This document shows positions 1 through 48,480 of a stretch of 48,480 bases of DNA, piece after piece. Below the pieces are notes generated by a model. The model had not been told where the DNA came from, did no database searches, and saw only the letters and a program-made list of their open reading frames with translations. Source of the stretch: Candidatus Hydrogenedentota bacterium (GTDB lineage: Bacteria > Hydrogenedentota > Hydrogenedentia > Hydrogenedentales > SLHB01); contig JACQVH010000232.1 of NCBI GenBank assembly GCA_016209895.1, forward strand, positions 1-48,480. Reading direction: 5' to 3'. The position numbers and the translations under genes are program-made. Numbering within the stretch: the stretch's first letter is position 1; the number at the start of each line of letters is the position of its first letter.

Positions 1-1439
1 ACGCCGAGAGCCAGGATCATCCACCAGATTTTTTGTTGCAGGGCGTGAAGGAAGATGGCGCTGATGAGGAAGCTCCACATGCTGACTTGGAGTGCACCGG
101 TCAAATCCGCGACGGTTCGGTCTTCGACTTCGCGGGCAGCGCGACGCGTCTGGTTAAGGCGGCGCAAGAAGACCGCCGCGAGCACGAGGAAGATGGCGAG
201 TCCGACGAGGCCGGACTCACAGCCGAGTTGCAGGTACATGTTGTGCGTGCCGAAGAAGAGCGGGTTCCAGTGCAGGTCGTTGTAAAGCCAGCGCATGACC
301 GTCGCGACCGGACCTTGGGTTTCAATCAAACGGAAACCGAATCCACCTAGACCGACTCCTTGGACGGGATGGTCGAGCATGAATTGAAAGGCGGCGGCCT
401 GCAATTCGGTGCGGTGCTCGACGGACTCGCTGCTCATATACTGCTGAAGCGAAAGCACGCGTTCCTTGTAGGCGGGCGGCAACAAGAACCAGGCGAGCAG
501 CAAGGCCACCGCGAGACCCGCGGCGCGGTACGGTCCGAGGCGCATGAGTCGCTTCCCCACTAGCAGCACGGCGAGCGTGCCGCCGACGACGAGACCGGTA
601 CGAGTGAAGGTGAAAACGATGGCCATAGTCTCGAGTCCCACGGCGACGAATATGAGCACCCGAATACTCGCCTTCGCAGTGGCGCGGAACCAATAGGCGT
701 TCAGCGGAAGGATGAGAAGCAGCGCGAGAGCCAGCCAATTGGAGTGGCCCGCGCGACCACTGACCCGCACGGCCTGACCGCTCTGCAGTGCCTCCGGTTC
801 GATGTACGCGCCCTCGACGCCGGCGCCGATCTTTTCGAGGGCGGTGGTCGGTTCCAAATGCGTACTCGGGGTGAAATACTGGTAGACGGCGAAGGCGGCC
901 ATAAGCATGCCGCAGAGCGCCAGCAGTACGACAAAACGATGGATTCGGTCGGAACTGTTCAGCAGATGCGCGGCCATGATGAAGTAGGCGATCACGGTGC
1001 TAAGCCGAATCCATTCCGGCAACTGCTCTTCGGACGTGCGCGAATAAAGAATCCCGAACGCGGCCCACAGTAGGAATATCAGCGCCAGCACCATCTCCCA
1101 GCAGATGAGGGGCCGACTCCGTTGTACCAACGTGTTGACCAGCCACGCGAGGAGCGTCATAACTCCGCAGATTTTGGCGGCGGTCACGGGCGTTGCGGCG
1201 CCGATGAATCCCAGGACGCCGCTGGCGCCGGACAGAAGCAAAAGGGCCGTAGTGAGATACAGCCCGAGAACCGGTGATCGGAGAAAAAGCCAGAACGTCA
1301 CCAGGCCGAGGATTCCCAGCAGGGCGTAGTGACCGGCGGCAAGAACCACGAGAGCAACTCCGAGCGCGAGCACGGCAATCAGACCTCGCACGGGCGCATT
1401 CAGACCGGTGCGTGACTCGATTTGCCCGATCGTGTTCAT
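1..1439 (-). CDS. O-antigen ligase/polymerase-like membrane protein (C-terminus beyond the window)
   Basis: Reading the minus strand from ATG at 1439 gives about 479 residues with no stop before the left edge, so the gene is incomplete. It has many hydrophobic segments (for example residues 17-70 and 230-320) and a large loop with HPVQGVGLGGF (about 355-365) followed by HNMYLQLGCESGLVGL (about 393-410). This is the signature of the Wzy_C / O-antigen ligase family, which joins or polymerises undecaprenyl-linked glycans on the periplasmic face. Its start overlaps the stop of the flippase gene by four bases (ATGA), so the two are translationally coupled. Ligase (WaaL-like) and polymerase (Wzy-like) functions cannot be told apart from sequence alone. 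The antisense reading frames here lack such motifs. Confidence 0.85.
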   Translation of the reverse strand, partial: MNTIGQIESRTGLNAPVRGLIAVLALGVALVVLAAGHYALLGILGLVTFWLFLRSPVLGLYLTTALLLLSGASGVLGFIGAATPVTAAKICGVMTLLAWLVNTLVQRSRPLICWEMVLALIFLLWAAFGILYSRTSEEQLPEWIRLSTVIAYFIMAAHLLNSSDRIHRFVVLLALCGMLMAAFAVYQYFTPSTHLEPTTALEKIGAGVEGAYIEPEALQSGQAVRVSGRAGHSNWLALALLLILPLNAYWFRATAKASIRVLIFVAVGLETMAIVFTFTRTGLVVGGTLAVLLVGKRLMRLGPYRAAGLAVALLLAWFLLPPAYKERVLSLQQYMSSESVEHRTELQAAAFQFMLDHPVQGVGLGGFGFRLIETQGPVATVMRWLYNDLHWNPLFFGTHNMYLQLGCESGLVGLAIFLVLAAVFLRRLNQTRRAAREVEDRTVADLTGALQVSMWSFLISAIFLHALQQKIWWMILALG

Positions 1440-2758
1440 GTGGGTCGCCCTTCGCTAGAAAAAGCCGGAGCACTGCCGGCTACCCGGTATGCCACCGCAT
1501 AGGTAATCACTCCCATTGTACCCTTAACGGCGGCGACCGTGCATGCCATGCCGACCGGTCCGTAGTGCGGCACGACCCAGAGGGCGGGCAGGAAGATTGA
1601 GATCAGTTTGACCGCCTCGAGCGCCGCGATCAAACGAGGCCGTCCCATGGCATACACCGCAGCGCCGGCCGGCGCGCATACGAAGGCGACTGTCGCGCCG
1701 CTCAGAAGAATACTGAACAGGCCTGCCGAGTCCGAGTACGCCGCCCCGAAGGCGAATTCCACCACGTACGAGGAGCCTAGAATCAAGGGCAGCATGGCCA
1801 CGCCCGCGGCGAGCAAGGGGACCAGAAATCGGTGAAGAAAGGCCCTCATCTCGGCGTTGGAATGTAATCGGCTCGCCTGCGGTAGGAGAACTTGGAATAG
1901 AGTCAAGATGACTAGGTCTCCCATGAGGACCAGACTTGCGGCGGCGCCGTAGTGTCCGAGCGCGTCTTTCGGAACCTGGAACCAACTAAGCAAGAAGAGG
2001 TCGAGCCGTTGGGCCAAGGAGGTCGCGATGGAAGCGGCCGCGACCCATTTCCCGAAATGAATCAGTTCCCAGATCAACGCCGGCGCGACCTTCCGTTGGG
2101 CGAGTACCGGGCGCGGCAATCGCAGCCACGAGAAAACGGTCACCAGCACGGGCGCGAGCGCGTACGTCCCAAAGAGGGTCCCCAGACGGGTGGAAGTCCC
2201 CGCCACCAGGACAACGACTATCGAAAGACGCACCAGGGCGTTCAGGAATTCGTAGCCCGCGTACGCCTTGAATTCCTCCCGGGTTTGGAGGAAGGCTTGC
2301 GCGAAGCCCCAAAGGATGAGCGTGGCGGCACCCACAAAGGCCAGCGCGGTTGTCCCGGATGGCACTACCGAGGTATCCGCCAAGAACCGCGTCGTCAGCC
2401 ACGGCGCCGCCGAGACCCCGGCCGCGACCGTAGCCGCCACGAGCCAAAGTTTTAGACGTAAGGCTGCCCGGAAATAGGGTAGTGCTGCGTCAGGGTGCTC
2501 CTTGGAGGCTTGCGCTGCGCAGCGGACTGCGCTGGTGTCAATAGCCGGGCTCAAGAGTCCGGCGGCCACGTTCAGAATGGCGGCCAGTACGGCGAAAAGG
2601 CCGTAATTTACCGGTCCCAGGGCGCGCGCGATTATGAGCGTGGTGGCCAGGCTCGCCACGGCGGCGCCCGCCCGTCCGGTCAAAACGATTCCGACAGAAC
2701 GCCAAACCCTGCCGACATAGGGCACTTCTTCCGGTTCGAGCGGAGGATTCTCAGACAT
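1436..2758 (-). CDS. Polysaccharide flippase (Wzx/MATE-like)
   Basis: A 440-residue polytopic protein with about twelve hydrophobic segments. The N-terminal region GRAGAAVASLATTLIIARAL followed by GPVNYGLFAVL is typical of the oligosaccharide flippase / polysaccharide biosynthesis family. Such proteins move undecaprenyl-linked repeat units from the cytoplasmic to the periplasmic leaflet. The gene lies between a priming glycosyl-1-phosphate transferase (30 bp upstream) and an O-antigen ligase/polymerase (4-base overlap downstream), the order expected for a Wzx/Wzy-dependent glycan operon. The start is ATG at 2758. Family assignment is firm; the glycan transported is unknown. Confidence 0.85.
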   Translation of the reverse strand: MSENPPLEPEEVPYVGRVWRSVGIVLTGRAGAAVASLATTLIIARALGPVNYGLFAVLAAILNVAAGLLSPAIDTSAVRCAAQASKEHPDAALPYFRAALRLKLWLVAATVAAGVSAAPWLTTRFLADTSVVPSGTTALAFVGAATLILWGFAQAFLQTREEFKAYAGYEFLNALVRLSIVVVLVAGTSTRLGTLFGTYALAPVLVTVFSWLRLPRPVLAQRKVAPALIWELIHFGKWVAAASIATSLAQRLDLFLLSWFQVPKDALGHYGAAASLVLMGDLVILTLFQVLLPQASRLHSNAEMRAFLHRFLVPLLAAGVAMLPLILGSSYVVEFAFGAAYSDSAGLFSILLSGATVAFVCAPAGAAVYAMGRPRLIAALEAVKLISIFLPALWVVPHYGPVGMACTVAAVKGTMGVITYAVAYRVAGSAPAFSSEGRPT

Positions 2759-2788
2759 TAAACGCAGGACCGACCATGGGGTCCTCGT

Positions 2789-4210
2789 TCACGCCGCGCC
2801 CCGACCAAATACCACGGCGTGGAACGTCTTGAACAGGATGCGGAAATCCTCGGCCAAGGACCAGGAGTCAATGTAGGCGAGGTCCATTTCGACCCATTCC
2901 TCGAAGGCGACGTCGCTGCGGCCGCTGACCTGCCACAGCCCCGTCATACCCGGTTTCACGCTCAGTCGTCGGCGCTGGTCCCAGCTATATTTCTCGACTT
3001 CGGACGGGATCGGCGGTCGCGGCCCTACCAGACTCATTTGGCCAAGCCACACATTGATCAGTTGTGGAAACTCATCCAGACTGAACCGACGTATGAATCG
3101 GCCGACGCGGGTTATGCGCGGATCGTTGCGGATTTTGAACACCGGGCCGTCGGCCTCGTTATAGGCTTCGAGGCTCTTCCGCAGTTCTTCCGCGTTCACA
3201 ATCATGGAACGGAACTTGATCATCTTGAATCGTCGTTGGTTCAGCCCCACGCGCTCTTGGCGAAAGAACACCGGTCCCTTCGAGTCCAGCTTAATCAGAA
3301 TACCGATGGCAAGAAACACCGGGAACATTCCCACGAGCAGCAGCGACGAGACGACGAGGTCAATCAGACGCTTCAAGGCAAGCTGACCTTGCGATTCGGG
3401 GATGGCGGATAGCGAGAGCAATGGGATGTCTTCCATGTGCATGAGACGGCTGGTGGCAATCTGCAGGGGGAACAAATCCGCCAACAATCGTACGGGTACG
3501 CCGGCGGCTTCGCATTGGTGAGACATGTTTTGAATCGTCTGGTAGAAGGACCGGACCGGCAACGTGATGTAGACTTCGTCAATCACACGGTTTAACAGTA
3601 CTGTCTCGAGGTCCGCCAATCGGCCCAAGCTGGTGAGACCCGCCGCTTGCAGCGCAGCAGCGCGTTCCGGGTCATCGTCGAGAAAGCCCTCGAGGCGATA
3701 CCCGTAGCGCGGATGGGCGGTCATGGCTTTTACCAAGCGGGCGGCCCGGTCATTGGCGCCGACGATGAGGACGTAGCGGAAATTGAAACCGCGCCGGCGC
3801 AGGTTCCACAGTCCGAGGCGCAACACGGCGCGGAACGCCAGCATGGTCAGCAACGCGCTGATGCAAAATGAGAGCAGGAAATCACGTTCGAGACCGCTCT
3901 GGGAAAAGAGCGCCGCTACAAAGACGCTCAACACCAGCGCATCGGAAACGGCCCGCATGACGGCGAGAAGGTAGGTTGCAAAGTCATCACCGCGCCGGGA
4001 CACGAACAGGCGGTGGTCCACGGCGGCGCTGCACCACACGATTGCGAAGATCACGAAGTACGCCACGTGACCAAAGACATGTTCATAAAACGGGGCCACG
4101 GCCGGACGGGTCAAGTACGCCGCGAGCAAGAACGCCGCCAGAATACCTGCGCAGTCGAAGACCGCCAGCGCGATGGTCAAGAACGGGTTCTGTCTTCTAA
4201 TGTACGGCAC
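2789..4210 (-). CDS. Exopolysaccharide polyprenyl glycosylphosphotransferase (full length)
   Basis: A 473-residue initiating transferase that moves a sugar-1-phosphate from a nucleotide sugar to undecaprenyl phosphate. Residues 10-130 form about four to five membrane helices. Residues 146-250 are a Rossmann-like region starting VLIVGAND. The C-terminal catalytic domain begins near 278 ([12 protein letters not shown]) and holds IKFRSM (331-336), the catalytic Asp-Glu dyad in SLDEFPQ (D379-E380), MSLVGPRP (392-399), [11 protein letters not shown] (417-427) and the terminal [14 protein letters not shown]. The start is GTG at 4210, 15 bp after the stop of a shorter paralogue. Substrate sugar is not predictable; WcaJ-like glucose or galactose transfer is plausible. 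Confidence 0.9.
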
Positions 4211-4225
4211 CGATCTTTTCCGCGG

Positions 4226-5515
4226 CTACAATTTGCTTTCTTTGCCGGTCTGCAAGAGGCCGGTCATACCGGGCTTAACGCTGATCCGACGTCGCAAGTC
4301 CTCAGCCCCCGTACCGGGCGCAGAAGGCACCGGAGGGCGCGGCCCGACCAGCGACATCTGCCCGCGCCAGACGTTAAACAACTGCGGCACGTCATCGAGT
4401 CCGTAGCGACGTATCCAACGACCGGCGCGGGTCAAGGGCGGATCCGGAATGGGAACCGTTCGGTCTTGCAGCGTCGCGGGAGCGCCGGACGGAGTCGTGG
4501 GCATCGCGGTCGTGCGGAATTTCACCAGCTTGAACCGCCGCTGATTCTGCCCGACGCGCTCCTGGTAGACGAATACGGGGCCGGCCGAATCCAGTTTGAT
4601 GACTAACGCAATGAGCAAAAACAGCGGCGCCAAGGCGACCAGCAGGAGCGAAGATACCGTCAAGTCTATCGCACGGACCATCGCCAGTTGCGTGTGGGAT
4701 TCCGGATGGGCCGATAGGGACAACAACGGTATGGTCTCGACGCGCATAATGTCACTCGTGGCAAAGCGCAGCGGAAGCAGGTCGGCGATCAGTCGTACCG
4801 GCACCCCGACGCCTTCGCAGAGGTGTGCCATCCGTTGGATGATCTCGTAATAGGACCGGACGGGCAAGGTGATGTAGACCTCATCCACGACCCGCGTCTT
4901 CAGGATTTCCTCGAGCGCCTCGAACGAACCCAAGTGGGGAATTCCCAATCGCTCCAACATCGGGCGCCGCTCGGAAGCGTCCTCCAAAAAGCCTTCGATG
5001 ACGTAGCCGTATTGTTCGTGCGAGAGTATGGTCTCGGCAAGCTGCTCGCTGCGTTCGTTCGCGCCCACGATGAGCACCTGGCGAAAGTTGTAGCCCCGGC
5101 GGCGCAGGTCCCAGATGCTGACCCGCAAAAACAGGCGGAACCCGACGACCAGAAGCAAATCCGTGGCGCCGAATGCGATGACAAATCCGCGTTCGAGTCC
5201 CCGTTGAGCGAAGACGGCAATTATGAACGTACTGAAGATGAGGGAAACGAACACGGCCTTGGTGGCCCCGAAGAGTTGGGCGGTCAACTCTTCGCTGCGC
5301 CGGGATAAGTAAAGCCGCTGGTCAATTGCGGCCGCATACCACACGATATACACGATTATAAGATACGGCAGATGGCTCGTGGCGCATTGGACAAACCGCT
5401 GACCCGAATCCAGCGCGGCGAAACAGGCGATAAGATAGGCCACCCCGATGCACACCCCATCAAGGGCCGCCAGGGTCAGGGTCAGGAACACCGGATGTTG
5501 CTTGTGAAAAGGCAC
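4226..5515 (-). CDS. Second polyprenyl glycosylphosphotransferase, C-terminally truncated
   Basis: A 429-residue paralogue of the neighbouring enzyme, collinear with it through residue 330: helices 10-130, VLIVGANE at 147-154, and a catalytic domain from about 278. Three things differ. The KFRSM motif reads KFRTT. The Asp-Glu catalytic dyad of the family is Asp-Asp (D374-D375 in GLDDVPQ). The protein stops at GMTGLLQTGKESKL, so the last 40-45 residues, with the conserved aromatic/Trp tail motif, are missing. The start is GTG at 5515 and this is the first gene of the operon. It may be a degraded duplicate, a regulator of its partner, or an enzyme with relaxed requirements. No frameshift that would restore the tail is visible before the next gene starts at 4210. 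Confidence 0.8.
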   Translation of the reverse strand: MPFHKQHPVFLTLTLAALDGVCIGVAYLIACFAALDSGQRFVQCATSHLPYLIIVYIVWYAAAIDQRLYLSRRSEELTAQLFGATKAVFVSLIFSTFIIAVFAQRGLERGFVIAFGATDLLLVVGFRLFLRVSIWDLRRRGYNFRQVLIVGANERSEQLAETILSHEQYGYVIEGFLEDASERRPMLERLGIPHLGSFEALEEILKTRVVDEVYITLPVRSYYEIIQRMAHLCEGVGVPVRLIADLLPLRFATSDIMRVETIPLLSLSAHPESHTQLAMVRAIDLTVSSLLLVALAPLFLLIALVIKLDSAGPVFVYQERVGQNQRRFKLVKFRTTAMPTTPSGAPATLQDRTVPIPDPPLTRAGRWIRRYGLDDVPQLFNVWRGQMSLVGPRPPVPSAPGTGAEDLRRRISVKPGMTGLLQTGKESKL

Positions 5516-5694
5516 GACCTCAGTCCGCTTTCTTCAATAATCCCACGTGCACAATCCGCGTCCGGCGCCAACGCCACATCCGGATCGGGACATGGTCCGG
5601 TTCCCATCCCTCAAGAAACGTGACACTGGCATACCTTCTAACCCCTGCGCGACCATCCACACCCGGCCGCTGACGCATCCCGTTACTCAGTCCA

Positions 5695-5723
5695 AGTCTA
5701 CCTAGGAACGCGAAGACTGTCAA
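5695..5723 (-). promoter_or_regulatory. Sigma-70-like promoter for the glycan operon
   Basis: On the minus strand TTGACA (complement of 5718-5723) is separated by 17 bp from TAGACT (complement of 5695-5700). This would start transcription near 5688, giving a leader of about 170 nt before the GTG at 5515. Judged on consensus match and position only. Confidence 0.5.
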
Positions 5724-5790
5724 GGCGAGAACGGTACGTCCGAATAATCTAGCTTCAAAGATATCAATGGTTTAACGCAGGCTGGAGACC

Positions 5791-5818
5791 GAAGGCCGAA
5801 GACTGAAGGTGGAAGAGG
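5791..5818. repeat. Degenerate 7-bp tandem repeat (GAAGNNN x4)
   Basis: Four consecutive heptamers GAAGGCC, GAAGACT, GAAGGTG, GAAGAGG begin at 5791, 5798, 5805 and 5812. Similar period-7 runs lie in other intergenic gaps of the window (18014, 44952, 46533). Confidence 0.6.
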
Positions 5819-5863
5819 CCGAGGGGCTTCGGAGGAGCACGACCAGCAGGTTTAAGATTTCGC

Positions 5864-5892
5864 TTGACAATGCTCGGGGGGGTGTATATTAA
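5864..5892 (+). promoter_or_regulatory. Sigma-70-like promoter upstream of the LolA-like gene
   Basis: TTGACA at 5864-5869 is followed after 17 bp by TATTAA (5887-5892); an overlapping TATATT (5885-5890) gives 15-bp spacing. It lies about 70 bp before the ATG at 5959. Confidence 0.5.
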
Positions 5893-5958
5893 GTTTCATA
5901 TCAGCCCCGTATTGGGTACGGGGAGCGTCGGTGCGCGCAGAGTGGGGAGAGAACTGAT

Positions 5959-7095
5959 ATGAGCGAAGCCAATACAAGGGTGCCGGTAGGGGAAACGATA
6001 GAAAAGAACCCACCGCGGGGGCAAACGTCACACAATCAAATATGCTTCCATAGAATATTTCCTGCTGGGCACAAGCTGCGCATTCTACTCCCGCTACTTG
6101 TGATTGCAATCCCAGTTTTAAGTCCAAATACATCGGCACAAGAAAGCCCCGATCAACGCGCTGAGGCGATGAAACTACTGGGGGTGCTGGCGGCGGTGCA
6201 GCAGGAGAATCGGGCGAGGGTGAAGTCGTTCTCGGCGACTATTGCTGAGACTTGGAAGTTCTATACGACCAGGCAAGGTACCACCGAGCACTTCGACCGC
6301 CAAGCCACTCTGAAAGAGAAAATGAAAGGCGGGTTCATTTGCGCCCAGCGCGTTGAAAAAGACACGATCACCGGTCCGAATCCCCGTACGGTGGAGCGCC
6401 AGGCGCGATTGGTTGTCAACGACCAATACATCGCAGAGTGGGATGCCAGAAATCCTGTGGTACGTCTCATTGATTACGATCGGCAGACGGGCATGCCCGT
6501 ACTCACTCGGCGTTCGTATCGCACCATTTTTCCTCGAGACGTCCTATCTTATGGTTTTGGCGACGGGGAGCTGACTCTACAAGGCATATATGACCACTTG
6601 TCCAAAGAACAGGAGATGAATCTCTCCGTCGAGAAGGGAGCCGCTCAAGACGAGAAAGACGTGTATCGGGTTAAGATATATGACAAGTCGAGCGAACAGC
6701 CTTTTGAGGAACTTACTGTAGACACCGGCAAGGGCGCCCTCATCACCCGTGCCGTTATGTTCAGCGGGTCGAAGATAACACAGGAAATGAAGGTGCTGGC
6801 CAAGGAAGCAGCGCCGAGCGTTTGGTTTCCTGTAGTCTGGGAGGAAGTCATTTACACCAAGTCCAAAGAAACCGGTGATCTCGTCGAAAGGACCCGCAGC
6901 CGTTGCGAGATTAAAGATCTGGAGGTCAACCAAGAAATACCGGATGAGCAGTTCACTTGGAAGGGTTTGGATTTGAGACCGGAGACTCAGATTATACGAG
7001 TGGACAGAAGTGGAGCCGAGCGGATTATGGTTGTCGTAAACGGCGAACTGGTCCCGGAAGGTGGTGCATCACCGGAAGCGGCGCCAGATAAGTGA
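5959..7095 (+). CDS. Secreted LolA-like hypothetical protein
   Basis: A 378-residue protein starting at ATG 5959 with a good ribosome binding site (GGGGAGAG, 5944-5951). A long N-terminal stretch of about 40 residues precedes a hydrophobic segment (about 41-57) that looks like a signal peptide ending near NTSAQ. The rest is beta-rich, with VKSFSATIAETWKFY and WFPVVWEEVIY, the kind of layout seen in outer-membrane lipoprotein-sorting (LolA/LolB-like) folds of PVC-type bacteria. I base this on pattern only, since no catalytic motif is present. It is convergent with the large repeat protein; the two stops are 8 bp apart. Possible roles are lipid or lipoprotein carriage, or an unknown periplasmic function. 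Confidence 0.6.
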   Translation: MSEANTRVPVGETIEKNPPRGQTSHNQICFHRIFPAGHKLRILLPLLVIAIPVLSPNTSAQESPDQRAEAMKLLGVLAAVQQENRARVKSFSATIAETWKFYTTRQGTTEHFDRQATLKEKMKGGFICAQRVEKDTITGPNPRTVERQARLVVNDQYIAEWDARNPVVRLIDYDRQTGMPVLTRRSYRTIFPRDVLSYGFGDGELTLQGIYDHLSKEQEMNLSVEKGAAQDEKDVYRVKIYDKSSEQPFEELTVDTGKGALITRAVMFSGSKITQEMKVLAKEAAPSVWFPVVWEEVIYTKSKETGDLVERTRSRCEIKDLEVNQEIPDEQFTWKGLDLRPETQIIRVDRSGAERIMVVVNGELVPEGGASPEAAPDK

Positions 7096-7103
7096 TAGCG
7101 CTC

Positions 7104-10103
7104 TCAATCGGAGCCACGACCTGCAGAGTTTCGTACCGGAGTCTTAGTGGCTTCCTCTGGGGATTCATCTTCAAATTGCCCCGCGTCGAAATCTGCTCGG
7201 GTGGTTTGGTTCGGCGCGACGATGGCTTCTCGTTCGAGGACGGGTGGTCTCTCCCCCGGCTGTTGGGGTAAGTGGAGTTGAATCCGCACGGTGACTGTTC
7301 CCGGTACCACGCGCTCGATTCGGTAGTGACCGTTGGCGTCCGTTCGAATCGGTTGCGGCCCCCTGGGCGCGATGATGATCGCTCCTGATACCGGCTGTCC
7401 GTCATCGGTGACGACGCCTTCGATAATTCCGGGCTGGTCGAGGACTATCTCAACGCTTTGTATAGCGGTGCTACCCGATTGTACGGCGACACTTCCCTCA
7501 ATAAGGTCCGAGCGGTAGGCCCCGATTTCGGACACGTCCGCCGGGAAGTTTTCCACGCGGAAATAGCCGTCGGCGTCCGTGACGGCTGCGGCGCCGCTAT
7601 GGTCTCGCGGAATCGGTCCGGGGAAAATCTGTGCCGCCGCCAGTGGCTGACCATCGGCGTCAAGTACTCTACCCTCCACGACGCCGGCGCCGGGGAGCAA
7701 CTCGACGATAATACCTTCCAAAACGTCCACGTCCTCGCTCATGTTTAGCGAGACTTGGGCGGCGCTATAGCCTCCGGCACGGGCGGAAAGGATCAAGCTT
7801 TGGTCCTCCGTTGGAGGCGTAACTTCGCAAGAGAATCGGCCTTCGGCATCGGCGACGGGGCGATAGCGCGGTTCAAACCGAAAATGACCGGGCAGCATCA
7901 GATTGACGGCGATTTCAAAGTTGGGGATGGGGGCGCGGGTCTTGGCATCGAGCACCTGGCCCGCCACGCGCGACCATTCTCTCATGACGAGGTCCGCCGA
8001 GTCGCTGCCGGCGCGGACGTTTTCCCTGGCAGCCTGGCGATACTTGGGATGCCGCGCCATGATCGTATACGTATCGTCATCGAGACCGGTCACGGTGTAA
8101 CGACCGTCCGGACCCGAGACGGCAAAGTCGTTGTGCGCTCCGGTCGTCGTAGCGGTGTTCACTTGCGCGCCTTCTACCGGATTTCCGGCTTCGTCGGTGA
8201 TCCGGCCGCTGATGCTGAGCAAGTTTCGTTCGTCGTACACGAGGCGGAGTCCCCGGCGGGATTCACCGGGTTTCAACGCTACGGTGGCCACCTGCATGAA
8301 CCCGTGCAGGAAGTCGCCGCTCCCGGAGGCGGCTACCTCCATCTGATAGTCGCCCGGGGTGATAACCGGAATGACGAAATTGCCTTCGCCATCTGTCATG
8401 GTCTGGTACCCGCCGGCCAGCCCAGGAATGTTTTCTCCCGTTCGTGCCACGACGCGGGCTCTGCGAGGCCGACCCGAGCCGTCCACCACGTAGCCGGCGA
8501 TCACGCCGTCGAACCCCTGGTCGAGAACCAACTCGACGTTTCGGCCGCTTTCCACGCCCGCGATCACGGGTCCCACCCGCTTGCTCTTGGCCGTCGGGGT
8601 TTCGGCGGATAGATAAACCGCCTCGTTTTCCCGGGGCCCAACCGCGGCAAACGCTCCCTGCGCGTCGGAGCTGCATCGTCCTTGCGGGCCCGAAAAGACC
8701 TGCCACGTGACCACGGCATCCTTGACCGGTTGTCGTTCGGCATCCAGGACCTTCCCTGCGATGAGAGTGGCACGCCGTACTAAGAAGTCCACGCCTTCCA
8801 GTCGCGAGCCAAGCTGCACGTTGACGAGTTTTGGTTGGCTGCGCGGGTCCGATTCGAGCAGGGAAGGCGTCACGCGGTAGGAATCGGGGGCCAGACCGGT
8901 GATCGAGAACGACCCGTTCGAGTCCGTAGGAGCGGAGCGTTTCGATAACATCGGATGCTTCTGCGGAAACGCCGCTACAGTTACACCCGCGATCCCTTCC
9001 TCGGTGTCCGCGTCGGCGACGCGACCGGTGACGGTTCCGCCTTCGGATACCTCCAAAACCAGGTTTTCAATGTTTGTCTCTTCTTTCGTCTCGACCTTCT
9101 CCGAGCCGTTTTTCATGGTCCAGCGGGGGTCATTGCAGAAAAGCACGTACGCGCCCGGGGCCAATTGTGAAAAAATGAAAGCTCCCGCGTCGTCCGATAC
9201 GACCTTCCTCACATCGTGCCGATCCTTCTCCTTGTTGGCTGTTAGTTGCACTCCAGACACGGGCTTGCGTTGTTCGGATTCGACCACGACACCCGCAACC
9301 ACGGCCCCTTTATGCAGGACGATCTTGGCATCGCGCGTGCCTACGGGAATCGGTTCGGTCCAGGCTGGGGCGTAGCCATCGGCGTAGACGTACAACTCCC
9401 AGGTTTGAGACGCCAGAATATCGAAGGCAAAACCGCCAGCCACATCGGAAACCGCGACAAGTGCGGAGGCCATATATCCTTGAAGGTCTTGGCCGTCATG
9501 GTGCAACGGGATGAGACGTGCTCCCCCTATCGGTGCACCTTGGACGTCAGAGACCGTACCGGCCAATGGCAGGCCACGTTCCAACACCAGCCGGAACACT
9601 TTGACGGAATGTTCCGCGTCAAGGCGATCCCCCGTGACCGCCATTGCATCTTGACTGTGCGCCAAGACGCCATACCAACCCCAGGGCAGACTTTCGATAC
9701 GGAAAACGCCGTGTTCGTCGGTTTCCGTCGTCCATCGTTGGGAGGTCTCGTTTGCGGGGGAAGCGCCGGTGCCTCCGGCCGAATAGCTGGCCAAGGCTGC
9801 GCTACCCTTCTCGCTCCACACGGCGCGGATCATAGCCCCTTGCGCCACGGTTCCATCCGGGAGATAGACGCGGCCAACGATAGTCCCTTGGCCTCGCGGC
9901 AACGGCTGGTTGGGCCGTATCTCGTCGCGAATCGGCTCCAACACTTCGGGGACGGACTTCGAATCGGTTTCACGGCTCACTAAGGGTTCGCTTCTTTGCA
10001 GTGGTTGCCCCTTGGAACGTAGCAGCAGCGGAATCGCACTCCAGAGAATCAGGACGATTACGATTGTGATGGCTAGTAGACCCCACTTTTGCGACTTAGT
10101 CAT
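7104..10103 (-). CDS. Membrane-anchored protein of carboxypeptidase-regulatory-like repeats
   Basis: A 999-residue protein. I choose ATG at 10103 because it has a Shine-Dalgarno (AGGGGAAAA on the minus strand) and is followed directly by a membrane anchor (residues about 7-26, LLAITIVIVLILWSAIPLLL). A further upstream frame extension lacks such support. After the anchor come roughly nine to ten repeats of a beta-sandwich type, each with a glycine-rich start such as GTIVGRVYLPDG, VTGRVADADTEEG, ISGRITDEAGNP and VEGRVLDADGQPL, and an ending such as GxFxIxGLxPGxY. This is the CarboxypepD_reg / SpaA-like pattern of extracytoplasmic adhesion or scaffold proteins. No enzyme domain is visible. Confidence 0.8.
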   Translation of the reverse strand: MTKSQKWGLLAITIVIVLILWSAIPLLLRSKGQPLQRSEPLVSRETDSKSVPEVLEPIRDEIRPNQPLPRGQGTIVGRVYLPDGTVAQGAMIRAVWSEKGSAALASYSAGGTGASPANETSQRWTTETDEHGVFRIESLPWGWYGVLAHSQDAMAVTGDRLDAEHSVKVFRLVLERGLPLAGTVSDVQGAPIGGARLIPLHHDGQDLQGYMASALVAVSDVAGGFAFDILASQTWELYVYADGYAPAWTEPIPVGTRDAKIVLHKGAVVAGVVVESEQRKPVSGVQLTANKEKDRHDVRKVVSDDAGAFIFSQLAPGAYVLFCNDPRWTMKNGSEKVETKEETNIENLVLEVSEGGTVTGRVADADTEEGIAGVTVAAFPQKHPMLSKRSAPTDSNGSFSITGLAPDSYRVTPSLLESDPRSQPKLVNVQLGSRLEGVDFLVRRATLIAGKVLDAERQPVKDAVVTWQVFSGPQGRCSSDAQGAFAAVGPRENEAVYLSAETPTAKSKRVGPVIAGVESGRNVELVLDQGFDGVIAGYVVDGSGRPRRARVVARTGENIPGLAGGYQTMTDGEGNFVIPVITPGDYQMEVAASGSGDFLHGFMQVATVALKPGESRRGLRLVYDERNLLSISGRITDEAGNPVEGAQVNTATTTGAHNDFAVSGPDGRYTVTGLDDDTYTIMARHPKYRQAARENVRAGSDSADLVMREWSRVAGQVLDAKTRAPIPNFEIAVNLMLPGHFRFEPRYRPVADAEGRFSCEVTPPTEDQSLILSARAGGYSAAQVSLNMSEDVDVLEGIIVELLPGAGVVEGRVLDADGQPLAAAQIFPGPIPRDHSGAAAVTDADGYFRVENFPADVSEIGAYRSDLIEGSVAVQSGSTAIQSVEIVLDQPGIIEGVVTDDGQPVSGAIIIAPRGPQPIRTDANGHYRIERVVPGTVTVRIQLHLPQQPGERPPVLEREAIVAPNQTTRADFDAGQFEDESPEEATKTPVRNSAGRGSD

Positions 10104-10203
10104 GATCAATTTTCCCCTACATCGCGGTACGATAAGCCCGCGGAATTGATACTGCAAGGACATTGAAAAGTTCCACCGGCACATGATACGTAGCGTGGGC
10201 ATC

Positions 10204-10260
10204 CTTGCCCGAGGAACTTGCCCGGGATGGGCAAGCCACGCCGGAGGCGGGCAAGCCACG
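10204..10260. repeat. Nested inverted/direct repeat (CTTGCCC / GGGCAAG)
   Basis: Two copies of CTTGCCC (10204-10210, 10217-10223) precede two copies of GGGCAAG (10229-10235, 10249-10255). The inner pair forms a 7-bp stem with a 5-base loop. The two right-hand copies belong to the 12-bp direct repeat GGGCAAGCCACG. Confidence 0.6.
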
Positions 10261-10343
10261 GCGGTGGACGCAAATCGGGCGAATTGCCTCAAAAGGGGTG
10301 AGACAGTCCACTGGTTTCGACGAACCGTGAGCCTCGTAAGATG

Positions 10344-10373
10344 TTGACCGACAATGCGGAACGATGGTATGCT
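10344..10373 (+). promoter_or_regulatory. Candidate promoter of the gld-type ABC operon
   Basis: TTGACC (10344-10349) and TATGCT (10368-10373) are separated by 18 bp. Transcription would begin near 10380, just before the foldable leader, leaving about 190 nt of untranslated RNA. Confidence 0.4.
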
Positions 10374-10405
10374 TTAGATTCCTTGCACCAAATTGCTGGT
10401 GGCAC

Positions 10406-10453
10406 AGGGGTTGCAGTCCCCTGGGGGAGTACCGTGTGAGTCCAGGGGCTCCC
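10406..10453 (+). promoter_or_regulatory. Leader with mutually exclusive hairpins
   Basis: AGGGG (10406-10410) pairs with CCCCT (10418-10422) around a 7-base loop. The same strand CCCCTGG (10418-10424) is also perfectly complementary to CCAGGGG (10442-10448), and GGGAG (10425-10429) to CTCCC (10449-10453). The first hairpin excludes the second. Such competing stems are typical of riboswitches or attenuators. The segment GTGTGAGTCC recalls part of the cobalamin riboswitch core, but the rest of that consensus is not present, so the class is unassigned. Confidence 0.35.
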
Positions 10454-10569
10454 TCATTTTCCGGGTAGGTCCAAGCGCGGCACGTCCTGCCGAGCCGATG
10501 TCAAAGTTGAGTTGATGGGCGTAGCGCTACGCGCTGAGTAGTTGACGTAATTAAGTTGGGAGATTGAGC

Positions 10570-11535
10570 ATGATCAAAGCGGACAGGCTGACGATGCACT
10601 ATGGGCCGGTTGTGGCGCTGCGGGACGTGTCCTTTGAAGTGCAGAAGGGCGAGATCGTCGGCCTCTTGGGACCGAACGGGGCGGGCAAGTCCACGACCAT
10701 GAAGATTCTTACCACGTATTTGTATCCGACCAAAGGGACGGCGCAGGTCGGCGGACTGGACGTGCTGGAAAAGCCGCACGAGGTGCGGAAGATCATCGGC
10801 TATTTGCCGGAAATGTTGCCGCTGTACATGGACATGGAGGTCCGGGCGTACCTCAATTTCGTGGGCAGAGCGCGCGGACTAAGCGGAGCGAAGCTGCGCG
10901 AGCGCACGGACGTGGTGCTCGAAGAGTGCGGGCTGCGTCCGATGTACCGCAAGATTGTCCGCGAGCTCTCGAAGGGGTTCAAGCAGCGCACGGCGCTGGC
11001 GCAAGCGCTCATCCATGACCCCGACATTATTATCCTCGACGAACCGACCTCCGGGCTGGACCCACATCAGATTGTCGAAATCCGGCAGTTGATTAAGGCT
11101 CTCGCTCACGGCAAAACCGTCATCCTTTCGACGCACATCTTGCAGGAAGTCGAGGCGACGGCGGACCGTATTGTGATCATCAACCAGGGGCGCATCGTCG
11201 GCGATGGCACCATCGAAGAACTGCGGCAGCGCGCCAAGAAACACGAGCGCGTGCGGGTCACGGTGGCCGGAGGCCGGACGGAAGTCGAGAAGTTGTTGTC
11301 CGGCGTGGATAGCGCCCGGAAAGTAGAGTTTGTCGGCGAAAACAACGGCTATGTGTCGTTCACCGTTTTAGGCCGGATGGGCGCGGAACTCTGGCGGGAA
11401 ATCGGGCAGTTGGCGCGGACGAAGAATTGGGAGTTGCGCGAACTCAGCGACCGTCCGCTCACGTTGGAAGAGACTTTCCTCGCGTTAACGGAGCCTACGG
11501 AACGTCCCGTCGCACATCAAGGAGCCTCGGCATGA
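10570..11535 (+). CDS. ABC transporter ATP-binding protein (GldA-like)
   Basis: A 321-residue cytoplasmic ATPase. Walker A is GPNGAGKS (34-41), the signature is LSKGFK (133-138), Walker B is IIILDE (153-158) and the switch His lies in ILSTHILQE. A C-terminal extension of about 80 residues is typical of GldA/NatA-like subunits. I prefer ATG 10570 over the in-frame TTG at 10564 because GGGAG (10558-10562) is correctly spaced. The stop overlaps the next gene's ATG by four bases (ATGA). With the GldFG fusion and DUF4340 protein it forms a module common in Bacteroidetes and PVC relatives. Gliding itself is not implied, as most such modules occur without gliding genes, and the substrate is unknown. 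Confidence 0.88.
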   Translation: MIKADRLTMHYGPVVALRDVSFEVQKGEIVGLLGPNGAGKSTTMKILTTYLYPTKGTAQVGGLDVLEKPHEVRKIIGYLPEMLPLYMDMEVRAYLNFVGRARGLSGAKLRERTDVVLEECGLRPMYRKIVRELSKGFKQRTALAQALIHDPDIIILDEPTSGLDPHQIVEIRQLIKALAHGKTVILSTHILQEVEATADRIVIINQGRIVGDGTIEELRQRAKKHERVRVTVAGGRTEVEKLLSGVDSARKVEFVGENNGYVSFTVLGRMGAELWREIGQLARTKNWELRELSDRPLTLEETFLALTEPTERPVAHQGASA

Positions 11536-14060
11536 GTAATATTCTAACCGTAGTGCGTCGCGACTTGGCGACGTATTTCACTTCCCCGATCGGTTACATC
11601 TTCATGATGGTGTATCTGCTGATCAGCGTGGGACTCTACATTACATCGTTCTTCACGTTCCCCGTCGCGGATATGCGCGCATACTTCACGAATCTGCCTC
11701 TCCTCTTGTGCGTGTTCATTCCCGCGGTCACGATGCGCGTGTGGGCAGAAGAGCGCAAAGAGAATACGTGGGAAATGCTGCTCACGTTCCCGATGCAAGG
11801 GTGGGAAATCGTTCTTGGGAAGTTCCTCGCCTGCTTCGCGTTCCTGGCCGCCACCCTTCTGGCTACCATCACGGTACCGGTGATGTTGGTGGTGCTGGGG
11901 AATCCGGATAACGGCGCGATATTGGGCGGATACGTGGGCACTTTACTGATCGGCGGGTTCTTCCTTTCGATTGGGATTTTCTTCTCGGGTTTTTGCAAGG
12001 ACCAGATCGTGGCATTCGTCGTCACGCTGTTGGTGTGTTTCCTCATTTTCCTGCTCGGCACCAATTTCATCGCGGGCTACGTGGACGGTGTGGTGCCGGG
12101 ATTAGGTTCGCTGTTGGCGGAATTGGTGGGTGTGGTAGACCATTACAATGCCTTTGCGCGGGGGGTCATTGAAATCGGCGATGTCATGTATTTCGTGGCG
12201 TGGACGGCCCTGTTCCTGGTCTTGAACATGATGTATATCGAGGGACGAAGCCGGCCGCGGGCGCGACTGACCTTTGGGGGCGCGGTGGCGACGTGCGTGG
12301 CGATTGGCTTGGTATTCAACTGGCTGCTGACCGGACAGAGCTTCGGCCGATTTGATCTGACCGAAGACAAAATCTACACCATTTCGGACGCGTCCAAGTC
12401 CGTTCTTTCGAAACTCGATGTGCCCGTACAGGTCAAAGTGTACATCACGCCTAAGAACAAGATGCCCACCGGCATGACACAGTTGGAGCAAGACATCACC
12501 GACAAGTTGGATGAATTGAGTGTGGCGTCGGGAGGCAAACTCTCTTACTCGACGGTGTACCTGGAAGCGGCGAACGTATTGGCGGACGCCAATGAGAGCC
12601 TGAATCAGGACAAGGAAGAGGAGAAGGACGAGGGCAAGGCTATCGAGAAGCGCATGCTCGACAAGGGCGTCGAACCGTTCGCGGTGCGCGCCATGAGCCA
12701 AGACGAGTTCACGAACAAACTGGTCTATTCGAGTATCGGCGTCGCATATCGCGATAAGGCGGAAGAGATTATTCCGCAGGTAATGCCGGAAACCCTCCCG
12801 GAATTAGAGTACCGCCTGATCAACACGGTCTATAAGCTGACGCGGACCAAAGCGCCGGTGGTGGCGCTCGTCGCGCCGGAGGAGGCGGTCAACATACCGC
12901 CGGAAATGCGCCAGATGTACATGCAGATGGGCCAGCCGATCCCGACCTCGGAAGACCCGTACATCTACTTGCAGGAATTGCTGCGGCACGAGAAATACGA
13001 CGTGAAGCGAGTACAACTGACCAAGGATAGCCCGCTTCCCGACGAATACGATGCGCTCGTGGTGGTCAATCCGCGTTCGCTGAGCGACCGGCAGCGCTGG
13101 GAGTTCAACCGGGCGCTCGTTTCCGGTAAATCCGTGGTGCTGGCGGTGCAAAACTATGAGTGGGATTACCAGACCACACGGAACGGCATCAGCATCAATA
13201 AGCGTGAAGAGAATCCAATGGTCAACGATCTGTTGGAGAAGTACGGACTGGGCGTAGACGAAGACATTCTCATGGACGTGAACCATGTGCCGCTGACGAT
13301 TCAAAGCGGAGGCGGCGCGCTGGCGCAGCTTCTGGGCATGGGACAGACCATCAACTTGCCTATTCAGATGCTCCTGAGCGGGAACTCGATGGATTCCGAA
13401 ACGTCCATCACCAGCCACCTGGACCCCATATTTTATTTGTGGGGTTCCGCATTGAAATTGAACGACGAGGAACTGAAGAAACACGGGCTCCAGGCGAAGA
13501 CTCTGATTAGCACCACCGACAAGGCCTGGTCGGTCGCCAAGTCGGCGCCCTTGACCCAGGCATCATTTGACCCGCCGGCTTCGGGGAAGCGCTACCCCGT
13601 GATGGCGATGGTTACGGGCCAATTCCCCGACGCCTTCAAAGACGCGCCGCGACCGACGTGGCCCGTGGAGCGACCGCGTCCGGGCGAGCCGCCGCGACCC
13701 GAAACACCGGATAACGAACCGGACGCGAAGCCGGTCACGCCCGCCCCGGGCAAGATCGTCCTTCTGGGATGTTCGCAACTGTTTCGCAAGGAGTTCCTGC
13801 AACGGGGCAGCGGGAATCTGGACTTGTTCTTGAACAGTGTGGACGCGATTACACTCGGCGATGAGCTGGTCAATGTGCGCGGGCGCAAGCCGATAGACCG
13901 GGTGATTGATATGCCTTCGGCCGGTCAAAAGCGGCTGTGGAAGTTCGTAAACTACGCACTGACGAATCTGGTGATCGCCGGGGTCGGAATCAGCACCGCC
14001 GTGCTGCGCCGTCGTTCTCGCAACGCCTACACGATGACGTTTGCCGAAACGGAAGACTGA
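11532..14060 (+). CDS. ABC-2 permease fused to a GldG-type domain
   Basis: An 842-residue fusion. Residues 1-240 carry about six membrane segments of an ABC-2 permease (GldF-like), for example YIFMMVYLLISVGLYITSFF. A further helix at about 245-265 (VATCVAIGLVFNWLLTG) starts the GldG-like part. That part has a large extracytoplasmic ABC_transp_aux domain (FDLTEDKIYTISDASKSVL onward, with LVVVNPRSLSDRQRWEFNRA) and a final helix near NLVIAGVGISTAV. The start ATG at 11532 overlaps the ATPase stop (ATGA); an upstream in-frame extension would overlap the ATPase by about 100 bp and is rejected. In Bacteroidetes GldF and GldG are separate proteins; here one chain covers both. Confidence 0.87.
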   Translation: MSNILTVVRRDLATYFTSPIGYIFMMVYLLISVGLYITSFFTFPVADMRAYFTNLPLLLCVFIPAVTMRVWAEERKENTWEMLLTFPMQGWEIVLGKFLACFAFLAATLLATITVPVMLVVLGNPDNGAILGGYVGTLLIGGFFLSIGIFFSGFCKDQIVAFVVTLLVCFLIFLLGTNFIAGYVDGVVPGLGSLLAELVGVVDHYNAFARGVIEIGDVMYFVAWTALFLVLNMMYIEGRSRPRARLTFGGAVATCVAIGLVFNWLLTGQSFGRFDLTEDKIYTISDASKSVLSKLDVPVQVKVYITPKNKMPTGMTQLEQDITDKLDELSVASGGKLSYSTVYLEAANVLADANESLNQDKEEEKDEGKAIEKRMLDKGVEPFAVRAMSQDEFTNKLVYSSIGVAYRDKAEEIIPQVMPETLPELEYRLINTVYKLTRTKAPVVALVAPEEAVNIPPEMRQMYMQMGQPIPTSEDPYIYLQELLRHEKYDVKRVQLTKDSPLPDEYDALVVVNPRSLSDRQRWEFNRALVSGKSVVLAVQNYEWDYQTTRNGISINKREENPMVNDLLEKYGLGVDEDILMDVNHVPLTIQSGGGALAQLLGMGQTINLPIQMLLSGNSMDSETSITSHLDPIFYLWGSALKLNDEELKKHGLQAKTLISTTDKAWSVAKSAPLTQASFDPPASGKRYPVMAMVTGQFPDAFKDAPRPTWPVERPRPGEPPRPETPDNEPDAKPVTPAPGKIVLLGCSQLFRKEFLQRGSGNLDLFLNSVDAITLGDELVNVRGRKPIDRVIDMPSAGQKRLWKFVNYALTNLVIAGVGISTAVLRRRSRNAYTMTFAETED

Positions 14061-14132
14061 GTCGTTGCGGGGGTTTGCGACATAACTCGACCTCAAACTC
14101 CCCCGGTTTGAATTGGAACGTGGAGACGTTAC

Positions 14133-16385
14133 ATGAAATTCAAGAATCTGGTACCACTCCTGGTCATTCTGGCGGTCCTGGTGGCGCTGGGCGTACTCAA
14201 GAAAGCCAAAGATCGGCCGGTCACCATCCAGGAACAGGTGAAGTTGACGGCCTTATTGCCGGAAGGCCTCTCGAAGGCTGACGTGGCCAAGTTGGAGCTG
14301 TACGCCGGCGGCAAGCCCGACGATAAGCTCACCTTGTTCCTCGATAGTACGGCGGACAAGTGGCGGGTCGCCTCGCATTTCTATGCGCCGGTGAAGAAGA
14401 CCACCATGGACGAATATCTCGACGCCTTGGTCAAGCTCAAGGGAGAATTCCGCTCCCAAGCGGCGCAAGACAGCGACCTCGAACAATACAACCTGACGGA
14501 CCAGAAAGCCTTCCACGTGGCGGGCTATAAGAAGGACAGCGCCGAGCCGTCGTTCCGCGTGTTATTCGGCAAGTCGCCGGATTATCGTACTGTATTTGCG
14601 CGCGCGGCCGATGCCAAAGATGTGTATGTCATTGACGAGAACCTGCGGTCCAAGGCCGGATTATACGGCGAAGAGACGGATAAGGCGCCCACCGCCGATA
14701 CGTGGCTGGAAAAAGAAGTCGTCAAACTAAATAAGGACAAAATCACCAAGATCGAGAGCACTTCGCCGGACAAACATTTCGTTTTCGAGAAGCGCCAAAA
14801 ACCCGTCGAGGAACCGGCGAAACCGGAGACGCCCGCCTCCGAGCCGGCGGCTGACGCGTCGAATCCGGACGCGACGAAGCCCGAAGAAACACCGGCAGAG
14901 CCGAAAGTCGAGTACGAATGGGCACTGGCGACGGGTGGACCCGGCATCCCGCACAAGCAGACCGGACTGGATTCGTTCCTCCGGAGTTTCGACGGGCTGA
15001 TGGCCAGCGACGTAGTGGACCCGGCCAAGAAGGCGGACTGGGGCCTCGAAACGCCGGCGTTCAAAAGCGTCATTTCAGTCGAAGGGCAGGCGGAGCCGGT
15101 GGTACTCGAAGGCGGACGGCCGGACCCGGCGGGCGACGGGTACGTACGTCTGGCGAGCGCGAAAGACGATATCGTCTACAAGATCAGCAAGTATACGTTC
15201 GAGCGAATGTATCCGAAGGGAACGGAGCTCTTTGATCTCCCCGGACTGACCGCCGACAAAACCAAAATTGAACGCATCGAATTGACCCAGCCGGAGGGAC
15301 GTGTCGTCCTGGAAAAGACAGACAACCAGTGGAAGGTTACGGAGCCGGCAGCCGACCTCGAGTATCAGACCTCGACGCAGGACAATATTGCATCGGCACT
15401 TACTTCTTGGAAGCCGGCGGACTACGCCGATTCCACGGCGGGAACCGGGTTGGATACCCCGGTCCGCACGGCTACCTTTGCGCTAGGCGGGGGCGAATCG
15501 CATACGATCTCGCTTGGCACGAAATCACAGAACACTGACGGCGCCTATGCGAAATTGGACGGCGGCAAGTCGGTATTGGTCATGAGCAAGACGGATATGG
15601 ACCGAATCTTCGTCACGCCGAAGAACTTATATGAACTGACGCTGTTGGACATCGTGGACGACGACGTGAACGAGCTACGCATCGAGCGCGCAAATGACGC
15701 TTTCAAACTGGCACGCCAGGACGAAAGTTGGATGCTGACCGTGGGTGAAGCGACGATCGAGGCTGACAAGGACAAGGCGGAAGACCTGCTGAGCGCCTTC
15801 AGCGGTCTTCAAGCCAAGGATATCCTGTTCGGACAGGCCGCGATGCAAGGCGACATGATGGCTACCGTCCGCGCGGTGATGAAGGACGGCAAGGAACACG
15901 CGTTCATCGTCGGTACTGAGCAGGATAGCGTTCATCAATTGCAGATGTCGGATAAGAAGCAGGTATTTACCGCGTCGCACGCCGACGTGGAAGAACTCCT
16001 GCCGACTTCGGATTCGTTGAAGAAATCAGAACCCGCGCCCGCGCCGACGGAGCCGGAAGAAGGTGCAGCGCCGAGCGCGCCGGGCAAGGTAACGCATCCG
16101 GAAGCCGCTGCGCCGCCGGAGGCCACGATACCTACGGCTCCCGCTACGGGCGAAGCCACGCCGACGCCGGCGACACCGGTCACTATCGAACCCGCACCGA
16201 AGCAGGAGTCGCCGGCGGTAGTGATACCTGCGCCTGCGGCGCCCTCGGCCGAGATTTCGACGCCGAGTGTTCCGCCGGCCGCAGCGTCTCAAGCTCCGGC
16301 CAACGCGCCTGCACCGTCCGAACCGCCGCCATCCACCGCGTTGCCACAACCGACCCCGGCGCCGGTCGCACAACCGCAAAACTGA
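14133..16385 (+). CDS. DUF4340 domain-containing protein
   Basis: A 750-residue protein starting at ATG 14133 behind GGAG. An N-terminal hydrophobic segment (4-22, FKNLVPLLVILAVLVALGV) anchors it. The rest shows repeated DUF4340-type units (KWRVASHFYAPVKKTTMDEY; WKVTEPAADLEYQTS) usually found next to GldG-like permeases. A Glu/Pro/Ala-rich insert lies near 222-258 and the last 120 residues are a low-complexity Pro/Ala/Glu tail, likely a periplasmic or wall-spanning linker. It follows the fusion permease by 72 bp and is probably a subunit of the same exporter complex. Its biochemical role is unknown. Confidence 0.85.
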   Translation: MKFKNLVPLLVILAVLVALGVLKKAKDRPVTIQEQVKLTALLPEGLSKADVAKLELYAGGKPDDKLTLFLDSTADKWRVASHFYAPVKKTTMDEYLDALVKLKGEFRSQAAQDSDLEQYNLTDQKAFHVAGYKKDSAEPSFRVLFGKSPDYRTVFARAADAKDVYVIDENLRSKAGLYGEETDKAPTADTWLEKEVVKLNKDKITKIESTSPDKHFVFEKRQKPVEEPAKPETPASEPAADASNPDATKPEETPAEPKVEYEWALATGGPGIPHKQTGLDSFLRSFDGLMASDVVDPAKKADWGLETPAFKSVISVEGQAEPVVLEGGRPDPAGDGYVRLASAKDDIVYKISKYTFERMYPKGTELFDLPGLTADKTKIERIELTQPEGRVVLEKTDNQWKVTEPAADLEYQTSTQDNIASALTSWKPADYADSTAGTGLDTPVRTATFALGGGESHTISLGTKSQNTDGAYAKLDGGKSVLVMSKTDMDRIFVTPKNLYELTLLDIVDDDVNELRIERANDAFKLARQDESWMLTVGEATIEADKDKAEDLLSAFSGLQAKDILFGQAAMQGDMMATVRAVMKDGKEHAFIVGTEQDSVHQLQMSDKKQVFTASHADVEELLPTSDSLKKSEPAPAPTEPEEGAAPSAPGKVTHPEAAAPPEATIPTAPATGEATPTPATPVTIEPAPKQESPAVVIPAPAAPSAEISTPSVPPAAASQAPANAPAPSEPPPSTALPQPTPAPVAQPQN

Positions 16386-16428
16386 TCGCCCGGCCGAGGT
16401 CAACTCGAAAGACCGAAGGAGTACATTC

Positions 16429-16752
16429 ATGGAAAGCAAGACCCCGATGAAGAAGTATTGGTTTGGCAAACGGGCACCGGAGCACGCCGACGCCTGGTAT
16501 GGCTTCTACAAAACTGTCGGAACGCAGGGCGTCCTGGACAAGAAGACCAAGGAATTGATCTCCGTAGCCGCCGGGTCTCTCCTTCGGTGCGAGCACTGCG
16601 TCAAGGCCCACGTGGCAGACGCGCTGCGCGCAGGCGCTACGAAAGAGGAGATTGCCGAGGCACTTACGGTGGCGTCATTGCTCGCCTCCGCAACGCAGTT
16701 GTTCTGGATGGCGCCCCACTTGGAAGAATTGCTCGGCAGCGAGGAAGCGTAA
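16429..16752 (+). CDS. AhpD/carboxymuconolactone decarboxylase-family protein
   Basis: A 107-residue protein with Shine-Dalgarno AAGGAGT (16416-16422) before ATG 16429. It carries the AhpD core: E42, then C54-x2-C57 and H61 in LLRCEHCVKAH. Members of this family act as thiol peroxidase partners or decarboxylases; the CxxC-x3-H form suggests thiol redox activity. It starts 43 bp after the DUF4340 gene and could share its transcript. Full length for single-domain members. Confidence 0.88.
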   Translation: MESKTPMKKYWFGKRAPEHADAWYGFYKTVGTQGVLDKKTKELISVAAGSLLRCEHCVKAHVADALRAGATKEEIAEALTVASLLASATQLFWMAPHLEELLGSEEA

Positions 16753-16925
16753 CGGTCTCTTCTCGCTTCTGCGTCAACCGCATCTTGTACTCGATATCCT
16801 GCACCCCATACTTTCGAGTGTCATCTCCCACCAAGGCGGTCGGCAAGAAACGGTCCCAGCAGGGTAAAATTGAGGTAGAAGACCGATCGTATCCTACAAA
16901 CCGACGGGGGACTTAAGGAGGCCGT

Positions 16926-18005
16926 ATGAATAACGTACAACGAATCTGTCTGGCGATTGTCTACTTCTGGGCGCTGAGTTGCGCCGGCCAGGAATCGGTG
17001 GATCAGTCGCGGCGCAACGCCATCGTTCGCGCCATCGAGCGCGCCGCGCCCGCAGTCGCTACGATTAACGTGGTTGAAATCCAGCGACAGGTCTTGGACC
17101 CCTTGTCCCTCGACTTCTTCAACTTTTTCGACTTTCCGCAGCCGCGGGTACGTGTCCGGGAACGGGCCGTCCAGGGAATTGGGAGCGGCTTCATTTTCGA
17201 CGCACAAGGCCACATCGTAACCAATTATCACGTCGTGAAGGATGCCGATCTGATCGCCTCGGTCACTTTGTCCGACGGTCGAGAACTTGAGGTCGAATTT
17301 GTGGGAGCGGACGAGATTACGGACATCGCCGTCCTGCGCGCGAAAGGGCGGGATTTCCCTTACATTGAACTGGGCGATTCGGACAACTTGCTAATCGGAG
17401 AATGGGTGATCGCCATCGGTAACCCGTTCGGCGGATTAATGACCGACCCCCATCCGTCGGCAAGCGTCGGCGTCGTATCTGCTAATCACCGGCGGGTCAG
17501 TCCGAATATCGGGGGTGGACGACGCCTGTATCAGGACATGATTCAAACGGACGCAGCGATCAACCCGGGCAACAGCGGCGGGCCGCTCGTGAATGCGAAC
17601 GGTCAGGCAGTGGGCGTGAACACCTTTATCATCAGTCAGAGCGGCGGCAGCATCGGGCTGGGCTTCGCGGTTCCCATCAACCGGGTCCGACGCGCGGTCA
17701 ATGAGATCATCCAGAACGGCCGTCGCCGCAATCCTTGGCCCGGTTTTCACGTCGAGACGCTGGACGGGAATCCGGGCACGCGTGGCTGCGTGGTGGTGAA
17801 CATCCTGGAGGGTTCTCCGGCCTATCGGGCCGGTCTCAGACCCGGAGACGTCATAACGACGATCAATGGACAGTCCATCGCAGACGTAAGTGACGTGGAT
17901 TTCGCGATCAAGAGTCTGTTCGTCGGCGATACTGCGACGTTGGAAGTGAGTCGGCAAGGCGCGGGAAAGACGGTTCGTTTCGAGATACGAGAGCTGACGC
18001 GGTGA
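16926..18005 (+). CDS. HtrA/DegP-like serine protease with one PDZ domain
   Basis: A 359-residue exported protease with a strong Shine-Dalgarno (TAAGGAGG just upstream). The signal peptide occupies about residues 1-21. The trypsin-like domain shows the triad H102 (TNYHVV), D133 (TDIAVL) and S217 (GNSGGPLV). A PDZ domain follows from about 272, with GCVVVNILEGSPAYRAGL and PGDVI. DegS-like architecture (one PDZ) points to periplasmic proteolysis, quality control or stress signalling. A 16-residue stretch rich in Phe and Asp (LDFFNFFDFPQPRVRV) lies where Q-linker/LA loops vary. It is apparently monocistronic. Confidence 0.92.
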   Translation: MNNVQRICLAIVYFWALSCAGQESVDQSRRNAIVRAIERAAPAVATINVVEIQRQVLDPLSLDFFNFFDFPQPRVRVRERAVQGIGSGFIFDAQGHIVTNYHVVKDADLIASVTLSDGRELEVEFVGADEITDIAVLRAKGRDFPYIELGDSDNLLIGEWVIAIGNPFGGLMTDPHPSASVGVVSANHRRVSPNIGGGRRLYQDMIQTDAAINPGNSGGPLVNANGQAVGVNTFIISQSGGSIGLGFAVPINRVRRAVNEIIQNGRRRNPWPGFHVETLDGNPGTRGCVVVNILEGSPAYRAGLRPGDVITTINGQSIADVSDVDFAIKSLFVGDTATLEVSRQGAGKTVRFEIRELTR

Positions 18006-18013
18006 GAAGAATT

Positions 18014-18034
18014 GTGAAGGATGAAGGGTGAAGT
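18014..18034. repeat. 7-bp tandem repeat (GTGAAGG-type x3)
   Basis: Consecutive heptamers GTGAAGG, ATGAAGG and GTGAAGT start at 18014, 18021 and 18028, directly after the protease stop. Same periodicity as at 5791, 44952 and 46533. Confidence 0.55.
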
Positions 18035-18074
18035 CGGGGTGGATACAATTCACGATTCTGTCATGCTGATTCCG

Positions 18075-18091
18075 CCCCGCCACGGGCGGGG
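18075..18091 (+). terminator. GC-rich hairpin after the protease gene
   Basis: CCCCGCC (18075-18081) and GGCGGGG (18085-18091) form a perfect 7-bp stem with loop ACG. There is no clear T-run after it, so it may be an mRNA-stabilising hairpin rather than an intrinsic terminator. Confidence 0.4.
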
Positions 18092-18096
18092 ACGAT

Positions 18097-18125
18097 TTGA
18101 CACGAACGGCGATTAATCTTATACA
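18097..18125 (+). promoter_or_regulatory. Strong sigma-70-like promoter for the beta-helix gene
   Basis: TTGACA (18097-18102), a 17-bp spacer and TATACA (18120-18125) sit 30 bp before the ATG at 18155. The match to consensus is near-perfect. Confidence 0.65.
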
Positions 18126-18154
18126 CGCAGCGTTGTGACAATCGAGGAGGAACC

Positions 18155-19510
18155 ATGATACCGAGCGTGATGAGGTGTGTGGTTGCGGTGGGCTTGGTTG
18201 TCTGGGCAGTCCGGGGCTTTGGCGCAAACATTTCGGTCGCGGATTTTCCGAGCGTTCAGGCGGCGTTGGACGCGCATCCCGGACGAATGATTGAAGTGCC
18301 CAGCGGCACGTATGAGATATCCGAGCCGCTTCACTTCGAGACAAACGGCGGCGGCCTGTTCGGCTACGGCACGATCGTTCAGACGAATCCGAACGCACGC
18401 ATCATACAAATTCGCAACGCGTCGGGGGTTCGTATCGTTAACCTGACTTTGACTCGTCCGGAAGGACGCATGGATTGTGCAGCCGAAGCACTGTTTGCGG
18501 AAGAATGCGGGGGACTCGAGGTCCGAGGCGTACGCGTCATAGACAATCGGAGTCAGCGTCCGACCATTTCGTTCGAACGGTGCCACGAGAGCCGGATTCA
18601 AGACTGCGCGGTCAAGAACTATAAGGCATTGGCCATTGATGACCGAACCGAGAGCGACTTGTACGGCTACGCTTTCCATGTGATTGACGGCGTCGGCATT
18701 AACGTTTCTGCCAGCAATGGCATCCAGATATTGAACAATCAGGTGGTGGACCAAAACCTCTTTCCGACGCCCGAAACGAAGGAACGCTATCGTCTGGGTA
18801 CGTTTACGGAAGGGAAGAAGCCTCTAAAGAAAGGCCGGTTGGCGCCGGCTGGGGAGTACGCCAACAATTGGCACCAGGGGTCGGCGATTGTCGTATCGTC
18901 TCCGGAGATCACGAGTCACGTGTTGATCGCCGGAAATTACATTGAGAACGCCGCGCAAGGCATAGACATCCACGCGGACCACGTAACGTGCGCGCACAAT
19001 GTCATCAAATACGCCTTCATCGGTATCAAGTTCATGCACGGCGCTCGAAATGTCATAATCAGTGAGAACAATCTCTCACACAATGATCTCTGGGGCATCG
19101 TGACGTTGCCGGGGACGCTGGCGCATCCCGCCGAAGCCGCGCAGGAAGGCAAACCGGCGCGCGGCCCGAATCTGACCAGCGGAAACGTCATAGCAAACAA
19201 CATTTTTTCGGACTTCGGATTTGGGTACGAGTACTACAATTGGGAGAAAGGCACGCCGGTGGTCATTTGTTTGGATTCAGGTCAACTACCGGAGAATCCG
19301 GTAATGACCGACGTGCTTATTCAAGGCAATATCATCTATGATGCGGGCAAGGATCAGATTCTCGTTGAAGGCGTTCCCACCACGGTGCCGCCTCGATATA
19401 AGTATGCTGTGTACGTGGCGACGAATCCCCCACCGCAGGGTCTACACTTTGCAAATAACCTCTTTCATCCCGGGAGTCTTGGCATCTCCAATGTGGAGTT
19501 GACGCCTTGA
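18155..19510 (+). CDS. Secreted right-handed parallel beta-helix protein
   Basis: A 451-residue protein with a signal peptide (about 1-23, ending FGA) and a purine-rich Shine-Dalgarno just upstream. It opens like pectate-lyase-type helices: FPSVQAALDAHPGRMIEVPSGTYEI. Then come successive coils (VRIVNLTL, VIIVSENNLSHNDLWGI-like turns, SGNVIANNIFSDFGF, DVLIQGNIIYDAGK), the pattern of Pectate_lyase_3 / NosD-like repeats. Such proteins bind or cleave polysaccharides, but no catalytic residues can be assigned. Its stop overlaps or lies just before the UroD-like gene, so the pair is likely cotranscribed. Confidence 0.82.
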   Translation: MIPSVMRCVVAVGLVVWAVRGFGANISVADFPSVQAALDAHPGRMIEVPSGTYEISEPLHFETNGGGLFGYGTIVQTNPNARIIQIRNASGVRIVNLTLTRPEGRMDCAAEALFAEECGGLEVRGVRVIDNRSQRPTISFERCHESRIQDCAVKNYKALAIDDRTESDLYGYAFHVIDGVGINVSASNGIQILNNQVVDQNLFPTPETKERYRLGTFTEGKKPLKKGRLAPAGEYANNWHQGSAIVVSSPEITSHVLIAGNYIENAAQGIDIHADHVTCAHNVIKYAFIGIKFMHGARNVIISENNLSHNDLWGIVTLPGTLAHPAEAAQEGKPARGPNLTSGNVIANNIFSDFGFGYEYYNWEKGTPVVICLDSGQLPENPVMTDVLIQGNIIYDAGKDQILVEGVPTTVPPRYKYAVYVATNPPPQGLHFANNLFHPGSLGISNVELTP

Positions 19511-19527
19511 CAAACGAGCGGCCGACG

Positions 19528-20643
19528 ATGACGGAACGAGAAAACTGGCTGCGCGCGGTCGAATTCCGGTGTCCGCTATGGATACCTTGCGGTGTGGGCT
19601 TCTCCCCGTTGACGTGGCACGTCCATCGGGAGCGATTGGTAGAGGTTTGTCTGAGGCATCCGCTCCTGTTCCCCGAGTTCCAGGCACAGCAGGTGAAATT
19701 CGACGAGTTCGGCCCCGTCTATCGCGCGGGCGAGTATTTTCGCGACAACTGGGGGTGCCTTTGGTACAACTCGATCGGCGGACTCGAGGGCCAGGTTGTA
19801 GAACATCCACTGGCACGTTGGGACGCCCTGGAAGGGTATCTGCCTCCCGACCCCAAGAAACTCTCTGAACGGGGTGACCGCGATTGGGCGAAGATACGCG
19901 AAAGGGCCGCCGCTGCCAAGCAAAAAGGTGACCGTGTGTCCGGCGACGGCGAACGCCTGTTCGACCGACTCTATTTCCTGCGCGGGTTCGAAAACCTGAT
20001 GCTGGACATCGCCACCGACGATCCACATCTGCCGGCGCTCATCGCCATGCTTACGGAGTACGAGATGGAATTGATCGGGCTGTGGCTGGAACTGGGCGTG
20101 GATATCATGTCGTTTCACACCGACATCGGAACGCAACGCGCCCTGATGATTAGCCCGGAAAAGTTCCGTCAGTACATTAAGCCGATGTACATGCAGTTGT
20201 TTCAGAGGTGTCGCAAAGCGGGCGTGCATGTCTATCTGTCTTCGGACGGAAACCTTCTTTCGATCATTGACGATCTCGTCGAGTGCGGGGTCTCGGCGCA
20301 TGACCCCCAAGTCCGCGCCAACTCCATCGAGGGCATTGTGCGCTGCTACAAAGGCCGCCTCTGCGCCAACGTTGACCTGGACCGTCAGATGTTCGCGTTC
20401 TGTAGTCCCGAGGACGTTTATCGGCACGTCGAGGAAGTTGTGGAAGCCATGTTTGATCCGCGCGGGGGCCTCATGGTCTCCGGTTCCGTGTGGGACGGCA
20501 ACACTCCCATTGAAAACATCGAGGCTCTGTGTAGTGCGGTCGAGGATTTCTGCCTTAAGGGACGACGGACGGTCACGAGCGACGGCCCGTCGAGCCACTT
20601 GCTACTTGCCGCAACAGAACGCCCAATTCCGACCATTCGCTGA
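19528..20643 (+). CDS. Uroporphyrinogen decarboxylase (URO-D) superfamily protein
   Basis: A 371-residue protein. ATG 19528 gives MTERENWLRAVEF, the usual start of these proteins; a TTG at 19507 overlaps the previous stop (TTGA) and is an alternative. The chain matches the COG0407-type layout: the N-terminal ENWLRA helix, LMLDIATDDPHLPALIAMLT, WLELGVDIMSFHTDIGTQ, MISPEKFRQYIKPMYMQLF and a C-terminal PRGGLMVSGSVWDGNTP. This branch is abundant in Hydrogenedentes/PVC genomes outside haem operons and includes corrinoid methyltransferases. No haem genes are nearby, so I do not call it hemE. The 3-prime end overlaps the convergent HAD gene by 71 bp. Confidence 0.78.
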   Translation: MTERENWLRAVEFRCPLWIPCGVGFSPLTWHVHRERLVEVCLRHPLLFPEFQAQQVKFDEFGPVYRAGEYFRDNWGCLWYNSIGGLEGQVVEHPLARWDALEGYLPPDPKKLSERGDRDWAKIRERAAAAKQKGDRVSGDGERLFDRLYFLRGFENLMLDIATDDPHLPALIAMLTEYEMELIGLWLELGVDIMSFHTDIGTQRALMISPEKFRQYIKPMYMQLFQRCRKAGVHVYLSSDGNLLSIIDDLVECGVSAHDPQVRANSIEGIVRCYKGRLCANVDLDRQMFAFCSPEDVYRHVEEVVEAMFDPRGGLMVSGSVWDGNTPIENIEALCSAVEDFCLKGRRTVTSDGPSSHLLLAATERPIPTIR

Positions 20644-21304
20644 TGGTCGCATCAGGGAGTGGCTCGGAAGAAGGCGCTCGGTCCGGATTGTACCAGATGG
20701 CCGTCATGCCGACGCTCTGGGCGCCCGCGATATCGTGTTTCAGCGAGTCACCCACGAACCAGACGTGTTGGGGCTCAACTCCCAGCTTGGCCGCGGCAGT
20801 CAGGAAGAGCTGTGAATGCGGTTTGCGCAGTCCGTAGTCCGCGCTGGACATGACGAATCCGAAGCGCGTGGACAGTTCGTGGTGAGAAAGCTCCCAAGCC
20901 AGAGTTTCCTGGGAAAACATGGAATTGCTGAGTACTGCGATGGGAAGGCCGCGTCCGGCGAGGGCATCAAGCGTTTCGTAAATGCCCGGTGTTGGCGACA
21001 TGCGGGTGGAGGACTTCCAGAATTCAAGTTCCAGTTCCACCGGGGACAGCGCGAACGTGATTCCCAGGCGTTCATACAGCAGTCGCGCAAATTGCCGACA
21101 GGAAAGCTCCATCATCGCAGACTCCCGTTGGGGCAGCACGACGGCGTACAGTTCGTCGGCGGCGCGGGTGAGCGTTTCGAGGCATACACCGTGATGGTTC
21201 TCGGAAAGCTCCAACATGCGGCGGCGTCCGGCGGTCATGTCGAAATCTTCTTCCCGCAAGACGGTATTTCCGAGATCGAAGAGAACAGCCTTGGGTGGAA
21301 TCAT
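20573..21304 (-). CDS. HAD-superfamily hydrolase
   Basis: A 243-residue HAD hydrolase, subfamily I. Motif I is FDLGNT (nucleophile D10; the second Asp is Gly, as in YihX-type DLGN enzymes). A helical cap follows. Motif II is VLSNS, motif III the Lys in GLRKPHSQLF and motif IV FVGDSLKHDIAGA. The likely activity is phosphatase on a small metabolite; the substrate is unknown. It is the last gene after the TPR gene (24-bp gap), and its final 23 codons run antisense to the end of the UroD-like gene. Confidence 0.85.
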   Translation of the reverse strand: MIPPKAVLFDLGNTVLREEDFDMTAGRRRMLELSENHHGVCLETLTRAADELYAVVLPQRESAMMELSCRQFARLLYERLGITFALSPVELELEFWKSSTRMSPTPGIYETLDALAGRGLPIAVLSNSMFSQETLAWELSHHELSTRFGFVMSSADYGLRKPHSQLFLTAAAKLGVEPQHVWFVGDSLKHDIAGAQSVGMTAIWYNPDRAPSSEPLPDATISEWSELGVLLRQVASGSTGRRS

Positions 21305-21328
21305 TGGCGTTGTATCCTGCTGAAAGGT

Positions 21329-22183
21329 TCATTGGGTTTGCACCAGTTTGCGGAATTCAGCGTCAGCTCGGAGCGCTTCGAGATCCTTGTCTTCCAACGC
21401 TTCGAGACGGAACGCATCGTCGAGTTCGATGGCTTTTCTCAGATATTCGAGGGCTTCCGTCTTTTGCTTCCGGATGCTGCTCAAGCATGCGAGATTGAAA
21501 TACGGCGCCGGATGGCCAGGGTCTAGTTCGAGCGCCTTGCGATAGGCGGCTTCGGCTTCAGCGTAGCGGCGCCGGGCCACCAGCAGATTGCCATAATTAT
21601 TTTGTGTGGCGAGACTTTCCGGATCAAGTGAAAGCGCGGTCCGTGCCTCTCGTTCCGCGTCCTCTAGTTTCCCCTCTTTGCGATACAAGATGGCCAAATC
21701 GTTGTGCGGCCGACTCCATTTCGGGTCGAGGTCCATGGCCTTGTGAAAAGAGGTCTCGGCCTCAGTTTTGCGCCCGGTCTCGTAGAGCACGATGCCGAGC
21801 ACGTTGTGGGGCCAATTCCAGTCCGGCTTCAGCGCTATCGCCTTGCGCAAAGCCTGCTCAGACGCTTCCAGCTTCCCCTGCGCGTGAGAACGCAGTGCCA
21901 GGGCGTAGTAGCCTTCAGCGGAATCCAGACGGCCTTGTTCGACCAAAGTCGCCACGGCAGCCACGGTGGCCTGGGTCGGCTTGCGACGCACTTGGGCGTC
22001 TTTGGTCAATTGCGCCCGCATGATGGCGACCAACTCTTCCGGAGTGCGCGACGCGGTACCCAGATTTGAATCGGCCTGTCGGGCCTCCGTGACCGAAATT
22101 TTCTTCGTCCGCAATTCACGGAGCCCAAAGACGATCATCGTTACTAAGACCAAGCCGGCGGTAATGTACCAAACTGTGCGCAT
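21329..22183 (-). CDS. Membrane-anchored TPR protein
   Basis: A 284-residue protein. An N-terminal helix (about 5-22, WYITAGLVLVTMIVFGL) anchors it. From about residue 70 there are around six tetratricopeptide repeats, for example GYYALALRSHAQGKLEASEQ, PHNDLAILYRKEGKLEDAER and TQNNYGNLLVARRRYAEAEA. Such proteins act as periplasmic or membrane scaffolds. The start is ATG 22183. It lies 24 bp upstream of the HAD gene on the same strand and is probably cotranscribed. Confidence 0.85.
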   Translation of the reverse strand: MRTVWYITAGLVLVTMIVFGLRELRTKKISVTEARQADSNLGTASRTPEELVAIMRAQLTKDAQVRRKPTQATVAAVATLVEQGRLDSAEGYYALALRSHAQGKLEASEQALRKAIALKPDWNWPHNVLGIVLYETGRKTEAETSFHKAMDLDPKWSRPHNDLAILYRKEGKLEDAEREARTALSLDPESLATQNNYGNLLVARRRYAEAEAAYRKALELDPGHPAPYFNLACLSSIRKQKTEALEYLRKAIELDDAFRLEALEDKDLEALRADAEFRKLVQTQ

Positions 22184-22335
22184 CCAGCTAGAAATCCATC
22201 CTCAGGCTACGTAAGAATAGCATGCCAATACTGCGCCACGCGATGTCGGGGACAACGGATTGGATGGTATTCACTGGAAGTTCCCGTGTTCGAGCTTATT
22301 GCGCCACGTTGAAGAGAATATCCCTTCGACATCTT

Positions 22336-23217
22336 TCACGCGGACTTAGTGGAGAGTTTCCGGAGTTGCGGATAACGTTCGACGAGTGAGTCTGGCACCA
22401 CAGCGGCTGGTTGGCCCAGAGCGTCCCGGAGTTCGAAGGCATTTACCACGGCCTGGCCACGGTAGTGGTTGTTGGTGATCACGTAGACTTCGTCGGCCAA
22501 TGCGCGGATGCGCTCGATCTTTTCAATCCAGGCCTTCAATTCTTCCGGCGTGTACAGATAGTCGTACCGCTCATCGCGTCCCGCGTCCTCGCGAAACCAG
22601 TCGTCCGCGTTGCGCCCGTGCAGGCGCACGTACCCCACGCGCGACGTAACCTCGGCAGTCGGCTTCAACGAGCCGCTGAACAAGGGTTGATCAATATTAC
22701 AGAACGCGACTCGCCGCTCCCGCAATCCATCAAACACTTCCGGCCGGTTCCAGGAGGCATGGCGGATTTCGAGGGCAAGCGGGTACTGCGAGAACTCCTC
22801 CAGCACGCGTGCAAGCCAAGGCCGATTCTCCACCGTCCGCTTAAAACTCCACGGAAACTGGATGAGGAGCGCGCCCAGTTTACCGGAATCGCACAACGGC
22901 GCGAGACCCTCACGGACCTGCTGAATTTCGTCCCCGGACGGCCACGTGTCACGCTCGTGCGTGAATCGTTGCCAGAGCTTGGCGGTAAACCTGAAATTAG
23001 CGTTTCCGGAGACTCTCTGCACCCAGGAAGTGCTGTGGCGGGGATTCACAGGGCGATAGAAGGTCGTGTTAATCTCGACGGTGTCAAAGAATTGACAGAG
23101 GTACGTTAATGGATGTACGCGGGCCGGCATGGCCGGGGGATAGACGATACCTTTCCAGTCCTCATACGACCAGCCGGCCGGCCCGACGCGAACTGCTTCT
23201 ACCTTGTGCAGACCCAA
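22336..23217 (-). CDS. DUF72 (YecE-like) domain protein
   Basis: A 293-residue TIM-barrel-like protein of the DUF72 family. It shows VGPAGWSYEDWKGIVYPP near the start, EINTTFYRPVNP, FRFTAKLWQRFTHER, LALEIRHASW, and near the C-terminus VYVITNNHYRGQAVVNAFEL. The start seems to be TTG at 23217 with a weak Shine-Dalgarno; no ATG fits the conserved N-terminus better. The family is widespread and its biochemical role is unproven. Confidence 0.88.
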   Translation of the reverse strand: MGLHKVEAVRVGPAGWSYEDWKGIVYPPAMPARVHPLTYLCQFFDTVEINTTFYRPVNPRHSTSWVQRVSGNANFRFTAKLWQRFTHERDTWPSGDEIQQVREGLAPLCDSGKLGALLIQFPWSFKRTVENRPWLARVLEEFSQYPLALEIRHASWNRPEVFDGLRERRVAFCNIDQPLFSGSLKPTAEVTSRVGYVRLHGRNADDWFREDAGRDERYDYLYTPEELKAWIEKIERIRALADEVYVITNNHYRGQAVVNAFELRDALGQPAAVVPDSLVERYPQLRKLSTKSA

Positions 23218-23262
23218 ATCCTATTTGAAGTCAGAACTCAAACCGGTCAACTCCGAACCGCC

Positions 23263-23787
23263 CTATTCTTTCTTCTCCTCCTTCTTTCCTACGCCGGCGG
23301 GTGCTGGGGACGCGGCCGCCGGAGCCGGCGCAGCCGCGGGTGCGGAAGCGGCAGGCTTCTCCTCGGCCGCCTTGCCGGTTTCAATCTTGCTTACTGAGAT
23401 TTTGCCCTCGTCCGAATTCACCATACCCATCACGCAAACGGATTCGTTCGCTTGGCCCGCCGCCAGCTTCTTACCTTCTTCATTCGCAGCATAATGAAGC
23501 ATCTTACCGGCCATGTCGGCTATCTCATTGCCCGATCCATCCTTCGCGCTCGATACCTTCAGCACGTTGTGCCCTTTGCCGGCCTCTGTCTTACAAGCAG
23601 AGCACGGTTCGTTCTTGCCTGTCACGGTCGCCTCGATACCGCCTTTTTCCGCCTTTTTCTCGGCCTTCTTCTCCGGCGACATCTTCGGCGCGGCCGTCGG
23701 TTGATCGGCCGCGTACACTAAGCCGGCATAGCCAAGCACTGCGACAACAACTGTCAATCCAATGATCAATGTCACCTGCCTGTTCAT
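23263..23787 (-). CDS. Secreted CxxC protein, copy 1 (unrecognised family)
   Basis: A 174-residue exported protein. ATG 23787 has an excellent Shine-Dalgarno (AAAAGGAGGA); a ten-codon upstream extension is rejected. A signal peptide spans about 1-26 (ending VYA). The mature domain (50-138) holds EPCSACKTEAGK (C62, C65), a third Cys at 118, and a strand pattern IEATVTGKN...NVLKVSSAKD...GKMLHYAANEEGKKLAAG...MGMVNSDEGKISVSKI that resembles a small OB-like barrel. The tail is Ala/Pro-rich and ends KKEEKKE. It is a close paralogue of the next gene. CxxC may bind haem, metal or serve redox. I do not recognise the family. Confidence 0.7.
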   Translation of the reverse strand: MNRQVTLIIGLTVVVAVLGYAGLVYAADQPTAAPKMSPEKKAEKKAEKGGIEATVTGKNEPCSACKTEAGKGHNVLKVSSAKDGSGNEIADMAGKMLHYAANEEGKKLAAGQANESVCVMGMVNSDEGKISVSKIETGKAAEEKPAASAPAAAPAPAAASPAPAGVGKKEEKKE

Positions 23788-23964
23788 TGCTGTCCTCCTT
23801 TTTTTGGGGCAGTCCATGCGTTATTCGAAGAGTCAGCCCGGAACTCGACGAATTCTCATTATTTTATCTTTTATCGGCGATGGCGTCAATGGGATTCTCA
23901 CTCCCGTTGGCACGACTAGCACTCGACCACCCACGACAAAACCGCTTGTGGATTGGCGGCATCG

Positions 23965-24504
23965 CTATTCCTTCTTCTCGTCTTTCTTCTCGTCTTTCTT
24001 TTCGGCGACCCGGGCGGAAGCGGCGGCCCGGGGGCTCGGTGAAGGAATGGGGCTAGGGGCAGAAGCGGCGCCTGCCGATTCCTCGGTTTTAGGCTTACCG
24101 ATCTGGCTGATGGCAATCTTGCCTTCTTCCACACTGACCATACCAATCACGGTAAGAATTTGGTCCGCTTGGCCTGCGGCCAGCTTCTTGCCTTCGGCGT
24201 TGTCGGTGTAATGTAGTATCTTTCCTTTTAACTCGGCAATTTCCTTGGTGTCTGCATCTTGCGCGCTGGATACTCGCAACACATTGTGCTGCGGCTTTCC
24301 AGCTTCGACCGGGCACGTGGTACAAGCTTCATTCGTTCCGGTGACCATCGCCTGTATGGCTGACTTCTCAGCCTTTTTTTCCTCCTTCATCGGCGACGCC
24401 GCCTTGGGCGCCGGGGTTTGTTCCTCGGCGTAGACCCGCGCGGTCCCGGTCACCAGTGCGACAATAACGCCCATACCAATGAGATACTTTATTCTCGTAT
24501 TCAT
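23965..24504 (-). CDS. Secreted CxxC protein, copy 2 (unrecognised family)
   Basis: A 179-residue paralogue of the preceding protein. Signal peptide about 1-26; domain 47-136 with EACTTCPVEAGK (C61, C64), NVLRVSSAQD, GKILHYTDNAEGKKLAAG and GMVSVEEGKIAISQI; then an Ala/Ser/Pro tail ending in repeated KKDE units. The third Cys of copy 1 is absent here. The 177-bp gap between the copies has no gene. Tandem duplication with conserved CxxC and divergent tails suggests two envelope proteins with related but distinct partners. Confidence 0.7.
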   Translation of the reverse strand: MNTRIKYLIGMGVIVALVTGTARVYAEEQTPAPKAASPMKEEKKAEKSAIQAMVTGTNEACTTCPVEAGKPQHNVLRVSSAQDADTKEIAELKGKILHYTDNAEGKKLAAGQADQILTVIGMVSVEEGKIAISQIGKPKTEESAGAASAPSPIPSPSPRAAASARVAEKKDEKKDEKKE

Positions 24505-24583
24505 CGTGGTTGCTCCTCTTTAGACATCAGTTGAAACATCTGTGAGTTGACCCTACAATCCCCGAGCAGGGGAGAATCTTTCC

Positions 24584-25501
24584 ATGGCGCGCACGAGCCT
24601 CGCATACGACGAGCGCATGTTGTTGCATAACACCGGACCGGGACATCCGGAGCGTCCACAGCGGTTGAAGTCCATTTGCGACGCGCTGGCCCAAGCAAAG
24701 ATAAATCCGCCGGCAATTTCGGTGAGAGCTGCGACGCGCGAAGACCTCTTACAAGTACATTCCGCACGCCACATTGAAACTATCCAGCGCACCTGCGAAA
24801 ACGATTTGGTCTATCCCGATCCGGATACGCCGATGATGAAATCCTCGTGGGAAGCAAGCCTGCTTGCGGCGGGGAGTGCGATCTCCGCGTGCGAGGCCGT
24901 GATAGACGGCGAAGTGGACAACGCGTTCTGCGCAGTGCGTCCACCGGGACATCATGCGGAACCAGATCGGGCGATGGGCTTTTGCCTCTTTAATAACGTC
25001 GCGGTCGCGGCGCGTTGGCTGCAAGTTGCGCGTGGAATCGAGAAGCTCGCCATTCTGGATTGGGACGTGCATCACGGAAACGGGACGCAGCACGCTTTTT
25101 ACGACGACGAGACAGTCTATTACGTAAGCTTACACGAGCATCCCCATTATCCCGGCACCGGCCTTCCGCACGAGCGCGGCGCGGGCCACACTAACCTCAA
25201 CATTCAGATGCGCCCGGGGTCGGGTCCGGAAGAATGGCTGGCCGCGATCGATAAGCAGGTGCTCCCAGAACTGGAACGATTCGCGCCGAATTTCCTGCTG
25301 ATCTCTTGCGGTTTTGACGCGCATCAACTCGACCCGCTCGGTGCGCAGCGTCTCGAAGCGGAAACCTACGCGGAGATGACACATCGCGTCGGTCATCTCG
25401 CGGGCGGACGAATCGTTTCGTTGTTGGAAGGTGGGTACCATCTCGAGGCGTTGGCGGATTCTGCGGTGGCTCATTTCCGCGCCTTGGCGGAGCTTTCGTG
25501 A
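24584..25501 (+). CDS. Histone-deacetylase-fold amidohydrolase (AcuC/APAH-like)
   Basis: A 305-residue zinc hydrolase of the HDAC family. It has HPERPQRL near the N-terminus, RPPGHHAEPD (H123, H124), the zinc ligands D161 and H163 in DWDVHHGNG, D245 in CGFDAHQLDPLG and the catalytic Tyr in GGYHLEAL (Y285). Bacterial members deacetylate acetoin-pathway enzymes or acetylated polyamines. Its TGA and the NCS2 permease ATG overlap by one base (TGATG), so the two are coupled. The substrate is inferred only. Confidence 0.9.
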   Translation: MARTSLAYDERMLLHNTGPGHPERPQRLKSICDALAQAKINPPAISVRAATREDLLQVHSARHIETIQRTCENDLVYPDPDTPMMKSSWEASLLAAGSAISACEAVIDGEVDNAFCAVRPPGHHAEPDRAMGFCLFNNVAVAARWLQVARGIEKLAILDWDVHHGNGTQHAFYDDETVYYVSLHEHPHYPGTGLPHERGAGHTNLNIQMRPGSGPEEWLAAIDKQVLPELERFAPNFLLISCGFDAHQLDPLGAQRLEAETYAEMTHRVGHLAGGRIVSLLEGGYHLEALADSAVAHFRALAELS

Positions 25502-26871
25502 TGAACACCTTGGACCGATACTTCGGGATTCTTGAATCGGGCTCGAGCGTGCGTCGCGAAGTCGTCGGGGGTATCACGACGTTCACGACCATGAGCTACA
25601 TCGTCTTTGTGCAGCCCACCATTCTGGGCACGGTGCCGGGTATGGAGTTCGGCTCGGTATTGATGGCAACGTGCCTGTCCTCGGCGCTGGCCTGCTTCAT
25701 CATGGGCCTGTTCGCGCGATATCCGTTCGCCCTCGCGCCCGGTATGGGCGAGAATTTCCTTTTTGCATTTACGGTCTGCTCGACGTTTCCGGGCGGCATG
25801 GGATTCTCGTGGCAAGCGGGTCTGACCATTGTGTTACTTTCCGGCGTTCTCTTTATGCTGCTGTCTATCTTCCGGACGCGAGAAAAAGTGCTGGAAGTGC
25901 TGCCAGACTGTCTGAAGAACGCGATCGGACCGGCCATCGGGCTGTTCATCACGTTTGTGGGTCTGCAATGGGGTGGCATCGTCGTCATCAGTCCGACCAC
26001 GATGGTTAAACTCGGAGACCTCGGGCACGCCACGGCGCTGCTCAGCGTCTTCGGAGTTGGACTCATTGCGGTGCTGACAGCTTGGGGATTTCGAGGGGCC
26101 ATTCTGGTCGGTATTCTTGTCACCAGCATTCTGAGCCTCACGTTCGGTGCGATACCCCTGCCGCACGATACCGTCGCGCTTTCCTTCTCCACCTTCTTCG
26201 GCTTGAACGTCAGCGAACTGGTGAGCCGTTGGGATGATGCCTTTGTGGCAGTGGCCTTGTTCTTCTTCCTGGTGCTGTTTGATTCGGTCGGCACGTTCGT
26301 CGGACTCGGCAAACAGGCCGGATTCATCAAAGAGGACGAGAAGTTGCCGCGCATCGGGCGCGCATTCTTCTCGGACGCGTCGGCCACGTGTATTGGCGCG
26401 CTGTTTGGCACTTCTACGGTGACGGCCTACATCGAGAGCGCTACCGGTATCGCGGCCGGGGCGCGCACGGGTTTCGCGGCCGTCGTAACTGGATTATGTT
26501 TTCTCGCTGCGGTCGCATTTGCCCCCATCATTCACATTGTCGGACAAGACGTGGGTCCGGCCTTCTATGGCGTCGCGCCGACGGACCTGCACGTGAGCAT
26601 GTATCCGGCGGTGGCGCCGGCGCTGATCTTTGTCGGATTCATGATGCTCGCGCCGCTGCGCCGCGTGAAATGGGAAGACGTAACCGAAAGCCTGCCCGCC
26701 TTCCTCACGATCGCAATGATGGTCTTCGGCTTCGGCATTACTGAAGGCATCGCCTGCGGCTGCATCTCCTTCGCCGGGTTGAAACTGCTCTCTGGCCGAG
26801 CGCGCGAAGCCCACCCCGCCATGTACCTCATCGCCGGCGCCTTCGTAGTCCGCTATGCGTTTCTGATGTAG
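25501..26871 (+). CDS. NCS2-family purine permease (AzgA/GhxP type)
   Basis: A 456-residue integral membrane protein with twelve to fourteen helices. The N-terminal TTMSYIVFVQPTIL, ALAPGMGENFLFAF, IGPAIGLFITFVGLQ, FDSVGTFVGLGKQAGF and GTSTVTAYIESATGI are hallmarks of the AzgA-like subfamily that imports adenine, guanine or hypoxanthine with protons. ATG 25501 is preferred over the GTG codon directly before it. The ALDH gene 72 bp downstream is in the same direction. Confidence 0.9.
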   Translation: MNTLDRYFGILESGSSVRREVVGGITTFTTMSYIVFVQPTILGTVPGMEFGSVLMATCLSSALACFIMGLFARYPFALAPGMGENFLFAFTVCSTFPGGMGFSWQAGLTIVLLSGVLFMLLSIFRTREKVLEVLPDCLKNAIGPAIGLFITFVGLQWGGIVVISPTTMVKLGDLGHATALLSVFGVGLIAVLTAWGFRGAILVGILVTSILSLTFGAIPLPHDTVALSFSTFFGLNVSELVSRWDDAFVAVALFFFLVLFDSVGTFVGLGKQAGFIKEDEKLPRIGRAFFSDASATCIGALFGTSTVTAYIESATGIAAGARTGFAAVVTGLCFLAAVAFAPIIHIVGQDVGPAFYGVAPTDLHVSMYPAVAPALIFVGFMMLAPLRRVKWEDVTESLPAFLTIAMMVFGFGITEGIACGCISFAGLKLLSGRAREAHPAMYLIAGAFVVRYAFLM

Positions 26872-26943
26872 ACCACTGAACATAATCAGCGCGGCGGACC
26901 CGGCTGAGCCGCGTAAGTCCTCGGCGCGCAAAGGGAGAAACAG

Positions 26944-28338
26944 ATGAAACGGGATGAACTGACCGTAACCAATCCGTATTCGGGCGAAATGGTGTGCCGT
27001 GTTCCCCTCATGGACGAAGGGGAAGTGAATCCGATGGTGCAGCAGGCTCGCGCCGCGTTTCGGGAATGGCGCGCCGCGCCGCCGGCGGAGCGTGGCGCCT
27101 TGTGTCGCAAAGCCATGGAGTTCTTCGGTGAGCGACGCGACGCCATTGCGCTCGACATAACGCAGCAAATGGGTAAGCCATTGAGGCAGGCCATCGGCGA
27201 AGTGAACCGCATGCTGGAACGGGCGGAATACCTGATTGATATCGCTGAGAAGACCCTTGCCGACGAATGGCTGCCCGAACTCGCCGGATTCAAACGGTAC
27301 ATCCGTCATGAACCGATGGGAGTGGTGCTCGATATTGCCGCGTGGAACTACCCGTTGCTGATTGCGGTGAATGTCATTGTACCGGCTGTCCTGGCGGGAA
27401 ACGCGGTGCTGGTGAAACATTCCCGCCGCACGCCTTTGTGCGGGACCGCGTTCGAGGACGCGTACCGTGCGGCGGGCGCCCCCGACGGACTCGTCCAGGC
27501 CGTGACGGCGGACCACGAGGTCGTCGAAAAACTGATCCGACACCCCGGGGTAGACTATGTCTCGTTCACCGGTTCCGTGCGTGGCGGGCGCGAGCTCACC
27601 TACAGCGTAGCCGGCCGCTTCATTCCCATAGGTCTCGAATTGGGCGGGAAAGACCCGGCCTACGTTTGCGCGGACGCCCCGTTCGATTTTGCCGTGGAAA
27701 ACTGTGTGGACGGCGCGTTCTACAATGCCGGGCAATCCTGCTGCGCAATCGAGCGAATCTATGTTGACCAGAACATCTACGACGATTTTGTCGAGGCCTA
27801 CGTCCGAAAGACTTCGGAGTATGCTTTGGGCGATCCGTGCGAAAGGACCACCACACTCGGACCGCTGGCCCAGGATAGCGCCCGGCAGTTCCTGGGCCGT
27901 CAGGTCGAAGAAGCCGTGTCCTCCGGGGGACGGTGTCTGATCTCGGCAGCCGACTTTGAGATGCCGGCGCGTGGATTCTTTTTCGCGCCAACCGTTGTCG
28001 CGGACGCGCCGCAAACGTGCTCGCTGATGCAGGAGGAAAGCTTCGGACCGGCCATTGGAATCCGGGCCGTGTCGGATGACGACGAAGCGATAAGTTTGAT
28101 GAACGACAGTCGCTATGGCTTGACGGCCTCGATTTGGACCAGCGACCTGGGACGCGCCATTCGGATCGGCGAGCAGATCGATACCGGAACCTTCTATATG
28201 AACCGGTGTGACTATCTCGATCCCGCCTTGCCCTGGTGCGGCGTGAAGGATACCGGCCGGGGGTGCAGCCTGTCGCACTACGGTTTTCTCCCGTTGACGA
28301 GGCTGAAAAGCATGCATTTGCGCGAGGTTCCTGGGTAA
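26944..28338 (+). CDS. NAD(P)-dependent aldehyde dehydrogenase
   Basis: A 464-residue ALDH-superfamily enzyme oxidising an aldehyde to the acid. It has AAWNYPLLIAVNVIVPA (132-148), the cofactor-binding FTGSVRGG (208-215), general base E232 in LELGGKDP and the nucleophile in NAGQSCC (C266, with a second Cys at 267). The C-terminal EESFGPAIGI is also present. The usual kinase-like LKPS of the cofactor pocket reads VKHS. The subfamily resembles succinate-semialdehyde or betaine-aldehyde-like enzymes, not decidable here. It may work with the neighbouring amidohydrolase on an amine-derived aldehyde. Confidence 0.88.
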   Translation: MKRDELTVTNPYSGEMVCRVPLMDEGEVNPMVQQARAAFREWRAAPPAERGALCRKAMEFFGERRDAIALDITQQMGKPLRQAIGEVNRMLERAEYLIDIAEKTLADEWLPELAGFKRYIRHEPMGVVLDIAAWNYPLLIAVNVIVPAVLAGNAVLVKHSRRTPLCGTAFEDAYRAAGAPDGLVQAVTADHEVVEKLIRHPGVDYVSFTGSVRGGRELTYSVAGRFIPIGLELGGKDPAYVCADAPFDFAVENCVDGAFYNAGQSCCAIERIYVDQNIYDDFVEAYVRKTSEYALGDPCERTTTLGPLAQDSARQFLGRQVEEAVSSGGRCLISAADFEMPARGFFFAPTVVADAPQTCSLMQEESFGPAIGIRAVSDDDEAISLMNDSRYGLTASIWTSDLGRAIRIGEQIDTGTFYMNRCDYLDPALPWCGVKDTGRGCSLSHYGFLPLTRLKSMHLREVPG

Positions 28339-28383
28339 TTTTCGGGGAACCCAGGCAGGGCTTGCAGCATCATTGTGATTTTT

Positions 28384-28412
28384 TTGATATACTTGAGGCC
28401 ATTGCTTAGAAT
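28384..28412 (+). promoter_or_regulatory. Sigma-70-like promoter for the small lipoprotein
   Basis: TTGATA (28384-28389), a 17-bp spacer and TAGAAT (28407-28412); each hexamer is one base off consensus. It lies about 53 bp before ATG 28465, in an AT-rich gap. Confidence 0.65.
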
Positions 28413-28464
28413 TAAGTGCTAAATTTTGGTTAGGTATTTTCTAACAGCAAAGGAGTTGGCAAAA

Positions 28465-28701
28465 ATGAAACGTATCATCGGTTTTGGTATGGCGCTGTGC
28501 TTCCTGTGTTCCGCACTGCTTGTGACCGGCTTGGCGGCCGGCTGCGGCTCCGCTGAGGAAAAGGCGAAGATTGACGAAGTCATACAACAGAACCCGCGCG
28601 ATCCGGCCCTGGACTCTATCGTCGGCAAGAAACGGCAGGAAAAGGAGGACACCGAAACAGAGGTTCAGCAGCAAGAAGGGGCAGGCGGCGCTCAGCAGTA
28701 A
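28465..28701 (+). CDS. Small lipoprotein
   Basis: A 78-residue protein with AAGGAG (28450-28455) before ATG 28465. The signal sequence MKRIIGFGMALCFLCSALLV runs to a lipobox-like LAAGC with Cys27 as the probable lipidated residue. The mature part is charged, with Lys, Glu and Gln (DEVIQQNPRDPALDSIVG), and looks helical. It has its own promoter and a downstream hairpin terminator. The function is unknown. Confidence 0.72.
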   Translation: MKRIIGFGMALCFLCSALLVTGLAAGCGSAEEKAKIDEVIQQNPRDPALDSIVGKKRQEKEDTETEVQQQEGAGGAQQ

Positions 28702-28809
28702 CATCGTTCAGTGGTGTGAGCGTTGCTACACACTTTCCTCCAACGTAGTTGCGCGGGCGAGAGGGTGGTAATGTTGCCGTCGGGAGCAGCAGTTTTCTCT
28801 TGAGGGTGG

Positions 28810-28840
28810 GGGCGCAATATCATGCGCCCTCCCTGTATTT
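28810..28840 (+). terminator. Intrinsic terminator-like hairpin
   Basis: GGGCGCA (28810-28816) and TGCGCCC (28823-28829) form a perfect 7-bp stem with loop ATATCA. Flanking G/C bases can extend it, and TCCCTGTATTT follows, a moderately T-rich tail. Confidence 0.5.
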
Positions 28841-28987
28841 ACTCTCGAAGCAGTAAGGACGGATCTTTTTTCAAGCGAGGGGGAAGGTGTTTTTATACTT
28901 GAGCAAAAGTGCTCATGCTTCCCATCGTTCCTTGCAGTGATGTCAATGCATCGCTATCGGGAAGAGATATTTCCTCAGCAGGCACAT

Positions 28988-29017
28988 TTGACACAAGGGA
29001 ATTGTTTTCGATAACAT
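28988..29017 (+). promoter_or_regulatory. Promoter for gltBD
   Basis: TTGACA (28988-28993) with TAACAT (29012-29017) at 18-bp spacing; GATAAC at 16 bp is an alternative. It is about 90 bp before the gltB start. Confidence 0.5.
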
Positions 29018-29105
29018 TGGTTATTATTCTGAAGCTATCCCGGGCTTCGAAAACATGTACGTTTTCCCCACGGACTAGCCGACAGGCTTAGTTCTTCGGA
29101 GTTAG

Positions 29106-32100
29106 GTGTTGCCCTACGAACCAACAGAACCCCTGCACATGCGTGAGGCGGCGAGTAAAGGACTATATAGTCCTTGGCATGAACACGACGCCTGCGGGGT
29201 GGGATTTGTCGTCAATCTGGAAGGCCCTCCCACCCATCGTATCATTGAACAAGGAATCCAAGTCCTTGAGAATCTCGAACATCGAGGGGCCTGCGGTTGC
29301 GACCCCGAAACCGGAGACGGGGCGGGAATTCTGATTCAAACGCCTCATCGTTTCTTTGCGGAAGAGGCTGAGCGGCTGAAGATTCCCTTACCGCCACCGG
29401 GCGAATATGCGGTGGGCATGGTCTTTCTTCCCACCGAAACTTCGGAACGGGAGGACTGCATCTGTATTCTGGAGAAGGCGGTCCGTGACGAAGGCCAAAC
29501 GCTCCTCGGATGGCGGGACGTCCCGCGAGATTCCTCGGCCATCGGTTTTGTGGCCCGGCGCAGTGAACCGGTCATCCGACAGGTTTTGATCAAACGCGCC
29601 ACGGGTCTGGATACGGACGCCTTCGAACGCAAGCTGTACGTAATTCGCCGGGTGGTTGAGAACGCGGTCCGCAAACTCACCACGCAGTCCAAGGCGCAGT
29701 TCTATATCCCCAGCCTCTCCGCGCGCACGTTGATTTATAAAGGTCTGATGCTGGCCAACCAGATGACCCGATACTATCCGGACCTCTCGCATCCGAGTCT
29801 CGAGAGCCGCTTGGCGCTCGTGCACCAGCGCTATAGCACGAATACGTTCCCGATCTGGCCGCTGGCGCATCCCTTCCGGTTCCTGGCGCACAACGGCGAG
29901 ATCAATACCCTCCGCGGCAATATCAATATGATGGCGTCCCGCGAAATGCATTTCAGCAGCCCTCTGTTTGGAAACGACGTGAAGAAGCTCCCGCCGATCC
30001 TGCAGGCCGGCGGCAGCGACTCGGCGATGTTGGACAACGCCGTCGAATTGCTGGTTCGCGGCGGTCGTTCCGTGGCGCACGCCATGATGATGCTGATCCC
30101 GGAACCGTGGAGCGGGCATGAAAGTATGTCCGACGACAAGAAGGCCTTCTACGAGTATCATGCCGGCATGATGGAACCCTGGGACGGCCCCGCCTCGGTA
30201 GCCTTTACAGACGGCGTGCGCATCGGGGCCGTGCTGGACCGCAACGGCTTGCGACCGTCGCGATACTGGGTGACGAAGGACAAATTCGTCGTAATGGCAT
30301 CGGAAGTCGGCGTGCTGGCCATCCCGCAAGATCGCATACTCAAGAAGGGTCGGCTCGAACCCGGACGCATGTTCCTAATTGATACTGAGGAACACCGCAT
30401 CGTAGACGATGCCGAACTCAAATCCACCATCTGCAATCGCCGGCCGTATCGGACCTGGCTGAATCTGCACCAAGTCCGACTACCGGCCGAATGCGCGGAC
30501 ACCGACGGCGCGGGCGACACTGCGTCTCTCTTGCGGCGGCAACAGGTATTCGGCTATTCGCAAGAAGACCTCGAAATTCTCATGATCCCCATGGCGCAAA
30601 AAGGCGAAGAGCCGGTCGGATCAATGGGGAACGATGCGCCGCTGGCGGTGCTATCCAATCGCCCGCACCTGCTTTTCAACTACTTCAAACAGTTGTTCGC
30701 GCAAGTGACGAATCCGCCGATTGACCCGGTCCGGGAGTCGCTGGTAATGTCGCTCGAGACGACGATTGGGCGCGAGCGGAATCTCCTCGATGAGACGCCG
30801 GAGCATTGCCAGCAACTGCACCTTCGCGCGCCGATCATTACGAACGAGCAGCTTCAGTATCTGAAGACGCTACATACGCCCGGACTCAAGGCCACGGTTA
30901 TTTCCACACTGTTCCCGGTCGCGGGCGGTCCGCCCGCATTGGAAAAGGCGCTGGACCGCATCTGTGCAGAAGCCAGCGAAGCCGTGGCCGCCGGCAGCAC
31001 GATATTGATCTTGTCGGACCGGGGCGTGGATGAGAGACATGCCCCCCTCCCGAGCCTTCTGGCGACGGGGGCCGTGCATCAGCACCTGGTCCGCGAACAT
31101 ACACGCACGGAGTGTGGACTCGTCGTCGAATCCGGTGAACCGCGCGAGGTCACGCATTTTTGCCTGCTGACCGGTTACGGGGCCGGAGCGGTGAATCCGT
31201 ATCTGGCGTTCGAGTCGCTCGAGGACTTGGTCCACCGAGAACTGCTGGTCGAAGACGCCCCGCACAAAGCCCAGAAGAATTTCATGAAGGCGGTCGAGAA
31301 GGGCTTGCTCAAAGTCATGTCGAAAATCGGTATTTCGACCCAGCACAGCTACCGGAGCGCTCAGATTTTCGAGGCGGTCGGCCTCAGCCGCAAGCTGGTC
31401 GAACGGTGCTTCACGGGCACGGCTTCTCGCGTGGAAGGCATCGGACTGGAAGAAGTCGCGCGCGAGACCTTGATGCGCCATGCGGTGGCCTATCCCCACG
31501 TACCGGCGCGGAACCCGGAACTCGATCCGGGCGGCCAGTACCGTTGGCGGAAGCGGGGCGAGTTTCACAGCTACAATCCCGACACCATCGCCAAGCTGCA
31601 ACACGCGACGCGCGCGAATAGCTGGGAACGCTATCAGGAATTCACGGCGCTGGTAAATGATCGCAATCGCTGCCTCGCCCAGTTGCGGGGCCTGCTGAAG
31701 TTTAAGAAAGGCACGCCGATCCCCATCGAGGAAGTCGAGCCGGCGAAAGAGATCGTGAAACGTTTCTGCACCGGCGCGATGTCGTTCGGAGCGCTCAGCA
31801 AGGAAATGCACGAGACGCTGGCCATCGCGATGAACCGCTTGGGCGGGCGCAGCAATACCGGCGAGGGTGGCGAAGATCCCGAACGATTCCGTCCCGATCC
31901 GAATGGCGATTCCCGACGCAGCGCAATCAAGCAAGTTGCTTCCGGACGATTCGGCGTAACCAATGAATACCTCGTAAACGCGGATGAACTGCAGATTAAG
32001 ATGGCCCAAGGCGCCAAGCCCGGCGAGGGCGGCCAGCTTCCCGGCCATAAAGTCGTAGGCAAGATCGCGCAAGTTCGATACTCGACGCCCGGCGTCGAGC

Positions 32101-33680
32101 TGATTTCGCCCGCGCCGCACCATGATATTTACTCGATTGAAGATCTCGCCCAACTGATCCACGATCTCAAGAATGCCAACGTATATGCCAACGTCTCCGT
32201 GAAATTGGTATCTGAGGTTGGCGTGGGCACCATTGCGGCGGGCGTATCCAAAGCCAAGTCCGACTTGGTGCTTATCAGCGGGCACGAAGGCGGCACGGGC
32301 GCCTCACCGCTCACCTCGATAAAGCATGCGGGGCTGCCTTGGGAGCTCGGTCTGGCCGAGACTCACCAGGTTCTCGTCGAGAATAACCTGCGAAGCCGAA
32401 TCAAAGTGCAGGTGGACGGTCAAATGAAGACCGGACGCGACGTGGCCATCGCCGCGTTGCTGGGCGCCGATGAGTATGGCTTCGCCACCGCGCCGTTGAT
32501 CGTCTCCGGTTGCATCATGATGCGGAAGTGCCATCTCAATACGTGTCCCGTCGGCATCACGACGCAAGACCCGGAACTGCGCAAGAAATTCCACGGCAAG
32601 CCCGAATACCTGATCAACTACTTCTTCTTTATCGCGGAAGAGTTGCGGGGAATTATGGCGGAACTGGGATTCCGCACGGTAAACGAGATGATTGGCCGAA
32701 GCGATATGCTCGAGTACGATCCATTGCCCGAGCACTGGAAAGCCCGTACCCTGGATCTCTCGCGCATTCTCTATGTGGCGGAACCATGGCCTGGAGAGAC
32801 CTTGTACTGCAGCCACAAGCAGGACCACGGGATCGAGCGGGCGCTCGACCACCAATTGCTGGAATTGGCCAAGCCCGCCCTCGAGCGCCGCGAGCCGGTC
32901 CGCTTCCAGATCCAGATACACAACACGAATCGGACCGTGGGCACGATCCTTTCCAGTGAACTGACGCGACGCCACGGCCTGGGCATGGCCACCGGCGACT
33001 ATCTCCCGGAGGATCTAATCTGGATCGATTGCAAAGGTTCCGCCGGGCAAAGTTTTGGCGCCTTCGCCATTCGCGGCATCACGTTCTGCGTGGAAGGCGA
33101 GTCCAACGACTACCTCGGCAAGGGACTTTCAGGCGCAAAGATCATTGTCTATCCGCCGCGCGAATGCACCTTCAGGCCGGAAGAGAACATCATTATCGGT
33201 AACGTGGCATTGTACGGGGCCACGAGCGGGGAATGTTACGTCCGCGGCGTGGCCGGCGAACGATTCTGCGTCCGAAATAGCGGCGCTTGGGCCGTCGTGG
33301 AAGGCGTGGGCGACCATGGTTGCGAGTACATGACCGGCGGGCGGGCGCTGATTCTTGGCCTGACGGGCCGTAACGTTGCCGCCGGAATTAGCGGCGGTAT
33401 TGCCTTTGTCTACGACGTAGACGGCCAATTCGCGACACGCTGCAACTTGGGTATGGTGGACTTGAAACCGCTTCATGAGAAGAGCATCTCGGAACTGCGA
33501 GGGCTTTTGGAACGGCACCTGCGCTACACCCAAAGCCCACTAGCGCAGGGTCTCTTGGACGATTTTGAGAATTCCTTAGAAAAATTCTTGCGTGTCATGC
33601 CACGAGATTACGCGCGCGTCCTGCGCGAACAGCAGCCACGGACGGAAGTGCGCGAGGTAACCCATGCCGCGGCCCAGTAA
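29106..33680 (+). CDS. gltB: Glutamate synthase, large subunit
   Basis: A 1524-residue enzyme making two glutamates from glutamine and 2-oxoglutarate. A short propeptide precedes the class II glutamine amidotransferase nucleophile C30 in [10 protein letters not shown]. The central and FMN domains follow. The 3Fe-4S site lies near 1136-1148 ([16 protein letters not shown]). The C-terminal beta-helix domain (GxGxG) has repeated glycines such as GLSGAKI and [12 protein letters not shown]. The start is uncertain: GTG 29106 is used, while TTG 29109 and ATG 29139 also keep the propeptide short. Its 3-prime end overlaps gltD by 17 bp. Full length for the family. Confidence 0.95.
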
Positions 33681-35157
33681 AGAAAAAGGGTTTATGGCGT
33701 ACCTCCGGGAGTTGCCCCCGGACCTGCCGGTCGAGGAGCGCGTTCGGCATTACGACGAGTTTACCGCCACCTGGTCTCCGGAGCAGACGCGCGATCAGAG
33801 CTATCGCTGTATGAACTGCGGCGTTCCCTTCTGCCAATACGGATGTCCGCTCGGCAACATTATCCCGGACTTTAACGACTTGGTGAAAGACGACCAGTGG
33901 CGCGACGCGCTCGACAGGCTGCATTCGACCAATAATTTCCCTGAATTCACCGGCCGGGTTTGCCCTGCGCCCTGTGAGGCCGCCTGTGTACTCGGAATCA
34001 CCGAACCGCCGGTCACCATCAAGCTGATCGAGCGAGAGATCGGCGACCGGGGCTGGCAAGAAGGCTGGATCAGACCCCAACCGCCGAAGAAACGCAGTGG
34101 GAAGCGGGTCGCTATCGTCGGGTCCGGGCCTGCCGGCCTGGCGGCCGCGCAGCAACTCAACCGGGCCGGGCATTACGTAACGGTGTTCGAACGTGCCGAC
34201 GAACCTGGCGGCCTCCTAACGTACGGCATTCCAGACTTCAAGCTGTCCAAGGTCGTCGTGTGCCGGAGGCTTGATCAGATGCGCGCCGAGGGGGTGGAGT
34301 TTCGCTGCAACGTTTGGGTCGGCAAAGAAATCCCCGCCACGCGCCTGGTCGAAGACTTCGACATCATCTTGTTGACCATCGGCGCCACGAAGTCCCGGGA
34401 CTTGGACATTCCGGGTCGTGACCTGGCTGGGATTCATTTGGCGATGGAGTTCCTCTGTCAACAGAATCGCCGAGTGGCGCGGCGACCCGTGCTCGGTCGA
34501 GAGATTACCGCGAGAGGCAAGAACGTAATCATTCTCGGCGGCGGAGATACCGGGTCGGACTGTCTGGGCACTTCTCACCGGCAGGGCGCAAAGAAGGTAT
34601 GGTCATTCGAATTATTGCCCAAACCGCCGCTGGACCGAATTGAATCGAATCCTTGGCCCCAGTGGCCGTTCGTCCTTTACACGTCGAGTAGCCACAAGGA
34701 AGGTGGCGAACGGGACTGGAGCGTCATGACCAAGCGCTTCAGCGGCGAGGACGGTCAGGTAAGACGTCTTCATGCGGTACGCTGGGAATGGGGTCCGCAG
34801 GATGAAAATGGGAGACGGCCGATGGTCGAGATTCCGCGCACGGATTTCGAAATCGAGTGTGAACTCGTGCTATTGGCGTTGGGTTTCGTACATCCAGAGC
34901 ATGATATTGCGACCCAGTTGGGATTGGAGTTGGACGCTCGAGGCAATATTCGGGCCGGAGCCGATTTTCGCACTAGCCACGATAAAGTATTCGCGGCGGG
35001 CGACGCTCGTCGCGGCCAATCTCTCGTGGTCTGGGCGATTCACGAAGGCCGCGAAGCGGCGCGTGAGATCGATCTTGCGCTCCGCGGATACTCCGACTTG
35101 CCCAGCGCCGCCTCGCACGGATACGATGCGGTCCCGCTGGAGACGGCAGCAGGGTAA
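33664..35157 (+). CDS. gltD: Glutamate synthase, small subunit
   Basis: A 497-residue NADPH-dependent flavoprotein passing electrons to GltB. It has two N-terminal iron-sulphur cysteine groups, [13 protein letters not shown] (C49, C52, C57, C61) and CPAPCEAAC (C100, C104, C108), the FAD motif GSGPAG (153-158) and the NADPH motif [12 protein letters not shown] 33664 lies within the end of gltB (17-bp overlap), indicating coupling. Full length for the family. Confidence 0.95.
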
Positions 35158-35323
35158 TCCGGAAAGCACGACGCTGCAACCTTTGGCCGGTGAAGGGGAT
35201 TCCAACTCTGTAACGAAGCCCGTACCAAGGGCGTATAAGTGATAAGGTAGCCGAACTTCTGGCGTGGATGGTGGTACTCAATCGGCGGTCACGCCAGATG
35301 TAGGGGTGTCGCGAGGATTACTA

Positions 35324-35353
35324 TTGACAGAACGCGCCGCAAGGTGATACAGT
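35324..35353 (+). promoter_or_regulatory. Candidate promoter of the small-peptide operon
   Basis: TTGACA (35324-35329) followed after 18 bp by TACAGT (35348-35353), an imperfect -10. It is the only consensus -35 in the gltD to peptide gap and lies about 85 bp before the first peptide. Confidence 0.45.
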
Positions 35354-35437
35354 TTGTATCCGAGGTTACGACCGGTTGTGAGAAAACCGTCGGTGGCGGC
35401 GCAGGAATCGACAACTAATGGGAGAGGAATACGAAAC

Positions 35438-35557
35438 ATGAAGCATGTGAAGCCGCTGACCCGGGTGCCCACTAGGGCGGATTTGCCATTTGATATTCAA
35501 TTCATCATTGACTTGCTGCAGGCATTTCTTCTGAAGAAAGAACGGACAGGTACGTAG
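35438..35557 (+). CDS. Small peptide 1, candidate precursor (39 residues)
   Basis: ATG at 35438 follows GGGAGAGG (35420-35427). The 39-residue product starts MKHVKPLTRVPT, has an amphipathic hydrophobic segment (about 20-32, IQFIIDLLQAFLL) and ends KKERTGT. It shares MKH[IV]K near the start, the QAF core and a Gly-Ser/Thr end with peptide 2, and a similar layout with peptide 3. No Cys is present. Its place at the head of an operon with acetyltransferases, a CPBP protease, an exporter and a SPASM-GNAT protein suggests a modified, exported peptide. I know no matching family. The smallness makes coding status uncertain, though the ribosome site and shared termini support it. A longer in-frame upstream start (35354) is less likely. 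Confidence 0.6.
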   Translation: MKHVKPLTRVPTRADLPFDIQFIIDLLQAFLLKKERTGT

Positions 35558-35670
35558 ACCGAAGTTTCGACGGCGACACCGATTGCCGGGACGTGCCGAA
35601 AGTTCGTATTCGGCGTTCGGATTCGTGCCCGGGCTCGGCCCATCGAGCGCAGACGAAAGAGAGGTCGGAG

Positions 35671-35811
35671 ATGAAGCACATAAAGCGAGTATCAGCCCAG
35701 AAGGCGTCCTCCCCGATAGGCAACGTCCTTCAGAACCTTTTTGAGGCAGTTCAAGCGTTTGTTTGTTGGTTTGTGTCGTTCTGGGGCAAACAGGCCTGCG
35801 GCTCAACTTAA
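35671..35811 (+). CDS. Small peptide 2, candidate precursor (46 residues)
   Basis: ATG at 35671 with GAGG/GGAG signals upstream. The 46-residue peptide MKHIKRVSAQKASSPIGNVL... has a hydrophobic aromatic segment (22-38, including AVQAFVCWFVSFW), two cysteines (C32, C43, ten residues between) and ends ACGST. It resembles peptide 1 in the MKH[IV]K start, the (L/V)QAF core and the Gly-Ser/Thr end. The Trp-rich amphipathic core recalls membrane-active peptides. Only this copy has Cys, so a disulphide or thioether is possible here but not in the others. Confidence 0.62.
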   Translation: MKHIKRVSAQKASSPIGNVLQNLFEAVQAFVCWFVSFWGKQACGST

Positions 35812-35833
35812 ACGGTGACGTATCAGGACAAAG

Positions 35834-35995
35834 ATGAACAAACACATTTCGTACGTGAGTAGGGCCATCCGCAATGAGGTCGAGACGGGCTCGCCGCAGG
35901 GAGCGGACGCGAAGAGCGACTTCCTGAACGCGTTGGCGCGCGCGTGGTCCGACTTCGTATTCGCCAAGAAGAACGAAGAACTCCCCGGTTCCTGA
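35834..35995 (+). CDS. Small peptide 3, candidate precursor (53 residues)
   Basis: ATG at 35834, 22 bp after peptide 2, with AGGA upstream (35824-35827). The 53-residue peptide begins MNKHISYVSRAIRNEVETGS, has a helix FLNALARAWSDFVFAKK (30-46) and ends NEELPGS, again with a Gly-Ser end. It shares the KH[IV] start and ends with a similar charged tail to peptide 1. It lacks Cys. Codon use is ordinary for the window. Most likely the third member of the same peptide set. Confidence 0.58.
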   Translation: MNKHISYVSRAIRNEVETGSPQGADAKSDFLNALARAWSDFVFAKKNEELPGS

Positions 35996-36118
35996 GCCGA
36001 AGGCCGAATTCCGCCACACTCGCTGGGGTCGGGGAGAGGGGTTGGGTCATGTCCCGGAGGGCCTTAGTGTACGGGGCGCTGTGCTTCGTCACGTCAGGCG
36101 CTAATTTGGATTCCAGCA

Positions 36119-36643
36119 ATGATTACGGGTGAGTACTCTATTATTCGAACCGCCGAATCGGACGACGCCTTTGAGATGGGCCGGCTATACGATCCAGCGT
36201 ATCCGCGTGCCTGCTTGTTGGACCGCAAGCGCGAACTTCTCGTGCCGACGATGGACGAGTTGCGCGAGTTGCTGGCGCGCAAAGACAAACTGGCCGGGCA
36301 GCTTCAGGTGATCGAAGACCGCGCCGGGAATGCCCGGGGTTTTTGCGCGTTACGAGCCGCGGAAACCGAACTGAACTATGCGGAAATGGTACTGATGCTG
36401 TTCGAGGAATCCAGCTATCAATCTCCGCTGGCCGACGAGGTGTTCGAGTACTTCTCTCGGGTCGCCTTCGTCCATCGCAAGCACAATAAGCTGATGGCCC
36501 AGTGTTTGGACGGCGAGTCGGCCTATCGAGCCTTTTTGCTCGGCAAGGAATTTCGCAGCGACGGCGTTCAGCGCGAGGCGTTCTTTTCGTCCGGACGCTG
36601 GCACAACCTCGAATCGCTCACGCGATTTCGTAATCAAGAATGA
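36119..36643 (+). CDS. GNAT-family N-acetyltransferase 1
   Basis: A 174-residue GNAT-like protein: IIRTAESDDAFEMGRLYDPAY at the start, ELNYAEMVLMLFEESSYQSPLADEVFEYF in the middle and the family ending, LLGKEFRSDGVQREAFFSSGRWHNLESL. That last segment matches the GF-x-x-EG-x-x-RE-x-x-x-x-GK-x-x-D end of RimJ/RimL-like enzymes, which use acetyl-CoA to acetylate amines or peptide N-termini. The acetyl-CoA loop is weakly conserved, so the activity is uncertain. ATG 36119 lies 123 bp after peptide 3 and 10 bp separate it from the next GNAT. Confidence 0.72.
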   Translation: MITGEYSIIRTAESDDAFEMGRLYDPAYPRACLLDRKRELLVPTMDELRELLARKDKLAGQLQVIEDRAGNARGFCALRAAETELNYAEMVLMLFEESSYQSPLADEVFEYFSRVAFVHRKHNKLMAQCLDGESAYRAFLLGKEFRSDGVQREAFFSSGRWHNLESLTRFRNQE

Positions 36644-36653
36644 AGTCGCCGCT

Positions 36654-37292
36654 ATGGCCTACAAGAGCAACGTCTATTTCCGCCGCGCCGAGCGCGAAGA
36701 CCTCGATACGGTCGTCGCGTGGCTTGACGATCCGGATTTTCTGCATTTTCTCTACGGCGACCCGACGCGTTCTCCCAAACAGATCCGCGAGAACATTGTG
36801 TCCATGCTGGGCCGTACTGTTGGTCAGACCCTTCCGGGCGCGATCTATTTGATCATCGAATCCCCGAACGACGGTCCTATCGGACTGCTCTCGCTGCAGA
36901 ATATCAGTTGGCGCAACCGCTCATGCAGCGTAGACCTGTACATGGGCAACAAGAAATACCGGGTCGGTCTCACCGCCGGACTGGCGTGGATGCGCGCCAT
37001 CGAATACTGCTTTGATGAGCTCAACCTGCACCGCGTGAGCGCGTATGTCTATTCTTTCAATACGGCTTCCTGGCGCATCTGCGAACGAAGCGGCGCAGTT
37101 CGCGAATTAACGCTGCGCGAGCACGTGGCGCGCGATGGCAAGTTGTACGACATGTATTGCTATGCATGGCTGCGCGAGGATTTCGACCGCCTGCGGGAAA
37201 GCATGAAAGACCAACTACCGGGAAAATCACTTGCCGACATGATCGCCGCGTGGGAAAAGTCTGCCGCTTCGCCCACGGAGGCGAATCCGTGA
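36654..37292 (+). CDS. GNAT-family N-acetyltransferase 2 (RimJ/RimL-like)
   Basis: A 212-residue GNAT: FRRAEREDLDTVVAWLDDPDF at the start, PIGLLSLQNISWRNRSCSVD, MGNKKYRVGLTAGLAWMRA (alpha-helix beside the acetyl-CoA site), YCFDELNLHRVSAYVYSFNT and SGAVRELTLREHVARDGKLY. These are the usual RimJ/RimL/spermidine-acetyltransferase elements. A C-terminal extension of about 25 residues is added. Its TGA overlaps the GTG of the CPBP gene (GTGA), so they are coupled. Substrate unknown; the operon peptides are the obvious candidates. Confidence 0.82.
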   Translation: MAYKSNVYFRRAEREDLDTVVAWLDDPDFLHFLYGDPTRSPKQIRENIVSMLGRTVGQTLPGAIYLIIESPNDGPIGLLSLQNISWRNRSCSVDLYMGNKKYRVGLTAGLAWMRAIEYCFDELNLHRVSAYVYSFNTASWRICERSGAVRELTLREHVARDGKLYDMYCYAWLREDFDRLRESMKDQLPGKSLADMIAAWEKSAASPTEANP

Positions 37293-37996
37293 CCGCGGTT
37301 TTTCTGTCCCTGCTCGGGGTCCACACTATCTACGCGCTGCTCACAAACCGCGCGGAGACGCCGCCCAAAAAGAGAAAAACCATCTCGATCGAGGTGGTGA
37401 TCCAGCTTCCGCTCTTCATTTTCGCTTGCCACTACGGTTGGGAAGCGGGCGTCATCTCACGCCAGTTGGTCTCTCCCGTGTACATCGGGCTGGGTCTACT
37501 GGCCGGGCACCTCGTGTTCGGCGTATCGTTGCTCATCACACACCGCTCCCTGCACGACACTTGGTCGCATTTTTTTGACTTCGGTCCGCTCTGGAAGTAC
37601 GCGTCCGATAGTCCGCTGGTCCTTTCCCGATTTTTCAGCGTGGCGGTGGTCGAGGAATTGATCTGGCGGGTGGCGGCGCAACCCTTGGCGACAAACCTAC
37701 TGGGGAATGCGTACCTGGGCGTCACCGTGACCGCGGTCCTGTTTTCCATTGTCCACCGGCATTTCTTTCGGAATACGCTGTCGGTCTCGCTCGAATTTCT
37801 GGCCTTTGCCCTCTTGCTGGGTGGGCTCTATCAGTGGACTGGCAGTCTGATCCTTGTTATTGTCATTCATGCCATCCGCGATATTGAGATCGCGTATCTC
37901 GAATATCTGATCAAGGCCGAAGAACTCGGCGACGAGGCGCTCGCCGCCCAGCATGTCGAGCAGACCCTGCTGCGCGGGCACCCGGAGAATCCATGA
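37289..37996 (+). CDS. CPBP-family intramembrane glutamic protease
   Basis: A 235-residue membrane protein. GTG 37289 overlaps the GNAT stop by four bases and starts at a membrane helix; an upstream in-frame ATG (37157) would add 44 non-homologous residues antisense-like to the GNAT and is rejected. CPBP motifs are present: EELIWR (E122, E123, R127), FSIVH (F152, H156) and HAIRD (H194, D198). Members include CAAX prenyl proteases and proteins next to bacteriocin genes. The probable role here is leader removal or peptide immunity. Its TGA overlaps the ABC ATPase start by ATGA. Confidence 0.85.
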   Translation: MTAVFLSLLGVHTIYALLTNRAETPPKKRKTISIEVVIQLPLFIFACHYGWEAGVISRQLVSPVYIGLGLLAGHLVFGVSLLITHRSLHDTWSHFFDFGPLWKYASDSPLVLSRFFSVAVVEELIWRVAAQPLATNLLGNAYLGVTVTAVLFSIVHRHFFRNTLSVSLEFLAFALLLGGLYQWTGSLILVIVIHAIRDIEIAYLEYLIKAEELGDEALAAQHVEQTLLRGHPENP

Positions 37997-39060
37997 GCAA
38001 CTCTCATCTCGTCGAACTGAACGACGTAGACAAGGTCTTTCACACGCGGCACTTCTTCTTCAAAGACGAAGACACCGCGCGGCGCCGGCTATATGCGAAA
38101 CGGGTGGTGCACGCGGTGGACCGCGTCACCTTCGGCATCCGGCACGGCGAGATTTTCGGACTGCTTGGTCCGAACGGCGCCGGAAAGACCACTACCGTCA
38201 AGATGATTTCCGGTCTGGTACGTCCATCCTCGGGCGACGTGTTCGTAGACGGGCTACACGTCGAACGCAAGCGCCTTAAGGTCTTGCGCAAGGTGGGTGT
38301 GGTACTGGAAGGGACGCGGACCTGTGTCTGGCCGTTAACGCCGCTCGAGAACCTTGCCTACTTCGGAAATCTCAAAGACGTGAAAGGATCGATTCTCAAA
38401 CAACGCGCGCGCGAGCTTCTAATCTTTATGGGGCTCAAGGACAAGATGAACGTCCAAGTCCGCAAACTCTCCCGCGGCGAGAAGCAGAAGCTGGCCATTT
38501 GCATCGCCCTCATCGCGGATCCCCCGGTGATCCTCCTGGACGAACCGACGACCGGACTCGATGTCCAGACCAGCCGCGTGATCAAGGACAAGATTGTTCA
38601 GATGACGCGCGAACAGGGCAAGTGCGTCCTGGTTACGACCCACGACATGCACGTCGCCCAAGAACTCTGTGATCGCATCGGGATCATCAATATGGGCCAA
38701 CTCGTGGCTTGTAAGCCGACCGAGGAATTATTGAGTCTGTTTTTCGACTTGACCTATGAGTTTCATCTGGACCGGCTACCCGACTCGGACGCACTCGCCG
38801 ACCTGCCGGGAGTCCTCGAAGTTGAACCGGCACGTCACGAAGATGGCCCGGTGCTGGTACTGCGCCTGCAGCCGGAACTCGCCCAACGATCCGAAGCTCT
38901 CTATACCGTCACCGGCCGGCTTCGTGAACAAGGCGTTCTGCTGCGCGCGATTATCCAGCGCCAGGCCAGCCTCGAAAGCGTTTTTCTGCATCTAACCACG
39001 AGCCCGGTGGATCTTCCCAAGGTGGCGTTGACCCAGCCTTCCGGAGCAGAAGTACGATGA
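37993..39060 (+). CDS. ABC exporter ATP-binding protein
   Basis: A 355-residue ATPase. Walker A GPNGAGKT (59-66), signature LSRGEK (159-164), Walker B PVILLDE (178-184) and the switch His in TTHD (H217) are intact. The stretch VFHTRHFFFKDEDTARRRLYAKRV near the N-terminus is an unusual insert before the Walker A. A C-terminal extension of about 100 residues follows. The start overlaps the CPBP stop (ATGA). It pairs with the permease 19 bp downstream, the layout of ABC-2 drug or peptide exporters. Confidence 0.87.
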   Translation: MSNSHLVELNDVDKVFHTRHFFFKDEDTARRRLYAKRVVHAVDRVTFGIRHGEIFGLLGPNGAGKTTTVKMISGLVRPSSGDVFVDGLHVERKRLKVLRKVGVVLEGTRTCVWPLTPLENLAYFGNLKDVKGSILKQRARELLIFMGLKDKMNVQVRKLSRGEKQKLAICIALIADPPVILLDEPTTGLDVQTSRVIKDKIVQMTREQGKCVLVTTHDMHVAQELCDRIGIINMGQLVACKPTEELLSLFFDLTYEFHLDRLPDSDALADLPGVLEVEPARHEDGPVLVLRLQPELAQRSEALYTVTGRLREQGVLLRAIIQRQASLESVFLHLTTSPVDLPKVALTQPSGAEVR

Positions 39061-39079
39061 CCGATCTACGGAGGCACAC

Positions 39080-39895
39080 ATGGGTTTCCTGCTAGTACTA
39101 AAAGCGGAACTGGTCCGCGCCTTCATCATCATGCGACGTTATTGGTTTGCCACCTTGACCAGCATCATCATTGGGTATGGCGTGCTGCTCATGCTGATCC
39201 TCACCTTCTTTTACAACCGCAGTGAAATCCAGGGTTGGGCCGACAAAACCATCGGGGAGAACGCAACCAATTGGGCGCTGGGCTTCATCGTGGGCATGTT
39301 TGCCTTCGGGATAGTCGGCCTGTTCAGCCAAGGTCTGCAAGGAATGGCCCGCAGCGGCGAGCTCGAGCAGGTCTATATGAGCCCCCACGGATTGATCACC
39401 AATTTCCTCGCGCGTTCTTTCGTAGCATCCGTTTCCAGCATCCTTTCCTCCGCCCTGATGCTCTGGTTGATCGCCCTCAGCGTGAAAGGCAAGCTCCATG
39501 CGGATTTTGGCCCTACGCTCGTCTTGCTCGCCTTGACGTACTTGAACCTGATCGGGTTCGGGTTCATGGTCGGCGGACTCGTCCTGGTCTTCAAGCAGAC
39601 CGGCCAAATCGCCATCTTGATCCGCACCGCGTTGATCTTCCTCGCCATCTTCGCCACCAAGGACGTCGAGAACTGGTGGCTGCCGGCCCGACTGCTGGCC
39701 CACATCTTGCCGATCACCGACGCGGCCATCTGCCTCAAGATGGTGCTCATCGAAGGCATCGGCACCGACGTGTTTGCGCAGGACTCGTTCTGGTTCCTGA
39801 TCATAAGTAGCGCGATTTGGACCTTCCTCGGCATCTCCTGCTTCAAGATCATGGAGAATTGGAGCCGCGACAAAGGCACGCTGGGAGCCTACTGA
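39080..39895 (+). CDS. ABC-2-type permease
   Basis: A 271-residue permease with about six membrane helices: WFATLTSIIIGYGVLLMLIL, LGFIVGMFAFGIVGLFSQG, SSILSSALMLWLIALSV and more. It matches the ABC-2 permease pattern, including a long C-terminal helix (LIISSAIWTFLGISCFKIM). A Shine-Dalgarno CGGAGG precedes ATG 39080. The stop overlaps the SPASM-GNAT start by one base (TGATG). It would form a dimeric exporter with the ATPase. The substrate is presumably the small peptides. Confidence 0.85.
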   Translation: MGFLLVLKAELVRAFIIMRRYWFATLTSIIIGYGVLLMLILTFFYNRSEIQGWADKTIGENATNWALGFIVGMFAFGIVGLFSQGLQGMARSGELEQVYMSPHGLITNFLARSFVASVSSILSSALMLWLIALSVKGKLHADFGPTLVLLALTYLNLIGFGFMVGGLVLVFKQTGQIAILIRTALIFLAIFATKDVENWWLPARLLAHILPITDAAICLKMVLIEGIGTDVFAQDSFWFLIISSAIWTFLGISCFKIMENWSRDKGTLGAY

Positions 39896-41817
39896 TGCCG
39901 CGCGAACTAATTCACCGCTTCGAGCTCGATGGGAAGCGGTTCGCCATGGACCCGGAGTCCTGCTTTTGCTTCGAATGCGACGCCGCCTCCTGGGACGTCC
40001 TCGAGTATTTTCCGCAGGTCTCAGTCAACCGCATTTTCCATCTCTTGCGCGAGAAACATAGCGAGAAGGAACTCAGCGAAGTAATCGGCGAATTGGAATG
40101 GCTTCGGGCCACCAAATCTATTCTTTCGGCCGGAAAACCGGAAGACCTGAAGAAGCAATTCGAGGTCGAACATGGCCTCAAACGCCTCACGGTTCAACTG
40201 CCCTCGGAAGAGCCGCAGCGCGTCGAGGCCAAACGCGGTTGGTTTGGCCGCGGGGCTACCGTGATTTCAAACCCGGCGCGGAGCCTGGGCCAAAGTGCGG
40301 TAGATATCCTGTTGGCGCGGGCGGAACAGCAGAAAGAACTTCAACTCGAGTTTCTGGAGGAAAGCTACGTCCGCCGCCCGGACTTGATCGCTGAGTTGTG
40401 CGATACGGCGTTGCGGGCGGCGCGGCTGGCGGACAAGAGCCTCACTGTCGCCGTGAACGTAAGCGACCTGAAGCTCAAGAATCTTCCCCCTTCGCTGCAA
40501 GGTCATCACCTTAGCGCCACGTTGGAAGTCCGCGATCCGCAGCAGGTATCCGACCATCTCCGTGCGCTCGGGCGCGGAGCGCCGGACACTCTCGCGCGAT
40601 TGGTCAAGGTACTTCAACCGGACGCCGACGGCGTGACCGGGCGCATCATCGTTCAACCGCGTCATGCGGACTTTGGCAATGCTGTGGAAGACTTGGATAA
40701 GGCGGGCTTCACAACCATTGAACTCGACTTGGACGGCGCGTACGTCGCCAATCCCAGCCTCAAACCGTCGGACATGTTGGAAGGACTCAGCCAGTCCGCC
40801 GTGTACTACGCGCAGTGTCTTCTCAAGCATCACTATTTTCGCCTGGACCCGATCGCCTCGCTTTTCTGGCGCATCTACGACGGGGCGCCACTGCGCCGCG
40901 CTGACCCCGCCGCGACCAACGAACTGGCCGTGGACGAAAAGGGCGACGTGTACCCCTCACCCCGCTTCTTTGGGCTCGAGGAATTCCGCTGCGGGTCTAT
41001 CGCCGAGGGCCGCATAGACCGCGAGAAGCTCGCGCCGTTCGACGATCTCGGCTCGCCCACCACTGCCGTCTGCCGCACGTGTTGGGCGCGAAATCTATGC
41101 GGCGGCGGGGCGTCCATAGTGCACTTTCGACTCGGCGGGTCCATTCGCGCACCGCACGGCCCTTGGTGTGATGCGCAGCGTGCTTGGATGGCCTCAGCCA
41201 TCGCCGCTTTCCACGTGCTATCATCCGAAGGCGTCAACTTCACCCGCGTCTATCACAACCTGACCCGAAATGCCAAGCCGTCGTTTTTCACGATGGTGCG
41301 CGCCGCGTTTCGCATGACCGTCGGGATGCGGCCCATCGAAGAATCGGACGCGCCCATGCTCGTGCGCTGGGAAAACTGGAACGACGCGGCTTACTTCGTG
41401 TTCAACGAAACCGGCATCCTGATGGCCACCAAATACGACCGCGAGATGGATTCGCTCCACCCGCAAGGAATCGAACAGGAACTTATTTTACAGCACCGCG
41501 ACGGCCAAGCCTTCGGACTTTTGAAGATTCGACCCGACCGCGTCCCGGGCATTGCCCACGCTTGGGTTTACATTCGAGACGAGAAGGACTACCGGTCCGA
41601 TTCGGTACGGAAGGGATTCCGGACCCTGCTGAAGGAAGCCGGTGGCCAGCAGTCCATCCGGCGCTTAACCGTACCCGCTACCGAAAAGGAAACGGCGCTG
41701 CAAGACTTCCTCCTCTCCTTGGGCTTCGAACGCGCCGGCGTACACCGGGAAGCCCTGTTCCTCCACGGGAAATACCACAACGTTCCCCTCTTTATCTTGG
41801 AACTGACGCGTCTTTAG
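39895..41817 (+). CDS. Inactivated radical-SAM/SPASM maturase-like protein fused to a GNAT domain
   Basis: A 640-residue protein starting at ATG 39895 (TGATG overlap with the permease). Residues 1-85 resemble the PqqD-like head of SCIFF-type peptide maturases (RFELDGKRFAMDPESCF). Residues about 97-340 follow the radical-SAM barrel, but the CxxxCxxC cluster motif is absent, and the usual GGEP, TNG and SLDG stretches read LEES, VNV and LEV. The SPASM region (about 345-430) keeps YPSPRFFG and CRTCWARNLCGGG. The Cys set is C393, C396, C402 and C425; S355 and A406 replace expected Cys. Residues 478-640 are a GNAT domain (MRPIEESDAPMLVRW ... GFERAGVHREALFLHGKYH). I infer a peptide-binding scaffold with acetyltransferase activity. 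Confidence 0.75.
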   Translation: MPRELIHRFELDGKRFAMDPESCFCFECDAASWDVLEYFPQVSVNRIFHLLREKHSEKELSEVIGELEWLRATKSILSAGKPEDLKKQFEVEHGLKRLTVQLPSEEPQRVEAKRGWFGRGATVISNPARSLGQSAVDILLARAEQQKELQLEFLEESYVRRPDLIAELCDTALRAARLADKSLTVAVNVSDLKLKNLPPSLQGHHLSATLEVRDPQQVSDHLRALGRGAPDTLARLVKVLQPDADGVTGRIIVQPRHADFGNAVEDLDKAGFTTIELDLDGAYVANPSLKPSDMLEGLSQSAVYYAQCLLKHHYFRLDPIASLFWRIYDGAPLRRADPAATNELAVDEKGDVYPSPRFFGLEEFRCGSIAEGRIDREKLAPFDDLGSPTTAVCRTCWARNLCGGGASIVHFRLGGSIRAPHGPWCDAQRAWMASAIAAFHVLSSEGVNFTRVYHNLTRNAKPSFFTMVRAAFRMTVGMRPIEESDAPMLVRWENWNDAAYFVFNETGILMATKYDREMDSLHPQGIEQELILQHRDGQAFGLLKIRPDRVPGIAHAWVYIRDEKDYRSDSVRKGFRTLLKEAGGQQSIRRLTVPATEKETALQDFLLSLGFERAGVHREALFLHGKYHNVPLFILELTRL

Positions 41818-41825
41818 GCGCAAAG

Positions 41826-41854
41826 ATAGGTCCGACAAGTCCTATCGGACCTAT
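41826..41854. terminator. Bidirectional hairpin terminator between convergent genes
   Basis: ATAGGTCCGA (41826-41835) pairs perfectly with TCGGACCTAT (41845-41854), a 10-bp stem with a 9-base loop. It sits between the SPASM-GNAT gene and the convergent MFS gene, whose stop codon lies in the right arm. No long T-run, but position and stem strength support termination on both strands. Confidence 0.55.
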
Positions 41855-43047
41855 TGGCGTGGGCGTGGCCGCGGCCGATACGCGATCAGCGGTATGGCCG
41901 CGAGCGCGCATACGACCCCGAGAAGAAAACTCGGCATGAGCCGCCCGTTCGCGACGCGCATCTCCCAGAGCCCGCCTGCCAGGAGGCTCGCGACCAACTG
42001 CCCGAGTCCCGTCACGGCGGCGAACAAACCAATCGCCCCGGCGCGGCGCTCCGGCGGCACAAAGTCACTGATCATCGCCTTGGTCACTCCTTCCGACAGC
42101 GCTTGGTACAGACCATAGACTGCGAAAAGTATCCACGGGGCCAGCGGCGAACGAGAATACGCGAACCCGGCGTAGACCACCGCGTATGTCCCCAGTCCGC
42201 AGATTACCAGCGGACGCCGCCCAATCCGGTCCGATAGACGGCCGCAGGGGGCCGCGGCCAAGGCATACACCAAACTGAAGAGGATGTAAACGGCGATGAT
42301 TTGCGTAAAGGACAACCCGACTTCCTTTGAACGCAGAATCAGGAAGGAATCACTGCTGTTGCCCAACGAGAAGACCGCTAAGCCGGCCAGCAAATGCCAA
42401 AACCCGGTGGGGTAGCCCGAAAGACGAAACGGCCTCGCGTCGGCACCGCCCGGTCTAACTTGCGGGATATCGCGAACGGACGCCACTACCACGAGCGAAC
42501 TTGCGATGCCCGGAATGAACGCCAAGAGAAACAGCCAGGCGAGCGGGAGACCCGGCGCGACGGCGAGAATCGCAAGCGTGATCACCGGCCCCACGATAGC
42601 GCCGCAGGTATCCACGGCACGGTGGAATCCGAAGGCAAGACCCCGGTATTCGGGCGCGGTGGAGTCGGCAATCAGCGCGTCGCGCGCAGCCGTCCGGATG
42701 GACTTACCGAACCGATCACTGCACCGGCCGACCAGGAACAGTGGCCATCCAATCGCGTAGGCGGCCAGTCCCATAATTGGCTTACTTATGGCCGATACGC
42801 TATAGCCCAGAAACACGAACGGCTTCCGCCGTCCGGTACGGTCTGACCACACGCCGCCCACCCATCGCAATCCCGTACTGACCGCCTCCGCCAATCCTTC
42901 GATCATGCCCAGTAGCGCGGGGGACGCGCCCAGCGTATTGACCAAGAACAGCGGAATCACCGGATAGAGCATCTCCGAAGCAACATCGGTAAAGAAACTC
43001 GCCCCACCCAGCGCCACCACATTTCGGCTGATGCCGCGTAATCGCAC
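41851..43047 (-). CDS. MFS transporter
   Basis: A 398-residue major facilitator protein with about twelve helices. The cytoplasmic loop motif DRTGRRKPFVFLGY after helix 2, RCSDRFGKSIRTAARDALIADS in the middle and CGRLSDRIGRRPLVICG in the second half fit MFS motif A. The start (ATG 43047) begins RLRGISRNVVALGGASFFTD. The subfamily resembles PVC-type MFS of unknown substrate. It is monocistronic and convergent with the peptide operon. Confidence 0.88.
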   Translation of the reverse strand: MRLRGISRNVVALGGASFFTDVASEMLYPVIPLFLVNTLGASPALLGMIEGLAEAVSTGLRWVGGVWSDRTGRRKPFVFLGYSVSAISKPIMGLAAYAIGWPLFLVGRCSDRFGKSIRTAARDALIADSTAPEYRGLAFGFHRAVDTCGAIVGPVITLAILAVAPGLPLAWLFLLAFIPGIASSLVVVASVRDIPQVRPGGADARPFRLSGYPTGFWHLLAGLAVFSLGNSSDSFLILRSKEVGLSFTQIIAVYILFSLVYALAAAPCGRLSDRIGRRPLVICGLGTYAVVYAGFAYSRSPLAPWILFAVYGLYQALSEGVTKAMISDFVPPERRAGAIGLFAAVTGLGQLVASLLAGGLWEMRVANGRLMPSFLLGVVCALAAIPLIAYRPRPRPRQ

Positions 43048-43242
43048 GATATGTCTCCTCTACGCGATTCCAAACAGATCAAGAGACGTCCAACAAAATC
43101 CCAACGACTCCCCAGCGTTCATTCTTGGCCGAAACTAATCGGGTCTTCAACCTCGACGAATACAGCGCAGGAAATTGCTTGCCGAACAACGACGTATTAT
43201 GATAGCGCTCCATTTCTTTCCAATCGTTAGGAGAAACATGCC

Positions 43243-44547
43243 ATGAAAAGATTGCTCGCGCTTTCGCTTTGTTTTGTTCTCTTGCTGGGTGGCTCTTCAT
43301 TCGCGGAATTCAAAGCGGCCATTGCCACGCGCATTGTGACACCCGACCCGCTGCTACCCGTCTCCGGCGGCATGGGGGCGTCCAATCCCGTCAAGGAAAA
43401 ACGGGGCGAACTTACGGTCCGCGCGCTGGTCGTGGAACAGGGAAAGACGCGCGTGGCTATCGTGAGCGGCGACTTCCTCGGTTTTCCCGCGGCCTTGTGC
43501 AACCGGGTTCGCGCCAACTTGAAGGACATTCCGGCGGAAAATATTCTGATTGGTGCGACCCATTGCCACAGCGCTCCCGACTGCTATGGATTCCCGGACG
43601 AAAAAGGGCAATTTTCCTGCGACCTGAAGTGGCTGGACTCGGTCTGCGCCAAGATGTCCGACGCCATCAACGAAGCCGTTTCGAAACTCCAGCCGGCCGG
43701 CGTGAAAATTGCCACCGATGAGGCAAAAGGGAAGATCGCATATAACTACTACGCACCGCAGTTGTACGATCCGCGCTGCAGCGTCATCCAGTGCGTAGGC
43801 AAGTCGGGCAAGCCCTTTGCCACGCTCGTCAATTACGCCACTCACCCCGAAGTCCTGGGCAACGACGTCGGTATCCTCAGCCCCGACCTCTGCGGGCCGC
43901 TGTATGACCGCATCGCGGAACAAGGTGGCGGCACGGCCATCTTCATGAACAGCGCCCAAGGCGGCATGGTCACGGCGGACAACCGCGACCCGAGCGATCC
44001 CACCGGCCAGAAAGATATGCGCACCTGGGAGGAATGCCTGCGGATCGGCACTTTGCTGGCGGATGAGGCGCTGCGCATTGTTAAGGACGCCCCGGTCCAA
44101 AGTGACCCCGCCCTGGTCTGTATCGCCCAAGGTGTAACCTTCCCCGTGGACACTGAGTCCATCCGCATGGTCGCCAAAGTCTCCCCGGTCGGATTGGGTG
44201 TGCGCGACGACAACATGGTCACCACGCAAGTGAACCTGGTAAACCTGGGTAACGCGCAGATGTTGACCATTCCGGGCGAGGCCTTGCCGAACATCGGCTA
44301 CTACCTGAAGCGCAAGATGAAGGGCGAACACAACCTGTTGTTTGGTCTCACCAACGACGCCTTCGGCTACATCCTGATTAAGGAGGATTGGGGCAGCTTC
44401 AAGCGCTACAACTACATAACCCGTACCGGTCTCGGCGAGATGACGGGCGAAATCCTTATCGAAGAGGCACTTAAGATAGTCAATGCCGCGCCCGAGCCAC
44501 AGCAACTGCAGGGCGTCGAAGCGGCTACCGCGAAGCCCAAAGCGTAG
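43243..44547 (+). CDS. Secreted neutral/alkaline ceramidase N-terminal-domain-like protein
   Basis: A 434-residue exported protein with signal peptide 1-21 (ending SFA) and the ceramidase-type N-domain: AIATRIVTPDP, the ATHCHSAPD motif (H107, H109), VNYATHPEVLG (H201) and FMNSAQGGMVTADNR. In neutral ceramidases the first His pair and a later His bind zinc, and the serine nucleophile lies within a conserved GDVSPN-type loop. That loop here reads NSAQGGMV, so true ceramidase activity is doubtful. The family is expanded in PVC-type bacteria, often beside Gfo/Idh and sulfatase genes. Cysteines are unusually numerous for an exported protein. Confidence 0.82.
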   Translation: MKRLLALSLCFVLLLGGSSFAEFKAAIATRIVTPDPLLPVSGGMGASNPVKEKRGELTVRALVVEQGKTRVAIVSGDFLGFPAALCNRVRANLKDIPAENILIGATHCHSAPDCYGFPDEKGQFSCDLKWLDSVCAKMSDAINEAVSKLQPAGVKIATDEAKGKIAYNYYAPQLYDPRCSVIQCVGKSGKPFATLVNYATHPEVLGNDVGILSPDLCGPLYDRIAEQGGGTAIFMNSAQGGMVTADNRDPSDPTGQKDMRTWEECLRIGTLLADEALRIVKDAPVQSDPALVCIAQGVTFPVDTESIRMVAKVSPVGLGVRDDNMVTTQVNLVNLGNAQMLTIPGEALPNIGYYLKRKMKGEHNLLFGLTNDAFGYILIKEDWGSFKRYNYITRTGLGEMTGEILIEEALKIVNAAPEPQQLQGVEAATAKPKA

Positions 44548-44642
44548 AAAGCATCTCGGCTAAAGTTGGGTGCCCCATTTTCCGATAATCTGTATAGATA
44601 AGAGCATTACAACTGCCCCTAAAAGTGCAGGAAATTGATACC

Positions 44643-44837
44643 ATGGACGGGATCGAATCAATCAGGGGCGTGGCTGCCGAGTTAAGCCGGGCGCAAATCG
44701 AAGCGGAATACCAGGTTCGTGTATTCAAGAAGCAGCAGGAAGTCGTGATGGATTTGGGTTCCGCGGCCTTGAAGCTGATCCAGACGGTGCTATCCGTAGA
44801 CGCCGCCTCAGGCCAAAACATTAACGTCCAGACCTAA
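44643..44837 (+). CDS. YjfB-like small protein
   Basis: A 64-residue protein with ATG 44643 behind AGGAAA. It begins MDGIESIRGVAAELSRAQIE, then AEYQVRVFKKQQEVVMDLGS and a C-terminal INVQT. This matches the layout of the YjfB / putative motility protein family: MD-x-x-S-I-x-x-x-A-x-x-L-S-x-x-x at the N-terminus, VLKK-like middle and a short V-x-V end. No flagellar genes lie nearby, so the motility label is not supported by context. A strong terminator follows directly. Confidence 0.7.
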   Translation: MDGIESIRGVAAELSRAQIEAEYQVRVFKKQQEVVMDLGSAALKLIQTVLSVDAASGQNINVQT

Positions 44838-44838
44838 C

Positions 44839-44886
44839 CCTGCCTCCCCCAAGAAAGACGCGTGGGGAAGGGGCGAGGTTTTTTTG
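44839..44886 (+). terminator. Intrinsic terminator after the YjfB-like gene
   Basis: CCTCCCCC (44843-44850) pairs with GGGGAAGG (44864-44871) with one mismatch, flanked by further G/C pairs, and is followed directly by a run of seven T (44879-44885). Confidence 0.75.
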
Positions 44887-44951
44887 TTTCTTCGAACTAC
44901 ACGCAACGCCGTCCCAACCGCTCACGCATTCCTCGTAAATCCGACTTCTCG

Positions 44952-44972
44952 ACTCGGTACTCGGAACTCGGT
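44952..44972. repeat. 7-bp tandem repeat (ACTCGGT/ACTCGGA x3)
   Basis: ACTCGGT, ACTCGGA and ACTCGGT start at 44952, 44959 and 44966, then a decayed copy ACTTCTT. The run lies in the gap before the oxidoreductase gene. Confidence 0.6.
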
Positions 44973-45091
44973 ACTTCTTACGAGTTGCTAATTCCCTTCG
45001 CCTTGGAGTTTAATAGAGTGTTTCTCTCCGAAATCTCTGGGTGGTCTTGGCGCGGCGCGGAAACGCGCCAATTCGAGAAGGACGTTTAGTC

Positions 45092-46360
45092 ATGGCAAAA
45101 GTCTCCCGCCGTCAATTCCTGGCTGCTTCTACCGCCGCCATCGCGCCGCTCATCTTGCCGAGTGGTGTGCTGGCCGCCCCGGGACGTCCCGGCGCGAATG
45201 ATCGCCTCATCACCGGGCACATCGGAGTTGGCGGAATGGGTTCAGGTCATCTCAACGCGTTCCGCCACAATGCGGGCGCCGTGTGTGACGTGGACCAGAA
45301 CCATCTTAAAGCGGCGGTGGAACGAGTCGGGCGACCGGTGGATACGTACACCGACTACCGTTATATCCTAGACCGAAAAGATATAGACGCCGTGGTCGTC
45401 GCCTCGCCGGACCACTGGCACGGCGTGCAAACCGTCCACGCCTGCGAAGCCGGCAAAGACGTGTACTGCGAGAAGCCGGCCTGCAACACCATCGAAGAAG
45501 GCCAGGCCATGGTCCGCGCCGCCAAACGTTTCGGGCGCATCGTACAAATCGGGTCGCAGGGGCGGTCCACACGCGCCGCGCATGCCGCCTGCACGTACCT
45601 CCGCAACGGGCAGATCGGTCAGGTGACACGTGTCGAGTGCTGGCATTACGAAAACCCGGTTGGTGGCGACCCGGGCAAAAACGGCCCGGCTCCGCCGGAA
45701 TTGGACTGGGATTTGTGGCTCGGCCCGGCGCGCTGGGTTCCATACAATCCGGAGCGCGTGCATTTCAATTTCCGGTGGTTCCTGGATTTCGGCGGCGGCA
45801 ACATCCGCGACCGCGGCGCGCACGTGCTGAGCGTGGTGCTGTGGTGTCTCGATCTCGATCACCAGGGCCCGGTCCGGGTTACGGCCACGGGCAATCCGCC
45901 GCCACATGGGCTCTGGGACTGCCCGACCTCGATGGAAGTCACGTACGAGTTCAAGGAGCCGGAGCTCACGGTGGTTTGGGCCCAGCCGGGGGTGAAACCC
46001 GTCGAGGCGGGCTTTGGCGCCATGTACTACGGCACCAACGACAGCCTGCTCGTGACCGGCGGGGATGGCGGTTGCGGCACTGAGGACAAGGCCATGAATT
46101 ACACCCCGCCGTCTGACGGGGTGACACCATTCAAGAGTCCTGGGCACCGCGAGAACTGGCTCGAATGCATCCGCACCCGCGAGAAACCGCTCATGAATAT
46201 CGAAGCGGCGCACCGCGTCGCCTCGATGTGCGTCCTGGGCAACATCTCATATCGCTTGCGGCGTCCCCTCGAGTGGGACCCGGTGAACGAGCGAGTAGTC
46301 GGAGACGAACAGGCCAACTTGATGCTCAGCAATCCGGGACGCGGGCCGTTTCATGTGTAG
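45092..46360 (+). CDS. Tat-exported Gfo/Idh/MocA-family oxidoreductase
   Basis: A 422-residue protein with a Tat-type signal (SRRQFLAASTAAIAPLIL, cleavage near VLAA at 29). ATG 45092 is chosen because it opens the signal; an in-frame upstream start at 45041 adds no conserved part. The NAD(P)-binding motif GHIGVGGMGSGH lies near 42-53 and the catalytic EKP motif is E127-K128-P129 (YCEKPACNTIEEGQ). The C-terminal domain has WDLWLGPARWVPYNPERVHF, typical of the Tat-exported branch common in planctomycetes and Hydrogenedentes, thought to act on sugars or inositols. No operon partner on the same strand directly abuts it. Confidence 0.92.
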   Translation: MAKVSRRQFLAASTAAIAPLILPSGVLAAPGRPGANDRLITGHIGVGGMGSGHLNAFRHNAGAVCDVDQNHLKAAVERVGRPVDTYTDYRYILDRKDIDAVVVASPDHWHGVQTVHACEAGKDVYCEKPACNTIEEGQAMVRAAKRFGRIVQIGSQGRSTRAAHAACTYLRNGQIGQVTRVECWHYENPVGGDPGKNGPAPPELDWDLWLGPARWVPYNPERVHFNFRWFLDFGGGNIRDRGAHVLSVVLWCLDLDHQGPVRVTATGNPPPHGLWDCPTSMEVTYEFKEPELTVVWAQPGVKPVEAGFGAMYYGTNDSLLVTGGDGGCGTEDKAMNYTPPSDGVTPFKSPGHRENWLECIRTREKPLMNIEAAHRVASMCVLGNISYRLRRPLEWDPVNERVVGDEQANLMLSNPGRGPFHV

Positions 46361-46363
46361 GGA

Positions 46364-46384
46364 CTCGGGTCTCCGGGTTCGGGT
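46364..46384. repeat. Heptamer repeat, inverted relative to the run at 46533
   Basis: ACTCGGGTCTCCGGGTTCGGG (46364-46384) is three imperfect heptamers of the TCGGGT(C/A) type, the reverse complement of the CCCGAGA run at 46533-46567. The two flank about 150 bp. Confidence 0.5.
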
Positions 46385-46532
46385 ACAGAGTTGACGCGAT
46401 AAGTTGCCGAAGGAGTGTGTCATTATGTGGGTACATTTATCAGGAATTTCAGTGAGTACTCGACAGGTCGTCAGAGCATTTCCCCCATTAACTGAGTCTC
46501 CGTCGAACACCTTTACAATTCGAAACGCAAAA

Positions 46533-46574
46533 CCCGAGACCCGAGACCCGAGACCCGAGACCCGAAACCCGGGT
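46533..46574. repeat. 7-bp tandem repeat (CCCGAGA x4 plus decayed copies)
   Basis: CCCGAGA occurs at 46533, 46540, 46547 and 46554, followed by CCCGAAA (46561) and CCCGGGT (46568). It ends 6 bp before the next ATG. It creates artefactual frames with repeated RVSG-like residues on the minus strand. Confidence 0.75.
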
Positions 46575-46580
46575 TGGCAA

Positions 46581-48480
46581 ATGCTCACACTGCTACTGAC
46601 AATTATGGTCGCTCGTATCGCATATAGTGACCCCGCGCAGGACCTCGTCGCCGCAATTCAGGACCCATCACCTGAAGTCCGGGCTACGGCTTGGCAGCAC
46701 GCAGACCGTGCCGGGGCCGCCGCGATTGTCCCACTGTCTGATCTCGTCGCGTCCGCGGAGCCCGAAATCGCGTTGGCGGCGGAGAGAGCGTTGGAAACGA
46801 TTGTCCATTCAGCGGGGCGGCCGGACGCGGCCGCCGAACGCCCGGCCGTGGCGGCTGGATTAGTTGAGCTGGTAGATGGTAAGTATCCGGAGCCGTTGCG
46901 TCGGGTAGGGGTGCGACTCAGTGCGGATATCGCCACCGATGCTGAGGTACCGGCGATCGCGGCGCTACTGAACGAACCGGCGCTGGCGGAAGACGCGTGC
47001 ATGTCCTTGGACCGAATCCCCGGAGACGCATCTACCCAGGCGTTGATTGCCAGTCTCGCCACTGCACCGGACGAGGTCAAGATACGCGTTGCCACGATCC
47101 TGGCGCACAAGAATGCCTCAAATGCCATTCCTGCGCTCGCGCAGTTGGCGCAGAACGGTCAACGCGAGGTCGGGTGGGTGAGCCTCGAAGCCCTGGCCCG
47201 GCTTGGCGTGCCGCCGGACCAGGTCTTTCCGCGGAGTCGGTCTACCAGCGCGGAGGACAAATCACGCTATACAAACGCCATGGTCCAGGCGGCTGCAGTT
47301 CTTGCGACGCGAGGGGAGCGCGACGCCGCGGAACGGCTCTACACAACCGTGGCATCCTTCTACACGGCGTCGAATCAGGCCTGCGCGGCGTTGGTTGGCT
47401 TGGCAGAATTGCAATCGCCGAAATTGATCGCCCACGCGATTACCCAGCTTGACGCGGAGGGTGTCCACGACGTGGCCGAGATGACATTAGCCCAGGTCCA
47501 AGTGGGCGAGGTCGAAAAAGATCTCGCCGCCACGTACACGCTCACGAACGGCGCAAAACGCGCGGCCATTCTCCGTATCCTCTCGCGCCGCAACGCCTCT
47601 CAACTCCAAGTTTTCATTGAACGCGGCCGCCACGATACAAGCCCGGAAGCGCGGGTGACGGCGTATCAGCTATCCGGATTGCCGCCGTCCGAGGATGACC
47701 TCCTGCTGGTCGCGGTCAACGGTTCCCGCTGGGCCCGTATGCCAGCGCTCGAATCGTATCTGAAATTGGCGGCGGCGAAGATTGACGCGGGCGACGCCAC
47801 CGGCGCCAGGAAGTCCTTCGAAAACGTGCTGCGCGGGGATTTCATCTACATCTACAAGGCCCAGGCGCTGGCGGGGTTGGAACGTGTTGCTACTGTGGAA
47901 TTATTACCACTGGTAACCCCTCTGATGGAAGATCCTGATCTGGCGGCGCCGGCCGGACGAGCGGCGGTGGCCATTTATGCCTCGCTGCCGGACAAAGAGC
48001 AGGCCGAGAGCCGCATTACGACCATTGCCGACAGTACCTCGCGTCCGGAAGTAATGGCCGCTGCGACAGAGCATTTACGCGCCCTTGGAGCCGACACGCG
48101 TGCCATTGCGCAGCGCCGCGGATTCATCACGGACTGGAAGCTGCTCGGGCCGTTCCCGAACCCGGACAACAGCGCCTTTCGCAAGCCCTTCTTTGATGAA
48201 TCGCGCGCCGATCAACTCGACAATATCGAGTTCGAAGGTAAAGCCTACACCTGGAAGCTGTTCAATGCCGACAACTTGCCTGCCGTAGTCAATCTCAAAA
48301 GCCAGTTTGATCCGAATAACCGGGTAGCCGCCTACGGCTACGCGGAGATTTCGACGGACCGCGAGGCGCCGGTCGTCTTCTTGCTGGGCAGCGACGACGG
48401 GTGCGAATTTTGGCTCAACTGGAAGAAACTCCACGAATCCGGCGGCTCGCGGAACCTGGTCGTGGACGGCGAGCGCGTCG
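46581..48480 (+). CDS. Secreted HEAT-repeat protein (C-terminus beyond the window)
   Basis: From ATG 46581 the frame runs at least 633 codons to the right edge with no stop, so the gene is incomplete. A short hydrophobic start (LTLLLTIMVARIAYS) looks like a signal peptide. Residues about 20-500 are alpha-solenoid HEAT-like repeats (SPEVRATAWQHADRAGAAAI; EVKIRVATILAHKNASNAIPA-type units rich in Ala and Glu). From about residue 515 there is a beta-rich region with DWKLLGPFPNPDNSAF and FLLGSDDGCEFWLN, resembling PA14/beta-sandwich domains of PVC-type secreted proteins. No Shine-Dalgarno is clear; ATG 46605 is an alternative start. Confidence 0.75.
   Translation, partial: MLTLLLTIMVARIAYSDPAQDLVAAIQDPSPEVRATAWQHADRAGAAAIVPLSDLVASAEPEIALAAERALETIVHSAGRPDAAAERPAVAAGLVELVDGKYPEPLRRVGVRLSADIATDAEVPAIAALLNEPALAEDACMSLDRIPGDASTQALIASLATAPDEVKIRVATILAHKNASNAIPALAQLAQNGQREVGWVSLEALARLGVPPDQVFPRSRSTSAEDKSRYTNAMVQAAAVLATRGERDAAERLYTTVASFYTASNQACAALVGLAELQSPKLIAHAITQLDAEGVHDVAEMTLAQVQVGEVEKDLAATYTLTNGAKRAAILRILSRRNASQLQVFIERGRHDTSPEARVTAYQLSGLPPSEDDLLLVAVNGSRWARMPALESYLKLAAAKIDAGDATGARKSFENVLRGDFIYIYKAQALAGLERVATVELLPLVTPLMEDPDLAAPAGRAAVAIYASLPDKEQAESRITTIADSTSRPEVMAAATEHLRALGADTRAIAQRRGFITDWKLLGPFPNPDNSAFRKPFFDESRADQLDNIEFEGKAYTWKLFNADNLPAVVNLKSQFDPNNRVAAYGYAEISTDREAPVVFLLGSDDGCEFWLNWKKLHESGGSRNLVVDGERV

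Follow-up and report, generated by a model that had tools for sequence, protein, structure and literature searches.

Two described maturases are homologous to the 640-residue fusion protein considered here, namely that of the SCIFF or ranthipeptide system (CteA-CteB, ScfA-ScfB; PF13165, TIGR03973, TIGR03974) and QhpD of quinohemoprotein amine dehydrogenase maturation, the Qhp system (QhpC-QhpD-QhpE-QhpF-QhpG). SCIFF is described as widespread in one clade, the Clostridia (PMC8326336), and resembles the present system in being spread across one clade, here the Hydrogenedentota, in having a leader in the same register and in the closeness of the peptide gene to the maturase gene. The Qhp substrate QhpC starts with MKHL (L120), and QhpD is described as holding QhpC by its leader for QhpG to act on, after which a protease takes off the leader and an ABC efflux transporter comes into play (PMC7876137). 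QhpD differs from the fusion in being catalytic, the Qhp protease is subtilisin-like, and the substrate is an enzyme subunit rather than a set of short peptides. Acylation of Orn or Lys side chains by GNATs is described for RiPPs, and models of the nostolysamide GNAT suggest peptide binding by the domain that has no clear acetyl-CoA consensus (PMC13060382). The selidamides and nostolysamides are similar in that GNAT-fold enzymes work on ribosomal peptides, with Lys or Orn as the target; the described cases are lanthipeptides, whose leaders differ and which lack a SPASM scaffold, whereas here the GNAT loops are lost. In streptococci, PptAB and Eep are described as processing and exporting pheromones (PMC7564271), so that short hydrophobic peptides are again handled by an intramembrane protease and an ABC exporter. 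Eep is a metalloprotease, not a CPBP protein. We know of neither a leader-binding scaffold nor GNAT units in the PptAB-Eep system, and searches of the open-licence literature found nothing resembling the present one.

The locus lies in a 48,480-nucleotide stretch from a Candidatus Hydrogenedentota bacterium (the window) and comprises nine ORFs, all on the + strand and spanning 35438-41817, which encode three peptides, two GNAT-fold proteins, a CPBP protease, an ABC-2 pair and the fusion (Table 1). An earlier note had described this set as a candidate peptide modification and export system; its gene positions and the common strand were reproduced when the ORFs were re-checked, and the observation as a whole is confirmed, with the genes present and the set conserved. 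The four overlaps it counted past GNAT2 become three (GTGA, ATGA and TGATG), with a 19-base gap and no overlap between the ATPase and permease genes. The promoter that it named does exist as a sequence, but as one such site was found in the region against a mean of 2.7 in shuffled sequence, it is within chance and not evidence by itself.

Table 1. Features of the locus, in window coordinates
Feature	Position	Strand	Remarks
Promoter-like TTGACA-N18-TACAGT	35324..35353	+	5' of peptide 1; shuffle test
Precursor-like peptide 1	35438..35557	+	39 aa; MKHVKPLTRVPTRA leader, hydrophobic core, KKE
Precursor-like peptide 2	35671..35811	+	46 aa; leader MKHIKRVS
Precursor-like peptide 3	35834..35995	+	53 aa; belongs to the phylum-wide class-3 peptides
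GNAT1, GNAT-fold protein	36119..36643	+	174 aa; acetyl-CoA loop absent
GNAT2, GNAT-fold protein	36654..37292	+	212 aa; RimL/SpeG/PseH-like; without loop glycine, without catalytic Tyr
CPBP (Rce1-like) intramembrane protease	37289..37996	+	235 aa; GTG start; PF02517 E 1e-12
ABC transporter ATPase, DrrA-like	37993..39060	+	PF00005 E 1.7e-28
ABC-2 type permease	39080..39895	+	Pfam family seen in orthologues, not in the window protein
Fusion	39895..41817	+	640 aa; PqqD-like, radical-SAM-type barrel, SPASM and GNAT domains

The fusion is built from a PqqD-like domain (residues ~1-90), a barrel (~120-340), a SPASM domain (~340-445) and a GNAT domain (~473-640), and is homologous to CteB end to end up to residue 433. 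Its N-terminus matches no PqqD family of Pfam at E up to 1; the CteB alignment runs unbroken from residue 3, where the structure match also begins, and this part is recognized as a PqqD-like recognition (RRE) domain because it is homologous to the domain with which CteB binds its leader. Opposite the CNLRCKYC of CteB the fusion has no Cys, CxxxCxxC is found in 0 of 44 orthologues with each of the three positions Cys-free in all of them, and the protein lacks the three cluster cysteines of a catalytic radical SAM enzyme; its TIGR03974 score is 71 bits against a cut-off of 425. The seven-Cys SPASM pattern is assigned to two auxiliary clusters, AuxI and AuxII. The SPASM model TIGR04085 matches the fusion (35.3 bits, cut-off 27), and four of the seven cysteines (C393, C396, C402 and C425) are kept in 44/44 orthologues, with Cys at the remaining three positions in 0, 2 and 4 of 44. 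The proposal that radical-SAM chemistry had been lost and the binding domains kept is upheld by the missing cluster cysteines and the CteB-like N-terminal domain. Judged from sequence, the fusion is a member of the SCIFF/QhpD maturase lineage, and the leader typical of that lineage is found on the putative substrates of the fusion.

Upstream of GNAT1, 113 kb from 40 loci holds 106 ORFs with the leader pattern on the coding strand, as compared with 10 when the other strand of this DNA is read and 60 per 788 kb elsewhere in these loci (both strands counted), and the peptide ORFs thus exceed chance; an MKH[ILV] start occurs in 1/2544 ORFs of at least 100 aa. Removal of 7 of the 106 by eye left 99 precursor-like peptides from 35 of the 40 loci, with the common leader MKH[ILV][RK]x[IVL][ST], part of which the search pattern preselects, a point addressed with a core-only profile. 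The earlier note had named a lack of coding conservation in the peptides as a refuting outcome, and purifying selection is seen instead, with a pN/pS of 0.23 over 22 hand-picked pairs. For peptide 1, dN/dS is 0.24, and a relative with 54% identity is found in locus L033. Class-3 peptides likewise have a low dN/dS, and their profile matches in 56 of the 68 phylum genomes and partially matches peptide 2 (E 0.0025). For peptide 3, 167 proteins of the protein database match at E up to 10, 120 of them listed. When the set is divided by a rough motif rule, the class-3-like peptides are amphipathic by calculation (median maximal moment 0.53; TM-like 0/32), and 43/67 of the others contain a hydrophobic 19-residue window (mean hydropathy at least 1.6). 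A Lys box lies near the C-terminus in 90/99 peptides (shuffled mean 40, maximum 53). The expected KH[IV]-G[ST] form fails at its end, where the conserved feature is Lys and not G[ST]. Comparison of the peptides with solved structures yielded no usable match.

A SCIFF-type leader, MKH[IV][KR]x[LI], is found near the maturase gene, with only partial matrix similarity: the SCIFF leader matrix places 44/97 peptides above the 99.9th background percentile and, with K2 and H3 left out, 66/97 above the 95th and 36/97 above the 99th. The SCIFF family models matched none of the peptides tried (PF13165 none for window peptides 1 and 2), and TIGR03973 was above its cut-off in 0/68 genomes. The differences are several, as the fusion has no cluster cysteines, has mostly lost three SPASM cysteines and has gained a GNAT domain, the peptides have no six-Cys core, and the operon adds GNATs, CPBP and ABC genes. 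Direct SCIFF membership was rejected on the absent CxxxCxxC, the TIGR03973 result and the lack of a precursor with six Cys in about 45 residues, Cys being absent from 77/99 peptides and never exceeding 3 in one.

Two GNATs had been named in the earlier note and both have the fold, although, taken alone, the window's GNAT1 gives a weak sequence match (PF13302, E 0.0093, short of the cut-off); PF13420 recognizes 24 of the 25 aligned GNAT1 proteins (E up to 0.01), and the predicted model is a GNAT fold (pLDDT 92.1). GNAT2 matches PF13302 (E 1e-16), resembles SpeG-type structures (E 5.8e-16), has a mean column identity of 66% over 15 rows and retains the loop Arg in 38/39. Each operon has three GNAT-fold units, with four in six loci. 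The acetyl-CoA loop [QR]xxGx[GA] was found in 0/39 GNAT1, 0/39 GNAT2 and 0/44 fusion proteins (the last count including row L076, cut short there), and none of the three units has a Tyr at the usual catalytic position, as taken from the spacing in SpeG to the conserved Gly. Since both counts are zero, the acetylation proposed for the peptides is not supported.

The CPBP protease was said to have all three motifs, and EExxxR, FxxxH and the third-motif His are present in 40/40 orthologues at each position. The ATPase matches TIGR01188 with an E of 7.4e-69, below the cut-off of that model. No Pfam family matched the window permease; of its 16 aligned orthologues, 8 match ABC2_membrane_3 and 1 matches ABC2_membrane. 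Wherever the contig extends far enough, protease and exporter genes accompany the fusion gene, apart from L037, where neither ATPase nor protease was found, and L055, where the protease was not found.

The fusion gene, whole or partial, is present in 62/68 Hydrogenedentota genomes, and the six large genes keep their order in 35/53 distinct stretches (L043 and L071 being the same locus, counted once), with 14 others cut by contig ends. The fusion homologues are thus not confined to unrelated operons, an outcome that would have spoken against the earlier note, and the co-occurrence of peptides and machinery that it predicted holds across the phylum genomes. Homologous operons lacking peptides are in general not seen. 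A class-3 match is missing from seven genomes that carry the fusion: four are contig cuts, G002 is without the upstream genes, and G058 and G065 have the operon but yielded no peptide. In G048, G054 and G056 the peptides and the machinery sit on different contigs; the neighbours of such relocated peptides, glgP-like and pilin-like by eye, give no functional clue. The pairs L035/L048, L045/L078 and L081/L084 each look like operon halves on different contigs. The genes named gltBD by eye were rejected as a functional partner: they flank the operon in the window and in 15 further loci, and as they are absent from many other fetched stretches they are taken to mark an ancestral site. No MKH peptides were found in the fetched stretches around catalytic sibling maturases of G004, G020, G031 and G043 (L113, L114, L085 and L115).

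The distribution outside the Hydrogenedentota is weakly sampled: a genome-contig scan with patterns from the window's own protein gave 17 loci and missed most phylum members as well, and the 10 plasmid matches listed of 12 are QhpD-type or clostridial and cover at most 72% of the query. One scan record is labelled Nitrospiraceae and may be contig G010:C638, from the family of the window genome, and one Bathyarchaeia protein is among the best 120 of 292 protein matches.

The explanation we favour, with a probability of about 0.58, is that a leader-holding scaffold derived from a SCIFF/QhpD maturase serves GNAT-fold partners and, by prediction, a CPBP protease and an ABC exporter. The fusion would act solely as a scaffold that presents peptides to the GNAT-fold partners, with the leader docking in strand form on the N-terminal PqqD-like domain, in the manner of the CteA leader on CteB, and the fused and free GNAT-fold units binding the peptide core. 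Those units would more probably be holding partners, or use an unusual donor, than be ordinary acetyl-CoA acetyltransferases. CPBP may then cut the leader or release the core at the membrane, and the ABC-2 pair may export the product, one amphipathic class-3 peptide together with variable hydrophobic ones. Qhp maturation offers a precedent by analogy, with its leader-held substrate, second enzyme, protease and ABC export. The earlier interpretation survives in part, in its peptides, co-occurrence and lost radical chemistry, and not in acetylation. Near-universality in the phylum makes a role in housekeeping, signalling or the envelope more probable than one as a niche antibiotic. Some observations count against this explanation: the SCIFF models miss the peptides tried, the matrix similarity is partial, and two operons appear peptide-free. 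The conservation of GNAT2 is above what a passive partner seems to need and its loop Arg is retained, which weighs against a pure scaffold, and the Lys box, which would suit an acyl acceptor, and the nostolysamide modelling both weigh against a purely holding role. Chances look even that, across a whole phylum, the ancestral modification enzymes of this pathway have all become binding modules, with a maturase lacking its radical cluster and three GNAT-fold units lacking the acetyl-CoA signature that escort helical peptides, one amphipathic and others hydrophobic, to a working protease and exporter, or that act on the conserved Lys with a novel donor.

The Lys box and the number of GNAT-fold units per operon also fit a tentative alternative, that divergent working GNATs acylate the C-terminal Lys, much as in selidamides and nostolysamides, on a leader-bound fusion platform, with clipping and export to follow. 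The strong conservation of GNAT2 agrees with it, as does the acylation of Orn and Lys by RiPP GNATs, one modelled case having a divergent loop (PMC13060382). The same Lys could merely cap a membrane helix, and the missing loop and catalytic Tyr count against acylation. A similarly tentative reading, compatible with the favoured explanation, is that the peptides are secreted signals, processed by the protease and exported by the ABC pair, with the scaffold only picking cargo. It draws on the protease and ABC pair beside hydrophobic peptides, on the PptAB/Eep precedent (PMC7564271) and on SCIFF being tabulated with quorum sensing (PMC8326336); neither receptor nor regulator is seen within the operon itself, Eep is a zinc protease and not CPBP, and multiple divergent peptides per genome are unlike a single signal. 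Amphipathic class-3-like peptides beside hydrophobic partners could suggest a bacteriocin-type system, jointly attacking rival membranes after export by the ABC pair. This is improbable, as bacteriocins are patchy and the present system is near-universal with class 3 at low dN/dS; no immunity gene was recognized in the nine ORFs, and PADLOC matched none of the six proteins scanned. A known defence system was rejected on that same scan of six of the nine proteins. The short ORFs precede the first large gene at spacings of tens to hundreds of bases. That they are regulatory leader ORFs or arise by chance, with the operon handling something else, is hardly credible given the pN/pS, the 167 database proteins, the peptides on separate contigs and the leaders that they have in common with genuine substrates of SCIFF and QhpC type.

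If the favoured explanation, of a scaffold escorting leader-bearing peptides, is true, peptide maturation would have a novel form here, in which a non-radical relative likely just holds the leader. The leader and binding domain of SCIFF/QhpD would have outlived the radical chemistry and been redeployed, and M(K)KH[IL] would be an old address tag common to SCIFF, QhpC and the present peptides. It would also raise the question of whether loop-less GNAT folds use another donor or only hold peptides, and would provide a marker for more radical-free relatives of RiPP maturases. The role of peptides conserved across nearly the whole of a mostly uncultured phylum would become testable.

The window, contig C195 of a 5.34-Mb genome, carries nine plus-strand open reading frames in series, and the earlier note's description of three peptides, two GNATs, a CPBP protease, an ABC pair and the PqqD-like/SPASM/GNAT fusion on one strand proved correct. 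Of the four overlapping junctions that it placed after GNAT2, three were confirmed (GNAT2/CPBP and CPBP/ATPase, 4 bases each; permease/fusion, 1 base), whereas a 19-base gap separates the ATPase and permease.

Features of the operon and its flanks in the window
Feature	Position	Strand	Remarks
gltBD	29106-35157		upstream of peptide genes; identified by eye
Peptides 1, 2, 3		+	39, 46, 53 aa; start of nine-ORF series
GNAT1, GNAT2, CPBP, ABC ATPase, permease, 640-aa fusion		+	in that order after the peptides
Fusion residues 25 and 28	39967-39978		two Cys (CFCFECD) in leader-binding domain
MFS-type gene		convergent	opposite flank of operon from gltBD; identified by eye

Named records encoding relatives of the fusion were nearly all from Hydrogenedentota. 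A single-sequence search found it in 55 of 60 related genomes, in G027 by a weak GNAT-type match only, and a profile search found it, whole or partial, in 62 of the 68 genomes of the phylum, or 36 of 38 when restricted to good-quality ones. Five of the genomes lacking it belong to family f4, which has six members (G027 is among the five), and the sixth is 60% complete. Among 54 stretches compared for gene order, 53 of them distinct, the single-strand order GNAT1-GNAT2-CPBP-ATPase-permease-fusion was seen in 35 of the 53, a few with the fusion off the contig end, and contig ends cut 14 of the other 18. Despite room upstream, locus L037 holds only permease and fusion, L038 lacks GNAT1 and L055 has neither GNATs nor CPBP; L085 holds an off-family sibling. 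A second GNAT2-like gene lies in tandem in six loci (L049, L050, L051, L052, L080 and L083). The protease and ATPase of L038 form one 650-aa open frame (7208-9157), if the assembly is right a natural fusion, which hints that the two work together. By eye, gltB and gltD also precede the peptide genes in 15 other loci (L033, L049, L052-L054, L060-L064, L067, L080, L083, L084 and L106), which looks like the ancestral operon site. The Nitrospiraceae label of L034 (JAACEL010000057.1) is likely wrong; its apparent counterpart, G010:C638, falls in the window genome's own family.

Upstream of GNAT1 in 40 loci, the coding strand had 106 leader-pattern ORFs against 10 on the opposite strand, with 60 elsewhere in the same loci in seven times more strand-bases. 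Seven of the 106 were discarded by eye; the 99 that were kept measure 31-69 aa and come from 35 loci, and the other five loci (L038, L065, L066, L071 and L078) had no retained leader-pattern peptide. The leader consensus is M-K-H/R-[ILV]-[RK]-x-[IVL]-[ST], with P preferred at residue 11 (48/99) and A at residue 14 (67/99). As a guard against circularity, a profile was made from the core alone, leader left out, of class 3, the phylum-wide type to which window peptide 3 belongs; it returned 55 ORFs, 51 with the leader and four with close variants, and in loci outside its building set the leader was present in 34 of 38. The pooled pN/pS of 0.23 (22 chosen pairs) indicates that the peptides are conserved as coding, rather than showing the random dN/dS that the earlier note had named as counting against it. 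When the peptides were divided by a rough motif rule, the class-3-like group came out amphipathic (maximal moments with a median of 0.53; TM-like 0/32) and the remainder hydrophobic (43/67 at 1.6 or more, 19-residue scale). Within their last 25 residues, 90 of the 99 peptides have a K[ENDKTSP] step; 1000 shuffles gave 40 on average and never more than 53.

Peptides and machinery were expected to occur together, and they do: class-3 matches were found in 56 of 68 genomes, 55 having both fusion and peptide, seven the fusion only, one the peptide only (G027, by a 15-residue match) and five neither (Fisher 0.0004, uncorrected for relatedness and with most absences within one family). Among the fusion-only genomes, the contig stops short of the peptide site in G001, G011, G035 and G066, the upstream genes are absent in G002, and no class-3 match was present in the 3.9 kb and 1.6 kb upstream in G058 and G065. 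Such peptides were likewise missing from the 4-7 kb upstream of the operon in G048, G054 and G056 (L071, L078 and L065), where they lie on a separate contig, class 3 as two tandem copies beside a glgP-like gene. In one subgroup (L098, L099, L100 and L103) the peptides have moved out of the operon, with class 3 as a tandem pair, and adjoin a gene identified by eye as a glycogen phosphorylase.

The leader resembles those of SCIFF, the ranthipeptide system CteA-CteB. In a set retrieved with a query sequence, KH stands ahead of the core in 105 of 120 SCIFF peptides among the matches listed, mostly as MKH[IV][KR][TS][LI]; independently of that set, the SCIFF gene of L119, 81 bases upstream of its maturase gene, starts MKKHIKTL. 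A SCIFF matrix placed 44 of 97 operon peptides above the 99.9th background percentile and, minus K2 and H3, 66 above the 95th and 36 above the 99th, sequence evidence that supports, though does not prove, common descent of the two leaders. QhpC (L120, 3910-4236), the substrate of the maturase QhpD and encoded beside it, begins MKHLTPAN, and this MKHL start suggests that a leader tag is shared along the maturase lineage. The L119 locus sits in a 2.63-Mb record titled plasmid pTPELB2 (NZ_CP154629.1), with four annotated features only, which may be a mislabelled chromosome. SPASM maturases that have CNLACRYC and are related to the fusion occur in the same phylum (L085, L113, L114 and L115), and no MKH peptides were found near them within the fetched stretches. 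C25 and C28 of the fusion are invariant across all 44 orthologues, and CteB has no Cys matching either of them; the pair could possibly form a metal site or an acyl carrier.

Plain acetylation of the peptides, as first proposed, is the weakest part of that reading, since the [QR]xxGx[GA] loop is missing from all GNAT units (GNAT1 0/39, GNAT2 0/39, fusion 0/44, one row incomplete), as is a Tyr four residues before the conserved Gly (GNAT1 position 140, GNAT2 143, fusion 606). That position is equivalent to the SpeG Tyr, which we take to be catalytic, and was set by spacing in GNAT1 and the fusion. GNAT1, a weak match in the window, is assigned as a GNAT from its relatives and a structural model. 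GNAT2, with SpeG and RimL as relatives, retains the loop Arg (38/39), and its invariant residues include C91, R127, E144 and R160 (39/39). Going by these residues, another donor or a holding role would fit better, and on balance the units are somewhat more probably something other than ordinary acetyltransferases. The CPBP motifs are intact in 40/40.

In the reading preferred here, the peptide leader docks on the fusion (probability about 0.85), the GNAT-fold units would hold and possibly modify the core, CPBP would cut the peptide and the ABC-2 pair would export the product, cleavage and export both being likely. The closest tested logic, by analogy, is that of quinohemoprotein amine dehydrogenase, for which PMC7876137 has the QhpC leader gripped by QhpD, QhpG inactive without QhpD, QhpE removing the leader and QhpF exporting. 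In the present operon the holding protein's own chemistry is gone and a GNAT domain is fused to it. No description of such a system was found among the matches listed in the open-licence literature, and the one paper found to place Hydrogenedentota alongside RiPPs does so, in the portion available, by a single mention in a taxonomic count (PMC13219616). The near-universal presence of the system in the phylum argues for a signalling or envelope task over a niche antibiotic.
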